Of a stretch of 64,000 bases of DNA, positions 1 to 64,000 are shown piece after piece. Under the pieces are notes generated by a model. The model did not search any database, was not told where the DNA came from, and saw nothing but the letters and a program-made list of their open reading frames with translations. This DNA comes from Actinocatenispora sera (lineage in GTDB: Bacteria > Actinomycetota > Actinomycetes > Mycobacteriales > Micromonosporaceae): the NCBI RefSeq assembly GCF_018324685.1, contig NZ_AP023354.1, positions 1,550,001 through 1,614,000 on the forward strand, in the 5' to 3' direction. Within the stretch, counting starts at the first letter, position 1. Each line of letters starts with the position of its first letter. Position numbers and translations under genes: made by a program.

Positions 1-1511
1 GCGGTCACGGGATGGTCGGTACCGTCGTCGGCGGTGACCGTCGCGGCGAGCGCCCAGCCATGCCCGGAGCCATCGGTGACGGTACCGGCGATCGTGGCCG
101 TGGCGTGCGCGGTGAGCGTCACGTCGAGGCTGGTGGTCGAACCGGCGGTCACCGTGACGGGCGTGCTCTGGGACAGGTACCCGTACTTGTCCACGGTGAG
201 CTGGAACGACCCGGCGGGCAGTCCCAGCGTGTACCGGCCCTGGGCGTCGGTGGTGGTGCGCCGGCCGGCGACCGCGACGGAGGCGTCCGGTACCGGTGCG
301 CCGCCGGAGGTGACGGTGCCGGCCACGGTGCCGGGCTGCCGGTAGGCGAACCCGGCCGTGCCGTTCGGCGTGCCCAGCCCGGTCGGCCCGTCGTAGCCGG
401 CGGCGCCGGTGCACAGGTACGCCGGCGAGCAGTTGCCGTTGCTGCCGCCCACCGCGTCGTTGAGCGCGGTCGGGTCGGCGAGCTGATCGTCGTACGGGTA
501 CCGGGCCGGGTTGGTGCCGGCCTGCGGCGTGCCCGCCAGCGCGTACACCGAGGCGATGATCGGGGTCGCCGCGCTGGTGCCGCCGTACATCATCCAGCCG
601 CCGTTGTAGACGGCGAGCGGGGTGTTCGGGTCGGAGACCGCGGACACGTCCGCCTCGGCCCGGTTCGCGCAGCCGGAATCGGCCTGCCATGCCGGTTTGG
701 GCTCGTACGCCGAGCAGCCGCTCCCGGCGAGGCTCCAGGCCGACTCCGACCAGCCGCGGGCGGAGCCGTCCCGGAGCAGCGTGGTGCCGCCCACCGCGGT
801 CACGTTCGGGGAGGCCGCCGGGTAGTACACGCCGTAGCCCCAGTCGCCGGTGGCGGCGGTGATCGCCACGCCCGGATGGTCGAAGTAGTGGTCGTAGCTC
901 TGCTCATCCGAGCTCTCGCTGCCGGCCCAGCTGTTCGACACGTACTTCGCGCCGAGCGTCACGGCCTCGTCCACCGCCGTACCCAGGTTGTCCATCTCCG
1001 CATCGTCGGACTCGACGAGCAGGATGTGGCAGCTGGGGCAGACCGCCGAGACCATGTCGACGTCCAGGGCGATCTCGCCGGCCCAGTCGCTGGTCGGCGC
1101 CGGGTAGCTCGTCCCGCCGCGCTGGTCGACCTTGCGGAAGCAGCCGTTGGCGGTCGTGCAGGCGGGCAGCCCGTACTGGGCGCGGTAGGTGGCCAGGTCG
1201 GCCTCGGCGTTCGGTGAGTCGTACGCGTCGACGATCGCGACCGTTGCCGTGGTCGTCGCCGCCGGCAGGTCGTAGGCGGCGGTCAGGTCCGCCGGACCGT
1301 ACCCGGCCGGGGCGGTGGCGTGCTGGATTCCCTTGGGCCGCACCACGTTCGTCCGTACCAGTGCCTGGCAGGAGGCGTAGCCGGGGCGGGGGTCCGAGCA
1401 GGCGTGCCGGACGCTCACCGGGGATGCGGCCGGTGGCGCGGCACTCGCGACCGCCGGGATGGCAAGGGCGCCGGCGACGAGCGCCAGTACCAGGATGCGG
1501 ATTCTCATCAT
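1..1511 (-). CDS. Secreted S53 (sedolisin/kumamolisin-like) serine peptidase, C-terminus cut by window edge
   Basis: Secreted acid-type serine endopeptidase. Residues 1-24 form a signal peptide. The catalytic region (about 70-375) shows the sedolisin Glu-x3-Asp pair (E146, D150 in GEIALDVDMV), the oxyanion Asp in ATGDWG (D223) and the nucleophile in YGGTSAATP (S313). There is no long prodomain: a short Cys-bearing segment (RHACS...ASCQAL) leads straight into the mature fold. From about residue 390 there are two beta-sandwich repeats of carboxypeptidase-regulatory type (AGTV...DAQGRYTL; AGTVTDGSG), the second cut by the window end. The start ATG at 1511 overlaps the stop of the upstream propeller gene by one base (TGATG), so the two are probably translationally coupled. 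It is the last visible gene of the protease operon. Confidence 0.87.
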   Translation of the reverse strand, partial: MMRIRILVLALVAGALAIPAVASAAPPAASPVSVRHACSDPRPGYASCQALVRTNVVRPKGIQHATAPAGYGPADLTAAYDLPAATTTATVAIVDAYDSPNAEADLATYRAQYGLPACTTANGCFRKVDQRGGTSYPAPTSDWAGEIALDVDMVSAVCPSCHILLVESDDAEMDNLGTAVDEAVTLGAKYVSNSWAGSESSDEQSYDHYFDHPGVAITAATGDWGYGVYYPAASPNVTAVGGTTLLRDGSARGWSESAWSLAGSGCSAYEPKPAWQADSGCANRAEADVSAVSDPNTPLAVYNGGWMMYGGTSAATPIIASVYALAGTPQAGTNPARYPYDDQLADPTALNDAVGGSNGNCSPAYLCTGAAGYDGPTGLGTPNGTAGFAYRQPGTVAGTVTSGGAPVPDASVAVAGRRTTTDAQGRYTLGLPAGSFQLTVDKYGYLSQSTPVTVTAGSTTSLDVTLTAHATATIAGTVTDGSGHGWALAATVTADDGTDHPVT

Positions 1512-2776
1512 CACTTCCCTCCGCAGCTCAGGTGCGCGATCCGCAACTGGATGCGCCACTCGGGGTCGGTGTAGTTGGTGGTGACGCCACCGAGGACCCA
1601 CACGTCGTCCGGGCCGGTGCCGCCGATGTCCATCGCCCAGGGGTAGGCGTTGTACTCCGCACTGCCGGGATAGGGCACCTGCGTCCAGCTGGAACCGTCG
1701 TAGTGCAGCAGCTGCATGCTGGTGTGCTCCGGCACCTGTTCGGTGGCCCACACGTCGGTCGGGGAGGCCGCGTAGACGCCGGTCAGCTTGGCGTTGCCGA
1801 TGTCCGGCAGGTCATCGACCACTTTCCACGACGTACCGTCGAAGTGCTCGACGAGAGGCACGGCCGTGTCGCTGGTGCCGGCCATCGTCTGGTCGCCCAC
1901 CGCCCAGATGTCGGTGGAGCTGCTGACGCTCAGCCCGAAAAACGCGGAGGGAGTCGACGCTGCGGGCACGTCGACCCTGGTCCAGCTCGTCCCGTCGTAG
2001 TGTTCGACCAACGGGGCCCACGGGCTGGACCCACCACCGGCGAACCCCGCTGCCCAGATGTCCCGGGCGGACACGGCCTGCACCTTCATGAGCTGCGCGC
2101 CGTCGGTGCTGGCGGCCGGGTTGGGCACGGTGTCCCACGCGGTGCCGTCCCAGTGCTCGACCAGCGCGCCGACCGCGCCGCCGTCCGACGTCCGCTGCGC
2201 GCCGACGGCCCACGCGTCCGTGGGGCTGACCGAGACGACGGCATTCGGCTGGGCAGACGTCTCGTTGGGGTCGGACGACGGTGCCAGCGGCACGGTCGTC
2301 CAACGGCCGTTCTGCCAGTGCGCCGCGGTCGGTTCCGGGATCCAGTTGTACGTGCCTGCGGTGGTCACGATGTAGCTGTTGCCGACGATCCAGCCGTCGG
2401 AGGCGGAGTCGAAGGACGCCCCTCCCACGTCCTCGAACGCCGGTGTCGGCTTCGGTACCGTCGGGGCGGTGGTCAGTGAACTGCCGTTCCACCGCGGCAT
2501 CCAGGTCTCTTCCGGCACGGCGTTCTGCGACAGGTAGGACGGGAACCAGACGTTGCCCGCCGAGACCGGGGCGACCACGCCCTGGCCGTAATGGTCGCCG
2601 AGGTAGTCGTGGAAGGCCGGTGGCATCGCCGGCGCCTGCACGATCGACCAGCTCGGAGTGCATTGCCGGGTGGGATGTGCGGGTTGCGCCGCCGCCGGTC
2701 CGGCGACCGCGGTCACCGCGGCCGTGGCCAGCACCGTGGCCAGCACGGTCGTTCTGCGTCCTGTCAGTGTTCGCAT
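1511..2776 (-). CDS. Secreted beta-propeller repeat protein
   Basis: 421-residue exported protein with an N-terminal Arg-rich signal peptide ending near AAAQPA (about residue 32). Most of it is built from repeats of roughly 50-60 residues with the signature DxWAVG followed by LVEHWDGTSW-like strands, as in Kelch-like propellers; about five to six blades are visible. No catalytic motif is seen, so a binding or scaffolding role for the neighbouring secreted peptidases is an inference. The start ATG is preceded by AGGAGG, and that Shine-Dalgarno sequence overlaps the TAG stop of the upstream S53 gene. A reading frame stays open much further upstream, but that extension only shadows the upstream gene. 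Confidence 0.78.
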   Translation of the reverse strand: MRTLTGRRTTVLATVLATAAVTAVAGPAAAQPAHPTRQCTPSWSIVQAPAMPPAFHDYLGDHYGQGVVAPVSAGNVWFPSYLSQNAVPEETWMPRWNGSSLTTAPTVPKPTPAFEDVGGASFDSASDGWIVGNSYIVTTAGTYNWIPEPTAAHWQNGRWTTVPLAPSSDPNETSAQPNAVVSVSPTDAWAVGAQRTSDGGAVGALVEHWDGTAWDTVPNPAASTDGAQLMKVQAVSARDIWAAGFAGGGSSPWAPLVEHYDGTSWTRVDVPAASTPSAFFGLSVSSSTDIWAVGDQTMAGTSDTAVPLVEHFDGTSWKVVDDLPDIGNAKLTGVYAASPTDVWATEQVPEHTSMQLLHYDGSSWTQVPYPGSAEYNAYPWAMDIGGTGPDDVWVLGGVTTNYTDPEWRIQLRIAHLSCGGK

Positions 2777-2784
2777 CGATCCTC

Positions 2785-3975
2785 CTAGAACGCGCCGATG
2801 CCGTGGGGGCTGCCCAGTCCGGTCGGGCCGTCGTAGCCAGGCACCGCCTGGCACAGGTAGCCGCCGCCGCACGAGCCGTTGCTCCCGCCGACGACATCGA
2901 ACAAGGCGCGGGAGTGTGAGTACGGGTAGGCGTTGGTGACCGTGGTGGCGTTGCCGGCGAGCGCGTACACGCCCGCCACGATCGGGGCCGCGACGCTGGT
3001 ACCGCCGGCCGCGAGCCAGCCGGGCTCGTTGTCGGTGTCGTACACGGCAACCGGGGTGCTGGGGTCCGCCACGGCCGCGACGTCGGCGACGGTTCGCTTG
3101 TGGCACAGGCGATCCTTCTGCCACTTGGGCTTCGCGAGGTAGGCCGAGCAGCCGGAGCCGGCCCCCGCCCACGCGGTCTCGCCCCAGCCACGGGCGCTGC
3201 CGTCCTGGAACAGGGTGGTACCGCCGACCGCGGTCACGGTCGGGAACGCCGCCGGCACCTGGACGCCGAACCCGGTGTCGCCCGAGGACACCGTGATCGC
3301 GACGCCCGGATGGTCGTAGTGCGCCTGGTAGTCCTGCTCCCCGTTGCCCTCCGGGCCACCGTAGCTGTTCGACACGACCGTGGCACCGAGCGCCACCGCC
3401 TCGTCCACCGCCGCGCCGAGGTTGTCGAACGACGGGTCGTCGGCCTCGACGAGCAGGATGTGGCAGTTCGGGCACGCCGCCGACACCATGTCGAGGTCCA
3501 GCGACTCCTCGACCGCCCAACCGTCGTCCGGTGCCGGGTAGTCGGTGCCGCCGCGCTGGTCGACCTTGCGGAAGCAGGGGAAGTCGGCGTCGCACGCCGG
3601 CAGGTGGTTGGCCGCCCGGTAGACGGCCAGGTCGGCCTCGGCGGTCGGATCGTCGTACGCGTCGACGATCGCGACCGTCTGCCGCGCGCCCAGCAGCGCC
3701 GACGGCAGCTGGTACGCGGACTGGATGTCGGCCGCGGTGAACGGGTGCAGCGGCGCCGCGTCCGCGCGGGACAGCGCCGTGCCGTCCGCGGCGGTGTCCA
3801 GCAGTGCCAGGCAGGCCGCCCGGTGCTTTCCGGCCGCGGGGGTTGCGCAGGCGCGGTGGGTGGCGACGCCGGTGTCGGCGTCCCGCGCCGGCTGGGCGCT
3901 GGCGGGCAGTACCACCGCGAGGCCCAGCACGGCCGCCAGGGCCGCCACGAGCATGGCGGGTCTCGATCTGGTCAT
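2785..3975 (-). CDS. Secreted S53 (sedolisin-like) serine peptidase
   Basis: 396-residue secreted endopeptidase, paralogous to the one at 1-1511 but without the C-terminal repeat domains. Residues 1-28 are a signal peptide (LPASAQPA). The catalytic set is complete: E156 and D160 (VEESLDLDMV), D233 (SSGDTGFG) and S327 (GGTSVAAP). Paired cysteines occur in HRACAT...RAACLAL and CPNC. As in its paralogue, the usual 150-200 residue sedolisin prodomain is missing, so activation must differ from kumamolisin. The start is chosen by GGAGGAGG just upstream, which overlaps the stop of the preceding gene; the intergenic gap is 11 bp. The two peptidases share long near-identical stretches (for example FRKVDQRGGT), pointing to local gene duplication. 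Confidence 0.88.
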   Translation of the reverse strand: MTRSRPAMLVAALAAVLGLAVVLPASAQPARDADTGVATHRACATPAAGKHRAACLALLDTAADGTALSRADAAPLHPFTAADIQSAYQLPSALLGARQTVAIVDAYDDPTAEADLAVYRAANHLPACDADFPCFRKVDQRGGTDYPAPDDGWAVEESLDLDMVSAACPNCHILLVEADDPSFDNLGAAVDEAVALGATVVSNSYGGPEGNGEQDYQAHYDHPGVAITVSSGDTGFGVQVPAAFPTVTAVGGTTLFQDGSARGWGETAWAGAGSGCSAYLAKPKWQKDRLCHKRTVADVAAVADPSTPVAVYDTDNEPGWLAAGGTSVAAPIVAGVYALAGNATTVTNAYPYSHSRALFDVVGGSNGSCGGGYLCQAVPGYDGPTGLGSPHGIGAF

Positions 3976-3986
3976 GGCTCCTCCTC

Positions 3987-6248
3987 CTAGCTCGCCAGCT
4001 GGTACGCGTGGATCACGGTCTGCCGCACGGTGTTGCCGGCGCCGTCGTGCGCGTCGACCCGCAGCGACACGTACCCGGGGCTGTCCGGGTGCTGTATCGC
4101 CAGGCTGAACTTCCCGCCGCCGTCGGCCTGCGCGCCCTTCGGGTCGCTCCAGGTCTTCCCGTCGTCGTACGAGACGGACACGGTGGCGCCGAGCCCGGTC
4201 GCGGCGGGCGCGCCCTGCTGGTGCTTGACCGAGAACGAGACGGTGAACGGCGTACCCGGGGCCGCCTGCGACTGGTGGTTCAGCGCGAGCTGGTAGTTGA
4301 TGAACAGCAGAGGCAGGGCGGCGCAGCCGCGGTTGGCATCCGGCGCGCACTGCTCGCCGGCGGGCAGATCGGTGACAGCATCGGGTTTGGAAGTAAACGC
4401 CCAGTGCGTGTCGGTGGTCGCTGCCGGATCGCCGCTCCCCGTGCCGTTGCCGATGGTCCAGTCGAGCGTGTAGTTCGCCGGCTGATGAAGCATCGGCAGG
4501 GGTATCGAGTAGGGCTTGACGCTGCCGGTCGACAGGTGGTCCGAGGACCAGGCCAGCGTGCCGTTGCGGGTGAACCGGATCCTGGACGGGGCCAGGTATT
4601 CGGGCACCGGCGAGGAGTGCGTCGGGTCCGAGTCGCCGAACGCCAGGAACAGGGTTACGTTGTCGTCCTGCCGGCAGGCCGGACACATCGTCGTGTACGG
4701 CGAGACCGGCGTCGACGGACTGTCGCCGTTGAAGTCAAGGAGCGACTGGACCGTCTGCGCGACCGGTGACGGGACCAACGGCCCGACGTTCCAGCTCTGG
4801 TGGATGTGCCCGCCGTGCCGCGCGGTCAGGAAGGTGCTTTGTCGACTGAAATTGTCAGAGCTGTCGGCCCTGATTCGCCACCGGTCAACGTCGGGCGCCG
4901 AGGTGTACCAGAAGTCGGTGCGATCGCCGGTGGCCACGGCGATGTTGCGTTTCGCCGAGTAACCCCACGGCTCCGAGACGGTGAACTCCAGGTAACCGTC
5001 GGGCGCTGCGCCGGGCTGGCTGTACAGGTCGTCGTCCACGGTCGTCAGGTCGGTCGCACTCAGGGTGGTGTTCACCCCGGCCGGGACGGACCCGGCGTGC
5101 GGGAAGCTCAACAGGTACGACGGGCCGCTCTGCATCGCGCCGGACCAGGGCGAGTCCATCAGCTGGGTCACCGCATCGAAGTCGAACGAGCCCTCGGTCA
5201 CCGTGCCGCTCTGCGCCGAGTACAGCGCGGACGGCCGGAACCCGGGGATCGGGTCGGGAGTGAGGCTCAGCAGCCCGAAGTAGGCGCCGCTGGCGGTCGC
5301 CGCGTCGCCGTGCACCCCGGTGCGGGTGACGCCGATCTCGTCCACCTGGGTGTCCGGCGTGGTCAGCGACGGGTCGAGCGCCGGCCGGTACGGTTTGGCG
5401 GGGCGGGCGTCCAGGTTGACCGTACGGTCCCGCGTCACCGAGACCTGCGGCTCGGCCACCAGAGCCCCGTCCCAGGTGCTGTTGTCGCCGGGCGTGAGCA
5501 GGTCCGCCACGACGCTGTAGGTCCCTTCGGGCACGCTGAAGCTGGCCGAGCCGTCGATCGCGGACAGGATCAGGGCGAGCGACGAGTCGTCCACGTTCTG
5601 GACGAGGACGACGCCCTGCGCCGCGGCGCCGTTGCGGTCGACCGCGTCGACGGTCAGCGTCTCGTACGCCAGCCCGCTGCCGGTCGGCGCGGCGACGGCC
5701 GGAGCGGCCGGCAACGCGGCGGTGCCCGCCTTGTGCGCGAGGCGGATCTTCTTGACCCCGGTCAGCTTCCCGGACTTGATCTTGGATCCGATCCGGTGGG
5801 CCGTCGCGCTCAGCGTCGAGGTACCCGCCGCCAGCGGCGCCGCGGTTCCGGTGGTCTGCACCGTCACCGGCACGCTGCCGCCGGTGCGGGCGAGGTAGCT
5901 GACGTCGAACAGTCGCACGTCCAGCGTCGAACCCAGGTACTGCACGGCCGCGGCCGGTACCGCGTAGGCGTCGCCGCCCCAGGTGAACCGCACCATCGGC
6001 GGCCCCGCATTCAGCGGTGTCACGGTCTGGCCGTCCACCCGTACCCGGTCACCGGTCACCAACGTGACCTCCGTCGGTGCGACGGGGGCGGGCGCCGCGG
6101 CCGGTGCGGCGGGCGGGTCGACCACGTGGATCGGCGCACCGGCGGGTGGTGCGGCGGTACCGCCGGTCGCGGACACCACCCCCGACACGGTGACGCCCAC
6201 GGCCACGATCGCGGCCGCACTCGCCACGAGCAGTCGAGACAATCGCAT
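3987..6248 (-). CDS. Secreted protein with subtilisin (S8)-associated N- and C-terminal regions but no protease domain
   Basis: 753-residue exported protein with a signal peptide at residues 1-30. It starts like large actinobacterial S8 peptidases (EVTLVTGDRVRVDG, about residue 55) and ends with regions found downstream of their catalytic domain (SEPWGYSAKRNIAV; DFWYTSAPDVDRW; a final Ig-like sandwich SVSYDDGKTW). The Asp-His-Ser catalytic block expected between them is absent: after LFDVSYLARTGG the chain passes through a low-complexity stretch into accessory beta domains. I infer a non-catalytic adhesin, chaperone or inhibitor-like partner of the S53 peptidases below it. The start ATG at 6248 has GAAGGAG at proper spacing; an in-frame GTG at 6269 is rejected because it sits inside the upstream small gene's stop. 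Confidence 0.72.
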   Translation of the reverse strand: MRLSRLLVASAAAIVAVGVTVSGVVSATGGTAAPPAGAPIHVVDPPAAPAAAPAPVAPTEVTLVTGDRVRVDGQTVTPLNAGPPMVRFTWGGDAYAVPAAAVQYLGSTLDVRLFDVSYLARTGGSVPVTVQTTGTAAPLAAGTSTLSATAHRIGSKIKSGKLTGVKKIRLAHKAGTAALPAAPAVAAPTGSGLAYETLTVDAVDRNGAAAQGVVLVQNVDDSSLALILSAIDGSASFSVPEGTYSVVADLLTPGDNSTWDGALVAEPQVSVTRDRTVNLDARPAKPYRPALDPSLTTPDTQVDEIGVTRTGVHGDAATASGAYFGLLSLTPDPIPGFRPSALYSAQSGTVTEGSFDFDAVTQLMDSPWSGAMQSGPSYLLSFPHAGSVPAGVNTTLSATDLTTVDDDLYSQPGAAPDGYLEFTVSEPWGYSAKRNIAVATGDRTDFWYTSAPDVDRWRIRADSSDNFSRQSTFLTARHGGHIHQSWNVGPLVPSPVAQTVQSLLDFNGDSPSTPVSPYTTMCPACRQDDNVTLFLAFGDSDPTHSSPVPEYLAPSRIRFTRNGTLAWSSDHLSTGSVKPYSIPLPMLHQPANYTLDWTIGNGTGSGDPAATTDTHWAFTSKPDAVTDLPAGEQCAPDANRGCAALPLLFINYQLALNHQSQAAPGTPFTVSFSVKHQQGAPAATGLGATVSVSYDDGKTWSDPKGAQADGGGKFSLAIQHPDSPGYVSLRVDAHDGAGNTVRQTVIHAYQLAS

Positions 6249-6265
6249 TCGCTTCTCCTTCCGGG

Positions 6266-6367
6266 TCACAGCGGCTCGTACTCGTCGTCGGCCGGTTCGA
6301 CGTCGTTCTGCCCGTCGGCGCTCTCGGCGTCGGGCTCCTCCGGCTCGGGATTCGGCGATGCGTCCAT
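6266..6367 (-). CDS. Very small acidic protein (33 aa) leading the secreted-protease operon
   Basis: Short ORF of 33 residues starting MDASPNPEPEEPDAESADG, ending DDEYEPL, with 13 Asp/Glu and no Lys or Arg. A purine-rich GAGAGGA sits just before the ATG, and the TGA lies 17 bp before the start of the subtilisin-like secreted gene. Coding bias cannot be judged at this length. If real it could be a regulatory leader, a precursor peptide or an acidic partner of the secreted proteins. No known family is recognised. Its position at the head of the operon, not its sequence, is the main support. Confidence 0.45.
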   Translation of the reverse strand: MDASPNPEPEEPDAESADGQNDVEPADDEYEPL

Positions 6368-6538
6368 CGGTCCTCTCTGGCGAGAGCGGCTGCCAAACAG
6401 GGCCAGTCTGTGCGGGGAGGGTGGTGGCTAGCGATCAGGCAGACGCCTGAAACACGGCCGCTTCCAGGCGCGCGAAGGGCCACGGCCGGCTGGCTGAGAA
6501 CGCGCGGCTGGCCGGGAACGGGGCCGCCGGCGGTGCCG

Positions 6539-6626
6539 GAGTGTCCGGTCGGTCCGCGGCGGTGACGCCGGCCGCGAGGGCGGAGTGTCCGGTCAGTCCG
6601 CGGCGGTGACGCCGGCCGCGAGGGCG
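6539..6626. repeat. 44-bp tandem duplication covering the 3' end of the LuxR gene
   Basis: Two adjacent copies of a 44-bp unit (6539-6582 and 6583-6626) differ at one base. The gene-proximal copy holds the TGA stop of the LuxR-family gene; in the distal copy the mismatch turns that stop (TCA on this strand) into TCG. The unit encodes the protein's last residues (LAAGVTAAD). Confidence 0.85.
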
Positions 6627-9496
6627 GCGACGGCGAGGGAGGTACGGGTGGCGACCTTGAGCTTGCGCATCGCCGAGCCCAGCTGGGTACCCACCGTCTT
6701 CGGCGAGCGGTGCAGCGTGGCGGCGATCTCGCGGTTCGTCCGGCCGGCGATCACCAGGCGGACCACGTCCAGCTCGCGCGGCGAGAGCTGGTCGCCGTAC
6801 CCTCGGGTGCCGCCGCGCCAGACCGCGGCCGGCGCCCCGTGCTCGCGCATGATCTGGGCGACCCGGTCGGCGTCGGTCGCCGCGCCCAGCTCGGTCAGTT
6901 CCCGCAGCACCGTGCCGAGCAGGGTCAGCGCCGCCTGCCGGTCGCCCGCCGCCAGCAGCCACCGCGCCTGCCGCTCGCCGGCCAGCAGCGCCTCGTACGG
7001 CCGGGGCAGTGCCCGCCAGGCCGCCGCGGCCTCGGCGAACAGGGCCGCCACCGCCGCCGGTGGCGCCGACCCGCCCGCGGCCAGGAACGCCCGGGACAGC
7101 GCCAGGCTCGCCCGCACCGTGGGTGCGGCCAGCCCGGCGGTGCCCGCCTCGTACTCGGCGACCAGGCGGGCGGCCGATTCACCGCGGTCCGCCGCGACCA
7201 GCGCGTCGACCCGGGCTGGTACCACGTCGATGGCCCACAGCCAGACCTGCTTGTGGGCGAGCAGGCGCACCGGCTCCTCGGTCACCCGCAGTGCGTCGGC
7301 GACCCGGCCGTCGGCCAGCCACCAGCGGGCGAGCATGCCGGCGGGTTCGCCCATGCCGTCCACGGCACCGCGCTCGCGCAACTCGTCGAGCACCGCCAGC
7401 AGCGCCGGCTCGGCGGCGGTTCGTGCGCCGGTCAGCCCCCGGGCCAGCGCGGCGACGAGCGCGCTCTCCAACCGCGCCACCGGCTGCTGGTCGTCGGCGT
7501 CCGCGAGGCCCGCCGCCAGCTCGGCCAGCCCGGACCAGCGTCCCTCGTACAGGTCGAGGTGCGCGCGGGTGGACCGGCCCACGTCGCCGAGCCGCTCGTA
7601 CCGGTGCGCCTGCGCGAGCTCCACCACCTGGTCCAGGTGGCGGCGGGCATCCCGGTACCTGCCCCAGCGCATCTCGGAGTCGCCGACGTTGAGGCCGTGC
7701 AGCATGGTGACCTGGCGCTGCTCCAGCGTCTCGGTCGCATCCGGCACCCCCGCGGCGACCGTCCACCCCTCGTCGTCACCGAGCTGCAGCAGGCCGACCG
7801 CGCGCTGGGTGTCCATCCGGTACCGGTCCGCCGGCGGCAGCTGCCGGGTCGCCTCGGCGGCGCGGCGCAGCCAGTACAGGTGCGCGTCGCGCGGCCAGGA
7901 GGTCCCGCGGGCCCAGCCGAGCAGCAGCATCGCCTGCACCGACTGGGACGAGCCGAACGGCAGATCCGGTATCGCGGCCTTCAGCTCCGCCCGGCTGGCG
8001 TCGTGCTCGCCCATCATGTCGAGAATGACGCCCAGCGTGTACCGAACGCGGGCGGTGCCCGGCCGGTCCAGCGTGCCGGCGTCGATGGCGTGCCGCAGGA
8101 TGCGGGTGAGGTCGGCGACCCGGGCACCGTCCAGTACCGCCAGCGGCAGCTGCTCCACCAGGTGCAGCACCGTGTCGGCGCCAAGGTCCGCGCCGGAGAG
8201 CAGCTCGAACAGCAACGCGACCGCGCCGGCGTCGTCCCCGGCCCGCAGCGCCGCCGCGGCGGCCAGCTCTGCGTACCGGCACCAGCGTGCGGTGTCGCCG
8301 GCGGCCCGGCAGTGCCGGGCCAGGGCGGCGGCCGGCGGTGGCGCCTGCCCCTCCAGGTACCGGCGGGCACGCGTGTGCAGGGCGCGCAGCTCGCCGGCCG
8401 GGATCGCCTCGTACACCGCGCGGGCGGCGAGCGCGTGCCGGAAGCCGATCAGCCCGGCGGCGTCGCCCTGCAACAGCCGGGAATCCAGCGCCGCCCACCA
8501 GTCCGTACCGTCCGCCGGCAGTCCGGCGGTCGCCAGCAGCGCGTCGGGCCGGCTCGGCTCGGCCAGTACCGCCGCCGCCCGCAGCACCGCGCGCGGGTCC
8601 GCAGCGAGCCGGCGTACGCGCTCCAGGACCGCGTCGCGGATGGTCGGCGGCACGTGGATGTCGTCGAGGCTGCGCCGCACCCACTCGCCGCGCCGGTGCA
8701 CCAGGTCGGCCCGCTCCCGCAGCAGCCGTACCGACTCCTCGATGGCCAGCGGCACGCCGTCGGTGCGTTCGTGCAGGAAGGTGGCGAACGCCGCCGACAC
8801 CTGCCCGTCGGCCAGCATCGAGGACACCAGCTCGGCGGTACCGGCGACGTCCAGCGGGCCGAGCGAGACGCGATGCACGGTACGGCCGGTCGGCGAGCGG
8901 GACGACAGCCGCGGCAGCAGCGAGCCGGCGGCCACGTCCTCCGGCCGGTAGGTCAGCAGCATGGCCATCGGCAGCTCCCGCTGTGCCGCCAGGAACAGCA
9001 GGAACTCCAGGGTCGCCTCGTCCGACCAGTGCACGTCCTCGGTGACCAGGACGTCCACCCGCAGCTTCGACAGCAGTTCGGCCAGCGCCCGGAACAGCCG
9101 GTGCCGCGCCGCGAGCTGGTCCTCCGCGGGTTCCAGTGCGGGCGGCAGGTCCGCGGCCCACTCCGGGAACAGCGGGCGCAGCGCACCCGCCAGCGGGCTC
9201 AGCCCCAGCCCGGCCACCTCGACCACCGCCTGCCGGACCGCGTCCACCACCGAACCCAGCGTGTACGGCTGGCGGTAGGGCGGCGCGCTGGCCACCAGCA
9301 TCCGGTAGCTGCCGGTCTCCACGAGCGCCTGCACCAGCCGGCTCTTGCCGATCCCCGCCTCGCCCTCCAGCAGGACCAGCGCGGTCGGCGTACCGAGCGT
9401 CTCGGCCAGCACGGCCAGTTCACGGGCCCGGCCGACGAAGCGGGGTACGGGCGCGATCAGCTGGCCGTCCTCGCGACTGTCAGCCCGATCGACCAT
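6593..9496 (-). CDS. Large ATP-binding LuxR-family regulator (LAL type)
   Basis: 967-residue transcriptional activator of the LAL family. Residues about 20-190 are an AAA-type ATPase with Walker A GEAGIGKSR and a Walker B-like LVTEDVHWSDE. A long helical TPR-like middle section follows, and a LuxR helix-turn-helix closes the C-terminus (LSPRELDVVRLVIAGRTNRE, then LHRSPKTVGTQL). Such proteins typically activate their target operon in response to an inducer and ATP. It is followed, after 225 bp, by the secreted-protease operon on the same strand, which is the obvious candidate target. No clear Shine-Dalgarno sequence precedes the ATG at 9496. The 3' end lies in a tandem duplication. Confidence 0.9.
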   Translation of the reverse strand: MVDRADSREDGQLIAPVPRFVGRARELAVLAETLGTPTALVLLEGEAGIGKSRLVQALVETGSYRMLVASAPPYRQPYTLGSVVDAVRQAVVEVAGLGLSPLAGALRPLFPEWAADLPPALEPAEDQLAARHRLFRALAELLSKLRVDVLVTEDVHWSDEATLEFLLFLAAQRELPMAMLLTYRPEDVAAGSLLPRLSSRSPTGRTVHRVSLGPLDVAGTAELVSSMLADGQVSAAFATFLHERTDGVPLAIEESVRLLRERADLVHRRGEWVRRSLDDIHVPPTIRDAVLERVRRLAADPRAVLRAAAVLAEPSRPDALLATAGLPADGTDWWAALDSRLLQGDAAGLIGFRHALAARAVYEAIPAGELRALHTRARRYLEGQAPPPAAALARHCRAAGDTARWCRYAELAAAAALRAGDDAGAVALLFELLSGADLGADTVLHLVEQLPLAVLDGARVADLTRILRHAIDAGTLDRPGTARVRYTLGVILDMMGEHDASRAELKAAIPDLPFGSSQSVQAMLLLGWARGTSWPRDAHLYWLRRAAEATRQLPPADRYRMDTQRAVGLLQLGDDEGWTVAAGVPDATETLEQRQVTMLHGLNVGDSEMRWGRYRDARRHLDQVVELAQAHRYERLGDVGRSTRAHLDLYEGRWSGLAELAAGLADADDQQPVARLESALVAALARGLTGARTAAEPALLAVLDELRERGAVDGMGEPAGMLARWWLADGRVADALRVTEEPVRLLAHKQVWLWAIDVVPARVDALVAADRGESAARLVAEYEAGTAGLAAPTVRASLALSRAFLAAGGSAPPAAVAALFAEAAAAWRALPRPYEALLAGERQARWLLAAGDRQAALTLLGTVLRELTELGAATDADRVAQIMREHGAPAAVWRGGTRGYGDQLSPRELDVVRLVIAGRTNREIAATLHRSPKTVGTQLGSAMRKLKVATRTSLAVAALAAGVTAAD

Positions 9497-9835
9497 GCGT
9501 GTCCACCGCCACGAATCCGCCCGCGCACCTCGGCGTCCGTATTCTGCACCACCCGGCTACCGGCCTCAACGCATCGACGATGGCGACTGCCTGCCGCGAT
9601 GGCCCGGAACCTGCGTTCCGCCCGCGGCGTGCGATCGCCGGACCGGGCACCGGTGCGGTGCAGCGCGAGCGCGGCGACGCGGCCGAGCCGCTGGTTCACG
9701 GTGGTCGGCCGGGTCTGCGCGAACGCCCATCCGGCTGACGACGCGGCTGCGCGCAACAACCCGTGCGGTGGCGGGCCGGGACTGTCCGGGGAAATCCGAT
9801 CGTCCCGCACGGCCGGGCTGACTACCCTCCGGCCC
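9497..9835. other. Intergenic region without a convincing gene
   Basis: 339 bp between the divergent LAL regulator and DinB-like genes. Several open frames cross it but none has a ribosome binding site with family-like sequence. It should contain both promoters; I could not pick unambiguous -35/-10 elements. Confidence 0.5.
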
Positions 9836-10465
9836 ATGCCGACCGAACTGCCGCAACCCGCCGCCGATGTCCGGGACACCGTGCAGGCCGTCATCGATCG
9901 TTTCGCCCTGATCCCCGACGACGGCTGGGAACGCCCGGCCGCCGACCTGGACTGGTCCTGCCGGGAGACCGCTGCGCACATCCTCGACGACCTCGGCGGT
10001 TACGCCATGCAGCTGTCCGGCGAGCGCGGCCACGGCGACTCGTACACGCCGCTGGTCGAGCCGATGCAGCCGCGGCCAGACGGGCCGCCGTTCATGTTCT
10101 GGCCCGAGGAGGACGGTGGCACCCGGGCGATCTGCGAGTGCCTGGACGCGGTCGGCGGGCTGCTCGTCGCGGTTGTCGCGACGGCCCCGGCGGACCGGAT
10201 CGGCTGGCACCCGTACGGCAACCCCGACGCGACCGGGCTCGCCGCGATGGGGATCACCGAGACCGTGCTGCACGCGTGGGACATCCTGCGGACGCACGAG
10301 GTCGGCTACCGGCCCGACGAGGCGGTCGTCGGCCGGGTGCTCGACCGCATCTTCCCGGCCGTGACCCGTACCGACGACCCCTGGCACGACCTGCTCGCCG
10401 CCACCGGCCGTACCCCGGAAACCCGCGGTGTCAGCTGGCGGTGGGACTCCTCGGTGCGCAGCTGA
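9836..10465 (+). CDS. DinB/mycothiol-dependent maleylpyruvate isomerase-like protein
   Basis: 209-residue cytosolic protein of the DinB-like four-helix-bundle superfamily, of the kind annotated as maleylpyruvate isomerase N-terminal or TIGR03083. The N-terminal helix has DDGWERPAADLDWSCRETAAH, giving the first metal-binding His, and ITETVLHAWDIL holds the second His region. Members bind a divalent metal and may use mycothiol as cofactor; the substrate here is unknown. The ATG at 9836 gives the family-length protein; a longer open frame upstream is the antisense shadow of the LuxR gene. Its last 35 bp overlap the convergent MFS gene. Confidence 0.75.
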   Translation: MPTELPQPAADVRDTVQAVIDRFALIPDDGWERPAADLDWSCRETAAHILDDLGGYAMQLSGERGHGDSYTPLVEPMQPRPDGPPFMFWPEEDGGTRAICECLDAVGGLLVAVVATAPADRIGWHPYGNPDATGLAAMGITETVLHAWDILRTHEVGYRPDEAVVGRVLDRIFPAVTRTDDPWHDLLAATGRTPETRGVSWRWDSSVRS

Positions 10466-11681
10466 CCGCGACCGGCCCGGCGGCCTTCCGGCCACCGGCC
10501 GACCGGACCCTGCCGGCCGGGCCGCCGGCCGACCGGGCCCTGCCGGCCAACCAGGCCAGGACGGCGCAGCCGGCGAAGGCGGCGCCGAGGATGCTGGAGC
10601 CGCGCCAGCCGGCGCTCGCGTACGCGGTGGTGGTGGCCGCCGCGCCGAGCGCCGAGCCGAGCGAGTAGAAGATCATGTATCCGCCGACGACGGTGCTGGT
10701 GCGGTCCGGGTGGGCCGCGGTCAGCGCGTGCTGGTTGCCGACGTGGACGACCTGGACGGCGAAGTCGAGGGCCAGCACGCCGGCGCCGACCAGCCACAGC
10801 GACCATGACGCCTGGCCGAGGGCGAGCCAGGAGCCGGTGAGCAGGGCGAGCGCGCCGCCGGTGACGGGGCCGGCGAGGCCGCGGTCGGCCCAGCGCCCGG
10901 CCCGTGCGGCGCCGAGCGCGCCGGCCAGCCCGGCGATGCCGAACAGCCCGATCTGTGCCGTACCCAGCCGCCACGGGGGTGCGGCGAGCGGCAGCGCGAG
11001 GCCGCTCCACAGGGTGCCGAACGAGGCGAAGAGGAACAGCGCGACCAGCCCGCGCGTGACGAACAGCCGTTCCCGGAACAGCCCGCCGAGCGAGGCGAGC
11101 ACCGCCCGGTACGAGGCGGGCTCGGCGCGCGGGTCCGCCGGCAGCAGTCGTCGGACCAGGTACGCCAGGGCGAGCAGCAGCGTGGCGAGCGCGAGGTAGA
11201 CGCTGCGCCAGCCGGCCACCGCCGCGAGTGCGCCGGCGGCCACCCGGGCGCCGAGGATGCCGACGACGACGCCGGCGGTCACCGTACCGAGGGTGCGGCC
11301 GCGGTCGGCCGGGGTGGCCAGCGCGGCGGCGTACGCGACGGTCGTCTGGACGACGACCGCGAACAGCCCGGCGAGGCCCACCCCGGCGAGCAGCAGCCAG
11401 GCACGGGTGGCGACTGCCGCGACCGCCACGCCGGCGGCGGCCAGTACCAGCTGGGTCGTGATCAGCCGGCGCCGGTCGACCAGGTCCCCCAACGGAACCA
11501 GCAGCGCGAGCCCGGCCAGGTAGCCGAGCTGGCCGGCGGTGACGATCCAGCCCAGTTCGGCGTCCGGCACCCGCAGGTCGGCACCGATCTCGGCGAGTAC
11601 CGGCTGGGCCGCGTACACGGTCGCGACGGCGCCGGCGCAGGTCGCTGCGAACAGCAGCCGGCGGCCGATGGTGAGCCCCAT
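10431..11681 (-). CDS. MFS transporter (probable drug efflux)
   Basis: 416-residue inner-membrane major facilitator with about 12 hydrophobic segments and the family loop motif PLGDLVDRRR between TM2 and TM3. It resembles arabinose-efflux/EmrD-like drug exporters; the substrate is not evident. GGGAGGG precedes the ATG at 11681. A divergent HxlR-type regulator starts 84 bp away, a common arrangement in which the regulator represses the exporter. The C-terminal tail carries a 10-codon duplication (GRARSAGGPA / GRVRSAGG), encoded by near-identical 18-bp blocks at 10501-10518 and 10531-10548. Confidence 0.85.
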   Translation of the reverse strand: MGLTIGRRLLFAATCAGAVATVYAAQPVLAEIGADLRVPDAELGWIVTAGQLGYLAGLALLVPLGDLVDRRRLITTQLVLAAAGVAVAAVATRAWLLLAGVGLAGLFAVVVQTTVAYAAALATPADRGRTLGTVTAGVVVGILGARVAAGALAAVAGWRSVYLALATLLLALAYLVRRLLPADPRAEPASYRAVLASLGGLFRERLFVTRGLVALFLFASFGTLWSGLALPLAAPPWRLGTAQIGLFGIAGLAGALGAARAGRWADRGLAGPVTGGALALLTGSWLALGQASWSLWLVGAGVLALDFAVQVVHVGNQHALTAAHPDRTSTVVGGYMIFYSLGSALGAAATTTAYASAGWRGSSILGAAFAGCAVLAWLAGRARSAGGPAGRVRSAGGRKAAGPVAVSCAPRSPTAS

Positions 11682-11692
11682 CCGCCCTCCCA

Positions 11693-11715
11693 AACAGTAG
11701 CAGTTTGCAACTGTT
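11693..11715. promoter_or_regulatory. Inverted repeat between MFS exporter and HxlR gene
   Basis: AACAGT (11693-11698) and ACTGTT (11710-11715) form a dyad; a second one, CAGTT-TGC-AACTG (11701-11713), overlaps it. Its position in the 84-bp divergent gap fits an HxlR operator. Confidence 0.5.
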
Positions 11716-11765
11716 CGGAACGTACGGCAAGATGATTTCAATCAGCAACTCTTTGCGGAGGTGTG

Positions 11766-12221
11766 ATGGCCCACCCAAAGGTCGGCGCCGCGGACCCGGC
11801 CTGGACCGACCCGACCTGCCCGGTCGCCCGCACCCTCGACCTGGTGGGCGACCGGTGGAGCCTGCTCGTCGTCCGCGACGCGATGGACGGTGCGCGCTCG
11901 TTCACCGACTTCCAGCAGCGCACCGGCATCGCCCGCAACATCCTCACCGACCGGCTGCGCCGGCTGACGGCCAACGGCGTGCTCGACCGGCGGCCGGCCC
12001 CGTCCGGGAAGCGGCCGGTCTACCTGCTCACCCCGGCCGGGCGCGACCTGTTCACCGTCGTCGTCGCGCTGCGGCAGTGGGGCGAGCGGCACGCGTTCGG
12101 CCCGGACGAGGCCCGTTCCGTCCTGGTCGACCAGCGCGATCGACCGATTCCCGAGCTGCGGCCCACCACCTCGCGCGGCACCGTCGCCGACCCCGACACC
12201 ACGACCGTGCGCAGGCCCTGA
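11766..12221 (+). CDS. HxlR-family winged-helix transcriptional regulator
   Basis: 151-residue DNA-binding protein. It has the HxlR signature: an N-terminal Cys (DPTCPVARTLDLVGDRW), a recognition helix in RTGIARNILTDRLRRL and the wing RRPAPSGKRPVYLLTPAG. HxlR members respond to thiol-reactive or aromatic compounds and often control a divergent exporter or oxidoreductase, here the MFS gene. GGAGG lies 5 nt before the ATG at 11766; the overlapping GTG at 11763 is too close to it. Confidence 0.88.
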   Translation: MAHPKVGAADPAWTDPTCPVARTLDLVGDRWSLLVVRDAMDGARSFTDFQQRTGIARNILTDRLRRLTANGVLDRRPAPSGKRPVYLLTPAGRDLFTVVVALRQWGERHAFGPDEARSVLVDQRDRPIPELRPTTSRGTVADPDTTTVRRP

Positions 12222-12227
12222 CGCGGC

Positions 12228-12977
12228 TCAGTTGCCGGCGCCCTCGGGGTACCAGCGGATGCCGCTCTGGCCGTCGAACCGGAGCGTGTCACCGATGATG
12301 TGCTTCGGGTAGGTCGGGTGCTGCACGAAGTAGCCGCCGATGCCCTGGATCGAGGTGGCGTCGCAGATCCCGTCGGTGTGAATGCAGAACCGGCGGACCG
12401 GGATCCCGTTGAAGTCGGTCGGCCCGGCGCCGGTCGAGGTGAACCCGAGCAGGCTGACCCCCTTCGGGAACAGGTGGCCCCAGATCCCGGTACCGGGCTG
12501 CATCGGGTCGGCGTAGAGCATGCCGTCGACCTGGCCGTGCGGGACGAACGAGCCGGCCGCGACGGCCTGTAGCACCTGGTCACCGATCTGGGCGCCCTGC
12601 GAGTACCCGGTGATCGTGATCCGCGCGCCGGGGTGCTGCGCGCGCAGCCGCTTCACCAGCGCCAGGGCCGCGGTGTGCCCCTGGTGCACGCTGGCCTCGT
12701 AGCTCGGCGCGGTGACCCCGCCGACCCACGGGCCGGCCGTCGCCGGGTAGCAGACCCCGACCGCCTTGCTGCCGGCCGGCAGCGTCGCGTTCGCCGCCCA
12801 GTAGCTGGACGTGCAGCCCTTCGACGCGGGCTGCGCCGCACCGGTACCGCCGATCTCGACGTAGTAGTGGTCGATCCCGCTGGCGTGCGCCGCGGTGGCG
12901 AAGACTCCGCCGGCGACGAGCATCGCCGCGGCGGCGCCCACCGAGGCCGCGAGTCGACGAAGCGCGCGTGGTTTCAT
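12228..12977 (-). CDS. Secreted alpha/beta hydrolase (cutinase / PE-PPE-domain type)
   Basis: 249-residue exported esterase-like protein. An Arg-rich signal peptide ends near ATAAHASG (about residue 33). The nucleophile elbow is GYSQGA, as in cutinases and PE-PPE hydrolases, and an N-terminal VEIGGTGA loop may provide the oxyanion hole. The C-terminal segment contains two Cys (FCIHTDGICD), usually disulphide-forming, followed by HPTYPKHI, which may hold the catalytic His. Substrate unknown; lipid or polyester cleavage is typical of the family. AGGAAGAGGG precedes the ATG at 12977. Confidence 0.8.
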   Translation of the reverse strand: MKPRALRRLAASVGAAAAMLVAGGVFATAAHASGIDHYYVEIGGTGAAQPASKGCTSSYWAANATLPAGSKAVGVCYPATAGPWVGGVTAPSYEASVHQGHTAALALVKRLRAQHPGARITITGYSQGAQIGDQVLQAVAAGSFVPHGQVDGMLYADPMQPGTGIWGHLFPKGVSLLGFTSTGAGPTDFNGIPVRRFCIHTDGICDATSIQGIGGYFVQHPTYPKHIIGDTLRFDGQSGIRWYPEGAGN

Positions 12978-13104
12978 GCCATCCCTCTTCCTGCGATCCG
13001 GTACGGCCGCGGCGAGCACCGTGGCAGCCCGACGCTAGGGGGCACCGATGACATCCCGCTGAAATCGTACAAAAGCCGGCAGCGGATCGGCCTTGCCGCA
13101 AAGT

Positions 13105-13137
13105 CCCCGCCCCCGAGCTACGTTTGTACTGGCGGGG
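13105..13137 (-). terminator. Possible hairpin downstream of the DUF397 gene
   Basis: CCCCGCC (13105-13111) and GGCGGGG (13131-13137) can pair downstream of the XRE/DUF397 transcript. No clear T-run follows, so this is tentative. A second dyad, GTACAAA/TTTGTAC (13067-13073, 13123-13129), overlaps it. Confidence 0.35.
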
Positions 13138-13197
13138 ATGGATACCCGCCTTTTCCGTGTCCTGCCGACGCGGACGCTCGTTCGACGACCGCCGTGA

Positions 13198-13389
13198 TCA
13201 GTGCGACTTCACGGTGTCGGTGAACGCGCGGAACGCGGTCGGGTGGACCACCAGTGCCGGGCCGTCCGGGTCCTTGCTGTCCCGGATGGCAACGACGCCA
13301 GGCAGATTGCCCGCCACCTCGACGCATTGACCGCCGGAGTTACCGGATCGACTGCTCTTGCGCCACACGGCGCCACTCAGATCGGTCAT
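13198..13389 (-). CDS. DUF397 small protein
   Basis: 63-residue protein with the DUF397 pattern: WRKSSRSGNSGGQCVEVA near the start, then VAIRDSKDPDGPAL and a final FRAFTDTVK helix. DUF397 genes almost always sit next to XRE/DUF5753 regulators in actinomycetes (WhiJ-like and BldB-linked pairs) and are thought to antagonise or modulate them. Here the ATG overlaps the stop of the regulator by 4 bp (ATGA), so expression is coupled. Confidence 0.92.
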   Translation of the reverse strand: MTDLSGAVWRKSSRSGNSGGQCVEVAGNLPGVVAIRDSKDPDGPALVVHPTAFRAFTDTVKSH

Positions 13390-14249
13390 GGGGCGTACTC
13401 CTTCGCTACCTTGATCATCATGTCTCGGCTGGCATCAGCGTCCAACGCCCGGTCGTAGATGTCCCGCCACATCTGCCGGTACGGCTTTCGTTGCGTTGCC
13501 TTGTCGAGGTACAAGCCGCCGGTTCGCGTCTCGTGGTAGATGACATCGGATATTGCTCGTTGCGGAAACCGCATGTATGTGAATCCGGCCATCATGGCCG
13601 CGTGCGCACCCGCCGAGAAGGGCAACAGTCGCACAGACACGTTTTCCCGTTGGCTGGCGTCGACGAGGTGGCGGAGTTGTTCGGCCATGATGGCGCCGCC
13701 GCCGACCGGTCGGCGAATCACGGCCTCGTTCAGGATGACGTGCAGGGTCGGTGCGTCGTCGTCATTCAGCCGCGCCTGGCGGGTGAGGCGCAGATCGACG
13801 TGTCGCTCGATCTCCTCGTCGTCACCGTCGGCCTCGGCCGTACGCATGATCTCGGCCGCGTAGTCGTGGGTCTGCAGCAGGCCGGTGACGAGTTCGGGCT
13901 CGTAGATGTCCATGCTCTCCGCGTAGGCCTCCATCCCCGCGAACAGCTCGAACCATTCCGGGATGACGTCTCCGTACGAGTGCCACCAGCCGGTCTTGGT
14001 CGTTTCGGTGGCCAGCGCGGTCAGCGCCTTGGTGAGACGCGCCGGGGCCCGATAAATCTGGCAGAGAATTTCGACGTCCGCGCGGCGGCTCGGCGACTTT
14101 CCCGTTTCCATCCGGTAGATCTTCGACCTGCTGAAACCGGTGCGCGCCTCGATCTGCGCGGTCTTCAGCCCGCTCTGTTCGCGGAGTTTTCCCAGCTCAC
14201 GGCCCAGTCGCCAGCGCGGAACGGTCGACCCCGTATCGCTGTCGATCAC
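13386..14249 (-). CDS. XRE-family regulator with DUF5753 domain (WhiJ-like)
   Basis: 287-residue cytosolic regulator. Residues about 10-70 are a Cro/CI-type helix-turn-helix (LGRELGKLREQSGLKTAQIE, then GFSRSKIYRMETGK). Residues about 95-285 are DUF5753, with YEPELVTGLLQTHDYA. This architecture is typical of actinomycete developmental or stress regulators. The GTG at 14249 is chosen because GGGAGG lies just upstream; open frame continues 20 codons further without support. Dyads at 14270-14319 suggest autoregulation. Confidence 0.9.
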   Translation of the reverse strand: MIDSDTGSTVPRWRLGRELGKLREQSGLKTAQIEARTGFSRSKIYRMETGKSPSRRADVEILCQIYRAPARLTKALTALATETTKTGWWHSYGDVIPEWFELFAGMEAYAESMDIYEPELVTGLLQTHDYAAEIMRTAEADGDDEEIERHVDLRLTRQARLNDDDAPTLHVILNEAVIRRPVGGGAIMAEQLRHLVDASQRENVSVRLLPFSAGAHAAMMAGFTYMRFPQRAISDVIYHETRTGGLYLDKATQRKPYRQMWRDIYDRALDADASRDMMIKVAKEYAP

Positions 14250-14269
14250 TGCCTCGGCCTCCCTTCCCC

Positions 14270-14319
14270 GTGTCGCCGTGACACACCGGTCTGCACCGCT
14301 ATGACACACGATGATGTGT
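14270..14319. promoter_or_regulatory. Paired GACAC-type dyads upstream of the XRE gene
   Basis: GTGTC-5 nt-GACAC (14270-14284) lies beside a longer dyad, TGACACA-6 nt-TGTGTCA (14300-14319). The shared TGACACA core and location between the divergent XRE gene and small-gene operon make this a likely operator. Confidence 0.55.
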
Positions 14320-14576
14320 CACGACGCAACACATTCTGTTTCTCCATCTAACCGATGTTCGCATACGAGTTCACATGACTCGTTGCATCAACAGCCATGA
14401 TGCGGCAATACTGCTGTTTGCCGACGACGGACGGTGACGCGCCGATCCCGGTGCGCGTCGCTTCGTCGCAGGTGGCCCGCCGCCGTACCCGGTGGGTCGA
14501 GGAGAAGAGAGTGGGGGCGCGGTGCCTGCTTGCCGGCCGCACCGCGCCCCCGCCCCATCGAACCCTTGGAGAACCG

Positions 14577-14690
14577 ATGGAGCTGCTGAAGACTATCGCG
14601 GGCGCGTGCCGGCGGCTGCGCACCCGCATCGACGGCTGGCGGGACGAGGTCGCCGACCGCCCGATCGACCCGGCCGGGTGGTGGCGATGA
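14577..14690 (+). CDS. Small protein (37 aa), first of a four-gene overlapping set
   Basis: 37-residue basic/acidic peptide beginning MELLKTIAGACRRLRTRIDG and ending AGWWR. TTGGAG precedes the ATG at good spacing. Its TGA overlaps the ATG of the next gene (ATGA), which argues it is translated. No known domain. It is divergent from the XRE/DUF397 pair and may belong to the same accessory unit. Confidence 0.5.
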   Translation: MELLKTIAGACRRLRTRIDGWRDEVADRPIDPAGWWR

Positions 14691-15022
14691 GCACCCTCGC
14701 GCTGTACCGGGTGGCCATCGAGGTCGTGTGCGCCCTCGACGCGGCGGGCATCGTTGCCCTCGCGACGTACCTGCTCGCCCCGATCGCCGTGCGGCACCGC
14801 CGGCCGCGCACCCGGCCCGCCGACCCGTACGCGGCGGCCACGGCGCTGGCCGACCGCATCCGCGCCGACCGTCTGCGGCGGGGCTCTCTTCGCCCCGACG
14901 GCCCCCCGGTCGACGCGCGTCGGGTGACTGGGCTACCGACCCGTGCGCGTCGGGTGACCGGGCTCGCGGTCGGCCGGGCCCGGGTTCCGTTGGCGGACAA
15001 GGCTGGTGCGTCATGGTCGTGA
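14687..15022 (+). CDS. Small membrane-anchored protein of unknown function
   Basis: 111 residues with one strong N-terminal transmembrane segment (VCALDAAGIVALATYLLAP) followed by an Arg-rich, probably cytoplasmic tail. The tail has a 10-residue duplication (ARRVTGLPT / ARRVTGLAV) encoded by a 30-bp offset repeat at 14915-14964. The start overlaps the preceding stop and its end overlaps the next start by 10 bp. Not assignable to a known family from sequence alone. Confidence 0.6.
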   Translation: MSTLALYRVAIEVVCALDAAGIVALATYLLAPIAVRHRRPRTRPADPYAAATALADRIRADRLRRGSLRPDGPPVDARRVTGLPTRARRVTGLAVGRARVPLADKAGASWS

Positions 15023-15186
15023 TCCCCGGCGACCGGATCCTGATCGGGCAGCGTGCTCCCGTCGTCACCGTCGCCGAGGCGTATCTGCGGAACGAGCACC
15101 TGGTCGAGATCACCAGTACCAGCGGGCGGGTGTGGCGGGTCGATCCCGCGGTGGTGCGCCGCATCGAGGGCGGTGACCGGTCGTGA
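15013..15186 (+). CDS. Small protein (57 aa) of unknown function
   Basis: 57 residues, beta-rich (DRILIGQRAPVVTVAEAY; RVWRVDPAVVRRIEGG), looking like a small SH3/OB-type barrel. The ATG lies inside the end of the preceding gene and the TGA overlaps the GTG of the next one (GTGA). No recognised family. The tight overlaps on both sides support translation as part of one operon. Confidence 0.55.
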   Translation: MVVIPGDRILIGQRAPVVTVAEAYLRNEHLVEITSTSGRVWRVDPAVVRRIEGGDRS

Positions 15187-15404
15187 CCGGATACCGGCCG
15201 CGGGTCGGTGACCTGATCGCGCTGCCGGCGTACGTGTCGGACCGGCCGTACCGGGTGCTTTCGGTGTCGGACAGCCGAACCCTGGGGTGGGTGCACCTCG
15301 GCGGCTACCTGATCCACGCCGATCTGACGCAGTGGCACTGCGACCAGGACGTTCCGCTCGACCAGCTGCGCAAGCTCCCCGACCCGATCTGGCCCGACCC
15401 GTAG
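15183..15404 (+). CDS. Small protein (73 aa) of unknown function
   Basis: 73 residues with a beta-strand pattern like the preceding gene (YRPRVGDLIALPAYVSDRPY; VLSVSDSRTLGWVHLGGY), ending in WPDP. GTG start in a GTGA overlap. It is the last of four overlapping small genes and abuts the convergent HAD gene directly. Possibly paralogous to the 57-residue neighbour. Function unknown. Confidence 0.6.
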   Translation: MTGYRPRVGDLIALPAYVSDRPYRVLSVSDSRTLGWVHLGGYLIHADLTQWHCDQDVPLDQLRKLPDPIWPDP

Positions 15405-16103
15405 CTAGCCCGCGCTGTGGCGGCCGGTGATGGCGTGGACGGTGGCGGCGGTGTCGGCGAGGTCGGCCAGTACGACGTCGGCACCCGCCGCGGCCAGCGC
15501 GTCGGCGCCGACCGATCCGGTTGCCACGGCGACGATCCGGGCGCCGGCGGCCCGGGCGGTGGCGACGTCGCGCAGGGTGTCACCGACGATCACGGTGTCC
15601 TCGGGGCGGTGCGGACGACCGAGCTGGCGTTCGACCCGGGCGAACGCGTGCGCCGGTAGGTCGGTGCGCTCGTACGCGTCGCCGCCGTAGGCGCCGAGCC
15701 GGAGGTCGAGGTGGTCGGTCAGCCCGAACGCGGCCAGCTTCAACACCGCGAGCGGGTACAGGTTGCCGGTCAGCACCGACTGGTGCACGCCGTGCAGCGC
15801 CCCGACCGCGGCCAGCGCCGCCGCAGCACCGGGTAGCGCCCGACCCTGCGTGGCGATGTCGCCCGCGTACGCGCGGAACTGCGTGACGAGGCGGTCGAGG
15901 AACCGGTCGAGCGTGCCGCCGGCCGGGTCGATGCCGTGCGCCTGCAACACCTCGGTCGCGGCCGCGAGCTCGGTACGCCCGTCGAACAGCCACGGCGCGC
16001 TCAGCGGGCGGCCGGCGATCTCCTGGAACGTCGCCGCGTACGCGTCCCGGCCGGCCGGGCCCGCATCCAGCAGCGTGTGGTCGATGTCCCACAGCACCAA
16101 CAT
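15405..16103 (-). CDS. HAD-superfamily phosphatase (phosphoglycolate phosphatase-like)
   Basis: 232-residue cytosolic hydrolase. HAD motif I is LWDIDHTLLD (residues 3-12, nucleophile D6 and acid D8), motif II is in SVLTGN, and motif IV is VIVGDTLRDVATARAAG. A helical cap lies between motifs I and II, as in Gph-type phosphatases. Substrate unknown. GAGGTG precedes the ATG at 16103; the frame stays open beyond but without family sequence. Confidence 0.85.
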   Translation of the reverse strand: MLVLWDIDHTLLDAGPAGRDAYAATFQEIAGRPLSAPWLFDGRTELAAATEVLQAHGIDPAGGTLDRFLDRLVTQFRAYAGDIATQGRALPGAAAALAAVGALHGVHQSVLTGNLYPLAVLKLAAFGLTDHLDLRLGAYGGDAYERTDLPAHAFARVERQLGRPHRPEDTVIVGDTLRDVATARAAGARIVAVATGSVGADALAAAGADVVLADLADTAATVHAITGRHSAG

Positions 16104-16361
16104 CGCATCACCTCGATCCTGCCCCGGAGGCCAGCACCCGAACCGCGGTTGGAGCTGGTACCGGTGGGGTGCGGTTCGTCGGCCACGCCGACCTCGTGTC
16201 GGATCGAGTCTGCCGTACCCGCGTACCGGCGGTGATCCGGGCCGGGCGACCCGACGGCGCGGCGCCGGCAAACGCCCGGCCCGCGCCGGCAGCGGGCGCC
16301 GGGACCGCGGTACGGCGGACATCCCGGAGCCGCGCTGTGGTGCGCCGGCCGGTCGCGCTGG

Positions 16362-18158
16362 TCAGTGGGTGGGACGGAACGCGACGGTCTGCTCGGCGGC
16401 GCTGTGGTGGGCGCCGACCGGGCTGCCGGTGTCGTTGGTCCAGGTACGCAGGGGAGTGGTCGCCGCCTGCCGGCCGGACATTCCCAGCACCAGCCCGCTG
16501 TACCGGTTGACGAGCCGGTACGTGCTGGGATCGGTGCGGTTGGGCACGATCCACCACTGCTGCCCGGTGCTCGGGCCGCCGGCGCCGACCGCGGTGACGG
16601 TCGGTTCGGTGCCCCAGGCCCGGCCGGCCTGGCTCGTCGCGTCCACGCCGAGCGCCCGCCCGGACGAGTCGATCACCTGGTACGAGCCGTCCCCGGCGGC
16701 GACGAACCGCCAGTCGGCGTGGGCGCTGCGGGTGTCCGCCGGCAGCGCGACCGTCCCGGTGCTCCGGCCCTCGGTGGCGAGCACCCGGCCGGTACCGCTG
16801 GCGATCCGGTAGCTCGTGCCGGCCCGTACCGGTGCCTGCGCCGGCGCGGTCGTGTCGATCGTGACGTTGGCGTACTCGCCGTCGGAGTGGTTGCAGGCGA
16901 TCGAGCAGTACGACCGGAAGTCCCTGCCGACGATCGTGGTGCCGGTCAGCGTTGCGCTGTCGACGATCCAGCGGTACCAGGACTCGGAGGTGTAGTCGCC
17001 GGAGTCGCCGATCAGCCGCCACTTCTGCGTGCTCAGGTCGTCGGTGGCGTAGAACCGTTGCGGCTCCGGGCCGCTGGTGCGCTCCGGCTCGCCGATGTAG
17101 AGGCCGAGGTAGGCGTCGTAGACGATGTTCATCACGAACAGCTTCGACTTCGGCGGCAGCTTTCCGTCCGCCACCTGCTGGGTCGGGTTGCCGGTGTTGG
17201 CCGGGTCGTAGTCCCGGTCCGGCGGCGTGTAGCCGTTCGGGTTGTCCCCATCGACCGGCACCATGTTGCTTTCCCTGCCGCCGACGCCGGGCTGCGACCA
17301 GTGCCCGTCGTACCACTTTCGCCACGTGCCGGTGGCCATCTTGCCCGAGATCGGCGCCCGCGCAACGTGTTGCAGGTCGACGTCCGCGCCGCCGGCGCCC
17401 TTCTTCGGTACGACCCGGGAGCCGTAGTACAGGTAGAAGTAGCCGGAGGCGGGGTCGACGAACAGCCGCGGATCGCCGTCGCCGTAGTAGAAGGACTGGT
17501 TCGGGAACGCGGTCGTGTCACCGCGCTTCGTACTGTACGGGGAGGTGACCGCGTGGCCCTCGATGCTCCACGTCTTCCCGTGGTCGTGCGAGACCGTGTA
17601 GTCCAGCGCGTCGTAGTGCGAGAACGAGTACGCGCCGAACGGCTCCGGGGTGAACTCGTTGTGCACGATGCCGTACCAGTCGCCGGTGTCCGGGTCGACC
17701 CAGGTACCGACCAGGTCGCAGTAGTTCTTCTGCGCGTACCCGGAGCCGGCCGGTGCGTACGTCGACTCCGTGCCGGTCGGGCTGTTGTTGCAGCGCCAGG
17801 TGGTGTCGTTGTTGGCGTCGGCCGGGTTGTCCGGGTTCACCGCGTCGGACAGGCTGGCGTCCCGGCTCGCGTGGTCGAAGTCGGTACCGGTGTAGAACTC
17901 CCAGTACCGCGGGTCGTTGGCGCCGTAGAGCGCCGCCGACTGCTGGAAGTGGAACGTGCCGTCGCTGTCGATGAACGCGCTCGCCGGCGTGTCCGTCGGG
18001 TACCGGTAGACGCCGGTCGAACCGATCGTGACGGTGTACTGCGCGGGCTGGTCGGCCGCCGCGGGCGTGCCGAGGCCGGCGGCGACGGTCAGTGCGGCGG
18101 CGGCGACCGCCACCGGCGCCGCCAGCGCGCGTCGTCGGGTCTGTCGGGAGAGGGGCAC
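16362..18158 (-). CDS. Secreted beta-propeller glycosidase-like protein with C-terminal ricin-type lectin domain
   Basis: 598-residue exported protein. Twin-Arg-containing signal peptide (RQTRRRALAAPVA ... AAADQPA). Residues about 40-440 look like a five-bladed propeller of the GH43/sialidase type (SHDHGKTWSIEG and FVDPASGYFYLYYG Asp-box-like strands). Residues about 450-595 form a ricin-B-like lectin domain with the QxW-type motif GQQWWIVP and repeats VLATEG / ALGVDA / VLGMSG. It probably binds and trims extracellular polysaccharide; the substrate cannot be named. GTG start with GAAGGAG. A ROK repressor is divergent, so sugar-controlled expression is likely. Confidence 0.78.
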   Translation of the reverse strand: MPLSRQTRRRALAAPVAVAAAALTVAAGLGTPAAADQPAQYTVTIGSTGVYRYPTDTPASAFIDSDGTFHFQQSAALYGANDPRYWEFYTGTDFDHASRDASLSDAVNPDNPADANNDTTWRCNNSPTGTESTYAPAGSGYAQKNYCDLVGTWVDPDTGDWYGIVHNEFTPEPFGAYSFSHYDALDYTVSHDHGKTWSIEGHAVTSPYSTKRGDTTAFPNQSFYYGDGDPRLFVDPASGYFYLYYGSRVVPKKGAGGADVDLQHVARAPISGKMATGTWRKWYDGHWSQPGVGGRESNMVPVDGDNPNGYTPPDRDYDPANTGNPTQQVADGKLPPKSKLFVMNIVYDAYLGLYIGEPERTSGPEPQRFYATDDLSTQKWRLIGDSGDYTSESWYRWIVDSATLTGTTIVGRDFRSYCSIACNHSDGEYANVTIDTTAPAQAPVRAGTSYRIASGTGRVLATEGRSTGTVALPADTRSAHADWRFVAAGDGSYQVIDSSGRALGVDATSQAGRAWGTEPTVTAVGAGGPSTGQQWWIVPNRTDPSTYRLVNRYSGLVLGMSGRQAATTPLRTWTNDTGSPVGAHHSAAEQTVAFRPTH

Positions 18159-18251
18159 GGTTGGCTCCTTCCGGCCAACGGGCTGTCGTCGCGCGGCCGA
18201 CGGTGGCCGTACGGGGACAAGTCCCGATCCGTACGATTTATTTTCGCTAAG

Positions 18252-18259
18252 GTTATAAC
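18252..18259. promoter_or_regulatory. AT-rich palindrome, likely ROK operator
   Basis: GTTATAAC is a perfect 8-bp palindrome in the AT-richest stretch of the 215-bp divergent region between the glycosidase and the ROK gene, followed by TAACT. This fits a ROK-family operator overlapping one or both promoters. Confidence 0.45.
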
Positions 18260-18268
18260 TAACTCGCC

Positions 18269-18346
18269 CAGGGTCAATACCCTGAGCCTTTGCTCTGCTT
18301 ACTCATGGGAAGCAGCTCCGCTTCCTATCCGGAAGCAGAGCAAAGG
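18269..18346 (+). promoter_or_regulatory. Nested inverted repeats in the leader of the ROK gene
   Basis: Three dyads: CAGGGT-CAAT-ACCCTG (18269-18284); CCTTTGCTCTGCTT (18287-18300) paired with AAGCAGAGCAAAGG (18333-18346), a perfect 14-bp inverted repeat; and inside it GGAAGC/GCTTCC (18308-18325). The set ends 18 bp before the ROK ribosome binding site. It could be an operator or an mRNA attenuator. Confidence 0.6.
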
Positions 18347-18373
18347 ACACCAACGACACACCGTGGAGGTGCC

Positions 18374-19612
18374 GTGCTCACGGCAGGCAGCGGTACGGGC
18401 AGCGGCGACGCCGCCGCCCGCGGTGCGATCCGGCGCAACAACGTCAGCGTGGTGCTGCGCCACCTGCGCCGCGGCGCCCGGTCCCGGACCGAGATCTCCC
18501 GCGACCTCGGCCTGCCCAACTCCACCGTGTCCAAGCTCGTCGGCGAGCTCGTCGAGCTCGGCCTGGTCACCGACGACGAGCGGCGCCGGGCCGGCGGCAT
18601 CGGCCGGCCGCACCAGGCCGTCGCGCTGCGCACCGGCGCCCGCTGCGGGCTCGGCGTCGAGATCAGCGTCAACTACATCCGGGTCATCGCCCTCGACCTG
18701 CCCGGCGACGTGGTGCTCGACGACCGGGCACCGGTCGAGCAGGACCGGCGGGACCACCACGCCACCCTCGACCTCGCCGCCGATCTCGTCGCCGCCGCGC
18801 TCACCGCACTGCGCGCCACCGGTACCGCGGTCACCGGGGTCACCGTCGCCACGCCCGGCCACGTCGACCGGGACACCGGCGTCGTCCGGCTCGCCACCAA
18901 CCTCGGCTGGTCCGGCGTACCGGTCGCCGCCGAGCTGGCCGACCGCCTCGGCCCGGACGCCCCGCCGGTACGGGTGGACAACGACGCCCGCCTCGGCACC
19001 GTCGCCGAGCACCGGGTGGCACACGTACCGAGCCTGCTGTACCTCACCGGCGAGGTCGGGGTCGCCGGCGGCATCGTCGTGGACGACACGCTGGTCCTCG
19101 GCGCCGCCCACGCCGCCGGCGAGCTCGGCCACATGCCGCTCGACCCGCGCGGCGCCGCCTGCCCGTGCGGCCAGCGCGGCTGCTTCGAGACGATGGTCGG
19201 CCTCGGCACCTTCCTGTCGTACGCGGCCGACGCCACCGACCCGCTCCGCGACCAGCACCGTGATCTGGAGGAGCGGCTCGCGCTCGGCACCGCGCGGGCG
19301 GCCGCCGGCGACGCCCGTACGATCCGGGCGATCGACCGGATCGCCGCCGACCTCGGTCTCGGGCTCGGGCTGCTGGTCAACGTGCTGGACCCCGCGGTGG
19401 TGGTGCTCGGCGGCTACTTCAGCCACCTCGGCGAGGCGCTGCTGTCCCGGGTCCGCGCCGAGGTCACCGGACGGGTACTCGCGCCGCACGCCGGTGGCTG
19501 CGACGTCCGGCTGTCCCGGCTCGGGTTCACCGCCGCCGCCCGCGGCGCCGCCGAGACCGTCCTGGACGACGTCTTCACCGATCCCGCCAGCTTCGCCGTC
19601 CCGATCCCCTGA
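18374..19612 (+). CDS. ROK-family transcriptional repressor
   Basis: 412-residue regulator. Residues about 15-75 are a winged helix-turn-helix (RSRTEISRDLGLPNSTVSKL). The sugar-kinase-like ROK domain follows, with the zinc motif CPCGQRGCFE and a GELGHMPLD box preceding it. The ATP-binding DxGxT motif of catalytic ROK kinases is not intact (LGVEISVNYIR), so this is a regulator, not a kinase. The GTG at 18374 has GGAGGTG immediately upstream. Divergent from the secreted glycosidase, which it most likely represses until its sugar ligand appears. Confidence 0.9.
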   Translation: MLTAGSGTGSGDAAARGAIRRNNVSVVLRHLRRGARSRTEISRDLGLPNSTVSKLVGELVELGLVTDDERRRAGGIGRPHQAVALRTGARCGLGVEISVNYIRVIALDLPGDVVLDDRAPVEQDRRDHHATLDLAADLVAAALTALRATGTAVTGVTVATPGHVDRDTGVVRLATNLGWSGVPVAAELADRLGPDAPPVRVDNDARLGTVAEHRVAHVPSLLYLTGEVGVAGGIVVDDTLVLGAAHAAGELGHMPLDPRGAACPCGQRGCFETMVGLGTFLSYAADATDPLRDQHRDLEERLALGTARAAAGDARTIRAIDRIAADLGLGLGLLVNVLDPAVVVLGGYFSHLGEALLSRVRAEVTGRVLAPHAGGCDVRLSRLGFTAAARGAAETVLDDVFTDPASFAVPIP

Positions 19613-19729
19613 CCGCCGCGCCGCCGGTCAGGATCCGACGGACCCCTGCCGCTTGCCGTCGGTCCGGCCGGATGCGTGGTGCTGGTCCGGGGGCGAGGCC
19701 CCGGGCGTGCGCGAGCTTCCGCGCCCGGG
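19608..19729. terminator. Hairpins between convergent ROK and VOC genes
   Basis: CCTGACCG/CGGTCAGG (19608-19632) and CCCGGGCG/CGCCCGGG (19700-19729) can form GC-rich stems in the convergent gap. No T-runs, as is common in high-GC genomes. Confidence 0.45.
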
Positions 19730-19744
19730 TGCCGAGCCAGGAGG

Positions 19745-20155
19745 TCAGCGGGCGGAGAGCTGGCCGATCCGCAGCGGGTTGCCGAACGGATCGCGCAGGC
19801 CGAAGTCGGTGCCGTAGTCGCGCTCCACCGGCTCCTCGGTGATGTCCACGCCGCGCTCCCGCAGCGTCGCGTGCGTCTTCCGGACGTCCTCGGTGGTGAA
19901 GATCGTGACGCCCATGGCGCCCTTGGTGACCAGCTCCCGCAGCTGCGCCGCGGTGGCCTCGTCGTGCGCCGGCGGGCCGGGCTTGACCAGCAGCAGCTCG
20001 CGGTCGGGCTGGCCGGGCACGTTGACCGTCAGCCAGCGCATGAACCCGAGGTCGGCGTCGGTCTTCACCTCCAGGCCGAGCTTGCCGACGTAGAAGTCGA
20101 GCGCCTCGTCCTGGTCCAGCACGTAGATCTCCGAGATCGTCATCGCGTTGAGCAT
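19745..20155 (-). CDS. VOC (glyoxalase/bleomycin-resistance) family protein
   Basis: 136 residues with the paired beta-alpha-beta-beta-beta folds of the VOC superfamily: ISEIYVLDQDEALDFYVGKL at the start and DYGTDFGLRDPFGNPLRI at the end. The metal-binding positions cannot be assigned with confidence. Preceded on the same strand by an AraC-type regulator 39 bp away; AraC/VOC pairs are frequent in actinomycetes. GGGAGGG precedes the ATG. Confidence 0.88.
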   Translation of the reverse strand: MLNAMTISEIYVLDQDEALDFYVGKLGLEVKTDADLGFMRWLTVNVPGQPDRELLLVKPGPPAHDEATAAQLRELVTKGAMGVTIFTTEDVRKTHATLRERGVDITEEPVERDYGTDFGLRDPFGNPLRIGQLSAR

Positions 20156-20194
20156 CGGAACCCTCCCGTAACGGTGTGTCGAGTTCTGCCGACG

Positions 20195-20620
20195 CTACCG
20201 ACGATCCGCCCCGCGTACTTCTCCAAAACGACTCGGTCGCAGCCACGACCGGGCGAAGCAGCCCGGTACGTCGATCGGTGCCGACCGCCGGCGGTACGCG
20301 CTGGGCGGCTCGCCGGTGATCTCGCGGAAGGTGCGGCTGAACGTACCGAGGCTGGCGAAGCCGACCTCGAAGCAGACCTCGGTGATGCTGCGATCGGACT
20401 CCCGCAGCAGGAACATCGCCCGCTCGACCCGGCGCCGTTGCAGGTACCGGTGCGGCGTCTCGCCGAACACCGCGCGGAAGGTGCGGATGAAGTGCGGCGC
20501 CGAGACGTGCGCGATCCGGGCCAGCGTCGGGATGTCCAACGGTTCCGCGTAGTGCGCGTCCATCGCGTCCCGGGCCCGCAGCATCGCCAGGTTGCGCCGC
20601 TCGTTCTCCCGACTCACCAC
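20195..20620 (-). CDS. AraC-family transcriptional regulator (DNA-binding domain only)
   Basis: 141 residues consisting essentially of the two helix-turn-helix AraC domain (LARIAHVSAPHFIRTFRAVF; then ITEVCFEVGFASLGTFSRTF followed by GEPPSAYRRR). The usual N-terminal sensory domain is absent. It probably regulates the VOC gene that follows. Two adjacent GTG codons (20617, 20620) are possible starts; the ribosome binding site is weak. Confidence 0.85.
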   Translation of the reverse strand: MVSRENERRNLAMLRARDAMDAHYAEPLDIPTLARIAHVSAPHFIRTFRAVFGETPHRYLQRRRVERAMFLLRESDRSITEVCFEVGFASLGTFSRTFREITGEPPSAYRRRSAPIDVPGCFARSWLRPSRFGEVRGADRR

Positions 20621-20737
20621 CCCATCACACCATCCCCGGCGGTGGGCGGGCGATCGTCGCGTCGGTGCGGCGGGTGGTCGTCGATGTTGCGGACGGTGGC
20701 GCGCTGCCCCAGGATCACGCGCCACCGCGAGGCGTGC

Positions 20738-20986
20738 CTACTGCTCGCCGTTGGCCTTGCGAACCTGGCTCGGCAGCGTGAACAGGTCGATCAGCAGGCC
20801 GATGCCCACCCAGCCGAGGGTGAAGATGTAGCTGACGCCGCGGCCGGTCTTGCCCAGGTAGAACTGGTGCACGCCGAGGAAGCCGAAGAAGAACCACAGC
20901 AGGTACGCGACGCCGACCGACTTGGTGCCGGCCGTCGCGGGGGCGGCCGAGGGGGTAGCCTGCGGCGTCTGCGTTGCCTGATCCAT
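20738..20986 (-). CDS. TM2-domain membrane protein
   Basis: 82 residues. A Pro/Ala/Thr-rich tail is followed by the TM2 pattern: YLLWFFFGFLGVHQFYLGK, a short loop, then IFTLGWVGIGLLIDLFTLP, giving two membrane helices joined by a conserved DxF-type turn. Function in bacteria is undefined. AAGGGA lies upstream of the ATG at 20986. Confidence 0.9.
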   Translation of the reverse strand: MDQATQTPQATPSAAPATAGTKSVGVAYLLWFFFGFLGVHQFYLGKTGRGVSYIFTLGWVGIGLLIDLFTLPSQVRKANGEQ

Positions 20987-21294
20987 CGATGTATCCCTTC
21001 AGGGGTCGAATCGCCCGGCACCGCGCCGGGAGATGGCACAGGGTACACACAGCGTCAACACACACAACGTCCGCCGGAAGGCATCACAGAGTCATATCCC
21101 GGGCAGGTCTACGGACAGCACGACGATCCGCTCGCGCACGCCGGCTGTACCCGGAAGTACGCGTGGGCAGCCGACCCGGGTCGACTGCGAGCAGCGGTAC
21201 CCGACATCCGGTGTTTTCGGCCGTTTGCCGGTGCCGGCACCCGCCCGCGCCGATCCTGGAGAGGTACCCGCGCTTTCGGGGAGGCGACGTGGAC
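20987..21294. other. Intergenic region between divergent genes
   Basis: 308 bp between the TM2 gene and the eRF1-like gene. It contains ACACA/CAACA-rich short repeats around 21044-21070 and no gene I can support. Both promoters should lie here. Confidence 0.5.
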
Positions 21295-22431
21295 ATGTTC
21301 GAGGCGGCCGACCTGAGCCGCCTGGCGGCGTTCGACGACGAGATCGGCGTGCTCTCGCTGTACGCCACGGTCGAACCGGGGTCGGCGGTAGGGCAGACCC
21401 GGATGCGCAGCACGCTCAGCGCGCTGCGCCGGGACCTCGCCGAGCACGCCGACCGGGACTGGGCCGCTCGCGCCGAGGCGAGGCTGGACGAGCTGGAACA
21501 GCCGATCGCCGATCTTCTCGATCCGACCGAGGCCGGACTCGGCCGGATGATGTTCGCGCAGCTCGGCGGCGACGCGCTGCAGACCGCCTGGATCCAGCGG
21601 CCCGTCGGCGACGTCGCCGTCGTCGAGTCGAACGCGTACCTGTGGCCGCTGCTCGCCGCGATCGAACCGGCCGCGCCGGCCGGCGTCGCCCGCGTCGGCC
21701 GGGACGGTGTGCGGCTGTTCGACTGCCGCTACGGTGTCGCCGAGGAGCTGAACTCCGTCTCGTTCAACCTGCCCGGCGCCACCACGTCCGGCGAGCCGCG
21801 CTCCGACGTGCCCACCCTGTCGCGCGCCGGCATCCACCCCGACCGGTACGCGCAGCGGGTCGAGGAACACCTCGCCAAGTACCTGCGGCATGCCGCCGGC
21901 ACCGTCGGCGAGCACGCGCAGCAGCGCGGCTGGCAGACCCTGGTACTGGTGGGCGACCCGCGGCTGACCCGCATCCTCGCCGAAGCCCTGCCGCCAGACC
22001 GGGACCGGACCGAGCTCGACGCCGTCCTGGACCCGGACCTGACCCCGACCGAGGTGCTCGACTTCGTCACCCCCACGCTGACCGAGGCGCGCACCCGGCG
22101 CGAGGCGGCCGCGGTACAGCGGGTGGCCGACCTGGCCCGCGCCGGCGGCAACGGGGTGCTCGGGCTCGCCGACACGGTGTCGATGCTGCAGGACGGCCGG
22201 GTCGAACGGCTGCTGCTCGACGCGGCCGGCGGCTGGAGCCCCGAGGACGCCGTCGACGCCGGCGCCCCGCCCACCGCGGTACTGCTCGCCGGCGAGGGCA
22301 CCGCGAGCGAACTTGCCGAGGGCATGGTCGAACTGGCGCTGTCCCGGGGCGGCGCCGTCACCCTGCTCGAGGGCGCTGCGGCCGCCGAGCTCGCCGACCG
22401 CGACGGCATCGCCGCCCTGCTCCGCTGGTGA
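21295..22431 (+). CDS. Bacterial eRF1-like (baeRF / Vms1-related) protein
   Basis: 378-residue cytosolic protein related to archaeo-eukaryotic release factors. The N-terminal half has the RNase-H-like core (GVLSLYATVEPGSA; DGVRLFDCRYGVAEEL), and the C-terminal half has the eL30e-like domain (TLVLVGDPRLTRILAE; LADTVSMLQDGRVERLLLD). Related proteins are thought to release nascent chains or act in ribosome rescue; a canonical GGQ is not seen. The start is either ATG 21295 or GTG 21289, both downstream of GGGGAGG. It stands alone, convergent with the FAD monooxygenase. Confidence 0.72.
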   Translation: MFEAADLSRLAAFDDEIGVLSLYATVEPGSAVGQTRMRSTLSALRRDLAEHADRDWAARAEARLDELEQPIADLLDPTEAGLGRMMFAQLGGDALQTAWIQRPVGDVAVVESNAYLWPLLAAIEPAAPAGVARVGRDGVRLFDCRYGVAEELNSVSFNLPGATTSGEPRSDVPTLSRAGIHPDRYAQRVEEHLAKYLRHAAGTVGEHAQQRGWQTLVLVGDPRLTRILAEALPPDRDRTELDAVLDPDLTPTEVLDFVTPTLTEARTRREAAAVQRVADLARAGGNGVLGLADTVSMLQDGRVERLLLDAAGGWSPEDAVDAGAPPTAVLLAGEGTASELAEGMVELALSRGGAVTLLEGAAAAELADRDGIAALLRW

Positions 22432-22576
22432 TCCCTGTCCCGGTGCGGTGAACGGGACTCTCGGCTGCTGAACGACCGGACCCGCGACGACCACCCGTCC
22501 GGCCGGCGGCTGGGCCACCGCCCCGACGCGGGCCAGGCGGCCTTGCCGCGCATCGTGACCAAGGCCGGGCGGCGGG

Positions 22577-23722
22577 TCAGGCGGCCGCACCGAACATCGC
22601 CACCAGGCCGGCGGGGGCGTCCGGTGCCAGGCAGAGGGCCATGCCCTGGGCGGAGCCGTCGGCCGCCTCGGCCGACCGCGGGAACATGCCCGCCTCGTAC
22701 GCGGCCAGCGCCGCCTCGGCGTCGTCCCGGTGCGCGGCGAGCGCCTCGCCCAGCTCGGCGCCGTCCAGCATCGCGTTGTTCGCGCCCTCCCCGGCGAACG
22801 GCGACATCAGGTGCGCGGCGTCACCGAGCAGGGTCACGCCCGACACCCGGGACCAGCGGTGACCGGCGGGCAGCCCGTACAGCGGGCGGGGAACGAGCGG
22901 GCCGTCCGCCTCGGCGACCAGCGCCCGCAGGCCGTCGGACCAGTCGGTGAAGTGTGCCAGTACGGCGTCCTGCACGGCCGGACGGTCGGCGAAGTCGATG
23001 CCGTCGGCCCAACCCGCCGGTACCGGCAGCGCCGCGTAGACGTGCAGGCTGCCGTCGGTCTCCCGGTGTGCCAGCAGCCCCGTGCCGTCGCCGAGCGCGA
23101 ACAGCGAACCGCGGCCGGCCATCGCGGCGGCGGCCGGATGACGCGTGTCCGCGTCGTGCAGGTCGATCTCGACGAACGTGACGCCGAGGTAGTCCGGCGT
23201 CGCCGCGGACAGCCGCGGCCGTACCTTCGACCACGCCCCGTCCGCGCCCACGACCAGGTCGGCGAGCACCGTCGACCCGTCGGCGAACACCACCTCGTGC
23301 CGACCGTCGTCCCGGCTTCGCACCGCGGACACCTTGGCGTTCCACCGGATCGACCCGGGCGGCAGCGAGTCGAGCAGCAGCTCGCGCAGCTGCCCGCGGT
23401 CGACCTCGGGACGACCGTTGCCTCCGCCGTCGGCGTGCCGCACGGTGCCGTGCCGGTCGCGGACGATGGTCGCGTCGCCGCCCGGCAACACGATCCGCCG
23501 GAACTCGTCGAGCAGGCCGGCGGCCCGCAGTGCGCGCTGCCCGGACTCCTCGTGGATGTCGAGCATGCCGCCCTGCGAGCGAGCACCCGGCCCGGGCTCC
23601 TGGTCGTACACGGTGGCGGCGATGCCGTGCACCGCGAGCACCCGGGCCAGCGTCAACCCGCCCAGCCCGCCGCCCACGATCGCGATCTCGCGCTGCCCGC
23701 CGCCGGTTTCCGTTGTGGCCAT
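22577..23722 (-). CDS. FAD-dependent monooxygenase (TetX-like, class A)
   Basis: 381-residue flavoprotein of the aromatic hydroxylase group. FAD/NAD motifs: GGGLGGLTLARVLAVHGI (residues about 16-33), the conserved Arg of the second FAD loop in VDRGQLRELLLDS, the DG-like VVGADGAWS, and the ribityl-binding GDAAHLMSPFAGEGANNAML. Close in pattern to TetX/MhpA-like hydroxylases that modify antibiotics or aromatics. AGGGAGGA precedes the ATG. A TetR-family gene 56 bp upstream on the same strand completes the unit in a repressor-first arrangement. Confidence 0.9.
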   Translation of the reverse strand: MATTETGGGQREIAIVGGGLGGLTLARVLAVHGIAATVYDQEPGPGARSQGGMLDIHEESGQRALRAAGLLDEFRRIVLPGGDATIVRDRHGTVRHADGGGNGRPEVDRGQLRELLLDSLPPGSIRWNAKVSAVRSRDDGRHEVVFADGSTVLADLVVGADGAWSKVRPRLSAATPDYLGVTFVEIDLHDADTRHPAAAAMAGRGSLFALGDGTGLLAHRETDGSLHVYAALPVPAGWADGIDFADRPAVQDAVLAHFTDWSDGLRALVAEADGPLVPRPLYGLPAGHRWSRVSGVTLLGDAAHLMSPFAGEGANNAMLDGAELGEALAAHRDDAEAALAAYEAGMFPRSAEAADGSAQGMALCLAPDAPAGLVAMFGAAA

Positions 23723-23778
23723 GACGATTCCTCCCTGTGATGTGCGTCGATCCGCGGGTCGATGCGTGCGCCGGCCGG

Positions 23779-24453
23779 TCATTCCGGCAGCGCAGTGTGT
23801 GCGATGCCGTGGATCAGGACGCGGAAACCCCAGCCGAGGCGGTCCTCCGCCGTGCCGGACAGCAGCGCCTGCCCCAGCGCCGCGAGCTGCGGGTACGTGT
23901 CGGCGGACGCGCCCTGCACGGCGCCGGTCAACGCGTCCCACTCCCGGTTCGCCTCGGCCGAGGCGTCCCGGTCGCTCTGCTCGGCGGCCGTCGCGGTACC
24001 GAACTGCAGCAGCACGTCCACGCCCCACGCGGCCTGCGGCCCCGGCACGCCACCCTCGGCGAGCAGCCCGAGCACCCTCTCCACCAGTCGCAGGTAGTGC
24101 GGCCCGCTCGGCCGGGCGGACAGCGCCGCGCGGGCCAGACTCGGCTGCGCGAACAGCAACGCGGTGTAGTCGGTGAGCAGCCCGACGAGCCGCTCGTCCC
24201 ACCGGCCGGCGCGCACCGGAGCCAGCTCGCCCAGCAGCTCGTCCAGCACCGCGGCGTGCAGCTCGGCGGTGTTGCGCACGTACACGTAGAGCGAGGCGGG
24301 GCCGGTGTCGAGCTCCTGCGCCAGCCGCCGCATCGTCACCCGGGCCAACCCCTCGGCCCGCATCAGCCGTACCGCAGTCGCCACGATGCCGCCGCGTGTC
24401 AGTGCCGGCTTGGCCGGCCGCTCCCGCCTGCTCCGCGTTCCCTCATCCGCCAT
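23779..24453 (-). CDS. TetR-family transcriptional repressor
   Basis: 224-residue regulator. The N-terminal helix-turn-helix is GGIVATAVRLMRAEGLARVT followed by MRRLAQELDTGPASLYVYV. The C-terminal half is of the TetR_C type (DELLGELAPVRAGRWDERL). It sits directly upstream of the monooxygenase on the same strand; GGAGGC precedes the ATG. Three matching palindromes (24465-24508) lie immediately upstream of its start, so it very likely represses its own operon. Confidence 0.92.
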   Translation of the reverse strand: MADEGTRSRRERPAKPALTRGGIVATAVRLMRAEGLARVTMRRLAQELDTGPASLYVYVRNTAELHAAVLDELLGELAPVRAGRWDERLVGLLTDYTALLFAQPSLARAALSARPSGPHYLRLVERVLGLLAEGGVPGPQAAWGVDVLLQFGTATAAEQSDRDASAEANREWDALTGAVQGASADTYPQLAALGQALLSGTAEDRLGWGFRVLIHGIAHTALPE

Positions 24454-24464
24454 GCCTCCACGAT

Positions 24465-24508
24465 AACGAACATGTTCGTTACGAACAAGTTCGTGGCGAA
24501 CGTGTTCG
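24465..24508. promoter_or_regulatory. Three tandem TetR operators at 15-bp spacing
   Basis: Palindrome AACGAACATGTTCGTT (24465-24480, perfect), ACGAAC-AA-GTTCGT (24481-24494) and CGAAC-GT-GTTCG (24497-24508). Shared core GAACNNGTTC; centres at about 24472.5, 24487.5 and 24502.5, exactly 15 bp apart. They occupy the gap between the TetR gene and the divergent CPBP gene. Confidence 0.8.
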
Positions 24509-24618
24509 TTCCCACGGCTCATCTGCCCGCAACTGTTCGGTGTCGCCCGGCTCGCGACGCTGAGCGGAACGTCCTGACCGGCGTCGTTCGGCGGGCGCGA
24601 GACTGTCATGCTGGGCCG

Positions 24619-25407
24619 GTGACGAAATCGCCGGTGACCGACGAGCCGGTCGACGCCGGGCCCGACCGGCGCACGCTGCGCGCCGAGGTACTGCTCGTAC
24701 TGGCCGTCTCGCTCGGCCAGTCCGGGGTGTACGCGCTGGTGAACCTCATCGGCAAGCTCACCGCGAGCAAGGCGCTCGCCGACCAGAGCGCCACCCTCAA
24801 CGCCTCCCAGGCGCCGGGACGGCCGTGGCTGGACCTCACGTACCAGCTGCTCGGCATCGCGTTCGCGGTCGTACCGGCACTGCTCGCGATGCACCTGCTC
24901 GGCCGCTCCGGCCGGCCCGCCAGCCGAACCCTCGGTCTCGACCTGCGCCGCCCGGTGTTCGACCTGAGCGCAGGCGCCGGCGTCGCGCTCGCCATCGGCA
25001 TCCCCGGCCTCGGCCTGTACTTCGCCGCCCGCGCGCTCGGCCTCGCCGCCAATGTCGTACCGTCCGCGCTGCCGTCGGTGTGGTGGGCGATCCCGGTCCT
25101 GATCCTGTCGGCGATCCAGAACGCCGTGCTCGAAGAGGTCGTCGTGCTCGGCTACCTGATCACCCGGCTGCGCGAGCTCGGCTGGCGGCTGCCGGCCGTG
25201 GTGGTCACCAGCGCGCTGCTGCGCGGTTCGTACCACCTCTACCAGGGGTTCGGCGGCTTCGTCGGCAACGCGATCATGGGCGTGCTGTTCGCGCTGTTCT
25301 TCCTCCGGGTACGCCGGGTCGCCCCGCTCGTGGTCGCCCACAGCCTGCTCGACATCGGCGCCTTCGTCGGGTACGCCCTGCTCCACGGGCGCGTTTCCTG
25401 GCTCTGA
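24619..25407 (+). CDS. CPBP-family intramembrane protease-like protein
   Basis: 262-residue membrane protein with about six to seven hydrophobic segments. The CPBP (CAAX protease/bacteriocin-processing) motif is present as LEEVVVLGYLITRL; the usual EExxxR arginine is Leu here. The second motif gives His in SYHLYQGFGG and the third in VVAHSLLDIG. Substrate unknown. GTG start at 24619 gives a family-like length. It faces the TetR operators and may share their control. Confidence 0.82.
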   Translation: MTKSPVTDEPVDAGPDRRTLRAEVLLVLAVSLGQSGVYALVNLIGKLTASKALADQSATLNASQAPGRPWLDLTYQLLGIAFAVVPALLAMHLLGRSGRPASRTLGLDLRRPVFDLSAGAGVALAIGIPGLGLYFAARALGLAANVVPSALPSVWWAIPVLILSAIQNAVLEEVVVLGYLITRLRELGWRLPAVVVTSALLRGSYHLYQGFGGFVGNAIMGVLFALFFLRVRRVAPLVVAHSLLDIGAFVGYALLHGRVSWL

Positions 25408-25451
25408 CCAGCGCCCGAACGGCCGGCGAACCACGACGCGCCGGATGCCCT

Positions 25452-25481
25452 TTGCCCGCTGCCGTCGCCGCCCTGTATTCT
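25452..25481 (+). promoter_or_regulatory. Promoter of tRNA-Ser
   Basis: TTGCCC (25452-25457) and TATTCT (25476-25481) separated by 18 bp, 33 bp before the mature tRNA 5' end. Confidence 0.45.
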
Positions 25482-25513
25482 CGACCACCGACGGTCGGTA
25501 CCCGGCCGTCCTG

Positions 25514-25607
25514 GGAGGCTTCGCCTAGTCTGGTCTATGGCGCCCGCCTGCTAAGCGGGTTTCGGGCTACAACCCGATCCGGGGTTCAAATCCCCGAGCC
25601 TCCGCCA
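25514..25607 (+). tRNA. tRNA-Ser (anticodon GCT)
   Basis: Acceptor GGAGGCT pairs with AGCCTCC. The anticodon stem CCCGC/GCGGG encloses CTGCTAA, anticodon GCT (reads AGC/AGU). A long variable arm (CGGG/CCCG) marks tRNA-Ser. T-arm CGGGG-TTCAAAT-CCCCG. CCA is encoded after discriminator G. Confidence 0.97.
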
Positions 25608-25619
25608 CTGAACAGCGAA

Positions 25620-25656
25620 AACGCCGCCCGAGCCCAGCACGGCTCCGGGCGGCGTT
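25620..25656 (+). terminator. Terminator after tRNA-Ser
   Basis: AACGCCGCCCG-AGCC pairs with GGCTCCGGGCGGCGTT (one bulge) around a CAGCAC loop, followed by TTCGC. Strong stem directly behind the tRNA. Confidence 0.75.
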
Positions 25657-25765
25657 TCGCGCTTCAGGCAGCGTCCGGTCTCAGTTCCAGTCTCATTCGA
25701 GCCCTGTCCGATCCTGCCCGTCCCGTGCTGGTACCCCGTCGTGGCGAAGCCCCCGTACGTGAGTA

Positions 25766-25794
25766 TTGACGGGACTTATGATTGGTCATAACGT
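25766..25794 (+). promoter_or_regulatory. Promoter and dyad of the second ROK gene
   Basis: TTGACG (25766-25771) and TAACGT (25789-25794) with a 17-bp spacer. TTATGA-TTGG-TCATAA (25776-25791) lies between them, placed to block RNA polymerase: a likely autoregulatory operator. Predicted transcription starts within a few bases of the ATG. Confidence 0.55.
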
Positions 25795-25804
25795 AAGTGT
25801 GGTG

Positions 25805-26986
25805 ATGGGTCGGATGATCGCGAGCACCACCGATCTGGGGCGGTGGAACGCCGAACGCGTGCTCGAGGTGCTGTACGACCGGCGGCCCTACAGCAACGCC
25901 GAACTCGTGCGGTCCACCGGGCTGTCCCGGTCGACGGTCGAACGTGCGGTGGACCTGCTGGTCGCGCAGGGCGTGGTGGCCAAGTCCGAGCCGGTGGCGC
26001 TGGTCAGCGGCCGCCCGGCAGCCCTGTACCGGCTGCGGCCGACGTTCGGCTACGTGCTGGCGCTGGACGTTGGCGCGCACACGGTGCGGGCCCGGCTCGA
26101 CGACCTGGCGGGGCCGCAGGTCGAAGCCGGCACCTTCGTCGGAGTGGGCGCGCCACCCGAGCCGGTGAGCATCGATCCGGATGCGCCGGCCGAGGGGCGG
26201 CTGCGGGTTCTCACCGAGATCGCGGACCGGGCCCTGGAGATGGCCGGGGTGGCTCGGCCGGACGTGCGGGCGGTGACGGTCGGCACGCCTGGCATCGTGG
26301 ACGCCGCCGGCGTGATCAAGTCCTGCCAGGTGATCCGGTCCGGCGACTGGGTCGGCGACCGGCTGCGGAACCTGGTCCGTGACCGGTTCCCCGGGGCGCG
26401 GGTGAGCGTGGACAACGACGCCAACCTGGCCGTACTGGGCGAGCAGCGGTTCGGGGTGGCTGGCGACGCCGAGGACGTGGTCGTGGTGCTGGCCGGCCGG
26501 CGCGTGGGTTTCGGCATCGTGCACAGCGGCGGGCTGCACCGCGGTGCGCACCACCAGGCCGGGGAGGCGGCCAACGTCGACGACTCCGGCTGGGGCCGGG
26601 CGAGCCGGTGGTTGTACGAGCACGACGGCGAGTTGGTCGGCATGTTCGCCGCGGCGGCGGCCGGGGAACCGGCGGCGGTGACGCGGGTGGCGCAGCTCGC
26701 CGATCTGTTGGGGCGGGCGATGGCCGAGATCGTGCACACGCTCGACCCCGAGCTGATCGTGCTGGGCGGGGCGGTGGCGCTGGCCGGGGCCACGATCCTG
26801 GATCCGCTGCGGGAGCGCTTCAAAGCCGCCTGCCAGGGCATGGAAACGCCGGAGCTGGCGCTGTCGGCCCTGGGACGGCAGGCCGTGCTGCTCGGTGCGG
26901 CCGAACACGGCCGGCGCGAGGTGTTCGCGCACCTGCTCGACGAGGCGCTGCCGCAGTTGCCGGCGGCGACGGCGAGGTGGCGGTGA
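25805..26986 (+). CDS. ROK-family transcriptional regulator
   Basis: 393-residue protein: N-terminal winged helix-turn-helix (YSNAELVRSTGLSRSTVERA) followed by an ROK domain (ALDVGAHTVRARLDD; VTVGTPGIVD; VDNDANLAVLGE). The usual CxCGxxGC zinc cluster is missing, replaced by GEAANVDDSGWGRAS, so it is a divergent member. No Shine-Dalgarno sequence lies before ATG 25805, and the predicted promoter ends at 25794, suggesting a nearly leaderless mRNA. No sugar gene is adjacent, so its target is unknown; the dyad in its own promoter suggests autoregulation. Confidence 0.85.
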   Translation: MGRMIASTTDLGRWNAERVLEVLYDRRPYSNAELVRSTGLSRSTVERAVDLLVAQGVVAKSEPVALVSGRPAALYRLRPTFGYVLALDVGAHTVRARLDDLAGPQVEAGTFVGVGAPPEPVSIDPDAPAEGRLRVLTEIADRALEMAGVARPDVRAVTVGTPGIVDAAGVIKSCQVIRSGDWVGDRLRNLVRDRFPGARVSVDNDANLAVLGEQRFGVAGDAEDVVVVLAGRRVGFGIVHSGGLHRGAHHQAGEAANVDDSGWGRASRWLYEHDGELVGMFAAAAAGEPAAVTRVAQLADLLGRAMAEIVHTLDPELIVLGGAVALAGATILDPLRERFKAACQGMETPELALSALGRQAVLLGAAEHGRREVFAHLLDEALPQLPAATARWR

Positions 26987-27079
26987 GGCGGGCACGAGCC
27001 TGGTACGGGAGGAATGCCCGGGACCGATCGAGGTGGGTCACGAGGACGCCACCCAGGAGACCGAACGGTAGGGAAGCCG

Positions 27080-27241
27080 ATGACCAGCAAGAGAACGACC
27101 AGCAACGACTCGCCGGACGAGCGGCGGCGGCCCGACGATCAGGAGCGCCGGATCGCCGAGGCGACGATCCGTGCGATGTCGGCGCCCTCGGTCGGTGCGA
27201 CCGCGGTCCGGATGGCCGCGATCGTCTCGTCGCTGCGGTGA
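27080..27241 (+). CDS. Possible small hydrophilic protein (53 aa)
   Basis: 53 residues beginning MTSKRTTSNDSPDERRRPDD and ending in a short amphipathic helix (SVGATAVRMAAIVSSLR). TAGGGAAG precedes the ATG. It lies alone between the ROK gene and the convergent GNAT gene. No known family; it could be spurious. Confidence 0.35.
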   Translation: MTSKRTTSNDSPDERRRPDDQERRIAEATIRAMSAPSVGATAVRMAAIVSSLR

Positions 27242-27300
27242 GGGCCCGGCGCGGTGCGGAGGCGCGGACGGGGCATCTCCCGGAACGGGGTGAGGTGCCG

Positions 27301-27981
27301 TCAGCTGATGCCGAGAACGGGTAGGCACTCCTCGACGCCGGCCAGTTCGATGTCGTCGCGGCGGCGCGGTTCCCAGGCTTCGCGGGTGAGTCGCCACTGC
27401 TGGATCCGTGCCGGCTCACCGCGGCGGGTGTCCCAGTCGGTACCGTTCGGTTCGTACCCGAGCGCGCGAGAAACCCGGTTGGATGCCTCGTTGTCGACGA
27501 ACGCGTCGCTGCCGGCCTCGTGGGCGCCCAGCCCGGCGAAGGCCAGGTGCAGGATCGCCGCCCGCATCTCCTTGCCGAGGCCCTCTCCGCGGCGGCCGGG
27601 GGCCAGCCAGGAGAAGCTGGAGACCGTACCGAACCGGGTGAAGTTCGTGCTGGTGAGGTCCTGCATGCCGACCGGCTCACCGTCCACGAGCACGGCGAAG
27701 TACAGCCGCCACGAGTCCGGGCTGACCCGGCCGCGGCCGCGCCAGATGCTGCGCAGCCATTGCCATTCGCGTTCGGGACTGTCGGCGTAGAACGAGATCG
27801 GATCGTCGAACGGCAGCGGCTCGGTGTCGGCGATCCCGGCCCGTACCAGCGGTACCAGGCGTTCGAGCAACTCGTCGCAGGCGCCCGCCAGCGTCAGCCG
27901 CGGCGTGCGGATCTCGACGTTGAGCGGCGGATAGGTGTGGGCCACGTCCGGACGGTAACCGTCCCACCCGCCCCACGGCAT
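27301..27981 (-). CDS. GNAT-family N-acetyltransferase
   Basis: 226-residue acetyltransferase of the RimJ/RimL type. N-terminal RTPRLTLAGACDELLERLVP, then the acetyl-CoA loop LAPGRRGEGLGKEMRAAILH (motif A, Q/RxxGxG-like) and the closing NEASNRVSRALGYEPNGTDW (motif B). Substrate unknown. Start ATG 27981 is tentative because no good ribosome binding site is seen; the conserved domain begins about 30 residues later. Confidence 0.85.
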   Translation of the reverse strand: MPWGGWDGYRPDVAHTYPPLNVEIRTPRLTLAGACDELLERLVPLVRAGIADTEPLPFDDPISFYADSPEREWQWLRSIWRGRGRVSPDSWRLYFAVLVDGEPVGMQDLTSTNFTRFGTVSSFSWLAPGRRGEGLGKEMRAAILHLAFAGLGAHEAGSDAFVDNEASNRVSRALGYEPNGTDWDTRRGEPARIQQWRLTREAWEPRRRDDIELAGVEECLPVLGIS

Positions 27982-28127
27982 CCGCTTTTGGTCACCCGCC
28001 CGGCCGCTGCTGCGGCGCCGAACCCGCGGCGGTACGACGTCCGGTCGAGCTTCGGGTCGGCATCGGGGCCCGGCGGGCGGGGCGCTGTCGGGGTCGAGCG
28101 TCTCGGCGTCGCGGCCCGCGCCGCCGC

Positions 28128-28610
28128 TCAGTCGGTGGTGAACTGCGACAGGTGTGCCTGGAGCTGTTGGCTCACGCGGTCGAGCAGGGCGTCCTTGGTG
28201 GGGCTGGAGTACGACATCGTCGGGTCGGGGTAGACGACGACGTCCAGGCGTTCGCCGGCGGCGGAGACCACGGACAGCCCGGCCGCCCGGCGTGCCGTGT
28301 TGATGCGTACGGTGGCCGGCTCCACCCGCGCGCCACGGCTGGGGAAGCTCTGCAGGCGCACCGGTTGGCGCAGCCCGACCTTCCACAGCGAGACGGCGTG
28401 CCGGTCGGCGGCGAGGACGAACCCGGCCGAGCTGCGCAGGCCGAGCGTCGGGCGGCACAGGAACGCGAGCCCGTCGCGGCGCAGATCGGCCAGCATTGTG
28501 CGCTGGTTGCGCACCATCCGGCGCCCGTACGCCACCAGCGCGAACACCAGCAGCGCGAGCAGCGCCAGCAGCACGATCAGGATCGGTAGCAGGCGCAGGA
28601 AGAGGTGCAT
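28128..28610 (-). CDS. Membrane-anchored protein of unknown function
   Basis: 160 residues. One strong N-terminal membrane segment (LRLLPILIVLLALLALLVFA) followed by a cytoplasmic or extracellular soluble domain that is basic and beta-rich (SAGFVLAADRHAVSLWKVGL). The C-terminal helix ends SQQLQAHLSQFTTD. Length and composition look like a real gene, but I recognise no family, and the ribosome binding site is weak. Confidence 0.6.
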   Translation of the reverse strand: MHLFLRLLPILIVLLALLALLVFALVAYGRRMVRNQRTMLADLRRDGLAFLCRPTLGLRSSAGFVLAADRHAVSLWKVGLRQPVRLQSFPSRGARVEPATVRINTARRAAGLSVVSAAGERLDVVVYPDPTMSYSSPTKDALLDRVSQQLQAHLSQFTTD

Positions 28611-28760
28611 GAAGGGACGGTAGACCCGACCGGCAAGTCTGCGGTGCCCCGCTGCGAGCGGCGAGCCGGCGGTGCGTCGCTTCGAGCGAGCCTGCGGTGC
28701 CCCGCTGCGACCGGGTGAGCCGGCGGTGTCCCGCTGCGAGCGGCGGGGCGGCGGTGGTCC

Positions 28761-28826
28761 GGCGACCGTCAGGGCAGGCGTTCGAGGAGCTGGGGCGACC
28801 GTCAGGGCAGGCGTTCGAGGAGCTGG
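28761..28826. repeat. 33-bp perfect tandem duplication
   Basis: Two identical adjacent 33-bp copies (28761-28793, 28794-28826). The second holds the last codons (LLERLP) and stop of the DUF1905-like remnant read on the minus strand. The preceding 28640-28760 contains looser repeats of GCGGTGCCCCGCTGCGA. Confidence 0.9.
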
Positions 28827-28920
28827 ATCGTCACCGTGTCGCCGGTGGTCTTGCCGATGGCCTGCTCGTGCCGTCGTGAGGGCAGACGACCGCGGGCACC
28901 GAAACTCACCGGTACGCGGG
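28802..28920 (-). pseudogene. Remnant of a DUF1905-like gene
   Basis: Short reading frame giving RVPVSFGARGRLP and then EQAIGKTTGDTVTIQLLERL. The second half matches the C-terminal pattern of DUF1905 proteins (IGKxxGDTVxVxL), while the centre of the domain is missing and no start with a ribosome binding site is seen. I read this as a deletion remnant. The surrounding 28611-28978 has no intact gene. Confidence 0.4.
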
Positions 28921-28978
28921 GCTGACGAGACGCAGATCCGGAAGTGCTGCGTCCGGAATCTGGTTTAGCGTCGGCGGC

Positions 28979-29518
28979 ATGACTGAGACGAGCGAGTTGA
29001 CCCCGCGCCCGTTCACCGCCACGCCCGGCGAGATCGAGGCGTTGCTCGGTGCGATGTACCGGAACCGGCGGACGTTCGCCTGGAAGACCGGCGGGCTGGA
29101 CGCCGCCGCGATGCGGCGCACCCTCGGGCCGTCCACCCTCACCCTCGGTGGGCTGGTCAAGCACCTGGCCCTGGTGGAGGACCACTACTTCACCCACCTG
29201 CTGCTGGGCGAGGACTACCCGGCGGTCTGGGCGCCGATGGCCACGAACGGCGACTGGCCCTGGACCTCGGCCGCGGACGACTCGCCGGCGGAGCTGCGGG
29301 CGCTGTGGCTCGCGGCGGTGGCGCGCTCGGAGGCCGCGGTCGACCGGGTACTCGCCGAGCACGACCTGGACCACCGGCTCGCCCTGTCCGACGGCCCGGA
29401 GACGCTCAACCTGCGCCGGGTGCTCGTCGACCTGATCGAGGAGTACGCCCGGCACACCGGCCACGCCGACCTGATCCGAGAGTCCATCGACGGCCTCGTC
29501 GGCGAGGACGCCCCGTAG
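28979..29518 (+). CDS. DinB-family protein (DUF664, mycothiol-transferase-like)
   Basis: 179-residue four-helix-bundle protein of DUF664. Three His that would bind metal are in the expected places: VKHLALVEDHYF (His near residue 63) and EEYARHTGHADLIRE (two His near residue 160). The family includes mycothiol-dependent detoxification enzymes. Its 3' end overlaps the frameshifted tail of the convergent GNAT gene. Confidence 0.9.
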   Translation: MTETSELTPRPFTATPGEIEALLGAMYRNRRTFAWKTGGLDAAAMRRTLGPSTLTLGGLVKHLALVEDHYFTHLLLGEDYPAVWAPMATNGDWPWTSAADDSPAELRALWLAAVARSEAAVDRVLAEHDLDHRLALSDGPETLNLRRVLVDLIEEYARHTGHADLIRESIDGLVGEDAP

Positions 29519-30113
29519 TAGCGACCCGTTCGCGCACGTGCTCGGTGATGCGGTCGGATGGTGGTATGTCCGGGACTGTTCGGCGAGCCGTTGGCGGTCG
29601 GTGACGGCCTCGATCTCGGGGACGGCTGGTGGTACCTCCCGTACGGCCGGGGTCAGCGGGGGCGTAGTCGAGGCGGGAGAACGGCCAGGCGGTGGTGAGC
29701 CAGTCGCTGACCACGCGGTACAGGTCGGCGTCGAGGTCGGCGTGGTCGGCCCGGACCCAGGAGGCGACGTCAACCGTGCCGGGTTCGGTACGCGAACCGT
29801 AGATGTAGACGCAGCCGATCACGTCGCCGTCCGGTACCGACAGCACGGTGTAGGTGAAGCCGACCCGGCGGGCGAAGTCGTCGGCGTGCCGGCGCAGGTC
29901 GCCGAGGTTCGCCTCCAGGGTCATGCCGTCGGCCGGCGGCCAGGAGCCTTGCTCGAAGCCGGGCGTGGCGCGGATGTGGTCGATGCTGCCGGTCCACGCG
30001 GCGTGGTCGGACGCGTTGTGTTGCGGCCCGAGCGGTTCGAGCCGGTACCGGTCGGTCGCCGGCGGCTGCGGGATGGGGAAGTCGTCCGGTACGAGCGGCT
30101 GTCTGTCGGTCAC
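29406..30113 (-). CDS. GNAT-type acetyltransferase with a frameshifted C-terminus
   Basis: The first 155 residues read as a GNAT-like protein (RYRLEPLGPQHNASDHAAW; FTYTVLSVPDGDVIGCVYIY; ASWVRADHADLDADLY) ending WPFSRLDYAP. The frame then runs 80 more residues through Arg/Gly/Pro-rich sequence antisense to the DinB gene. A G-run at 29658-29662 is the likely cause: one more G would give YAPR and a stop at 29653-29655, the length I would expect. The family domain is therefore 29653-30113. Whether this is a true mutation or a base-calling error cannot be told here. Confidence 0.7.
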   Translation of the reverse strand: MTDRQPLVPDDFPIPQPPATDRYRLEPLGPQHNASDHAAWTGSIDHIRATPGFEQGSWPPADGMTLEANLGDLRRHADDFARRVGFTYTVLSVPDGDVIGCVYIYGSRTEPGTVDVASWVRADHADLDADLYRVVSDWLTTAWPFSRLDYAPADPGRTGGTTSRPRDRGRHRPPTARRTVPDIPPSDRITEHVRERVATTGRPRRRGRRWTLGSGRRGRCAGRTPRSGRRAPGAG

Positions 30114-30262
30114 CGCGGCAGGCTAGCGCGCCCGGCGCACCGGTTTCCGGCGATTTTCGCGACCGCGATACACCGGGTAGGACCTGATCGCCGCGCGGAT
30201 GAATGCCGCCGCGCCGGGCCCGATCCCGGCGCCGCACCGCGTCCCGGTTCGCTTCGCCGGAA

Positions 30263-31429
30263 TCAACCCTCGGCGAGTCGACGCAGGGCGAGTTCGGTGA
30301 GCAGGTCGGCGCCGTCGTCGAGGACGTCGTCGGCGAACACCACGTCGCCGGCGTGGTTGCTCGCCGAGTCGGCGGGTGCCGTCCCGGCCGGCGCCGCCCC
30401 CAGCAGCACGAACGCGCCCGGTACCGCGTCGAGCAGGTACGCGAAGTCCTCGGAGGCGGCGAGCGGGTGCGGCATGGTGTGCGCCCGGTCCGGGCCGAAC
30501 AGGTCCGTCGCGGTGTCGAGCGCGAGCTGCGTCGCGGCGGCGTCGTTGACGGTCGGCGGGTGTACCGGGACCGGCTCGACGGTGACGGTCAGGTCGTGCG
30601 CGGCGGCGATCCCCTGGTACAGCCGGGTCAGCCGGTCGAGCACGGTGCGGCGCGACTCGGCGGAGAACGAGCGGATCGACAGTTCCAGCTCGGCGGTCGC
30701 CGGGATCACGTTGCGCCGGGTACCGGCATGGATCGTGCCGACCGTGACGACGACCGGCTCGAACACGTCGAAGCCGCGGGCCACCAGCGCCTGCGTGGCG
30801 GTGACCATCTCGCACGCCGGCGGGATCGGGTCCCGGGTGCGGTGCGGGGTGGAGGCGTGGCCGCCGCGGCCGCGGACGGTGACCCGCATCCCGTCGGAGG
30901 CCGCCATGATCGGTCCGGGCCGGGTGGCGACCACCCCGTGCGGTACCACGTCGCCGAACACGTGCAGCGCGTAGCAGGCGACCGGCCGGCGACCGGCCGC
31001 GGTGAGCAGCCCTTCGGCGAGCATCGTGCGAGCGCCGCCGTGCCCCTCCTCGCCGGGCTGGAAGCAGAACAGCACGTCGCCGGCGAGCTCGTCGGCCCGT
31101 GCCGCCAGCCGGTGCGCCGCACCGACCAGCATCGCGGTGTGCAGGTCGTGCCCGCAGGCGTGCATCGATCCGTCCACAGTGGACTTGTAGGGCACGTCGG
31201 CGGTCTCGGTGACCGGCAGCGCGTCCAGGTCGGCACGCAGCAGCACCACCGGACCGCCGGTACGGGCGCCGCCGCGCAGGACCGCGACGACCGAGGACAG
31301 CTCGCGCCCGGTCCCGACCTCCACCGGCAGCCCGGCCAGCGCGTCGAGGACGACGCGCTGGGTGCGGGGCAGCCGCAGCCCGATCTCGGGATGCCGGTGC
31401 AGGTCGTGCCGGAGCCGCGTCAGGTTCAT
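30263..31429 (-). CDS. M20-family amidohydrolase (aminoacylase/IAA-amino-acid hydrolase type)
   Basis: 388-residue metallohydrolase that removes acyl groups from amino acids. Metal-binding motifs: SMHACGHDLHTAML (Cys and two His), FCFQPGEEGHGGA (Glu pair) and LAASEDFAYLL. The dimerisation insert contains RGRGGHASTPH. Typical substrates are N-acyl amino acids or hippurate-like conjugates. ATG overlaps the stop of the MHS transporter (ATGA), so transporter and hydrolase are one unit. Confidence 0.92.
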   Translation of the reverse strand: MNLTRLRHDLHRHPEIGLRLPRTQRVVLDALAGLPVEVGTGRELSSVVAVLRGGARTGGPVVLLRADLDALPVTETADVPYKSTVDGSMHACGHDLHTAMLVGAAHRLAARADELAGDVLFCFQPGEEGHGGARTMLAEGLLTAAGRRPVACYALHVFGDVVPHGVVATRPGPIMAASDGMRVTVRGRGGHASTPHRTRDPIPPACEMVTATQALVARGFDVFEPVVVTVGTIHAGTRRNVIPATAELELSIRSFSAESRRTVLDRLTRLYQGIAAAHDLTVTVEPVPVHPPTVNDAAATQLALDTATDLFGPDRAHTMPHPLAASEDFAYLLDAVPGAFVLLGAAPAGTAPADSASNHAGDVVFADDVLDDGADLLTELALRRLAEG

Positions 31430-32697
31430 ACTTCGAGCGGCTTCTTCGCCGTCTCGGCCAGGAACAGGTACACCACGAAGGACACCGCGCACAGCAGCGC
31501 GATGTAGTACGGGAAGAGCCCGGCGTTGCCCAGCGACTTGAACAGCGTGCCCACGTACGGCGCGGTCCCGCCGAACAGCGCCACCGCCAGCGAGTACGGG
31601 AAGCCGATGCCGCTGGCGCGGACCCGGGCCGGGAAGACCTCCGCGTTGATCGCCGCCGCGATCGAGGTGTACCCGGTCAGCAGGATCATGCCGACCAGCG
31701 TGATCGCCAGCATCACCCCGAACGAGTTCGTCAGCAGCATCAGCAGCGGCACGGTCAGGATCGCGAAGCCGGCGGAGAACACCAGCAGCATCGGCTTGCG
31801 GCCGATCCGGTCCGACAGCATCCCGCCGAGCGGCTGGATCAGCGCGAAGAACGCCAGCGCGATCGTGGACACGATCAGCGACTCGCCCTTGTCGAACCCG
31901 ACGTTCTGCTGCGCGTAGGTCGGCAGGTACGCGGTCCACGAGTAGTACGCGATGGTGCCGCCGATGGTGATCCCGACGATCAGCAGCGACTGCTTCGGGT
32001 GCCGGACGATCGCTTCGTAGAAGCGCGGCCGGTCGGTCGCGGCGACCTGCTTGGTCTCCCGCACGCCGCGGCGCAGCCACAACCCGAACAGCGCGAGTAC
32101 CGCGCCGAGCAGGAACGGGATCCGCCAGCCCCAGCCGGTCATGGCGTGCTCCGACAGCACGCCGACGAGCAGCGCGGACAGGCCGGACGCGATCAGCTGG
32201 CCGATGGTCGTCGACACGTACTGGAAGCTGGAGAACAGGCCGCGGCGGCGCGGCCCGGCCGACTCGACCAGGAACGTGGTGGACGCCGCGAACTCGCCGC
32301 CGATCGACAGCCCGGAGATCAGCCGGGCGAGGACGAGGATGATCGGCGCCAGCACCCCGACCTGGGCGTAGCTCGGCACGATGCCGACCAGCAGGCTGCC
32401 GAACCCCATCAGCAGGATCGTCACGGTCAGCGCGGTCCGCCGGCCGAACCGGTCGGCCACGCTACCGAGCAGCAACCCGCCGACCGGCCGCATGAAGAAC
32501 CCGACCGCGAACACGGCGAACGTGCTCAGCGCCGAGGTGATCGGGTTGTTGCTGGGGAAGATCAACGGGCCGAACGTGGTGGCCAGGAACGTGTAGGTGT
32601 ACCAGTCGTACCACTCGATCGCGTTGCCGACCGACGCTGCGGCGACCTGCCGCAGGCGACCGGTGAGCCCGAGTGACAACGTCGCGGTCTCGCTCAC
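31426..32697 (-). CDS. MHS-type MFS transporter (metabolite:H+ symporter)
   Basis: 423-residue membrane protein with 12 predicted helices. The family signature NAIEWYDWYTYTFLATTFGP at the start and GSVADRFGRRTAL plus GGEFAASTTFLVE are typical of MHS proteins (ShiA, KgtP, ProP). It probably imports the carboxylate or acyl-amino acid hydrolysed by the coupled M20 enzyme. GTG start behind GAGGAGGA. A double Lrp-type regulator is divergent. Confidence 0.9.
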   Translation of the reverse strand: MSETATLSLGLTGRLRQVAAASVGNAIEWYDWYTYTFLATTFGPLIFPSNNPITSALSTFAVFAVGFFMRPVGGLLLGSVADRFGRRTALTVTILLMGFGSLLVGIVPSYAQVGVLAPIILVLARLISGLSIGGEFAASTTFLVESAGPRRRGLFSSFQYVSTTIGQLIASGLSALLVGVLSEHAMTGWGWRIPFLLGAVLALFGLWLRRGVRETKQVAATDRPRFYEAIVRHPKQSLLIVGITIGGTIAYYSWTAYLPTYAQQNVGFDKGESLIVSTIALAFFALIQPLGGMLSDRIGRKPMLLVFSAGFAILTVPLLMLLTNSFGVMLAITLVGMILLTGYTSIAAAINAEVFPARVRASGIGFPYSLAVALFGGTAPYVGTLFKSLGNAGLFPYYIALLCAVSFVVYLFLAETAKKPLEV

Positions 32698-32762
32698 GAC
32701 CGTTCCTCCTCAACCGGAACGGTCATGCGGCACACAACCGCACGATGCGTTCGATCTCGACC

Positions 32763-32798
32763 ATTCATGGGGGTGCCTCGATTCGTGGGGGTCGCCCG
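32763..32798. promoter_or_regulatory. 18-bp direct repeat in the MHS/Lrp divergent region
   Basis: ATTCATGGGGGTGCCTCG (32763-32780) and ATTCGTGGGGGTCGCCCG (32781-32798) are adjacent, with 14 of 18 bases equal. Lrp-type regulators bind phased sites of about this spacing, so these are candidate binding sites. Confidence 0.45.
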
Positions 32799-32864
32799 AT
32801 CATTGCCCCGGCTACCCGAAGTCGGTCGCCAGAACGCAGGATCGAGCGCTAGCCTCGCCTCCTG

Positions 32865-33905
32865 ATGCAGGATCTCGCCGATGCCGACCTGGCTCTGATC
32901 CATGCGCTGCAGATCGCGCCGCGGGCGCCCTGGGCGCTGCTCGGGGCGGTGCTCGGGGCCGACCCGGTGACCGTCGCGCGGCGCTGGCAGCGACTGTCCG
33001 CCGCCGGTGAAGCCTGGATCACCGGGTACGGGTCGGCCGCGCTGATGCGCCGCACCAGCCTGGCGCTCGTCGCGGTGTCCTGCCTGCCCGGCCGGCTGCC
33101 CGAGATCACCGCGCAGATCCTGGACGACCCGCACGCCGTCACGGTGGAGCACACCACCGGCAGCTGCGACCTGCTTCTCACGGTGTGGACGACCGGGCTC
33201 GCCGACCTGTCCGACTACCTGGTCGGCCGGTTGTCCCGGCTGCCCGGCATCACCGCCACCCGCACCACCATGGTCACCGACGTGTACGCGGAGGGCTCCA
33301 GCTGGCGCGTCGGCGTGCTCGACGCCGCGGATCGGGACCGGCTTCGCCGGGCGGCGCTGACCCGGGCGAGCGGCCTGGGTGAGCTGCGTACCGTGGACCG
33401 GCCGCTCGCGCTCGCGCTGGGCCGGGACGGGCGGGTGCCGTACTCGGAGCTGGCCGTCGCGGCCGGCATCACCGCGGCGACCGCCCGCCGCCGGGTGGCC
33501 CGGATGCTCGACGACGGCGTGCTGACCATCCGGTGCGAGCTCGCGCGGTACGCGTCGCACCGGCCGGTGTCCGCCACGTTGTGGGCGAACGTACCGCCGG
33601 GGGAGCTCGCCGCCACGGCCGCGGCGATCGCGTCGCGCCCGGAGGTGCGGCTGTGTGCGGCGGTGGCCGGTACCCAGAACCTGATCGTCACGGTGTGGTT
33701 GTCGGCGCTGGCCGACCTGCAGCGGCTGGAGATCAGCCTGTCCGCCCGGTTCCCGGGGCTGTCGATCGCCGAGCGGGCGATCGTGCTGCGCCACCACAAG
33801 CTCATGGGCCGGGTACTCGACGAGGCTGGCCGCGCGGTCCGGGCCGTCGACATGGACATCTGGCATCCGCCCACCGGCCGCCCGCCGACCGTCGCCCGAC
33901 CCTGA
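32865..33905 (+). CDS. Lrp/AsnC-family regulator with two fused Lrp units
   Basis: 346 residues made of two AsnC-like halves. First HTH is LADADLALIHALQIAPRAPW with its RAM ligand-binding region HTTGSCDLLLTVWTTGLADL; second HTH is DGRVPYSELAVAAGITAATA with RAM region VAGTQNLIVTVWLSALADLQ. The tandem form is common in actinomycetes. Divergent from the MHS/M20 operon, which it likely controls in response to the amino acid released. Confidence 0.9.
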   Translation: MQDLADADLALIHALQIAPRAPWALLGAVLGADPVTVARRWQRLSAAGEAWITGYGSAALMRRTSLALVAVSCLPGRLPEITAQILDDPHAVTVEHTTGSCDLLLTVWTTGLADLSDYLVGRLSRLPGITATRTTMVTDVYAEGSSWRVGVLDAADRDRLRRAALTRASGLGELRTVDRPLALALGRDGRVPYSELAVAAGITAATARRRVARMLDDGVLTIRCELARYASHRPVSATLWANVPPGELAATAAAIASRPEVRLCAAVAGTQNLIVTVWLSALADLQRLEISLSARFPGLSIAERAIVLRHHKLMGRVLDEAGRAVRAVDMDIWHPPTGRPPTVARP

Positions 33906-34052
33906 CCGGCTCCCCGGCGCGGCCGTGCGGCGCAGAACAGGGCGGTGCGGTGGGCCCCGCGGCAACCGTTCTCGCACGCCGCCAGCATGGGCGCCGCAAC
34001 CATGGACCGGACGCGCCGGCTGCGCCGCTCGCAGGACGGCGGAACCTGCCGG

Positions 34053-35450
34053 TCATCCCGGCCGGCGGCGGGAGGGGAGCAGCAGTACGGGCAGCAGGGC
34101 CAGCGCGGTGCCGCCGATGGTCCACCAGAACGTGGTGCCGAACGCCGCGGCGTGCCCCGCGGTACCGGGGTGACCGGCGGCGGCGTGCACCAGCACGGCG
34201 GCGAGCACGGCGGTACCGAAGGAGCCGCCGAGCTGCTGCACGATCCGGATGGCGCTGCTCGCGTGCGGCACCTCGGCGGGCCCGAGCCCGTCGAACGCGG
34301 TCGCCATCACCGCGATCGTCACGGAGGTCAGCCCGGCGCCGCGGACCACCAGGGCGGCGCCCAGCAGTACCGGGTTGGGGTGCGCGCCGGCCCGCGCGAA
34401 CGGGACCGTACCGGCGACGGTGAGCGCGGCGCCGGCGAGGATGATCGGCCGCGGGCCGATCCGGTCGACGAGCCGGCCGGCGAGCCGCCGCGGCAGCAGC
34501 GAACCGATCCCCTGCGGCGCCAGCAGCAGCCCGGCCACCAGCGCCGACGCGCCGCGGATCTGCTGGTAGTACAGCGGCAGCAGCAGCATCGCGCCGAACA
34601 TGGAGACGCCGGCGAGGAACATCAGCCCGGCCGCGCCGGCGAACGTGCGGTGCCGGAACAGCCGCAGGTCGATCGCCGGTTCCCGCCGGCCGCGCAGCGC
34701 GTACGCGAGGTAGCCGGCGAGCAGTGCGGTCCCGGCGACCAGCGGTACCAGCGTGCGCGGTGCGCCGAAGCCCTGCGTGCCGGCGGTGGACAGCCCGTAC
34801 ATCAGGGCGGCCAGCGCGGGGGACAGCAGGGCCAGCCCGGCGAGGTCCAGGTGCGTGCCGGGGCGTGCGGCGTCGTCGCGGGGCAGCGCGCGGGCCGCGA
34901 GCGCGATCGCGACCAGCACGATCGGTACGTTGACGAAGAAGACCCAGCGCCAGTTCAGGCCGGTGACGATCAGGCCGCCGAGCACCGGGCCGAGGATGGG
35001 TACGACGACGGCCGGGGTGCTGACGGTGGCCATCAGGGTGCCGAGCGGCCGGCCGCCGGCGGCGCGGACCAGCAGCGTGGTCAGCAGCGGCTGGATCAGC
35101 CCGCCGCCGAGCCCCTGGAACACCCGGAACGCGATCAGGCTGCTGACGTTCCAGGACAGGCCGGCGGCGATCGAACCGAGCAGGAACACTACGAGGGCGG
35201 CGAGCCACATCCGGCGGGCGCCGTACCGCGCGACGAGCCAGCCGGACAGCGGGATGGCGACGGCGAACGCGAGCAGGTAGCCGGCGACGATCCACTGCAC
35301 GGTGGCGACCGGCGCGCCCAGTTCGCGGCCGATCCGGTCGAGGGCGACGTTGACGATCGTGGTGTCCAGCAGCGGCGCGATGCCGCCGACGATCAGTACC
35401 CAGGCGAGCCGGTGCAGCCGCCGGTCGTCGGCGACCTCCGTCGTCGTCAT
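34053..35450 (-). CDS. MFS multidrug transporter (DHA2, EmrB/QacA-like)
   Basis: 465-residue exporter with about 14 membrane helices. Signatures: LDTTIVNVALDRIGRELGA in TM1, GWLVARYGARRMW between TM2 and TM3, and RVFQGLGGGLIQPLLTTLLV in TM4, with GPVLGGLIV in TM5. Start MTTTEV (35450) has GGAGG eight bases upstream. A TetR-family gene is divergent 33-81 bp away, the standard repressor/exporter layout. Confidence 0.9.
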   Translation of the reverse strand: MTTTEVADDRRLHRLAWVLIVGGIAPLLDTTIVNVALDRIGRELGAPVATVQWIVAGYLLAFAVAIPLSGWLVARYGARRMWLAALVVFLLGSIAAGLSWNVSSLIAFRVFQGLGGGLIQPLLTTLLVRAAGGRPLGTLMATVSTPAVVVPILGPVLGGLIVTGLNWRWVFFVNVPIVLVAIALAARALPRDDAARPGTHLDLAGLALLSPALAALMYGLSTAGTQGFGAPRTLVPLVAGTALLAGYLAYALRGRREPAIDLRLFRHRTFAGAAGLMFLAGVSMFGAMLLLPLYYQQIRGASALVAGLLLAPQGIGSLLPRRLAGRLVDRIGPRPIILAGAALTVAGTVPFARAGAHPNPVLLGAALVVRGAGLTSVTIAVMATAFDGLGPAEVPHASSAIRIVQQLGGSFGTAVLAAVLVHAAAGHPGTAGHAAAFGTTFWWTIGGTALALLPVLLLPSRRRPG

Positions 35451-35531
35451 GCCGCCCACCTCCATAAGGAACGCACGTCTCTAATGTCGGACGATACATT
35501 CAAGGAACGGTCGTATCTAGGGGGTACCGGG

Positions 35532-36089
35532 GTGACGAGCGGATCACGCCGACGCGGCGCCGTGCTGGAGGACGCGATCCTCACCGCCGCCTGGGACGAG
35601 TTCGCCGAGGTCGGGTACGCGAACCTGACCATGGAGGGCGTCGCCGCCCGCGCCGGGACCGGCAAGGCGGTGATCTACCGGCGCTGGCCGAGTCGGGCGC
35701 AGCTGATGGTCGCCGCCATGCGCCGCCGGGTCGTCCCGCTCGCCGAGGACATCCCCGACACCGGCTCGCTGCGCGAGGACCTGCTCGTCGTGCTGCGCCG
35801 CGCCGCCGGCCGGTACCGGGAACTCGGGCACGACCTGATGCACGGGCTGATCGCCGAGTTCCCGCACGTGCAGAGCGAGATCTTCGAGGCGGAGCCGAGC
35901 TGGACGATGACCGTCCTGCGGCACGCCGCGGACCGCGGCGAGATCGACCTGTCCCGGATCACGCCGCGGATGGCGCGGCTGCCGATGGACCTGGTCCGGC
36001 ACGAGATGGTGGTCACCCACGCCCCGGTGCCCGAATCGGCGCTGGTCGAGATCGTCGACGACCTCGTGCTCCCGCTGTTCACCCGCTGA
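35532..36089 (+). CDS. TetR-family transcriptional regulator
   Basis: 185 residues. HTH: RRGAVLEDAILTAAWDEFAE, then GVAARAGTGKAVIYRRWPS. The C-terminal half is TetR_C_11-like (MHGLIAEFPHVQSEIFE). I place the start at GTG 35532 because AGGGGG precedes it; an in-frame ATG at 35484 would add 16 residues but has no ribosome binding site and would overlap the promoter. The direct repeat AAGGAACG (35466, 35502) in the divergent gap may be part of its operator. Confidence 0.85.
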   Translation: MTSGSRRRGAVLEDAILTAAWDEFAEVGYANLTMEGVAARAGTGKAVIYRRWPSRAQLMVAAMRRRVVPLAEDIPDTGSLREDLLVVLRRAAGRYRELGHDLMHGLIAEFPHVQSEIFEAEPSWTMTVLRHAADRGEIDLSRITPRMARLPMDLVRHEMVVTHAPVPESALVEIVDDLVLPLFTR

Positions 36090-36092
36090 CGC

Positions 36093-36122
36093 CAGCCCGC
36101 AGGGCGCCGGCCGTACGGGCTG
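36093..36122 (+). terminator. Possible hairpin after the TetR gene
   Basis: CAGCCCG (36093-36099) and CGGGCTG (36116-36122) can pair just behind the TetR stop. Modest stem, no T-run. Confidence 0.3.
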
Positions 36123-36251
36123 CCCGGGGGTGCGGGTGCGGCCCGCCGGCGTCCGGGACGGGTGGGTGCCAGGCCCGGCGTCGGCTCCGGAGCGCGCGAC
36201 GGCGCCGGAACCGGGTGGGATGGCCCACGCGGGCATGACAGGACCGGGCGG

Positions 36252-36270
36252 CTAGGTTAGGCTCGCCTTA
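36252..36270 (+). promoter_or_regulatory. DtxR/IdeR-type iron box
   Basis: CTAGGTTAGGCTCGCCTTA closely matches the iron-box consensus TTAGGTTAGGCTAACCTAA and lies 45 bp before the siderophore-uptake ATPase start. Confidence 0.85.
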
Positions 36271-36314
36271 TCTGTCGGCCCGGCCCGGGTCGGTCCGTGC
36301 GCTCGGGAGGATGA

Positions 36315-37166
36315 GTGGTCGCCGCACCCGCGCTGTCCGCCGCCGGCCTTGCGGTCGGGTACCCGCAGCGGTGCGTGCTGTCCGACGTCGGCCTGGGCCT
36401 GACCCCCGGCACCGTCACCGTGCTCGTCGGCCCGAACGGCTGCGGCAAGTCGACGCTGCTGCGCACGCTCGCCGGGCTGCAGCCGGCGCTGGCCGGTACG
36501 GTCCGGCTCGGCGCCGACGACCTGACCGCGCTGTCCCGCCGCGAGCTCGCCCGGCGGCTCGCGTTCCTGCCGCAGTCCCCGCTGGTACCGGCCGGGGTCG
36601 CGGTGCAGGACCTGGTCCGGCACGGCCGGTACGCGCATCGCGGCGCGCTGCGCCGGCACACCGCCGACGACCGAGCCGCCGTCGACTGGGCGCTGTCGGT
36701 CACGCACGCCGACGAGCTGGCCGACCGGCGCATCGACGAGCTGTCCGGCGGTGAGCGCCAGCGCGCCTGGCTGGCCACCGTACTGGCCCAGCAGGCCGGC
36801 GTGCTGCTGCTCGACGAGCCCACCACCTACCTCGACCTGCGGCACCAGCTGGAGGTGCTGGAGGTCGTCCGCGGCCTGGCCCGTGACCACGGCATCGCCT
36901 GCGGCCTGGTGCTGCACGACCTCGGCCAGGCCGCCGGATACGCCGACCACGCGGTGCTCGCCGCCGACGGTGGCGTGGTCGCCGCCGGTACCCCGGACGA
37001 GGTGTTCACCGCCGGCCACATCCGCCGCGCGTTCGAACTCGACGTCGCCGTCGTGCGCGACCCCGCGTCCGGCCACCTGGCCCTGTTCCCCCGCCTCGAC
37101 CGCGGCACCGCGGACGCCACGGTGCCGGCCGAGGCGGTCGCCGGTTCGGCCTTCGACACCGACTGA
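36315..37166 (+). CDS. Iron-siderophore ABC transporter ATP-binding protein (FepC/FhuC-like)
   Basis: 283-residue ATPase that powers ferric-siderophore import. Walker A GPNGCGKST (about residue 39), Q-loop LAFLPQSPLVP, ABC signature LSGGERQR, Walker B VLLLDEPTTYLD and H-loop LVLHDLGQA. The TTYLD after Walker B is typical of the FepC group. CGGGAGG precedes the GTG start. First gene of an iron-box-controlled operon with binding protein and fused permease. Confidence 0.95.
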   Translation: MVAAPALSAAGLAVGYPQRCVLSDVGLGLTPGTVTVLVGPNGCGKSTLLRTLAGLQPALAGTVRLGADDLTALSRRELARRLAFLPQSPLVPAGVAVQDLVRHGRYAHRGALRRHTADDRAAVDWALSVTHADELADRRIDELSGGERQRAWLATVLAQQAGVLLLDEPTTYLDLRHQLEVLEVVRGLARDHGIACGLVLHDLGQAAGYADHAVLAADGGVVAAGTPDEVFTAGHIRRAFELDVAVVRDPASGHLALFPRLDRGTADATVPAEAVAGSAFDTD

Positions 37167-37204
37167 CCGCGACACCCATCCCGGACGATTCGACGAGGAG
37201 TGCC

Positions 37205-38206
37205 ATGCCGACCACCTCCCACCTGCGTACGACCCGACGGACCCTCGTCGGCGCCATCGCGCTCGCGGCCGCCGGGCTGCTCGCCGCGTGCGGCGGCGGT
37301 ACCGCCGGGGATGCCGCCGGTACCAACGGATCCGGGTCGAAGGCCGGCTCGATCACGGTGCACGACGTGACCGGTACGGTGACGCTGGCCAAGCCGGCGA
37401 AGCGGGTCGTGGCGCTGGAGTGGAGCTACGTGGAGGACCTGCTGACGCTCGGCGTCACGCCGGTCGGCGTGGGCGACGCCGGCACGTACGACCAGTGGGT
37501 CGGTGCGGGCAAGCGGCTGCCGAAGAGCGTCACCGACGTCGGGACCAGGGCGCAGCCGAGCCTGGAGAAGATCAAGGCGCTGGACCCCGACCTGATCGTG
37601 GTGGAGAAGAGCCGGGTCAGCGCGAACCTGGGGCAGCTCAAGGACATCGCGCCGGTCGTCGAGTTCGACGGGTACAGCCCGAACGACAAGCTGGTGCAGA
37701 CCGCGAACACCAGCATGATCCAGCTCGGTACCGCGGTGGGCAGGGCGGACACGGCGAAGCAGGTCGTCGCGCAGTACCAGCAGAAGGTGGCTGCGGCCAA
37801 GAAGCAGCTCGCCGGCAAGGCGACGGACATCGCGCTGCTGCAGGGGTTCTCCGTCGACGGCCAGCCGAGCATCCGCGCCTACACCGCGCACTCCCAGGCG
37901 GTGCAGGTGCTGGAGTCGATCGGACTGACGAACGCCTGGCACGGCAAGGACTCCGACCCGTCCGGCTTCACCGCCACCGGCGTCGAGGGGCTGACCCAGG
38001 TGTCCGACGCGACCGTGCTCTACATCGCCCAGCCGTCGGACAACCCGTTCACCGGTGCGCTGGCGTCCAACGCCACCTGGAAGAACCTGGGCTTCGTCAA
38101 GCAGCACAAGCTGCACGGCATCGACCCCGGTACCTGGGTCTGGGGCGGCCCGAAGTCCAACGAGATGCTGATCGACCAGGCGCTGAGCGCGCTCGGCGCG
38201 GCGTGA
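37205..38206 (+). CDS. Iron-siderophore substrate-binding lipoprotein (FepB/FecB-like)
   Basis: 333-residue extracytoplasmic binding protein. Lipobox LLAACGGG near residue 30; the mature part is a TroA-type helical-backbone fold starting with HDVTGTVTLAKPAKRVVALE and containing IKALDPDLIVVEKSRVS. It delivers the ferric siderophore to the permease encoded next. GAGGAG before the ATG. Its stop overlaps the permease GTG (GTGA). Confidence 0.93.
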   Translation: MPTTSHLRTTRRTLVGAIALAAAGLLAACGGGTAGDAAGTNGSGSKAGSITVHDVTGTVTLAKPAKRVVALEWSYVEDLLTLGVTPVGVGDAGTYDQWVGAGKRLPKSVTDVGTRAQPSLEKIKALDPDLIVVEKSRVSANLGQLKDIAPVVEFDGYSPNDKLVQTANTSMIQLGTAVGRADTAKQVVAQYQQKVAAAKKQLAGKATDIALLQGFSVDGQPSIRAYTAHSQAVQVLESIGLTNAWHGKDSDPSGFTATGVEGLTQVSDATVLYIAQPSDNPFTGALASNATWKNLGFVKQHKLHGIDPGTWVWGGPKSNEMLIDQALSALGAA

Positions 38207-40284
38207 CCGCGGCGATCGCGACCCCGCCGGCGGTGCGCCGAGGAGTACCGTCGGCCGGCCGGTCCCGGATCGCGGTCGTCGCCGCGATCGGTGTCGTGCT
38301 GCTGGTGGCGCTCGCGATCGTCCACATCGGACAGGGCAGCGCCGGCATCGGGCTGCCCCGGCTGCTGTCGCTCGCCACCGGGCACAGCGACCCGGATGCC
38401 CTGGCCGTACTGCGTGGATCGCGGTTGCCGCGGCTGACCGCCGGCCTGGTGACCGGGCTGGCGCTGGGCCTGTCCGGGGCGCTGATCCAGGGCGCCACCC
38501 GCAACCCGCTGGCCGCACCGGACACCCTCGGCGTCAACGCCGGCGGGTACCTCGCCGTCTCGATCTGCACGCTGTCCGGCGTGCAGCTCGGCATCCTGCC
38601 GTCGGCGGCGGTGGCGTTCGCCGGCGGGCTGGTGGCGGCCGGGCTGGTGCAGCTGCTCACCGCCGGCGGGCCGGTCGCGCCCGGCCGGATGCTGCTCGCC
38701 GGTACCGCGGTCGCGATGGCCGGCAGCTCGGCGGCGACCGTGCTGCTGATCCTGCACGCGCAACGGGCCCAGGGACTCTTCTTCTGGGGCAACGGATCGC
38801 TGCTGGAGACCGGGCTGACCCGGCCGCTGCTGCTCGGCCTGATCGTGCTGCTCGCCGCCGCGGCCACGCCGCTGCTGGCCCGGCCGCTGGACCTGCTCGC
38901 GCTCGGCGACGACACCGCCGAGGCGCTGGGCCTGCGAGTGGGCCGGATCCGGCTGTCCGCGTTCGCGCTCGCGGTGGTGTTCTCCGCCGTGTCGGTGGCG
39001 CTGACCGGGCCGATCGGGTTCGTCGGGCTCGTCGCGCCGGTGGTCGTCCGGATGTTCGGGGTGCGCCGGCACGCCGCGCTGCTGCCGATCGCCGGCGTGT
39101 ACGGCGCGGTCTTCGTGCTCGGCGCCGACGTGGTGGCCCGCGCGCTGCTCGCCGCGTCCGGCTCCGGCGCGTACGAGATCCCGGCCGGCGTGGTGACCGC
39201 GCTGGTCGGCGGGCCGATCTTCGTCTACCTGGCCCGCCGGGTACCGACCGGGGACGCGGACACCGGCGCCGCGGTGACCGTGTCGGCGCCGCGCAGCCGC
39301 CGCCGGTACGCGCTGATCGTGGCCGGCGGCGTCATCGCGCTGGCGCTGGCGGTACTGGCCGGGCTCGCGGTCGGCGACGTGCACCTGTCCGTCGGCAGGC
39401 TGCTCGCCGCGACGGTCGGCCAGTCCGATGCGCTGTCCAACGGGATCGTCGCGTTCCGCGCCCCGCGGATCCTCGCCGCCGCACTGGCCGGCGCCTGCCT
39501 GGCCGGTGCCGGCGTCGCGATCCAGTCGGTGGTGCGCAACCCGCTCGCCGAGCCGAGCCTGCTCGGCGTCACCGGCGGCTCCGCGATCGGCGCGGTCGCC
39601 CTGATCACCCTGGTACCGAGCGCGCCCCGGTGGGGCATCCCGGCCGCCGCGCTGGTCGGCGGGGTACTCGCGCTCGGCCTGGTGATGCTGCTCGCGACCC
39701 GCCGCCGCACCGGCGCGGCCGACCCGACCCGGGTGGTACTGGTCGGCATCGGACTGGCCGCCGCCACCGCGGCGCTGATCCAGGTGCTGTCGCTGCGCGC
39801 CCAGCTGCAGCTCGCCGCGGCTCTGACCTGGCTGGCCGGCTCCACCTACGCGCGCTCGGCGAGCGACCTGACCTGGTTCGTGCTGCCGGTACTGGCGCTC
39901 GCCGTGCTGATCGCCGCCGCCCGGGTGCTCGACCTGCTCGGCCTCGGCGACGACCTGCCCCGCGCGCTCGGGCTGCCCACCGGCCGGGCCCGGCTGGCCG
40001 TACTGCTCGGCGGCGCCGTGCTCGCCGCCGGCACCGCCGCGGTCGTCGGTACGGTCGGGTTCGTCGGCCTGATCGCCCCGCACCTGGCCCGGCGCCTGGT
40101 GGGTACCGCACACCGCCGGCTGCTGCCGGTCGCCGCGCTGCTCGGCGCGGTGCTGGTGGTCGCCGCGGACGCGCTGGGCCGGTACGTGCTGGCGCCGAAC
40201 GAGATCCCGGTCGGCATCGTCACCGCGCTCGCCGGCGCGCCTTACCTGATCTGGCTCCTCCGCCGTCAGCGCCGCACCTCCTGA
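38203..40284 (+). CDS. Fused FecCD-type iron-siderophore permease (FhuB-like)
   Basis: 693-residue membrane protein carrying two complete FecCD permease halves, each of about 330 residues and about ten helices: half one with RLPRLTAGLVTGLALGLSGA and GLVAPVVVRMFG, half two with RAPRILAAALAGACLAGAGV and GLIAPHLARRL. The G-L-x-A-P-H/V segments are the ATPase-coupling loops. One chain thus supplies the whole channel, as in FhuB, matching the single ATPase gene. GTG in a GTGA overlap with the binding protein. Its stop lies in a 17-bp tandem duplication. Confidence 0.92.
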   Translation: MTAAIATPPAVRRGVPSAGRSRIAVVAAIGVVLLVALAIVHIGQGSAGIGLPRLLSLATGHSDPDALAVLRGSRLPRLTAGLVTGLALGLSGALIQGATRNPLAAPDTLGVNAGGYLAVSICTLSGVQLGILPSAAVAFAGGLVAAGLVQLLTAGGPVAPGRMLLAGTAVAMAGSSAATVLLILHAQRAQGLFFWGNGSLLETGLTRPLLLGLIVLLAAAATPLLARPLDLLALGDDTAEALGLRVGRIRLSAFALAVVFSAVSVALTGPIGFVGLVAPVVVRMFGVRRHAALLPIAGVYGAVFVLGADVVARALLAASGSGAYEIPAGVVTALVGGPIFVYLARRVPTGDADTGAAVTVSAPRSRRRYALIVAGGVIALALAVLAGLAVGDVHLSVGRLLAATVGQSDALSNGIVAFRAPRILAAALAGACLAGAGVAIQSVVRNPLAEPSLLGVTGGSAIGAVALITLVPSAPRWGIPAAALVGGVLALGLVMLLATRRRTGAADPTRVVLVGIGLAAATAALIQVLSLRAQLQLAAALTWLAGSTYARSASDLTWFVLPVLALAVLIAAARVLDLLGLGDDLPRALGLPTGRARLAVLLGGAVLAAGTAAVVGTVGFVGLIAPHLARRLVGTAHRRLLPVAALLGAVLVVAADALGRYVLAPNEIPVGIVTALAGAPYLIWLLRRQRRTS

Positions 40285-40314
40285 CCGGGCCCGCTCGCTG
40301 ACCGGGCCCGCTCG
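40281..40314. repeat. 17-bp perfect tandem duplication over the permease stop codon
   Basis: CTGACCGGGCCCGCTCG occurs twice in a row (40281-40297, 40298-40314); the first copy contains the TGA of the permease gene. Confidence 0.85.
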
Positions 40315-40440
40315 ATCGAGGATCCTTGCTGCGCCGCGGTCGCCGGCGCGGCTGGAGCGGTCAGCGGGCCGCCGGAAGACGGACGGTGAGCGCGCGGTCG
40401 CGGCGTACCTCACAGGGATCCGGGCAGTGCCGGCCGACGG

Positions 40441-40459
40441 ATGGGCTAGGCTAGCCTAA
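40441..40459 (+). promoter_or_regulatory. DtxR/IdeR-type iron box
   Basis: ATGGGCTAGGCTAGCCTAA matches the iron-box core (TAGGCTAGCCTAA) upstream of the FhuF-like gene; TAGGCTAGCCTA is itself palindromic. Confidence 0.85.
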
Positions 40460-40514
40460 GTTTGCGACGGGGAGGAACGGTCGCGGAGCGGCGGGGGGAA
40501 CGGGTGTCCGATCG

Positions 40515-41306
40515 GTGGGTGGCGCGGTGACGCTCGCGCTGACCGGCGCCCGCCTCGCGCCGCTCGCCCCCGTACTCGATGCGCTCGACACGGTCCGGGA
40601 CGGTCGCGCGGAGTTCGGTATCGCGGACGACCTGCGGGCCGGCCCCGACTGGATACCGGCCGGCGCGCTCCTCGACGGCAGCGCGCTGCCCCGGCTGCTG
40701 TCCGTACCGATCACCCAGTGGGGCGCGAAGCCGCACGCCGCCGCCGCCCTCGCGTACAAGCAGTACACGTACTGGCTGGCGATGCCGGTGGTGCTGGGGT
40801 GGGCCACCGCGCGCCGGGTGCCGCTGCTGTCCGCCGACAACGTGGCGGTCCAGTTCCTCGACGACACCCCGTACTTCCGGCTCGGCATGCGGCGGCCCGC
40901 CGTCGCCGTGCTGGCCGACGATCCGGTCGCCGGCCTGCCCGGCACCGTCGTGGTCGACACCGCCGACGCACTGCTCGCACTACTGGCCGACACGCTGCGG
41001 GACCGCCACGTGGCGCCGCTGATCGAGGCCACCCGCCGGCACGTACGGATCGGCGCGCACACGCTGTGGGGGCAGCTCGCCGCGTCGGTCGGTTACGCGC
41101 TGGCCGCGGCCGAGCCGGTACTCGACGGGGCCGCCGCGGACGCGCAGGCGCTGCTGTCCGCGCTGCGGCTGACCGACCTGGCCGAGCTGTGCGACACCGG
41201 GGACTCGCTGCGGGTCCGGCGCAGCACCTGCTGCCTGGCGTTCGTCGTACCGAGCCTGGGCAACCGGCTGTGCCCCGACTGCTGCATCACCCGCTCGACG
41301 CCCTGA
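40515..41306 (+). CDS. FhuF-like [2Fe-2S] ferric-siderophore reductase
   Basis: 263-residue cytosolic reductase that releases iron from imported siderophores. The C-terminal motif RRSTCCLAFVVPSLGNRLCPDCC is the FhuF cluster: Cys-Cys, then Cys-x2-Cys about ten residues later. The N-terminal part has AYKQYTYWLAMPVVLGW, typical of these reductases. An iron box lies 56 bp upstream, so it is derepressed with the uptake operon. The start at GTG 40515 is tentative; GGGGGGAA is slightly far. Confidence 0.88.
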   Translation: MGGAVTLALTGARLAPLAPVLDALDTVRDGRAEFGIADDLRAGPDWIPAGALLDGSALPRLLSVPITQWGAKPHAAAALAYKQYTYWLAMPVVLGWATARRVPLLSADNVAVQFLDDTPYFRLGMRRPAVAVLADDPVAGLPGTVVVDTADALLALLADTLRDRHVAPLIEATRRHVRIGAHTLWGQLAASVGYALAAAEPVLDGAAADAQALLSALRLTDLAELCDTGDSLRVRRSTCCLAFVVPSLGNRLCPDCCITRSTP

Positions 41307-41349
41307 CCCACCGTCTGGCGGCACGGGCCGCGTGACCAGCGCTGCGGGG

Positions 41350-42183
41350 TCAGGCGGGCTGGGGCACCGAGTGGGTCAGTTCGGCGATGCGGGCGGCGCT
41401 CTCGGCGTTGCGCGGGGTGTGCAGGACCAGGGCGACGTCGGGGCGGTCCGGTAGGTGCAGCATCCGGCCCTCGACCACCAGCTCGCCGACCCGCGGATGC
41501 AGCAGCGTCTTGACCGTCGGGTTCGGCGGCTGGACCTCCTGCCGGGACCACAGCTCGGCGAACTCGGTGCTGCGCTCGGCGAGGTCGGCCAGCACCGCGG
41601 TGTACCCGTCGTCCGGGCCGTGCAGCGTCATCTCGTGCCGGTAGTGCGCGAGGACCGTCGGCGCGACCCGCTCCCAGTGCCGGTACCGGGCCCGGTACAG
41701 CGCGTCGGTGAAGAAGTCGACCAGGCAGTTGCCGGCGATCGTGTGCTCCCAGCCGAACAGCGCCCGGGCGCTCGCGTTGGCAGCGACGAAGTTCCAGTAC
41801 CGGTCGACCACGTGCGCCGGGTTCGGCAGCCAGCCGTCGAGCAACCGGGTGATGTCCGCACCGAGGGTCTGTTCGGCCGGCTCGGTCGGCAGCGGCGGGT
41901 TGAGCCCGGCCAGCACGTACAGGTGGCGGCGTTCCGGATCGGTGAGCCGCAGCACCCGGGCGACCGCGTCGAGCACCTGCCCGGACACGGTGATGTCGCG
42001 CCCCTGCTCGAGCCACTGGTACCAGGAGACGCCGACGCCGGCCAGCACCGCGACCTCCTCGCGCCGCAGCCCGGGGGTACGGCGGCGCGGGCCGGCGGGC
42101 AGCCCGGCGTCGGCGGGCGACACCGCGGCCCGGTGCGCCCGCAGGAACTCGCTCAGCTCGGTACGCCGGACGGTGGTGGTCAT
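41350..42183 (-). CDS. XRE regulator with MmyB-like ligand-binding domain
   Basis: 277 residues. N-terminal HTH with the family hallmark RRRTPGLRREEVAVLAGVGV followed by WYQWLEQGRDITVS; C-terminal PAS-like MLTR/MmyB domain (VDRYWNFVAANASARALFGW). Usually represses a neighbouring exporter or dehydrogenase and responds to small ligands. Divergent from the DHA2 transporter 58 bp away. Confidence 0.92.
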   Translation of the reverse strand: MTTTVRRTELSEFLRAHRAAVSPADAGLPAGPRRRTPGLRREEVAVLAGVGVSWYQWLEQGRDITVSGQVLDAVARVLRLTDPERRHLYVLAGLNPPLPTEPAEQTLGADITRLLDGWLPNPAHVVDRYWNFVAANASARALFGWEHTIAGNCLVDFFTDALYRARYRHWERVAPTVLAHYRHEMTLHGPDDGYTAVLADLAERSTEFAELWSRQEVQPPNPTVKTLLHPRVGELVVEGRMLHLPDRPDVALVLHTPRNAESAARIAELTHSVPQPA

Positions 42184-42241
42184 GGCACCAGCATAAGCAG
42201 GCTCTGGTGACAGGTTCGAAATCCGTCGAATGATTCTGGCC

Positions 42242-43678
42242 ATGGCATCGACACTGACCACTCAGCCGGCCGCGACGGCGGCGCCGCGACTGTCCGCCCG
42301 CGCCCGGTTGGTACTGATCCTGCTGTGCGCGGCCCAGTTCGCGATCTCGATCGACTTCTCCATCCTCAACGTCGCGCTGCCCAGCCTCGGCCGTGACCTC
42401 GGTCTCGCCGAGGCGAACCTGCAGTGGGGGGTGACCGCGTTCGCGCTGCCGTCGGGCGGGTTCCTGCTGCTCGCCGGGCGGCTCGGCGACCTGGTCGGCC
42501 GGCGCCGGATGTTCCTCGTCGGGCTGTCGGTGTTCGCGGTCGCCTCGCTGGCCGCGACCCTCGCCGTCGACCCGGCGACGTTCCTCGCCGCCCGCGCCGT
42601 GCAGGGGCTCGGCGCCGCGGTCACCATCCCGACCGCGATGGCGCTGCTGACCACGACGTTCGCCGAGGGGCCGGCGCGCAACCGGGCGCTCGGCGTCTCC
42701 GGCATGGTGCTGTCGCTCGGGTTCACCCTCGGCATGCTGCTGGGCGGCGCGCTGACCTCGGCGCTCGGCTGGCGGTCCACCATGGCGCTGAACGTGGTGA
42801 TGGCGCTGCCGGTACTGGTCGCCGCGCCGCTGCTGCTGACCGAGAGCCGGCGCACCGACCGGCCCCGACTGGACCTGCCCGGCGCGATCACCGTGACCGG
42901 CGGGCTGCTCGCGCTGATCTACGCGGTGTCCACCGCCGCCGAGACCTCCTGGACCCGCCCCGACGTACTGGTCACCCTGGTTGCCGCGGTCCTGCTGTTC
43001 GGCGCGTTCGTGCTGGTCGAGTCGCGGTCCGCCGAGCCGCTCGTGTCGCTCGCGGTACTGCGCCGGCGCACGGTCGCGGTCGGCAACCTGGGCGGGCTCG
43101 TCACGTTCGCCATGGCCAGCGCGCTGACCTTCCTGCTCACCCTGTACCTGCAGCAGATCCGGCAGCTGTCGCCGTTCGAGTCCGGGTTGGTGTTCGGGGT
43201 GACCGGGCTCGGCGCCGCGTCCGTGGGGCTGATCGCCTCCCGCCTGGTCGACCGGTACGGCAGCCGCACCGTCCTGATCGCCGGCCTCACCGTGCAGGGC
43301 GTCGCGACCGCGGTCCAGCTGGCGATCGGTGCGCACGGCGGTGTCTGGCTGGTCCTGGTGTTCTGCACCATCACGTTCGGCGGGCACATGGCGGCGGTCG
43401 TCTCCTACGGGATCACCGCGACGTCCGGGCTGTCCAACACCGAACAGGGGCTCGCCACCGGGCTGCTCACCACGGCGCAGCAGGTCGGCCTGACCGCGGG
43501 CATCCCGATCCTGTCCGCGCTGTACGCGGCGCACAGCGCCGGGCTACGCGCGGCCGGGGCGAGCCCGGTCGACGCGATGCTCGGCGGCATCCACCGCGGC
43601 ATCCTGGTCGCCGCGCTCGTCGCCCTCGCCGCCGCCCTCGTGATCGCCGTACTGCTGCACCGCCGTACCAGCCGCTGA
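42242..43678 (+). CDS. MFS multidrug transporter (DHA2 family)
   Basis: 478-residue exporter with about 14 membrane helices. Hallmarks: SIDFSILNVALPSLGRDLGL (TM1), LAGRLGDLVGRRRMFL, RAVQGLGAAVTIPTAMALLT (TM4) and GFTLGMLLGGAL (TM5). ATG 42242 has no Shine-Dalgarno sequence; an in-frame ATG at 42230 is the alternative. A GTGACA at 42207 could be a -35 element, which would make the message nearly leaderless. Controlled in all likelihood by the divergent XRE gene. Confidence 0.9.
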   Translation: MASTLTTQPAATAAPRLSARARLVLILLCAAQFAISIDFSILNVALPSLGRDLGLAEANLQWGVTAFALPSGGFLLLAGRLGDLVGRRRMFLVGLSVFAVASLAATLAVDPATFLAARAVQGLGAAVTIPTAMALLTTTFAEGPARNRALGVSGMVLSLGFTLGMLLGGALTSALGWRSTMALNVVMALPVLVAAPLLLTESRRTDRPRLDLPGAITVTGGLLALIYAVSTAAETSWTRPDVLVTLVAAVLLFGAFVLVESRSAEPLVSLAVLRRRTVAVGNLGGLVTFAMASALTFLLTLYLQQIRQLSPFESGLVFGVTGLGAASVGLIASRLVDRYGSRTVLIAGLTVQGVATAVQLAIGAHGGVWLVLVFCTITFGGHMAAVVSYGITATSGLSNTEQGLATGLLTTAQQVGLTAGIPILSALYAAHSAGLRAAGASPVDAMLGGIHRGILVAALVALAAALVIAVLLHRRTSR

Positions 43679-43689
43679 CGGCCGGAAGC

Positions 43690-44103
43690 TCAGATCTTGA
43701 TCACGGTGGCGCGCCGGCCGCACAAGGCGCCGATGTCCTCCGGATCGGAGGTGAGGATCGTGACCGGACCCGGCGCGGCGAGCGCGGTAGCACAGAGCAT
43801 GGCGTCGATCGCGTACTTGTGGCCGTGCCAGCCGGCTTCCTTCAGCAGTGCGGCAGCGTGGTGTGCGACGGCCTCGTCGATCGGTTCGACAACGAGGCGA
43901 GACAGGGTCCAGTTCAGCTTCGCCAGGTCGATCTTGGGATGGATGACCTCCACCAGCGTTGCGGCCGAGGTCACGACGCGCAGGTCATCTTCGCGCGCCA
44001 CGGTGAGCCAGCCGGTCAGGGTCCGGTCGCGCCGCACCGCCAGAGCCAGCCCTTGGCTGTCGAGGACCAGCGTTCCGGCCGGACGTGCGCCGGAGCGCCT
44101 CAC
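43690..44103 (-). CDS. PIN-domain ribonuclease toxin (VapC-type)
   Basis: 137 residues with the four acidic PIN residues in order: LVLDSQGLA (Asp), AATLVEVIH (Glu), YAIDAMLCAT (Asp) and ILTSDPEDI (Asp). Such proteins cleave tRNA or rRNA when freed from their antitoxin. The GTG start overlaps the antitoxin stop by 4 bp (GTGA), the classic coupled layout. Confidence 0.9.
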   Translation of the reverse strand: MRRSGARPAGTLVLDSQGLALAVRRDRTLTGWLTVAREDDLRVVTSAATLVEVIHPKIDLAKLNWTLSRLVVEPIDEAVAHHAAALLKEAGWHGHKYAIDAMLCATALAAPGPVTILTSDPEDIGALCGRRATVIKI

Positions 44104-44363
44104 GCCGCGCCGGCCGGGCTGGTGCCCTGTGCCCGCTGCGCGGCGTGCAGCTGCGCTCGGAGATCCCGCGTGTCCTTGTCGGTGATCGGGCCGTGCTCGG
44201 CCTCGGCGGCGACTATCAGCTCGTTCAGGTCGTCCCGTTCGATCTGCCGCGCCACGGCCGCGGAGACGTAAGCGGACAATCCGGCCGAGCCGCCGCGGGC
44301 CTTGGCCGCGGCCGCGATGTCTCGTGGCATCGTGATCGAGTACTTGCCGGTCGCCTCGCTCAT
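44100..44363 (-). CDS. Antitoxin of VapBC-type module
   Basis: 87 residues. The N-terminal KYSITMPRDIAAAAKARGG followed by LSAYVSAAVARQIER looks like a ribbon-helix-helix DNA-binding domain; the acidic/helical C-terminus (AAEAEHGPITDKDTRDLRA) would wrap the toxin. First gene of the pair, with repeat sequences in front of it for autorepression. Confidence 0.85.
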   Translation of the reverse strand: MSEATGKYSITMPRDIAAAAKARGGSAGLSAYVSAAVARQIERDDLNELIVAAEAEHGPITDKDTRDLRAQLHAAQRAQGTSPAGAA

Positions 44364-44368
44364 GCCAT

Positions 44369-44423
44369 GATCCTACCAGCTATCCTACCGGCTGGTCTTT
44401 CGTCAGAGCTGGTCTTTCATCAG
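44369..44423. promoter_or_regulatory. Repeats in the toxin-antitoxin promoter
   Basis: ATCCTACCAGCT/ATCCTACCGGCT (44370-44393) are followed by GGCTGGTCTTTCGTCAG/AGCTGGTCTTTCATCAG (44390-44423). The two blocks contain ACCRGCT and its complement RGCTGGT, forming an extended dyad suited to a ribbon-helix-helix antitoxin. Confidence 0.6.
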
Positions 44424-44428
44424 ATTCT

Positions 44429-45202
44429 GTGCTGGCGAACGTCACGAATCGGGGAGTCGATATCCGCACCCTCACGTACTACGTCGCCGTGACGCTCGAC
44501 GGGTTCATCGCCGGCCCGGACGGCGCCGACCCGACCGGCCCGGGCGGATTCTGGCCGGTCACCGGGTCCGACATCGCCTACCTGGCGGCGAACTACCCGG
44601 AGACGCTGCCCGGCCCCGCCCGGCAGACGCTGTCGGTCACCGCCGAGGGCGAGCACTTCGACACCGTGCTGGAGGGCCGGCGCAGCTACCAGCTGGGGCT
44701 CGACGCGGGTCTGACCGATGCGTACCCGCACCTGCGGCACGTGGTGTTCTCCCGGACCCTGACCGGGAGCCCGGACCCCGGCGTCGATCTCGTCGGCACC
44801 GACCCGGTGGCGTACGTGCGGGAGCTGAAGCGCCAGCCCGGCAAGGGCATCTGGCTGATCGGCGGCGCCGAGCTCGCCGCCGCGCTGCGGCCCGAGATCG
44901 ACCGCCTGATCATCAAGCGGGCGCCGATCACGATCGGTGCCGGCATCCCGCTGTTCGCCGGCCCGTTCGCGGTCGACACCTACCGCCCGGTGAACACCGA
45001 CGTGCTCGACTCCGGCGTGGTCGTCGCCACCTACGAGCGCCGCGCCGGTACCAGCGGCGCCGAGCCGGGCGTCGCATCGGACGCCACCACCGGCCCGGCC
45101 ATCGACCGCGAGTCCACGACACCCGAGCATCCGGACGCCGAACCGTCCGCCGGTCGCGGGTCCGCGACACCCCGGCATCCGGACGCCGACCGCCCGCCGT
45201 GA
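44429..45202 (+). CDS. Dihydrofolate-reductase-like (RibD C-terminal) protein
   Basis: 257 residues as drawn. The core is the DHFR/RibD_C fold: YYVAVTLDGFIAGPDG, FDTVLEGRRSYQLGL, HVVFSRTL and GIWLIGGAELAAAL. NADPH-dependent reductase of unknown substrate. The family normally starts as M-R-T-L-T-Y-Y; here that first codon is ATC (44461), with GGGGAG ideally spaced before it, while the GTG at 44429 has no ribosome binding site. The C-terminal 35 residues are a low-complexity tail from a 48-bp duplication. Confidence 0.8.
   Translation: MLANVTNRGVDIRTLTYYVAVTLDGFIAGPDGADPTGPGGFWPVTGSDIAYLAANYPETLPGPARQTLSVTAEGEHFDTVLEGRRSYQLGLDAGLTDAYPHLRHVVFSRTLTGSPDPGVDLVGTDPVAYVRELKRQPGKGIWLIGGAELAAALRPEIDRLIIKRAPITIGAGIPLFAGPFAVDTYRPVNTDVLDSGVVVATYERRAGTSGAEPGVASDATTGPAIDRESTTPEHPDAEPSAGRGSATPRHPDADRPP
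45107..45202. repeat. 48-bp imperfect tandem duplication at the DHFR-like gene's 3' end
   Basis: Copies 45107-45154 and 45155-45202 encode RESTTPEHPDAEPSAG and RGSATPRHPDADRPP plus the stop. About 85% identical by eye. Confidence 0.75.
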
Positions 45203-45378
45203 TGGAGAAGTCCGGGATGCGCCGCCGCACCAGCGACGACCGGCTGCACCACTACGAGCTCGTGTCGCGTGACCGCCGCCGGGTCCGCCTAGTTCCGCTA
45301 TGCAAAACTCTGTGTCGAAGATGTCGTCGGAGCGCGGGGTCAGTGCCTAGCGTGCAGGACAGGGAGGTGGGGTGCGGC

Positions 45379-46938
45379 GTGTTCGACGTGATTGTGCGGG
45401 GCGGGTGGATGCTCGACGGCACGGGCGCGGCGGCGTACCGGGCCGATGTCGCCGTCACCGGTGGCCGGATCGCCGCGCTCGGCCAGCTCGACCTCGCCGA
45501 GGCCGAACACAGCATCGACGCCGCCGGGCGGTACGTGACGCCCGGGTTCATCGACGCGCACGTGCACGGCGACGCGCTGGTGCGCGACCCGGCGGTGCAG
45601 CTCGCCGCGCTGCGTCAGGGCATCACCACGTTCGTGCTCGGCCAGGACGGGCTGTCGTTCGCGCCCGCCTCCCCGGGCACCCTGCGGTACGTGGCGCGCT
45701 ACTTCGACGCGGTCAACGGGCCGCCGGCCGGGCTGGGCGACGGGCCGATCGGCGTTGCCGCGCTGCTCGCCGGCTACACCGACAGCACCGCGCTCAACAC
45801 CGCCTACCTGGCGCCGCACGGCACCATCCGGTACGAGGTGCTCGGCCCGGCGCAGCGGCCGGCCGACGCCGCCGAGCTGGGCCGGATGCGCCGCCTGGTG
45901 GAGCGGGCCCTGGACGAGGGCGCCGTCGGGGTGTCCACCGGCCTGGAGTACAGCCCGGGGCGCTACGCGAACGCCGCCGAGCTGGCCGAGCTGTGCCGCC
46001 CGGTCGCTGCCCGCGGCCTGCCGTACGTGACGCACATGCGCGGGTACGAGGCGGACGCGCCGACCGGCATCGCCGAGGTGCGCGAGATCGCCCGGGACAG
46101 CGGCGTCGCGGTGCACGTCTCGCACTACCACGGGCCGGCGGCCAAGCTGATCGGGCTGGTCGACGACGTGCGCGGGGAGGGCATCGACCTCACCTTCGAC
46201 AGCTACCCGTACCTGCGCGGCAGCACCATTCTGGCGATGGTGACGCTGCCCGACTGGCTGCCCACCGCCGACGTCGAGCACGCCGTCGAGCAGCTCGCCG
46301 ACCCCGGCGTGCAGCGCCGGCTGGACACCGACTGGTTCGCGCACCGGGCCGAGGTGTGGCCGCGCATCACCCTGTCGTACGTGCCGTCCGACAAGTGGCG
46401 GTGGGCCGAGGGCCAGCCGCTGGTGGCCGTCGCCGAGCAGGCCGGCCTGACCCCCGCCGCGACCTGCCTGGAACTGTTGCGCGCCACCGAGTTGCGGGCC
46501 GGCTGCGTGTTCGGCCAGCCGCCGACCAACAGCGAGGAGTCGGTGCGCGCGCTGCTGAAGCACCCGGCCCAGATGGGCTCCTCGGACGGGATCTACGTCG
46601 GCTCGCATCCGCACCCGCGCGGGTGGGGTGCGTTCGCCCGGGTACTGGCCCGGCACGTGCGCGAGCTCGGCGACCTGTCCTGGCCGGACGCGGTGGTGCA
46701 CCTGGCCGCGAACCCGGCCCGCCGGTTCGGCTTCGCCGGCCGCGGCCAGCTGCGGGTCGGCTACCACGCCGATCTGGCGGTGATCGATCCGGACCGGGTA
46801 CGCGACGCGGCCAGCTACGAGGATCCGCGCCGGCCCGCGGTCGGGGTGGACGACGTGCTGGTGAACGGGCGACCGGTGCTGGCCGGCGGTGAGCTGACCG
46901 GCGCCCTCGCCGGCGTCCCGTTGCGGTCGCCACGATGA
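45379..46938 (+). CDS. N-acyl-D-amino-acid deacylase (D-aminoacylase family)
   Basis: 519-residue metal-dependent amidohydrolase. The N-terminal beta-sandwich VIVRGGWMLDGTGAAAYRAD is followed by the metal motif TPGFIDAHVHGD, the HMRGYEAD and HVSHYHGPA segments holding further His ligands, and late SSDGIYVGSHPHPRGWG. It would deacylate an N-acyl-D-amino acid or amino sugar acid. GTG start 45379 follows GGAGG. Its stop overlaps the IclR gene (ATGA), and the operon continues with a PLP deaminase, aldolase, kinase and RidA. Confidence 0.88.
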   Translation: MFDVIVRGGWMLDGTGAAAYRADVAVTGGRIAALGQLDLAEAEHSIDAAGRYVTPGFIDAHVHGDALVRDPAVQLAALRQGITTFVLGQDGLSFAPASPGTLRYVARYFDAVNGPPAGLGDGPIGVAALLAGYTDSTALNTAYLAPHGTIRYEVLGPAQRPADAAELGRMRRLVERALDEGAVGVSTGLEYSPGRYANAAELAELCRPVAARGLPYVTHMRGYEADAPTGIAEVREIARDSGVAVHVSHYHGPAAKLIGLVDDVRGEGIDLTFDSYPYLRGSTILAMVTLPDWLPTADVEHAVEQLADPGVQRRLDTDWFAHRAEVWPRITLSYVPSDKWRWAEGQPLVAVAEQAGLTPAATCLELLRATELRAGCVFGQPPTNSEESVRALLKHPAQMGSSDGIYVGSHPHPRGWGAFARVLARHVRELGDLSWPDAVVHLAANPARRFGFAGRGQLRVGYHADLAVIDPDRVRDAASYEDPRRPAVGVDDVLVNGRPVLAGGELTGALAGVPLRSPR

Positions 46939-47732
46939 TCGAGACCGTGGCCCGCAACCAGTCGTCCTCGCTGCGCCGGGCACTGACCATCCTGGCCTAC
47001 GTGGAACGGGAGGTCGGCGGCGCCGGTGCGACGCTGACCGAGATCGCGGATGCGCTGTCGCTCAACAAGAGCACGGTGCTCCGGCTGGCCGAGCCGCTGA
47101 TCGACGCCGAGCTGCTGGCCCGGGACACCGCGAGCGGCCGGTTCCGTCTCGGCCTCGGCGCGCTGCAGCTGGGCCAGGCCTACCTGTCCACACTGGACAT
47201 CAGGACGGTGGCGGCGGCGCAGCTGCGCGCGCTGCAGCGCTCGTCCGGGCAGACCTGCCACCTGGTGGTCCCGGACGGGCTGGAGGCGGTCTACATCGAC
47301 AAGGTGGAGAGCGAGGCCAACGTCCGGATGGCCTCCCGGGTCGGCCGCCGCGTCCCGCTGTACCGCACCGGGGTCGGCAAGGCGATGCTGGCGTTCGCCG
47401 GTGAGGCGCAACTGGCCGCGGTGCTCGATGCGGGCCTGGCCGCGGCCACCGCGTACACCATCACCGAGCCGGATGCGCTGCGCCGCGAGCTGGCCCGGGT
47501 CCGGCAGCGCGGGTACGCGATCGACGACCAGGAGAACGAGCCGGACGTGCGGTGCATCGCCGCGCCGCTGTTCGACCACGAGGACCGGGTGGTGGGCGCG
47601 GTCTCGGTGTCCGGGCTGGCGTCCCGGATGACCGCGGCGCAGCTGCGCCGGCTCGCGCCGGAGGTCGTGGCCGCCGCCCACCAGATCTCCGGCGCACTGG
47701 GTTCCCGTCGACAGGAGGCGTCGTGGCACTGA
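46935..47732 (+). CDS. IclR-family transcriptional regulator
   Basis: 265 residues. Winged HTH: LRRALTILAYVEREVGGAGA ... LTEIADALSLNKSTVLRLAE; ligand-binding domain with RVPLYRTGVGKAMLAF and the C-terminal RQRGYAIDDQENEPDVRCIA typical of IclR proteins. It is embedded in the operon it probably controls. TTCCGC-TA-TGCAAA at 45293-45306, upstream of the first gene, resembles a degenerate IclR operator. Confidence 0.92.
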   Translation: MIETVARNQSSSLRRALTILAYVEREVGGAGATLTEIADALSLNKSTVLRLAEPLIDAELLARDTASGRFRLGLGALQLGQAYLSTLDIRTVAAAQLRALQRSSGQTCHLVVPDGLEAVYIDKVESEANVRMASRVGRRVPLYRTGVGKAMLAFAGEAQLAAVLDAGLAAATAYTITEPDALRRELARVRQRGYAIDDQENEPDVRCIAAPLFDHEDRVVGAVSVSGLASRMTAAQLRRLAPEVVAAAHQISGALGSRRQEASWH

Positions 47733-48973
47733 GGATTCCCGAGGAGAGCATCGACTGGCGGACGAAGGGGTTGTGGCTGCCGGGTGCCCGGCTGCCGGCG
47801 GCGGAGTTCGTCGCCGCCGGGTACGACATCTTCACCGGTCCGTTCAGCTGGCCGCTGCTGGTGCTCGACCGGGACGCGGTGGCGCACAACGTCGCCACCA
47901 TGGCCGACTACACCGCGCGGCACGGGCTGGGGTTCGCACCGCACGGCAAGACCACGATGGCGCCGCGGCTGTTCGAGCAGCAGCTGGACGCCGGAGCCTG
48001 GGGCATCACGCTGGCCGCGGCGAGCCAGGTGCTCACCGCGCGTGGCTTCGGCGTACCGCGGATCTTCCTCGCCAACGAGCTGCTCGACCCGCTGGCGCTG
48101 CGGTGGGTGATTGCCGAACGCGAGCGTGACCCGGAGTTCGAGTTCCTGTTCTACGTCGACTCGGCCGCCGGGCTGGACGCGATCTCGGCCGCGCTGGCCG
48201 AAGTGACCGGGGACCGGCCGCTCGAGGTGGTGATCGAGCTCGGCCACGCGCACGGGCGTACCGGGGTGCGCACCGTCGCCGAGATCGTCGAGCTGGCGCG
48301 GGCGGCCGCCGAGGTGCCGCGGCTCGCGGTGGCGGGGGTCGCCGGGTACGAGGGTGGTCTTCCCACCGTGGCGGAAGCGCGCGGCTTCCTCGGCACGCTC
48401 CGCGAGGCGGCCGAGGCGCTGGTCGCGTTCGATCTGGTCCGCCCGGGCCCGGTGGTGGTGTCGGCCGGCGGCTCGGCGTACTTCGACGCGGTGACCGAGG
48501 TGCTCGCCGGCGACTGGCTCGCCAAACGCGAACTGCTGGTACTGCTGCGATCCGGCTCGTACATCACCCACGACGACGGCTTCTACCGGGAGATGACGCC
48601 GTTCAACCGGATCGGCGCCGAGGGATCGCTGATCCCGGCGCTGACGGTCTGGGCACAGGTCACCTCCACCCCGGAGCCGGGCCTGGCGCTGGTCGCGATG
48701 GGCAAGCGGGACGCCCCGTACGACGAGGGGTTGCCGGTGCCGAAGACGCTCCGGCGCGCGGACGGTGCGACCGAGTCGGCCGCGGGGTTCTCCGTGCTGC
48801 GGTTCAACGACCAGCACGCCTATCTGGACACCTCCGGCGGCCCTTCGCCGCGCCCCGGTGACCTGATCGCGTTCGGCATCTCGCACCCGTGTACCGCGTT
48901 CGACAAGTGGCGGGTGGTGCCGATGCTCGACGCCGACCACCGCGTGGTCGACCTGATCCACACCTATTTCTAG
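47723..48973 (+). CDS. Fold-type III PLP enzyme (D-serine dehydratase-like / amino acid deaminase)
   Basis: 416-residue PLP-dependent enzyme of the alanine-racemase-N / D-threonine-aldolase-like group. The Schiff-base Lys is in FAPHGKTTMAPRLF (about residue 74), and the zinc-binding His and Cys of the D-serine dehydratase C-terminal domain are in FGISHPCTAFDKWR. It likely removes ammonia from a D-2-amino-3-hydroxy acid, giving a 2-oxo acid via an enamine. GTG start with ACAGGAGG; overlaps the IclR stop by 10 bp. In this context D-glucosaminate is a plausible substrate. Confidence 0.85.
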   Translation: MALRIPEESIDWRTKGLWLPGARLPAAEFVAAGYDIFTGPFSWPLLVLDRDAVAHNVATMADYTARHGLGFAPHGKTTMAPRLFEQQLDAGAWGITLAAASQVLTARGFGVPRIFLANELLDPLALRWVIAERERDPEFEFLFYVDSAAGLDAISAALAEVTGDRPLEVVIELGHAHGRTGVRTVAEIVELARAAAEVPRLAVAGVAGYEGGLPTVAEARGFLGTLREAAEALVAFDLVRPGPVVVSAGGSAYFDAVTEVLAGDWLAKRELLVLLRSGSYITHDDGFYREMTPFNRIGAEGSLIPALTVWAQVTSTPEPGLALVAMGKRDAPYDEGLPVPKTLRRADGATESAAGFSVLRFNDQHAYLDTSGGPSPRPGDLIAFGISHPCTAFDKWRVVPMLDADHRVVDLIHTYF

Positions 48974-49017
48974 AGGCGCCAACGCGATCCAGCTGGCACC
49001 TCTCGGAAGGACACGAC

Positions 49018-49671
49018 ATGGACACCTCAACCCGCCGCGCGCCGAGCGCCGCGCTGATCGACACCGGCGTGGTCCCGATCCTGCGCGGCAAGCGCACCGG
49101 CGAGCACCTGCCGGCGGTGATCGATGCGCTGGTGGACAACGGCATCCGCTGCCTGGAGATCACCACGAACACGCCGGACGGGTTCGCCGCGGTGGCCGCG
49201 GCCCGGGCCCGGTACGGCACCGAGGTGGAGCTCGGCATGGGTACCGTGCTGACGCCCCAGCACGTCGACGCCGCCGAGCAGGCCGGTGCGACGTTCATCG
49301 TCTCCCCGCACACCGATCCGGCCCTCGCGGCGGAGGCGGTGGCCCGCGGGCTCGGCTACTACCCGGGTGCGTTCACCGCCACCGAGGTGCTGACCGCGTG
49401 GCGGCTCGGCGCGACCGCGGTGAAGATCTTTCCCGCCTCGGTCGCGGGTCCGCGCTATCTCAAGGAGTTGAGCGGCCCGATCGACGGCGTGGCGCTGATG
49501 CCGACCGGCGGCGTCACCCTCGACCTCGTACCGGAGTACCTGGCCGCCGGCGCGATCGCGGTCGGCATGGGCGGCCCGTTGCTGGGCGACGCGCTGGACG
49601 GCGGCTCGCTGACCGAGCTGGGCGCCCGGGCTCGCGCGGTGCTCGACGTCATCCGCGAGGCCCGGTCATGA
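49018..49671 (+). CDS. eda: KDPG/KHG aldolase family
   Basis: 217-residue class I aldolase that splits 2-keto-3-deoxy-6-phosphogluconate into pyruvate and glyceraldehyde 3-phosphate. The Glu of the active site is in RCLEITTNTP and the Schiff-base Lys in ATAVKIFPAS, followed by the phosphate-binding LMPTGGVTLD. GGAAGGACACGAC precedes the ATG. It follows the PLP deaminase and precedes a KDG-type kinase, matching an Entner-Doudoroff-like lower pathway. Confidence 0.92.
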   Translation: MDTSTRRAPSAALIDTGVVPILRGKRTGEHLPAVIDALVDNGIRCLEITTNTPDGFAAVAAARARYGTEVELGMGTVLTPQHVDAAEQAGATFIVSPHTDPALAAEAVARGLGYYPGAFTATEVLTAWRLGATAVKIFPASVAGPRYLKELSGPIDGVALMPTGGVTLDLVPEYLAAGAIAVGMGGPLLGDALDGGSLTELGARARAVLDVIREARS

Positions 49672-49714
49672 CGGTGCCCGCGTCGCGGTCGGCCGGGGCC
49701 GGGCCGGGGTCGCG

Positions 49715-50758
49715 GTGCCCGACAACGGTTCCGGCGCACCGGGGTTGCCCGTGAGCACCCCGGAGTACGCGACGGACCTGCCCGGCCCGATCGGCCGCAC
49801 CGCCGCCGACGCGGCGGAGCTGGTGACGCTGGGCGAGACGATGGCCCTGCTGGCCGCACCGCGGGTCGGTCTGCTGCGGCACATGTCCAGTCTCGACCTG
49901 TCGGTCGCCGGCGCCGAATCGAACCTGGCGATCGGCGTGTCCCGGCTGGGGCGCCGGGCGGCCTGGCTGAGCCGGGTCGGCGACGACGAGTTCGGCCGGC
50001 TGGTCACCGCGACGATCCGGGCCGAGGGCGTCGCGGTGTACGCGGTGGTCGACGGCACCGCGCCGACCGGCCTGATGGTCAAGGAGCGCCGCACCGACAC
50101 CGCGACCCGGGTGCAGTACTACCGGTCCGGCAGCGCCGCGTCCCGCCTGTCACCGTCCGATGTGGATGAGTCGCTGGTGCGCGGCGCGCGGGTGCTGCAC
50201 GTCACCGGCATCACGCCGGCGCTGTCGGCGACCGCGCGCGACGCGGTGCACGCGGCGGTGGAGTCCGCCCGCGGTGCCGGGGTCGCGGTGTCGCTGGATC
50301 TCAACTACCGGGCCGCGCTGTGGGACGCCGCGGCGGCCGGCGCCGAGCTGCGTGAGCTGGTGGCCCGGGCCGACATCGTGTTCGCCACCGGGCCGGAGGC
50401 GCGGCTGGTGGTGTCGGGCGACGACGAGGCGACGCTGGCCGCGGAGCTGGAAAAGCTCGGGCCGCGGCAGGTGCTGGTCAAGCGCGGTTCCCGCGGCGTG
50501 GTCGGCCTGCTCGACGGCACCGCGTACGACCTGCCGGCCAAGCCGGTGCGGGCGGTCGACCCGGTCGGCGCGGGCGACGCGTTCGCCTCCGCGTACCTGA
50601 CCGAGTGGATCGGTGGCGCGGCGCCGGCCGGGTGCCTGCACGCGGCGACCGTGGCCGGTGCGTTCGCGGTGACCGTGCCAGGCGACTGGGAGGGGCTGCC
50701 GAGCCGGGCCGAACTCGACCTGCTCGGCGCCGAGCCCGACGACGACGTGCAGCGCTAG
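49715..50758 (+). CDS. PfkB-family sugar kinase, probable 2-keto-3-deoxygluconate kinase
   Basis: 347 residues as drawn. Ribokinase fold: substrate region LVTLGETMALLAAP and GAESNLAIGVSRLG, lid RYYRSGSAA-like VQYYRSGSAAS, and the catalytic/anion-hole motif DPVGAGDAFASAYL (Asp base). Neighbouring KDPG aldolase makes KDG the likely substrate. The start is either GTG 49715 or GTG 49754, both with only GGGG-type ribosome binding sites; the conserved region starts after either. Confidence 0.88.
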   Translation: MPDNGSGAPGLPVSTPEYATDLPGPIGRTAADAAELVTLGETMALLAAPRVGLLRHMSSLDLSVAGAESNLAIGVSRLGRRAAWLSRVGDDEFGRLVTATIRAEGVAVYAVVDGTAPTGLMVKERRTDTATRVQYYRSGSAASRLSPSDVDESLVRGARVLHVTGITPALSATARDAVHAAVESARGAGVAVSLDLNYRAALWDAAAAGAELRELVARADIVFATGPEARLVVSGDDEATLAAELEKLGPRQVLVKRGSRGVVGLLDGTAYDLPAKPVRAVDPVGAGDAFASAYLTEWIGGAAPAGCLHAATVAGAFAVTVPGDWEGLPSRAELDLLGAEPDDDVQR

Positions 50759-50811
50759 CACGGCTGGGCTCGGCCCAGCGGAACGTTATCCGACAAGGAA
50801 TGGAGCAGATC

Positions 50812-51195
50812 ATGGCGGACAGGCAGGGGCTGCGCACCGACCAGGCGCCGGCGCCGGCGGGCGGCTACTCGCAGGGCGTGGCGATCGACGGGTTCGTCTA
50901 CACGGCGGGGATGGGGCCGATCGACCCGGCCACCGGCAAGGCGGTCGGCGACGACGTCGCCACCCAGACCCGGCAGGTGATGAAGAACCTCGGCGCGGTG
51001 CTGGCACAGCGCGGCCTCGGCTTCGAGCACGTGGTGAAGGCGACCGTCCACCTGCAGGAGCTGCACCGCGACTTCGCCGAGTTCGACAAGGCGTACCGGG
51101 AGTTCTTCACCGCCGACCCGGCCCCGGTGCGTACCACCGTGGGATCGGACCTGAACAACATCCTGGTCGAGATCGACTTCGTCGCGCACGAGTGA
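50812..51195 (+). CDS. RidA-family (YjgF) enamine/imine deaminase
   Basis: 127-residue protein that hydrolyses reactive enamine/imine products of PLP dehydratases. Family signatures: YSQGVAIDGFVYTAGMGPID at the front, then LGAVLAQRGLGFEHVVKATV, with the catalytic Arg in APVRTTVGSDLN (about residue 106) and the closing VEIDFVA. The ATG at 50812 is spaced correctly from GGAG. Placement behind the PLP deaminase operon fits its protective role. Confidence 0.93.
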   Translation: MADRQGLRTDQAPAPAGGYSQGVAIDGFVYTAGMGPIDPATGKAVGDDVATQTRQVMKNLGAVLAQRGLGFEHVVKATVHLQELHRDFAEFDKAYREFFTADPAPVRTTVGSDLNNILVEIDFVAHE

Positions 51196-51202
51196 GCGCT
51201 CC

Positions 51203-51232
51203 GGCCGGGCTGGGCCGCGGGCCGGCCCGGCC
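51203..51232. terminator. Hairpin between convergent RidA and LacI genes
   Basis: GGCCGGGC (51203-51210) pairs with GCCCGGCC (51225-51232); further GGCC stems overlap. No T-run. Confidence 0.5.
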
Positions 51233-51250
51233 GTACGGCGGCCGCGGGCG

Positions 51251-52312
51251 TCACCGGCGGGTGGACTCGCGGGGGATCAGGTGCGGCGCGATCAGGTGCC
51301 GGGTGGTCGGCGCGTCCGGCTCGGCGGTGCGCCGCATCAGCACGTCGACGGCGGTGGTGCCCAGCTCGGTGGCCGGTAGCGCCACGCTGGACAGCGTCGG
51401 GGTGAGGTACCCCGCGTACGGATGGTCGCCGTAGCCGACGACCAGCACGTCGTCCGGCACCCGGAGCCCGTGCTCGGTGAGCGCGCGGATCAGCGCGAGG
51501 GCGAAGTAGTCGTTGCCGGTGACGAAGGCGTCCGGCAGGTCGGCCTCGGCGAGCAGCCGCTTGGCCAACCGGTACGCCTCCTCGGCCTGCCACGGCAGGG
51601 TCAGCGAGTCGCGCCGCCGGGTCGGTACGGACAGTACCCGGGCGCTGTCCGGATCGGCGGCGTGGTCGGCGATCGCGCGCAGGTAGCCGTCCCGGCGTTG
51701 CCGGACCGTGCTGATCGGCAGGTCCTCCTCCAGCGCCCAGACCACCCGGGCGCCGGCCTCGAGCACGTGCGCGGTCGACTGGTACGCGCCGTGCTCGTTG
51801 TCGATGCCGACGAAGTCGACGTTCATCCCGGGCAGTTCCCGGCTGACGAACACCAGGTCGATGCCGGCCCGGCGGAGCCGCTCCCAGTGGCCCGCCTCGG
51901 CCTGCACCGGTACGGCGAGGGCCGAGTCGACGCCGGCGTGCAGCAGCGACTCGGCCGCGACCCGTTCGGACTCCGGGCTCTCCTCGGTGGCCAGCAGCAT
52001 CACCGTGTACCCGAGGGCCCGGCAGCGCAGCTCGACGCTGGAGATCAGCCCCGCGTACAGGGTGTTGGACGGGTTGGTGATGACCAGGCCGACGGTCCGG
52101 GTGGAGCCGAGCACCAGCGAGCGGGCCTGGTGGTTCGGCACGTACCCGAGCCGTTCGGCCTCGGCCATCACCTGCGCCCGGGTCGCCGGGCTGACGCTGT
52201 CCTTGCCGGTGAGCGCGCGCGAGACGGTGTTGACCGAGCAGCCGACCGCCTCGGCGATGTCGGACAGCCGGACCCGGCGCCGCATCGTGCCGGTCGGCCG
52301 GTGCACGGTCAT
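51251..52312 (-). CDS. LacI-family transcriptional regulator
   Basis: 353-residue repressor. N-terminal HTH with hinge: VRLSDIAEAVGCSVNTVSRA then VSPATRAQVMAEAERLGYVP. Periplasmic-binding-like ligand domain follows (GLVITNPSNTLYAGLISSVE; VVGYGDHPYAGYLTPTLSSV). AAGGAG overlaps the stop of the gene ahead of it. It is the last gene of a six-gene set and probably controls the locus through the palindrome at 57202-57225 and/or the half-site array at 53705-53752. Confidence 0.93.
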   Translation of the reverse strand: MTVHRPTGTMRRRVRLSDIAEAVGCSVNTVSRALTGKDSVSPATRAQVMAEAERLGYVPNHQARSLVLGSTRTVGLVITNPSNTLYAGLISSVELRCRALGYTVMLLATEESPESERVAAESLLHAGVDSALAVPVQAEAGHWERLRRAGIDLVFVSRELPGMNVDFVGIDNEHGAYQSTAHVLEAGARVVWALEEDLPISTVRQRRDGYLRAIADHAADPDSARVLSVPTRRRDSLTLPWQAEEAYRLAKRLLAEADLPDAFVTGNDYFALALIRALTEHGLRVPDDVLVVGYGDHPYAGYLTPTLSSVALPATELGTTAVDVLMRRTAEPDAPTTRHLIAPHLIPRESTRR

Positions 52313-52317
52313 CTGCG

Positions 52318-52674
52318 CTACTCCTTGGCGACGAGGTGGATCCGCAGTCGCGGGCCACGGCCGTCGGTGCCGGCGGCGTCCGCGGGGCGGGCCACGCCGC
52401 GCAGCCGGAGCCAGCCGCCGAACTCGCGGACCCGCCAGGTCACCATACCGACACCCGTGGTGTCCAGCTCGACCGCGGCCAGGTGCTCGGCGTCGATCCA
52501 GTTCAACCCGTCCGGGGACAGCTGGGTGGTCAGGGTGACGGTGCCCGGTATCGGGTCGATCACCTGCACGAAGAACCGGGCCTCCGCGGCCCAGGGCAGC
52601 TCGTACGGTTCGGTGGCGAACTCACCGGTGAACTCGGCGCCGCGTTCCAGCACGGCGGTCTGGGCATGACGCAT
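52318..52674 (-). CDS. Small beta-rich protein of unknown function
   Basis: 118 residues, almost all beta strands: FFVQVIDPIPGTVTLTTQLS and GMVTWRVREFGGWLRLRGVA. Looks like a jelly-roll or carbohydrate-binding sandwich. GAGG at good spacing before ATG 52674; the frame extends 20 codons further but over the upstream gene. It sits 7 bp after the DUF6772-like gene and 5 bp before LacI, so all three are co-transcribed. No family recognised. Confidence 0.65.
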   Translation of the reverse strand: MRHAQTAVLERGAEFTGEFATEPYELPWAAEARFFVQVIDPIPGTVTLTTQLSPDGLNWIDAEHLAAVELDTTGVGMVTWRVREFGGWLRLRGVARPADAAGTDGRGPRLRIHLVAKE

Positions 52675-52681
52675 GATCGCC

Positions 52682-53644
52682 TCACCAATCCACGGAAACG
52701 AGTACGGAGTCGAGATAGAGGAAGTTCCGGACACCGGAGTGGGTGCGCACGCTGAAGTAGAAGTTCAGCAGGTTCTCCAGCGAGTCGTACCGGTCGGCGT
52801 ACACCGGGACCGGCACCTCGCGCAGGTCGAGGGTGGTGTCGTTGATCTGCAGCTCGACGTTGCGCCGGGCGTCGGTGTCGATCAGCCACCGCAGGTAGTG
52901 CCAGTTGACCTTGGTGGGGACCTCGTTGTAGCACATCGCCATCGGCTCGGAGGCGGGGTGCCAGTCGTCCGGGTTCGGCGCGGTGAAGTCGTCGCCGTAG
53001 GCGAGCTTCACCTTGCCCTCCAGGTGTTCCCGCGGCGTCGGTTCCGGTACTACCGGGTACACCCAGCGCTGGTCGAGCTTGTTGTCCACGGTGGTGTTCC
53101 GGTAGCGCATCACCGTGTGGTAGCGCAGCCCGCCGTCGCCGCAGATGTCGGTGGCCACGGTGAACGCGCCGAACTGCGCCTCGCTGGGGTGCAGGTTGCC
53201 GTCCCAGGTGACGCCGCCGAACGAGTTGTTCGCCGCGTCGGTGCCGAGCGTCGCCTCCGCCTTGTAGGTGAAGTGCGTCTCCAGCTGTACCAGGCCCTTG
53301 CGCGCCATGGTGAGTCGGCGGATGGCGACCGCAGTGTGCCCGACGTACGGCCGGGTGGCGAGCTTGAGCGCGTAGTCACCGGTGAGCGCGCCGTGCGTAC
53401 CGGTGTCGAAGAACGTGCAGTTGGACACCTGCGGCGGACGGAAGTCGCGCATGTGATCGTCCACAGTGGACAGATCTCCGTTGCCGTCGTAGTTGCCGAT
53501 CAGCTCGGTCCAGCCGTTCGTCCCGTGGTTGAAGTTGTCGTAGGTGAGGATCCGTGGCAGCGGATCGAACCGGGACAGGGCGGGGTCGGCGGCGAGCATG
53601 CCCCGCCGTACCTGTTCTCCGGTGCTCCCCAGGTGTGATGACAA
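52682..53644 (-). CDS. DUF6772-like protein
   Basis: 320 residues, no signal peptide. Reads as a beta-jelly-roll: LTYDNFNHGTNGWTELIGNY near the start, FGGVTWDGNLHPSEAQFGAF in the middle and NFLYLDSVLVSVDW at the end. I recall this as a DUF6772-type family found beside sugar/peptide ABC transporters; that assignment is from memory. Start is TTG 53644 with GAGGAAGG seven bases upstream. Its promoter region (53645-53757) carries an array of GTTGC/GCAAC half-sites. Confidence 0.68.
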   Translation of the reverse strand: MSSHLGSTGEQVRRGMLAADPALSRFDPLPRILTYDNFNHGTNGWTELIGNYDGNGDLSTVDDHMRDFRPPQVSNCTFFDTGTHGALTGDYALKLATRPYVGHTAVAIRRLTMARKGLVQLETHFTYKAEATLGTDAANNSFGGVTWDGNLHPSEAQFGAFTVATDICGDGGLRYHTVMRYRNTTVDNKLDQRWVYPVVPEPTPREHLEGKVKLAYGDDFTAPNPDDWHPASEPMAMCYNEVPTKVNWHYLRWLIDTDARRNVELQINDTTLDLREVPVPVYADRYDSLENLLNFYFSVRTHSGVRNFLYLDSVLVSVDW

Positions 53645-53704
53645 CGTTGGTCCTTCCTCCGACGGCCTGCGTGCCTCGACGCTAGGTGGCGGTGTGGTCG
53701 CGCG

Positions 53705-53752
53705 GCAACGGCGGTTGCACCGCTGGCAACGCCGGATCCGTTGCCGCGCAAC
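53705..53752. promoter_or_regulatory. Array of GCAAC/GTTGC half-sites
   Basis: Five half-sites alternate in orientation: GCAAC 53705, GTTGC 53714, GCAAC 53726, GTTGC 53740, GCAAC 53748, so several overlapping dyads exist (best: GTTGC-CGC-GCAAC, 53740-53752). They lie before the DUF6772-like gene and suit a LacI-type regulator. Confidence 0.5.
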
Positions 53753-53757
53753 AATTT

Positions 53758-55433
53758 TCAGTTGGTGAGTTTGGCGTGCACGAACGACTGGCGGCCGGCC
53801 GGGTCGATGGTCAGCCCGGTCACGTTCTTCCGGTACGCCAGGTCGACGGTGAAGTCGGCCGGGAAGATGCCGACCGCGTCGGACCAGATGATCTGCGCCG
53901 CCTGCTTGTACAGCGCGGTGCGCTCGGCCGGGTCCAGCGTGGCCTTCGCCTGAGCCAGCAGCGAGTCCAGCTTGTGGTTGCAGTAGCCCATCCGCTTGGC
54001 GTCGCAGGTGTAGAGCCGGCCCAGGGTGTAGTCGGCGTCACCGGTGGCGACCGTGTTGCCCTGCAGGTTCATGTCCCACTTGAGCTTGTTCAGGTCCTCC
54101 AGCCAGACCGAGCGCTCCTTCGGCAGCGGCTTGACCTTCACGCCGATCTTCGCCCAGTACGAGACGAACGCCTGGCCGAGCGAGTTCTGGTTGGTGTCGT
54201 CGGAGCTGGCCCACTGGATCGTGGTGGAGAACCCGTGTGGGTAACCCGCCTCCGCGAGCAGCTTCTTCGCCTTCGCCGGGTCGTACGGGTAGGGCGACAG
54301 CTGCGGTGCGCCGAACACCGGCTGCGGGATCGGCGCCTGCGCCAGCTTCGCCTGCTCGCCGTACAGGTCGCCGACGATCTGCTTGACGTCCACCGCGTAC
54401 CACAGCGCCTGCCGGACCCGCTTGTCGGTGAACGGCTTCCGGGACGAGTTGAACCAGATGAACTCGTAGCTGTAGCCCGGCTTCGTGTCGTACGTGACGC
54501 CCGGCATCTTCTTCACCTGGTCGACCGAGTCGGCGCCGATGCCGTTCGTCACGTCCGCCTCCCCGGTGGACAGCGCGGTGATCCGGGCCGACTCCTCCGG
54601 GATGTTCAGGTACGTGATGGCCGGGATGGACGGCTTGGCCCCCAGTACTTCGCGTTGCGGGACAGCACCAGCTGCTTGTCCGGCGACCACTCCTTGACCG
54701 TGTAGGGCCCGGTGCCGATCGGCTTCTTCCAGTACGACTCGCTGCTCGCCTTGCCGGCCTCGGTGATCGGCAGCAGGCTCACGGTGGCGAGCATCGTGCC
54801 GAGCGGTTGGGCGGTGGTGATGGTGACGGTGTGCTCGTCGGTCGCGGTCACCGACTTCACCGGCTCCCACAGCGGTGCCAGCGAGCTGCCCGCCTTGATC
54901 AGCGCGTCCGCGGACGCCTTCACGTCGTCGGCGGTCAGCGCCTTGCCGTCGGAGAACTTCACCCCGGAGCGCAGGGTGAACGTCCAGGTGGTGTCGTTCG
55001 GCTGGCTCCACTTGGTGGCGAGCCGCGGCTGGTAGTCGTTGCCCGAGCGGGTCACGAGCGTCTCCAGCACGTGCTGCACCGGGCCCTGGACCGCGGCCTC
55101 GGCGGGGTACTGGTAGATGTTCAGCGACACCGGGAACGTGGCCGGTGCCACCCGGAGGCCCTTACCGGCGGCGTTCTTGGCCGATTCGGTTGCGCCGCAG
55201 CCGGTCGTGGCGAGCACGCCGGCGAGGGCGAGCACCCAAAGGGCGTGTTTCAGGATCCCGCGTGCCGGCTGCGGCGGCCCCGTTCGCCCGCTCGCGGCGT
55301 TGTCGGACAGCCCGTGTGCAAGCCCGGCACACGAACTGCCCTCCGCCTTGCGAGCAGACGAACGGGACTCGCCTCGCTCGGCCGGGGGTCCTGAAACATG
55401 CCCTGGCGTGCTGGTCATCGTGCGTCGTCTCAC
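53758..55433 (-). pseudogene. Peptide/nickel-type ABC substrate-binding lipoprotein, frameshifted
   Basis: Two overlapping frames together give one complete SBP_bac_5 (DppA/OppA-like) protein. Frame one (55433 to about 54640): signal peptide and lipobox LATTGCGA, then YQPRLATKWSQPNDTTWTFT and ending VLSRNAKYWG. Frame two picks up AKPSIPAITYLNIP and runs to KLTN at 53758. The break is at a C-run, 54639-54643; one extra base restores the frame. The first 60 residues before the signal peptide are abnormal and come from the palindromic element at 55241-55403. Partner of the permeases and ATPases at 58103-61954. GTG start behind GAGGAG. Confidence 0.82.
55241..55403. mobile_element. 163-bp nested palindromic (MITE/foldback-like) element
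   Basis: Outer arms GGGCGTGTTTCAGGATCCC (55241-55259) and GGGTCCTGAAACATGCCC (55386-55403); middle arms CCCGTTCG-N3-GCTCGC (55279-55295) and GCGAGC-N3-CGAACGGG (55350-55366); inner GTGTGC/GCACAC (55314-55332). All share a centre near 55322. It lies in frame inside the N-terminus of the binding-protein gene. No transposase and no clear target-site duplication are seen. Confidence 0.6.
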
Positions 55434-55442
55434 GGTTTCTCC

Positions 55443-56303
55443 TCAACTCGTGAAGCGGTACGTGCACTGGACGGGTTTGTGATCCGACGGCGCCACGCCG
55501 CCGGAGAAGTACTCGACGACCTCCGCGCCGGCCGCGCGCAGCGGGCCGCGGAAGAACTGCCAGTCGATCGTCTTCGCCGCCGCGTACGTGTCCGGCCAGT
55601 CCCGCGGCTTGTCCAGCGGCAGGGGATACACCGGATGGGTGGCCGGCGCGACCATGCCGAGCTGGCCGAACGGTTCGCGGTAGTCGCCGTCGTAGAACGT
55701 CCACAGTGGACGGGCGTAGTCGTTGGTGTCGGCGGTGAACAGCACGGCGGTCCGACCGGGCCCCGCGTCGCCGGTGGCCGACCCGCCCTGACCGGCGAGG
55801 CGGCGACCGGGCCCCGCGTCGCCGGTGGCCGACCCGCCCTGACCGGCGAGGCGGGCCAGCTCGGCGACGATGGCCCGGGACTGCTCGACCCGGGGGCTGC
55901 GGTCGTCGGCGATCTCGCGCGGGTGGCCGGGCCAGGTCAGGTGCGCGGTGGCGAACACCAGCTCGGTGCCGGCGGCGGGGCACGCCAGGCGTACCCAGAA
56001 CAGCCGGGCGTGCTCCGACCAGATGCCGACGTCGGCGGCGCCGTGCTCGATCTCGTCGAACAGCCCGCGGCGCCACCACAGGTTGCTTCGGGTGGCCCAG
56101 CCCTCGAACCCGTCCCGTACCCGGTCGTGGTCGGCCAGGGCCGCGTCCACCGCGGCGCGCGAGTCGGGGTGCAGTTCCTGGGTGGCGAGCAGGTCGGGCG
56201 AGCGCCGGGTGAGCAGCTCGGTCAGCGGGTCGCGTCGCTCGTCGAACCGCCAGCCGCCCCACAGGTTGTAGGTCATCGCGGTGAACGTCACCGGGTGGCT
56301 CAT
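55443..56303 (-). CDS. Endonuclease/exonuclease/phosphatase-family protein
   Basis: 286-residue EEP-fold hydrolase. Motifs: MTYNLWGGW (metal-binding Asn), LATQELHPDSR (Glu), FATAHLTWPGHP (His), LFTADTNDYARPLW (Asp/Asn) and the final VAPSDHKPV (Asp-His). Could cleave phosphodiesters of sugars, lipids or nucleic acids. No signal peptide. It carries an in-frame 17-residue duplication (RLAGQGGSATGDAGPG twice) just before the LFTADTN strand. The start overlaps the histidine phosphatase stop (ATGA). Confidence 0.87.
   Translation of the reverse strand: MSHPVTFTAMTYNLWGGWRFDERRDPLTELLTRRSPDLLATQELHPDSRAAVDAALADHDRVRDGFEGWATRSNLWWRRGLFDEIEHGAADVGIWSEHARLFWVRLACPAAGTELVFATAHLTWPGHPREIADDRSPRVEQSRAIVAELARLAGQGGSATGDAGPGRRLAGQGGSATGDAGPGRTAVLFTADTNDYARPLWTFYDGDYREPFGQLGMVAPATHPVYPLPLDKPRDWPDTYAAAKTIDWQFFRGPLRAAGAEVVEYFSGGVAPSDHKPVQCTYRFTS
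55754..55855. repeat. 51-bp tandem duplication inside the EEP gene
   Basis: Copies 55754-55804 and 55805-55855 differ only at the junction base. Being 51 bp it adds exactly 17 residues and keeps the frame. Confidence 0.92.
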
Positions 56304-57019
56304 GCGTCTCCCTCCGCCGCGTGCGGGTGCGCCGGCGCCGCGCTCGCGGGCGCGGCCGCCAGGTGGTCGTCGGTGCCGTACCGGACCAGCCGGCCGGCGG
56401 TGATGCCGCCGTCGCCGGCGTACAGCAGGACTTCGGTCAGCGAGCAGTTGCCCGGGTCGTCGAGCAGCCGGTGCCCGTCGGTGCCGAGGCCGAGCACCTC
56501 GGCCACCAGCGCCCGGATCGGCCCACCGTGGGTGAACGCGAGCACCCGCCGCTCGACGCCCGGCGGTACCTGCCCGGCCAGGTCGGCGAGCAGCGCGGCG
56601 ACCCGGCGGCGCAGGTCGGCGAACCGTTCCCCGCCGCCGCGCGGGATGTCCTCGCCGGCCCGGATCCGCGCGATGTCGCCGGCCCACTCGCGTTCCACGT
56701 CGGTGAGCAGCAGGCCGGCCCACGCCCCGTTGTCGAGCTCCCGCAGCCGCGGCTCCGGTACCGGCTCGGCCGGGTACGGGCGTGCGGTCTCGACGACCCG
56801 CGGCAGGTCGCTGGCGAGGACCAGGTCGGGGGTCGGCAGGGTGGCGAGCCGGGCCGCGGTGCGCGCCGCCTGGCTGCGGCCGTGCTCGGTGAGTCCGGGG
56901 CCGCGCTGACCCTGGGCCCGGCGCTGCCGGTTCCACTGCGACTCGCCGTGCCGTACCAGGGTCAGCCGCAGCCGGCGGTCGCCACCGTCGACCGGGTCGT
57001 CCACTGCCCAACGGGTCAT
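56300..57019 (-). CDS. Histidine phosphatase (phosphoglycerate-mutase-like)
   Basis: 239 residues. Catalytic LVRHGESQWNRQ with the phospho-His, SDLPRVVETAR, the Glu-containing RELDNGAWAGLL and FTHGGPIRALV (second His). Acts as a broad-specificity phosphatase or mutase. GAGGAG six bases before ATG 57019. First gene of the minus-strand set; the ATGA overlap with the EEP gene suggests sequential removal of phosphate groups from an imported compound. Confidence 0.9.
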   Translation of the reverse strand: MTRWAVDDPVDGGDRRLRLTLVRHGESQWNRQRRAQGQRGPGLTEHGRSQAARTAARLATLPTPDLVLASDLPRVVETARPYPAEPVPEPRLRELDNGAWAGLLLTDVEREWAGDIARIRAGEDIPRGGGERFADLRRRVAALLADLAGQVPPGVERRVLAFTHGGPIRALVAEVLGLGTDGHRLLDDPGNCSLTEVLLYAGDGGITAGRLVRYGTDDHLAAAPASAAPAHPHAAEGDA

Positions 57020-57166
57020 GCGCGCTCCTCGACGGTGACCGGACACGGGCGCCCGCCCGGGCCGCGCTGCGGCCGGTTCGCGGTGCCCGGATGTCGCTGA
57101 CGCGGATCAGCGGACCCCGCCGGTAGCTGCGAGAACAAGGGCGTTTCGCGATGTGCAACGGGCCCC

Positions 57167-57225
57167 TTGACAGCCCCGTGCGGGATGGCTAGCTTGCCAC
57201 CGTGAACGTTACCGGTAACGTTCAC
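57167..57225 (+). promoter_or_regulatory. Consensus promoter followed by a perfect 24-bp palindrome
   Basis: TTGACA (57167-57172), 17-bp spacer, TAGCTT (57190-57195), and at the expected start point the palindrome whose left half is GTGAACGTTACC and right half GGTAACGTTCAC (57202-57225). ACGTTACCGGTAACGT-type cores are LacI-family operators. It would control the IclR-transporter operon and, by position, the divergent phosphatase genes. Confidence 0.85.
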
Positions 57226-57281
57226 AGTCCCCCTATCGATCGGTTCCGCACCACCGTCACCCCCGGACGGAAGGCACACCG

Positions 57282-58103
57282 ATGCAGTCGCTGTCTCGTG
57301 GGCTCGCGCTGCTGGGCGAGCTCGGTCGCCGCGGGCGACCCATGACCCTGACCGAACTGACCGCCGTCGCCGGCCTGCACAAGAGCACCGTGCACCGGAT
57401 GCTCGCCGCGTTCATCGAGCACGGCCTGGTGCAGCGGGTGGACGACAACCGCTACACCGTCGGCGTCGGCCTGTACGAGCTCGCCGAGTCGGCCCGGCCC
57501 GCCCCGGCCACCGCGCGCTGGCCGCACATCCAGGCCGCGCTCGGCGCGCTCGCCCGGGCCGTACGCCGGCCGGTCGGGTTCGCGCTGCCCCGGTACGGCG
57601 GGCTCGTGCGGTCGCTGTCGGTGGACGCCCGCGGCGGCGCGATCACTCCACCCCGCGGTACCGCCGTGCTGGCCGACACCGAACTCGGCGCCGCGTACCT
57701 GGCCTTCCGACCCCGCGCCGAGGCCGAGCGGTGCGCCGCCCAGCACGGTACCGACGGGTACCGGCTGCTGCTGTCGCTGGGCCGCACCCGGGCGCGCGGC
57801 TATGCCGTCGGCGCGGCCGTCGCGGCACCGGTACTCGGCCCGGACGGGCTCGCGATCGCCGCGGTCGAGGTCGCCGTGGACGAGCACGACCAGGTGGCGC
57901 GGCAGCGGATCGGGGTCGCCGCCGTCGGCTGCGCCCGCCGCGTCGCCGGCCACCTGGCCGCGGCCGCCGAGCCGGCGCCGGCCCCGGCGGGCCGGCGCGT
58001 TGCCGGCCACCTGGCCCCCGAGTCGGCGCTGGGCCCGGGCGGCCCGCGGCCGAGCCGTACCCCGCCGGCCGGGTTGATGGCCCGGTCGGGGGCGAGCGCC
58101 TGA
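57282..58103 (+). CDS. IclR-family transcriptional regulator
   Basis: 273 residues. HTH: MTLTELTAVAGLHKSTVHRM; ligand domain degenerate but recognisable (ALPRYGGLVRSLSVDA; RTRARGYAVGAAVAAPVLGP). It heads the transporter operon; its TGA overlaps the ATG of the permease (TGATG). The last 50 residues are a low-complexity tail containing a 19-residue repeat (RRVAGHL at 219 and 238). Confidence 0.88.
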   Translation: MQSLSRGLALLGELGRRGRPMTLTELTAVAGLHKSTVHRMLAAFIEHGLVQRVDDNRYTVGVGLYELAESARPAPATARWPHIQAALGALARAVRRPVGFALPRYGGLVRSLSVDARGGAITPPRGTAVLADTELGAAYLAFRPRAEAERCAAQHGTDGYRLLLSLGRTRARGYAVGAAVAAPVLGPDGLAIAAVEVAVDEHDQVARQRIGVAAVGCARRVAGHLAAAAEPAPAPAGRRVAGHLAPESALGPGGPRPSRTPPAGLMARSGASA

Positions 58104-59035
58104 TGCTCGGCTACCTGATCCGGCGCCTCGCCTACTCGATCTTCGTCCTGTGGGGCGCGGTCACCATCGTGTTCGTGGTGCTGCGCGTGGTACCGGGGGA
58201 TCCGGCCCTGGTGATCCTGGGTTCCGACGCGACCCCGGCCGACGTCGCCCGGCTGCGGCACAGCATGGGGCTGGACCAGCCGTTGCTGGTGCAGTACGGG
58301 CACTACCTGCTCGACGTGGCACGGCTGCACTTCGGCGACTCGATCCGGCTCGGTGGCGACGCGATGGGGCAGATCCTGCTGCGGCTGCCGGCGACCGCCG
58401 AGCTCGCGCTCGCCGCGGTGGTGTTCGCGGTGACGGTCGGGATCGGTCTCGGCGTCGCCGCGGCGTCCCGGCCGAACTCCTGGATCGACCGGGTGATCTC
58501 GGTGTTCACCCTGGTCATCCAGTCGACCCCGACGTTCTGGGCCGGCCTCGTGTTGCTTTTGATCTTCGCCCGGCAGTTGCGGGTGCTGCCCAGCGAGGGC
58601 GCGCACTCCTGGCAGAACGTGATCCTGCCGGCGATCACGCTCGGCCTCGGCTTCCTCGCCATGGTCACCCGGCTGACCCGCTCCGGGCTGCTGGAGATCA
58701 GCCACGAGTCGTACCTGAACACGGTGCGCGCCAAGGGACTGTCCGAGCGGGTCGTCGTGTTCCCGCACGCCATCCGCAACGCGCTGATCCCGGTCGTCAC
58801 CGTCATCGGGCTGTACCTGGGCAGCGTGCTCGGCGGCACCGTGGTGATCGAGACCGTGTTCGCCTGGCCCGGTGCCGGTCGGCTGATCGCCGACTCCATC
58901 GGGTACCGCGACTACAACGTGGTGCAGGCCGGCGTGATCCTGATCGCCGCCATCTTCGTCGTCGTCAACCTGCTCGTCGACCTGCTGTACGGGCTGATCG
59001 ACCCCCGCGTGTCGGTAGGGAGCGTGCCCCGGTGA
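58103..59035 (+). CDS. ABC transporter permease (DppB/OppB-like)
   Basis: 310-residue membrane protein, first permease of an oligopeptide/nickel-type importer. N-terminal MLGYLIRRLAYSIFVLWGAV is the DppB hallmark; PGDPALVILG and the EAA-like loop YLNTVRAKGLSERVVVFPHA confirm the family; about six helices. Couples to the DppC-like partner encoded next (GTGA overlap). Confidence 0.93.
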   Translation: MLGYLIRRLAYSIFVLWGAVTIVFVVLRVVPGDPALVILGSDATPADVARLRHSMGLDQPLLVQYGHYLLDVARLHFGDSIRLGGDAMGQILLRLPATAELALAAVVFAVTVGIGLGVAAASRPNSWIDRVISVFTLVIQSTPTFWAGLVLLLIFARQLRVLPSEGAHSWQNVILPAITLGLGFLAMVTRLTRSGLLEISHESYLNTVRAKGLSERVVVFPHAIRNALIPVVTVIGLYLGSVLGGTVVIETVFAWPGAGRLIADSIGYRDYNVVQAGVILIAAIFVVVNLLVDLLYGLIDPRVSVGSVPR

Positions 59036-59928
59036 CCGCCACGTCCGCGATGGCGGACACCATCGAGACCACCGCGTCGCCGGCCCGCCGCCGCGGTCGG
59101 ACCGGCACCGTACGGATCGTCGGATCGCTTGCGGTGGTGGCGTTCTACGCGCTGTGCGCGGCGTTCGGGCCGATGCTGTTCCGGTTCGACCCGGTCGCCG
59201 TCGACACGAGGAACCGCCTGCTGGCGCCGATGTCGCACACCAGCGAGGGTCACCTGGTGCTGTTCGGTACCGACCAGATCGGCCAGGACCTGCTCGCCAA
59301 GATGATGCAGGGCGCGCGGGTGTCGATGACCATCGGCATCTCGGCGCTGCTGCTGTCCGGGCTGATCGGCCTAATCTTCGGGATCCTCGCCGGCTACTTC
59401 GGCGGCTGGCTCGACTCGATCCTGATGCGGCTGGCCGACATCCAGCTCGCGTTCCCCGGCATCCTGCTCGCGATCCTGATCGCCGCGGTGCTCGGGCCGA
59501 GCGTCGGCAACGTGATCGTGGTGCTGTCCATCTCCGGCTGGGTCACGTTCGCCCGGGTCACCCGCGGCCAGGCGCTCGCCACGAAGAACCGGGAGTACGT
59601 CGACGCCACCCGGGTGCTCGGCGCCCGCACCTGGCACATCGTGCGTACCTGCGTGCTGCCGTCCTGCCGCGCGCCGTTCCTGGTGATCGCGGCGCTGCAC
59701 ATCGGCGACGTGATCCTCGCCGAGGCGTCCCTGTCGTTCCTCGGCCTCGGCACCCCCGCCACCACGCCCAGCTGGGGTACCACCATCGCGAGCGGGCGCG
59801 ACCTGCTCAGCACCGCGTGGTGGATCTCCGCCATCCCCGGCATCGCGCTGGCCCTGCTGGTCGTCGCGTTCGGGGTGCTCGGTGACGCGCTGCGGGACCG
59901 GTACGACCCGAAGCTGGCCGAGAGGTGA
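59032..59928 (+). CDS. ABC transporter permease (DppC/OppC-like)
   Basis: 298 residues, six-helix permease. Family features: FGTDQIGQDLLAKMMQGARV after the first helix, AGYFGGWLDSILMRLADIQL, and the EAA loop YVDATRVLGARTWHIVRTCV; ends SFLGLGTPATTPSWGTTIA...RYDPKL. Partner of the preceding permease. GTG start inside the previous stop. Confidence 0.93.
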   Translation: MTATSAMADTIETTASPARRRGRTGTVRIVGSLAVVAFYALCAAFGPMLFRFDPVAVDTRNRLLAPMSHTSEGHLVLFGTDQIGQDLLAKMMQGARVSMTIGISALLLSGLIGLIFGILAGYFGGWLDSILMRLADIQLAFPGILLAILIAAVLGPSVGNVIVVLSISGWVTFARVTRGQALATKNREYVDATRVLGARTWHIVRTCVLPSCRAPFLVIAALHIGDVILAEASLSFLGLGTPATTPSWGTTIASGRDLLSTAWWISAIPGIALALLVVAFGVLGDALRDRYDPKLAER

Positions 59929-59933
59929 GCGGC

Positions 59934-60895
59934 ATGGAACCGTTGCTGCGGGTGCGCGATCTGCGGGTCCGGTTCGCGACCCGGCACGGCACCGTGTCGG
60001 CGGTGGACGGCGTCTCGTTCGAGGTGTACCCCGGGGAGACGGTGGCGATCGTCGGCGAGTCCGGCAGCGGCAAGAGCGTCACGATGCAGGCGGTGATGGG
60101 GCTGCTGCCGCGCGGTGCGCAGGTGTCCGGCTCGATCACCTACCGCGGCACCGAGCTGGTCGGCCGGCCGCTGTCGGTGACCCGCGCGCTGTGCGGTGAC
60201 GAGCTGGCGATGATCTTCCAGGATCCGTTGTCGTCGCTCAACCCGGTGTTCCGGGTCGGCCGGCAGATCACCGAGGCGCTGGTGCGGCGCCGCGGAATGG
60301 CCCGCGCCGCCGCGCGCGAGCGCGCGGTCGAGCTGATGACCCGGGTCGGCATCCCCGCGCCGGGGCTGCGGGTCGACGAGTACCCGCACCAGTTCTCCGG
60401 CGGGATGCGGCAGCGCGCGATGATCGCGATGGCGCTGGCGATGTCGCCGCGGCTGCTGATCGCCGACGAGCCGACCACCGCGCTGGACGTGACGGTACAG
60501 GCGCAGATCATGCGGCTGCTGGCGTCGCTGCGGGAGACCGACGGGATGGCGCTGGCGCTGATCACGCACGACCTCGGCGTGGTTGCCGACGCCGCCGACC
60601 GGGTCGTGCTGATGTACGCCGGCCGGGTGGTGGAGACCGGCCCGACCCGCGAGGTGTACGAGCACTGCCGGCACCCCTACACCGAGGGTTTGCTCGCCTC
60701 GGTGCCGGACGATGCCGACACCGACCGGCTGGTACCGATCCCCGGCCAGCCACCGAATCCCGCCTCGCTGCCCGGCGGCTGCGCGTTCCACCCCCGCTGC
60801 CGGTACGTGATCGAACGGTGCCGCACCGAGCTTCCCCTGCTGTCCGATGTGGACGGAAATCCGAGCGCCTGTCACCGCAGCGAGGAGGTCGGCGG

Positions 60896-60899
<4 letters not shown>
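59934..60899 (+). CDS. ABC transporter ATP-binding protein (DppD/OppD-like)
   Basis: 321-residue ATPase. Walker A GESGSGKSV, signature FSGGMRQRAMIAMAL, Walker B LLIADEPTTALDVT, H-loop LITHDLGVV, and the oligopeptide C-terminal Cys motif CAFHPRCRYVIERC, which may bind an Fe-S cluster. Start ATG 59934 is favoured because GAGAGG is at the right distance; GTG 59925 overlaps it. Confidence 0.94.
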
Positions 60900-61954
<1,055 letters not shown>

Positions 61955-62033
61955 CCGGCAACTGTCGGACCGGTACGGCAGACTCGGCGAGACACCCCGG
62001 CCGTGCGGGCCGGGCGGACGACGGGGAGCGACA

Positions 62034-62402
62034 ATGGCAGTGGGACGACTGGGTGCGGTGGCCATCGACTGCGCCGAGCCCGAGGCGCTGGCCGAGTTCT
62101 GGGCGGCGATGCTCGGCGGCGAGGTGGCGTTCCGGTCGCCGCAGTTCTGCGCGGTCGGCGCCGGCGGCACCTGGCTCAGCACGGTTCGGGTCGACGACTA
62201 CACCCCGCCGAGCTGGCCGGCGGGGGCCACGCCGAAACAGTTCCATCTCGACCTGGCGGTGACCGACCTGGACGCCGCCGAGGCGGAGGCGGTAGGGCTG
62301 GGCGCGTGCAAGGCCGACGAGCAGCCGGCGCCGGACCGGTGGCGGGTGTTCCTCGACCCGGCCGGCCACCCCTTCTGCCTCAGCACCCAGATCCCGAGCT
62401 GA
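62034..62402 (+). CDS. VOC-family protein (glyoxalase-like)
   Basis: 122 residues: GAVAIDCAEPEALAEFWAAM opening, QFHLDLAVTDLDAAEAEA in the middle and RVFLDPAGHPFCLST at the end, the typical single-domain VOC layout of the Glyoxalase_6 type. Substrate unknown. GGGGAGCGACA precedes the ATG. Confidence 0.9.
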   Translation: MAVGRLGAVAIDCAEPEALAEFWAAMLGGEVAFRSPQFCAVGAGGTWLSTVRVDDYTPPSWPAGATPKQFHLDLAVTDLDAAEAEAVGLGACKADEQPAPDRWRVFLDPAGHPFCLSTQIPS

Positions 62403-62473
62403 CCCGCGGCACCCGGATCCCAGACTGAGCCGCAGCGGCCGCCGGGCCGGGGTTCGAGGCGCATGATGGGCGA

Positions 62474-62953
62474 ATGAGTGCTCGGGTGACGTTGCGACCG
62501 ATGACCCAGGCGGAGTTCGACGCGTACCTCGACCGTACGGTGCGCGAATACGGGCAGGACAAGGTGCGCGCCGGCGAGTTCGCTCCGGAGCGTGCCGACG
62601 AGCAGGCCCGGGCCGAGTTCACGCTGCTGCTGCCGGAAGGCGCGCGCACCAACGGGATGCTGCTGTTCACCGCGTTCGACGGGGACGAGCGGGTCGGCAT
62701 GCTGTGGCTGGCGCTGCCGTCCGCGCGCCGCCGCCAGGCCTGGGTGTACGAGCTGTGGGTCGCGCCGGCCGCCCGCTCCCGCGGGTACGGCCGGGCGATC
62801 ATGCGGGCCGGCGAGCGGGAGCTGGCCGCCCGCGGGGTCACCGAGATCGGGCTCAACGTGTTCGGCGACAACACCACCGCGATCGGGCTGTACGAGAGCC
62901 TCGGGTACAAGGTGATCGCGCAGCAGATGGTCAAGCCTGTCGACGGCATCTGA
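62474..62953 (+). CDS. GNAT-family N-acetyltransferase
   Basis: 159 residues. Acetyl-CoA motif ELWVAPAARSRGYGRAIM (R-x-x-G-x-G-like), followed by GLNVFGDNTTAIGLYESLGY, characteristic of GNATs. Substrate unknown. ATG 62474; convergent with the membrane protein at the window end. Confidence 0.93.
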   Translation: MSARVTLRPMTQAEFDAYLDRTVREYGQDKVRAGEFAPERADEQARAEFTLLLPEGARTNGMLLFTAFDGDERVGMLWLALPSARRRQAWVYELWVAPAARSRGYGRAIMRAGERELAARGVTEIGLNVFGDNTTAIGLYESLGYKVIAQQMVKPVDGI

Positions 62954-63077
62954 CCGTTGCGATTCGGCGACGGGGTGTGATGGTTTCCGCAGGGGCGCCA
63001 CCTCGACCGGCGACGCTCGTTCTACTCACCGGGTCGGCAGTGTGGCCGGCCCGCCACAGACCTTGTTCCCCCGCCGC

Positions 63078-63115
63078 GAGGCGCCCCCGGCCACGACAGC
63101 GACCGGGGGCGCCTC
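63078..63115. terminator. Strong bidirectional-type hairpin
   Basis: GAGGCGCCCCCGG (63078-63090) pairs perfectly with CCGGGGGCGCCTC (63103-63115) over a 12-nt loop, followed by TCTGT. Downstream of the GNAT gene. Confidence 0.85.
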
Positions 63116-63130
63116 TCTGTCCGCCCCCCG

Positions 63131-63250
63131 GCGCTGCCGACGCGCCGCTCTGTCCGCCCTGCGCTGCCGACGCGCCGCTCTGTCCGCCCTGCGCTGCCGA
63201 CGCGCCGCTCTGTCCGCCCTGCGCTGCCGACGCGCCGCTCTGTCGCCCAG
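63131..63250. repeat. 30-bp minisatellite, four copies
   Basis: Unit GCGCTGCCGACGCGCCGCTC plus TGTCCGCCCT repeated at 63131, 63161, 63191 and 63221; the last copy diverges in its final 7 bases. Non-coding, between convergent genes. The remaining part of 62954-63333 has no gene; 63250-63330 shows looser CGTGCCGGCCCGC repeats. Confidence 0.95.
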
Positions 63251-63333
63251 CGACGCCGTGCGTGCCGGCCCGCTGTGCCGGCCCGCCGTGCGTGCCGGCC
63301 CGCCGTGGCGGCTCGCCGTGCCGGCCGGTCCGG

Positions 63334-64000
63334 TCAGCGCACGGCGCGGTCGACGCCGTGTTCGCGGCGGCCGAGAAACTCCGGATCGGGCCGCACGACC
63401 ATGCTGTAGATCGCCTTCACGTCGGCGAACTGCTCCCGGACCCAGTTGCGCGGGTACGCGTCCCAGCGGTGCTGGCCGGTGTCACCGACGCCGTCCGCGT
63501 CGATGCCGACCGACCGGCACAGCGCCGTCGCCCGCGGGATGTGGAAGTCCTGCGAGACGACGAGCGCCCTGCGCACGCCGAAGATCCGCTTCGCCCGCGC
63601 GCACGACTGGTACGAGTCGAAGCCGGCGTAGTCGGTCACGATCCGCTCCATCGGCACCCCGTGGTCGACCAGCCAGGCGCGCATCGCGTCGGGCTCGTCG
63701 TAGCGCCACCGCCGGTGGTCGCCCGTGACGAGCAGGGCGCGGACCTTTCCCGCCACGAACAGCTGGCGGGCCAGCTCCAGCCGGCCGGCCAGGAACGGTG
63801 ACGGGGAGCCGTCCGGGTACACCTCGGCGCCGAACACCAGCGCCACCGGTGCGCGCGGCGCCGCCGCGGCCGAGTAGTACAGGTGGCCGTCCGCGCGCAG
63901 GCGCACCCAGCCGACCGAACCGCCGAGCAGCACGGCGACCAGCATCAGCCCGGCAAGACAGAGCGCGATCAGCCGCCGCGGCCGCAGCCAGCGACGGAGT
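63334..64000 (-). CDS. SanA/YdcF-like (DUF218) membrane protein, N-terminus cut by window edge
   Basis: About 220 residues visible. A membrane segment (LIALCLAGLMLVAVLLGG) near the cut N-terminus, then the DUF218 core: APVALVFGAEVYPDGSPSPF, LLVTGDHRRWRYDEPDAMRA, DYAGFDSYQSCARAKRIFGV, ALVVSQDFHIPRATALCRSV. SanA proteins affect cell-envelope barrier function and vancomycin tolerance in E. coli. The open frame continues to the end of the window, so the true start lies outside. Confidence 0.9.
   Translation of the reverse strand, partial: LRRWLRPRRLIALCLAGLMLVAVLLGGSVGWVRLRADGHLYYSAAAAPRAPVALVFGAEVYPDGSPSPFLAGRLELARQLFVAGKVRALLVTGDHRRWRYDEPDAMRAWLVDHGVPMERIVTDYAGFDSYQSCARAKRIFGVRRALVVSQDFHIPRATALCRSVGIDADGVGDTGQHRWDAYPRNWVREQFADVKAIYSMVVRPDPEFLGRREHGVDRAVR

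Follow-up and report, generated by a model that had tools for sequence, protein, structure and literature searches.

The 64,000-nucleotide stretch of the Actinocatenispora sera genome analyzed here (the window) contains a lipoprotein gene with a long nested palindrome near its start, which raises the question of what this palindrome is, how it came to lie within a reading frame, and whether it has relatives elsewhere. A sequence-only reading had placed it at 55241-55403, described it as inserted in the gene and translated in frame, and likened it to a MITE or REP-like mobile repeat, possibly undescribed. We consider it quite probable that this palindrome represents a non-autonomous MITE-type element, present in several copies and about 160 bp long, moved by an IS5-family transposase, in which an inner core has been retained.

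The window copy, its host gene and the empty sites

The palindrome itself is real, and only its bounds had to be shifted, by one base: because the orthologous empty sites show a CTGG junction, the body was set at 55242-55402 and the insert at 161 + 4 = 165 bp, which is 55 codons in frame. The arms (55240-55259 and 55385-55404, 20 nt each) are 90% complementary, and the terminus of this copy is AGGGCGTGTTTCAGGA. Folded as minus-strand RNA, the 163 nt form a single hairpin of -125.9 kcal/mol (z -11), a value as low as which was found in none of 200 shuffled sequences (mean -76.5, sd 4.5); the plus-strand DNA fold has a z of -7.0. No transposase was found inside the element, and the open reading frames across the window copy are read-throughs only. 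The features are collected in Table 1.

Table 1. Positions, in window coordinates, of the hairpin element, its parts and its host gene.
Feature	Position	Strand	Remark
Element body	55242..55402 (161 bp)	-	minus strand is the better RNA fold
Left target-like flank, AAAG	55238..55241	.	CTAG in the majority of 21 aligned copies
Right target-like flank, CTGG	55403..55406	.	CTAG in the majority of 21 aligned copies
Left terminal inverted repeat, outer helix H1	55242..55259	.	unlike the common CTAGGGTCTGTTTCG type of the genome
Right terminal inverted repeat	55385..55402	.	altered in step with the left repeat
Motif A, left side, CCGGCTGCGGCGG	55265..55277	+	by eye in copies with differing termini
Motif A, right side, CTCGCCTCGCTCGGCC	55368..55383	+	by eye in copies with differing termini
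Motif B, left side, GGCGTTGTCG	55296..55305	+	cross-phylum
Motif B, right side, CTCCGCCTTGC	55341..55351	+	cross-phylum
Core match to covariance model R1	55284..55363	-	58.2 bits, E 3.4e-12
Host gene 5' part, SBP_bac_5	54606..55433	-	insert between start and signal peptide

The host gene encodes a family 5 extracellular solute-binding protein (SBP_bac_5), a lipoprotein, with a GTG start at 55433 on the minus strand. The in-frame translation holds: from this GTG the frame continues across the insert and on to the signal peptide, and the element, which landed behind the start codon, has passed into coding sequence with the host frame kept open. Orthologues in two congeners (G001 and G003) encode proteins 92-93% identical to the host gene product, and both sites (L095 and L096; L097 of G002 was left out of the comparison) are empty, with no insert and CTGG at the junction. 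The 4-bp flanks, read by eye against the empty sites, fit a duplicated CTGG/CTAG, and are degenerate in the window copy; in the other copies, CTAG may instead belong to the terminus itself. Further downstream, the frame of the solute-binding protein is broken near 54640 and open in the orthologues, so that the gene has decayed or the sequence contains an error at this point. Separately, a neighboring gene contains a perfect 51-bp tandem duplication (55753-55854; two copies, in frame by length).

One core under different termini

The A. sera genome (G000, 7.04 Mb, one contig) yielded 38 matches to the window palindrome, 21 of them near full-length (at least 85% identity over at least 130 of the 163 bases, window copy included) and 17 of them 93-100% identical over at least 143 bases. 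With these copies, and with the insert absent from L095 and L096, the alternative of a single-copy sequence present in all orthologues falls away. Three congeners, among 61 genomes searched, have 13-15 matches each. Copies are dispersed, occupy sites resembling CTAG (an ancestral CTGG for the window copy), are bounded by terminal inverted repeats and lack a transposase. The majority ends in the alignment of 21 copies are CTAGGGTCTGTTTCG...CGAAACAGACCCTAG; the window copy and L003 depart from these, with both arms altered alike. The 14-mer TAGGGTCTGTTTCG is present in 5 of 151 genomes (A. sera and relatives), with 38 occurrences in G000 and 50 in G040; its backward control does not occur in either of these two. 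Solo hairpin ends (L048, L049, L052-L054, L057, L058) and pairs of about 50-60 bp (L056, L059-L062) with the same 13-nt terminus, allowing up to two mismatches, were also observed and are probably deletion remains of hairpins.

Comparison of individual copies suggests that termini are exchanged. The window copy is identical to L002 and L005 at 121 of 123 body positions, and its terminal 20-mers differ from theirs at 4-5 of 20 positions on each side; likewise, L003 and L005 agree at 122 of 123 body positions and differ at 6 of 20 in the terminal 20-mers. Overall, the body of the window copy or L003 is identical at 120-122 of 123 positions (98-99%) to that of copies with differing termini (4-6 of 20 positions on both sides). 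A similar case was found in genome G417 (gapped alignments), where the core of L312a resembles that of L309 (49/51) more than that of L311 (43/52), whereas its arms resemble those of L311 (43/47 and 46/53) and not those of L309 (27/50 and 33/60). L312a adjoins another copy, and since the cores of the two are alike at 48 of 51 positions, gene conversion between neighbors may underlie this case. The exchange could have occurred either by new termini joining an old body or by core gene conversion between neighboring copies.

Weaker matches, from congeners and other families, have a common interior and quite different inverted termini. We searched the genome collection with the pattern GGCGTTGTCG-N25-50-CTCCGCCTTGC, by which exact motif B is imposed on every match. 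The pattern matched at least 119 stretches; the 80 matches listed came mostly from Streptomyces and other Actinomycetota, and included Lachnospiraceae, other Bacillota and Betaproteobacteria. Some matches (e.g., Bacteroidales L106) lack a hairpin and resemble coding sequence. In the viral collection, 21 stretches matched and 5 of these passed the terminal-repeat filter, L242 weakly. The placed elements that passed numbered 126, of which 76 are distinct and up to 235 bp long, the commonest length being 160-169 bp (33 of 76). Among the 58 distinct elements of at least 145 bp, CTAG stands at both ends in 22, at one end in 9 and at neither in 27, compared to 3 of 464 control windows, with the terminus finder giving a small bonus for TAG that bears on these counts. 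Eighteen of the 76, including elements of Rathayibacter and Betaproteobacteria, are 80-119 bp as delimited and show no CTAG ends by eye; in some Betaproteobacteria elements CTAG lies farther out than the delimited ends. Motif A was not seen in the Bacillota copies. Similar hairpins occur in at least 40 Streptomyces plasmid records, with no telling annotation among the 20 matches listed.

One inner core hairpin with two asymmetric conserved sequences is common to elements with unrelated termini in three phyla. Because this interior recurs in such distant bacteria, the inner hairpin is suggested to do something of its own. As a side observation, the core hairpin of two betaproteobacteria (L130 and L172) apparently lies at the same place, with flanks alike by eye, and is perhaps a retained, domesticated copy. 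In G040, the G000-type terminus was also seen enclosing a different core, and even standing alone as a 28-bp palindrome; this second hairpin family (L068, L069, L072, L073, L080, L087) folds better, in six of six stretches, on the strand with the GGATGAGAGTCGAG-type sequence at the 5' side.

Core structure and strand bias

In an alignment of 36 chosen sequences (A1), 15 of 21 pairs are changed on both sides, with a covariation score of 0.556 versus 0.180 when shuffled. The core helices thus vary in sequence yet stay paired around motif B, and the conservation just past motif B (GA after GCAAGGCGGAGG, etc.) is not imposed by the search pattern. With only 12 candidates scored in each genome, covariance model R1 found matches in 33 of 396 from the phylum. 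Since a palindrome kept by repair would covary too, it is the wobble bias, and not the covariation, that argues for selection on a single strand.

The minus strand gives the better RNA fold in 74 of the 76 distinct elements, a count to which the constant core contributes. Where the two arms do not match, the mispairs are mostly of G:U type on this strand: 119 on the minus strand versus 34 on the plus strand in the outer 25 bp, 205 versus 25 in the middle part (which holds motif A where present) and 61 versus 25 in the inner loop, counts that come from related copies and are not independent. By host, the outer counts (minus versus plus) are 32 versus 3 in Streptomyces, 11 versus 2 in Pseudonocardiaceae, 14 versus 0 in Rathayibacter, 3 versus 0 in Nocardioidales with Jiangella, 10 versus 11 in the A. 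sera genome and its kin with Micromonospora, and 41 versus 13 in unlabeled hosts; in Bacillota (8 versus 4, and 11 versus 8 in another count) and Betaproteobacteria (0 versus 1) a bias is not shown. Host labels were taken from record titles, leaving 26 of 76 elements unlabeled, and L037, of another family, was counted with the A. sera kin. By these per-host counts, a clear bias is confined to several Actinomycetota. The copies of the A. sera genome are unbiased in the outer part (17 versus 21) and biased in the middle part (59 versus 3). Under a looser BLAST setting, 74 of the 76 elements fall into one cluster; stricter grouping gives five clusters, four for the bias and one against.

With respect to genes, 38 of 107 placed elements lie between converging genes, 9 between diverging genes and 10 inside a gene, and those between tandem genes have their RNA strand with the genes in 22 cases and against them in 28. 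Placement used crude gene calls that miscalled the window copy as intergenic; near-identical copies were kept and 17 more elements were unplaced. Because the mismatches are mostly of G:U type on one strand whatever the gene direction, these data point to selection of the Actinomycetota element to fold as an RNA or single-stranded DNA hairpin; the selected form would be its RNA or a single-stranded DNA intermediate.

Candidate mobilizers and alternative explanations

The IS427-type subgroup of the IS5 family uses TA/CTAG targets. Genes with the DUF4096 domain, a mark of the IS5 family, turned up in 16 of the 20 genomes searched for them and were not found in G000, where PF13340 and PF13586 both gave no matches and no IS sharing the hairpin terminus was found. 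A nine-copy, 895-bp IS5-type IS of G000 was rejected as the mobilizer, as its ends are CTAAAGGTTGTCCCGTAAT and not those of the hairpin (six of nine copies read). In other genomes, several DUF4096 IS have ends of the type CTAGGCAGCGTCTTGTCGATCA (L248), close in sequence to CTAGGGGGTGTCTTGTCGATCA, a hairpin end in the same genome (L141). A second IS5 subgroup, kin of the nine-copy IS, ends in CTAAGGGCTGTCCCGTAA (L276), and a hairpin of another genome (L212) has one end starting with CTAAGGGCTGTCCCGT. We selected 11 IS5-type termini in which an inverted repeat led by CTAG or CTAA could be seen; they came from 30 loci, 20 of 30 further loci, and L090; many other IS loci scanned had no clear terminal repeat. 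Scored past the first four bases, 9 of the 11 outscore 497 or more of 500 shuffles in their match to some hairpin terminus (best match, 18/18), and 2 are unremarkable. By these likenesses, the hairpin termini fall into one sequence class with IS5-family IS ends of two subgroups. In G417, the resident IS427-type IS shares, by our count, no more than about 15 of 20 terminal positions with the hairpin, and in G487 no IS-sized pair of the hairpin terminus was seen. At L268 (807-1949), an IS5-family IS (CTAGGGCGTGTCTGGTGGATC to GATCCGTCAGACACGCCCTAG) directly abuts a core hairpin that ends in CTAGGGCACGTCTGACGGATC and CTAGGGCGCGTCTGGCGGATC (the latter also given as GATCCGCCAGACGCGCCCTAG); the two have nearly identical ends, and one CTAG is common to both.

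A different IS was observed beside hairpins in the A. sera genome. The four copies listed of a 1.59-kb IS encoding a 522-aa NF041680-type transposase (G000:C1 near 2796000, 3121000, 3549000 and 3598000; L063-L066) all abut a hairpin, in both hairpin orientations, and share its CTAG. Because CTAG occurs only about 0.28 times per kb in the window (18 observed versus 155 expected from base composition), it looks as if this IS targets the hairpin end. Insertion of IS targeted to REPs is on record, according to passages of PMC1525189.

We propose that an IS5-family transposase acting in trans would recognize the terminal repeats, move the element and join it to a CTAG-like target with a 4-bp duplication. 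Because the core is kept while the termini are exchanged, it would survive changes of the mobilizing IS. The known MITEs mobilized by IS5-family IS are likewise short, gene-free and multi-copy, with IS5-like inverted ends and CTAG-like flanks; the present family differs in having a cross-phylum core under different sets of termini, and no identical-ended IS was found in its own genome. MITEs are commonly held to derive from IS, according to passages of PMC10969869, and the element could simply have arisen by internal deletion from one IS5-family element, with an interior of ordinary debris whose conservation reflects recent spread. The 17 highly similar matches in the genome fit such a spread. 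However, the interior recurs in three phyla with unrelated termini, and it covaries; moreover, the lone motif-B pair near an IS in 30 IS loci (that of L268) lies outside the IS, within its own hairpin. We therefore regard simple internal deletion as unlikely.

The strand-specific pairing, conserved unpaired bases and freely varying helices would also suit a REPIN-like or attC-like single-strand hairpin, handled by a Y1 transposase or another structure-recognizing enzyme, with the likeness to IS5 being secondary. Solo ends and short pairs are seen with REPs as well, and REPINs (PMC3116915, PMC3733652) share paired inverted ends, solo ends and hairpins with the present family. In contrast, the hairpin termini match the ends of DDE-type IS, and only 4 of 17 genomes with hairpins yielded a Y1 transposase (G000, with one gene, among them), while none was found in the other 13, including the single-contig G417 and G487, which makes this explanation very unlikely. 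REPIN/RAYT systems, as described in PMC3733652, have a GTAG or CGTC tag beside a 20-40 bp hairpin, compared to the CTAG-like flank and hairpin of about 160 bp found here. The earlier term REP-like, in the strict sense of RAYT-moved and GTAG-tagged, is thus not supported, whereas MITE-like is borne out by the multiple copies, terminal inverted repeats, absence of a transposase, empty sites, 4-bp target-like flanks and termini resembling IS5-family ends. Least probable of all, in our estimate, is a conserved functional RNA hairpin, such as a terminator or a gene-end stability element, that merely looks mobile. It would account for the strand-specific wobble bias, the excess between converging genes (by the crude gene calls) and the shared site of the core in L130 and L172, but not for the even orientation to tandem genes, the empty site or the CTAG flanks. 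Given the empty site, it is wrong as a full account, although it may be true of the core alone.

No description of the family was found in open-licence papers, including by a text search for the motif letters. Rfam 15 returned one sub-threshold miRNA match in window positions 54500-56000 (34.2 versus 268 bits) and no match on any hairpin at seven loci, so that within these sources the suggestion of an undescribed element stands. Passages of PMC2229807 describe ERIC/IRU, Correia/NEMIS and YPAL as palindromes of 100-200 bp with long stem-loop transcripts, many of them TA-terminated, and report an orientation-dependent effect of ERIC on mRNA. These families are alike in palindrome size and stem-loop form; as described there, they belong to particular groups (such as enterobacteria, Neisseria and Yersinia), whereas the present family spans three phyla with exchangeable termini. 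The same source describes Rickettsia palindromic elements as in-frame palindromes in protein genes; here, intragenic insertion is exceptional (10 of 107, by calls that missed the window copy).

A broader interpretation, which we put forward tentatively and as possible rather than probable, is that the family consists of transposon parasites, with a structured core, folded on one defined strand as RNA or single-stranded DNA, kept across Actinomycetota, Bacillota and Betaproteobacteria and outer repeats swapped according to the available IS5-type transposase. If this is true, the core would have a selected role; for example, it might recruit a transposase or a host factor, or give rise to an RNA that works at a distance from where it is made. 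For A. sera, the window copy represents a mobile hairpin adding 55 codons ahead of a signal peptide. MITEs are usually regarded as degenerate IS whose interiors are free to vary. If an interior is conserved across phyla and only the ends that face the IS are replaced, such elements would have a function of their own, and the motif, covariance model and strand defined here make this open to testing.
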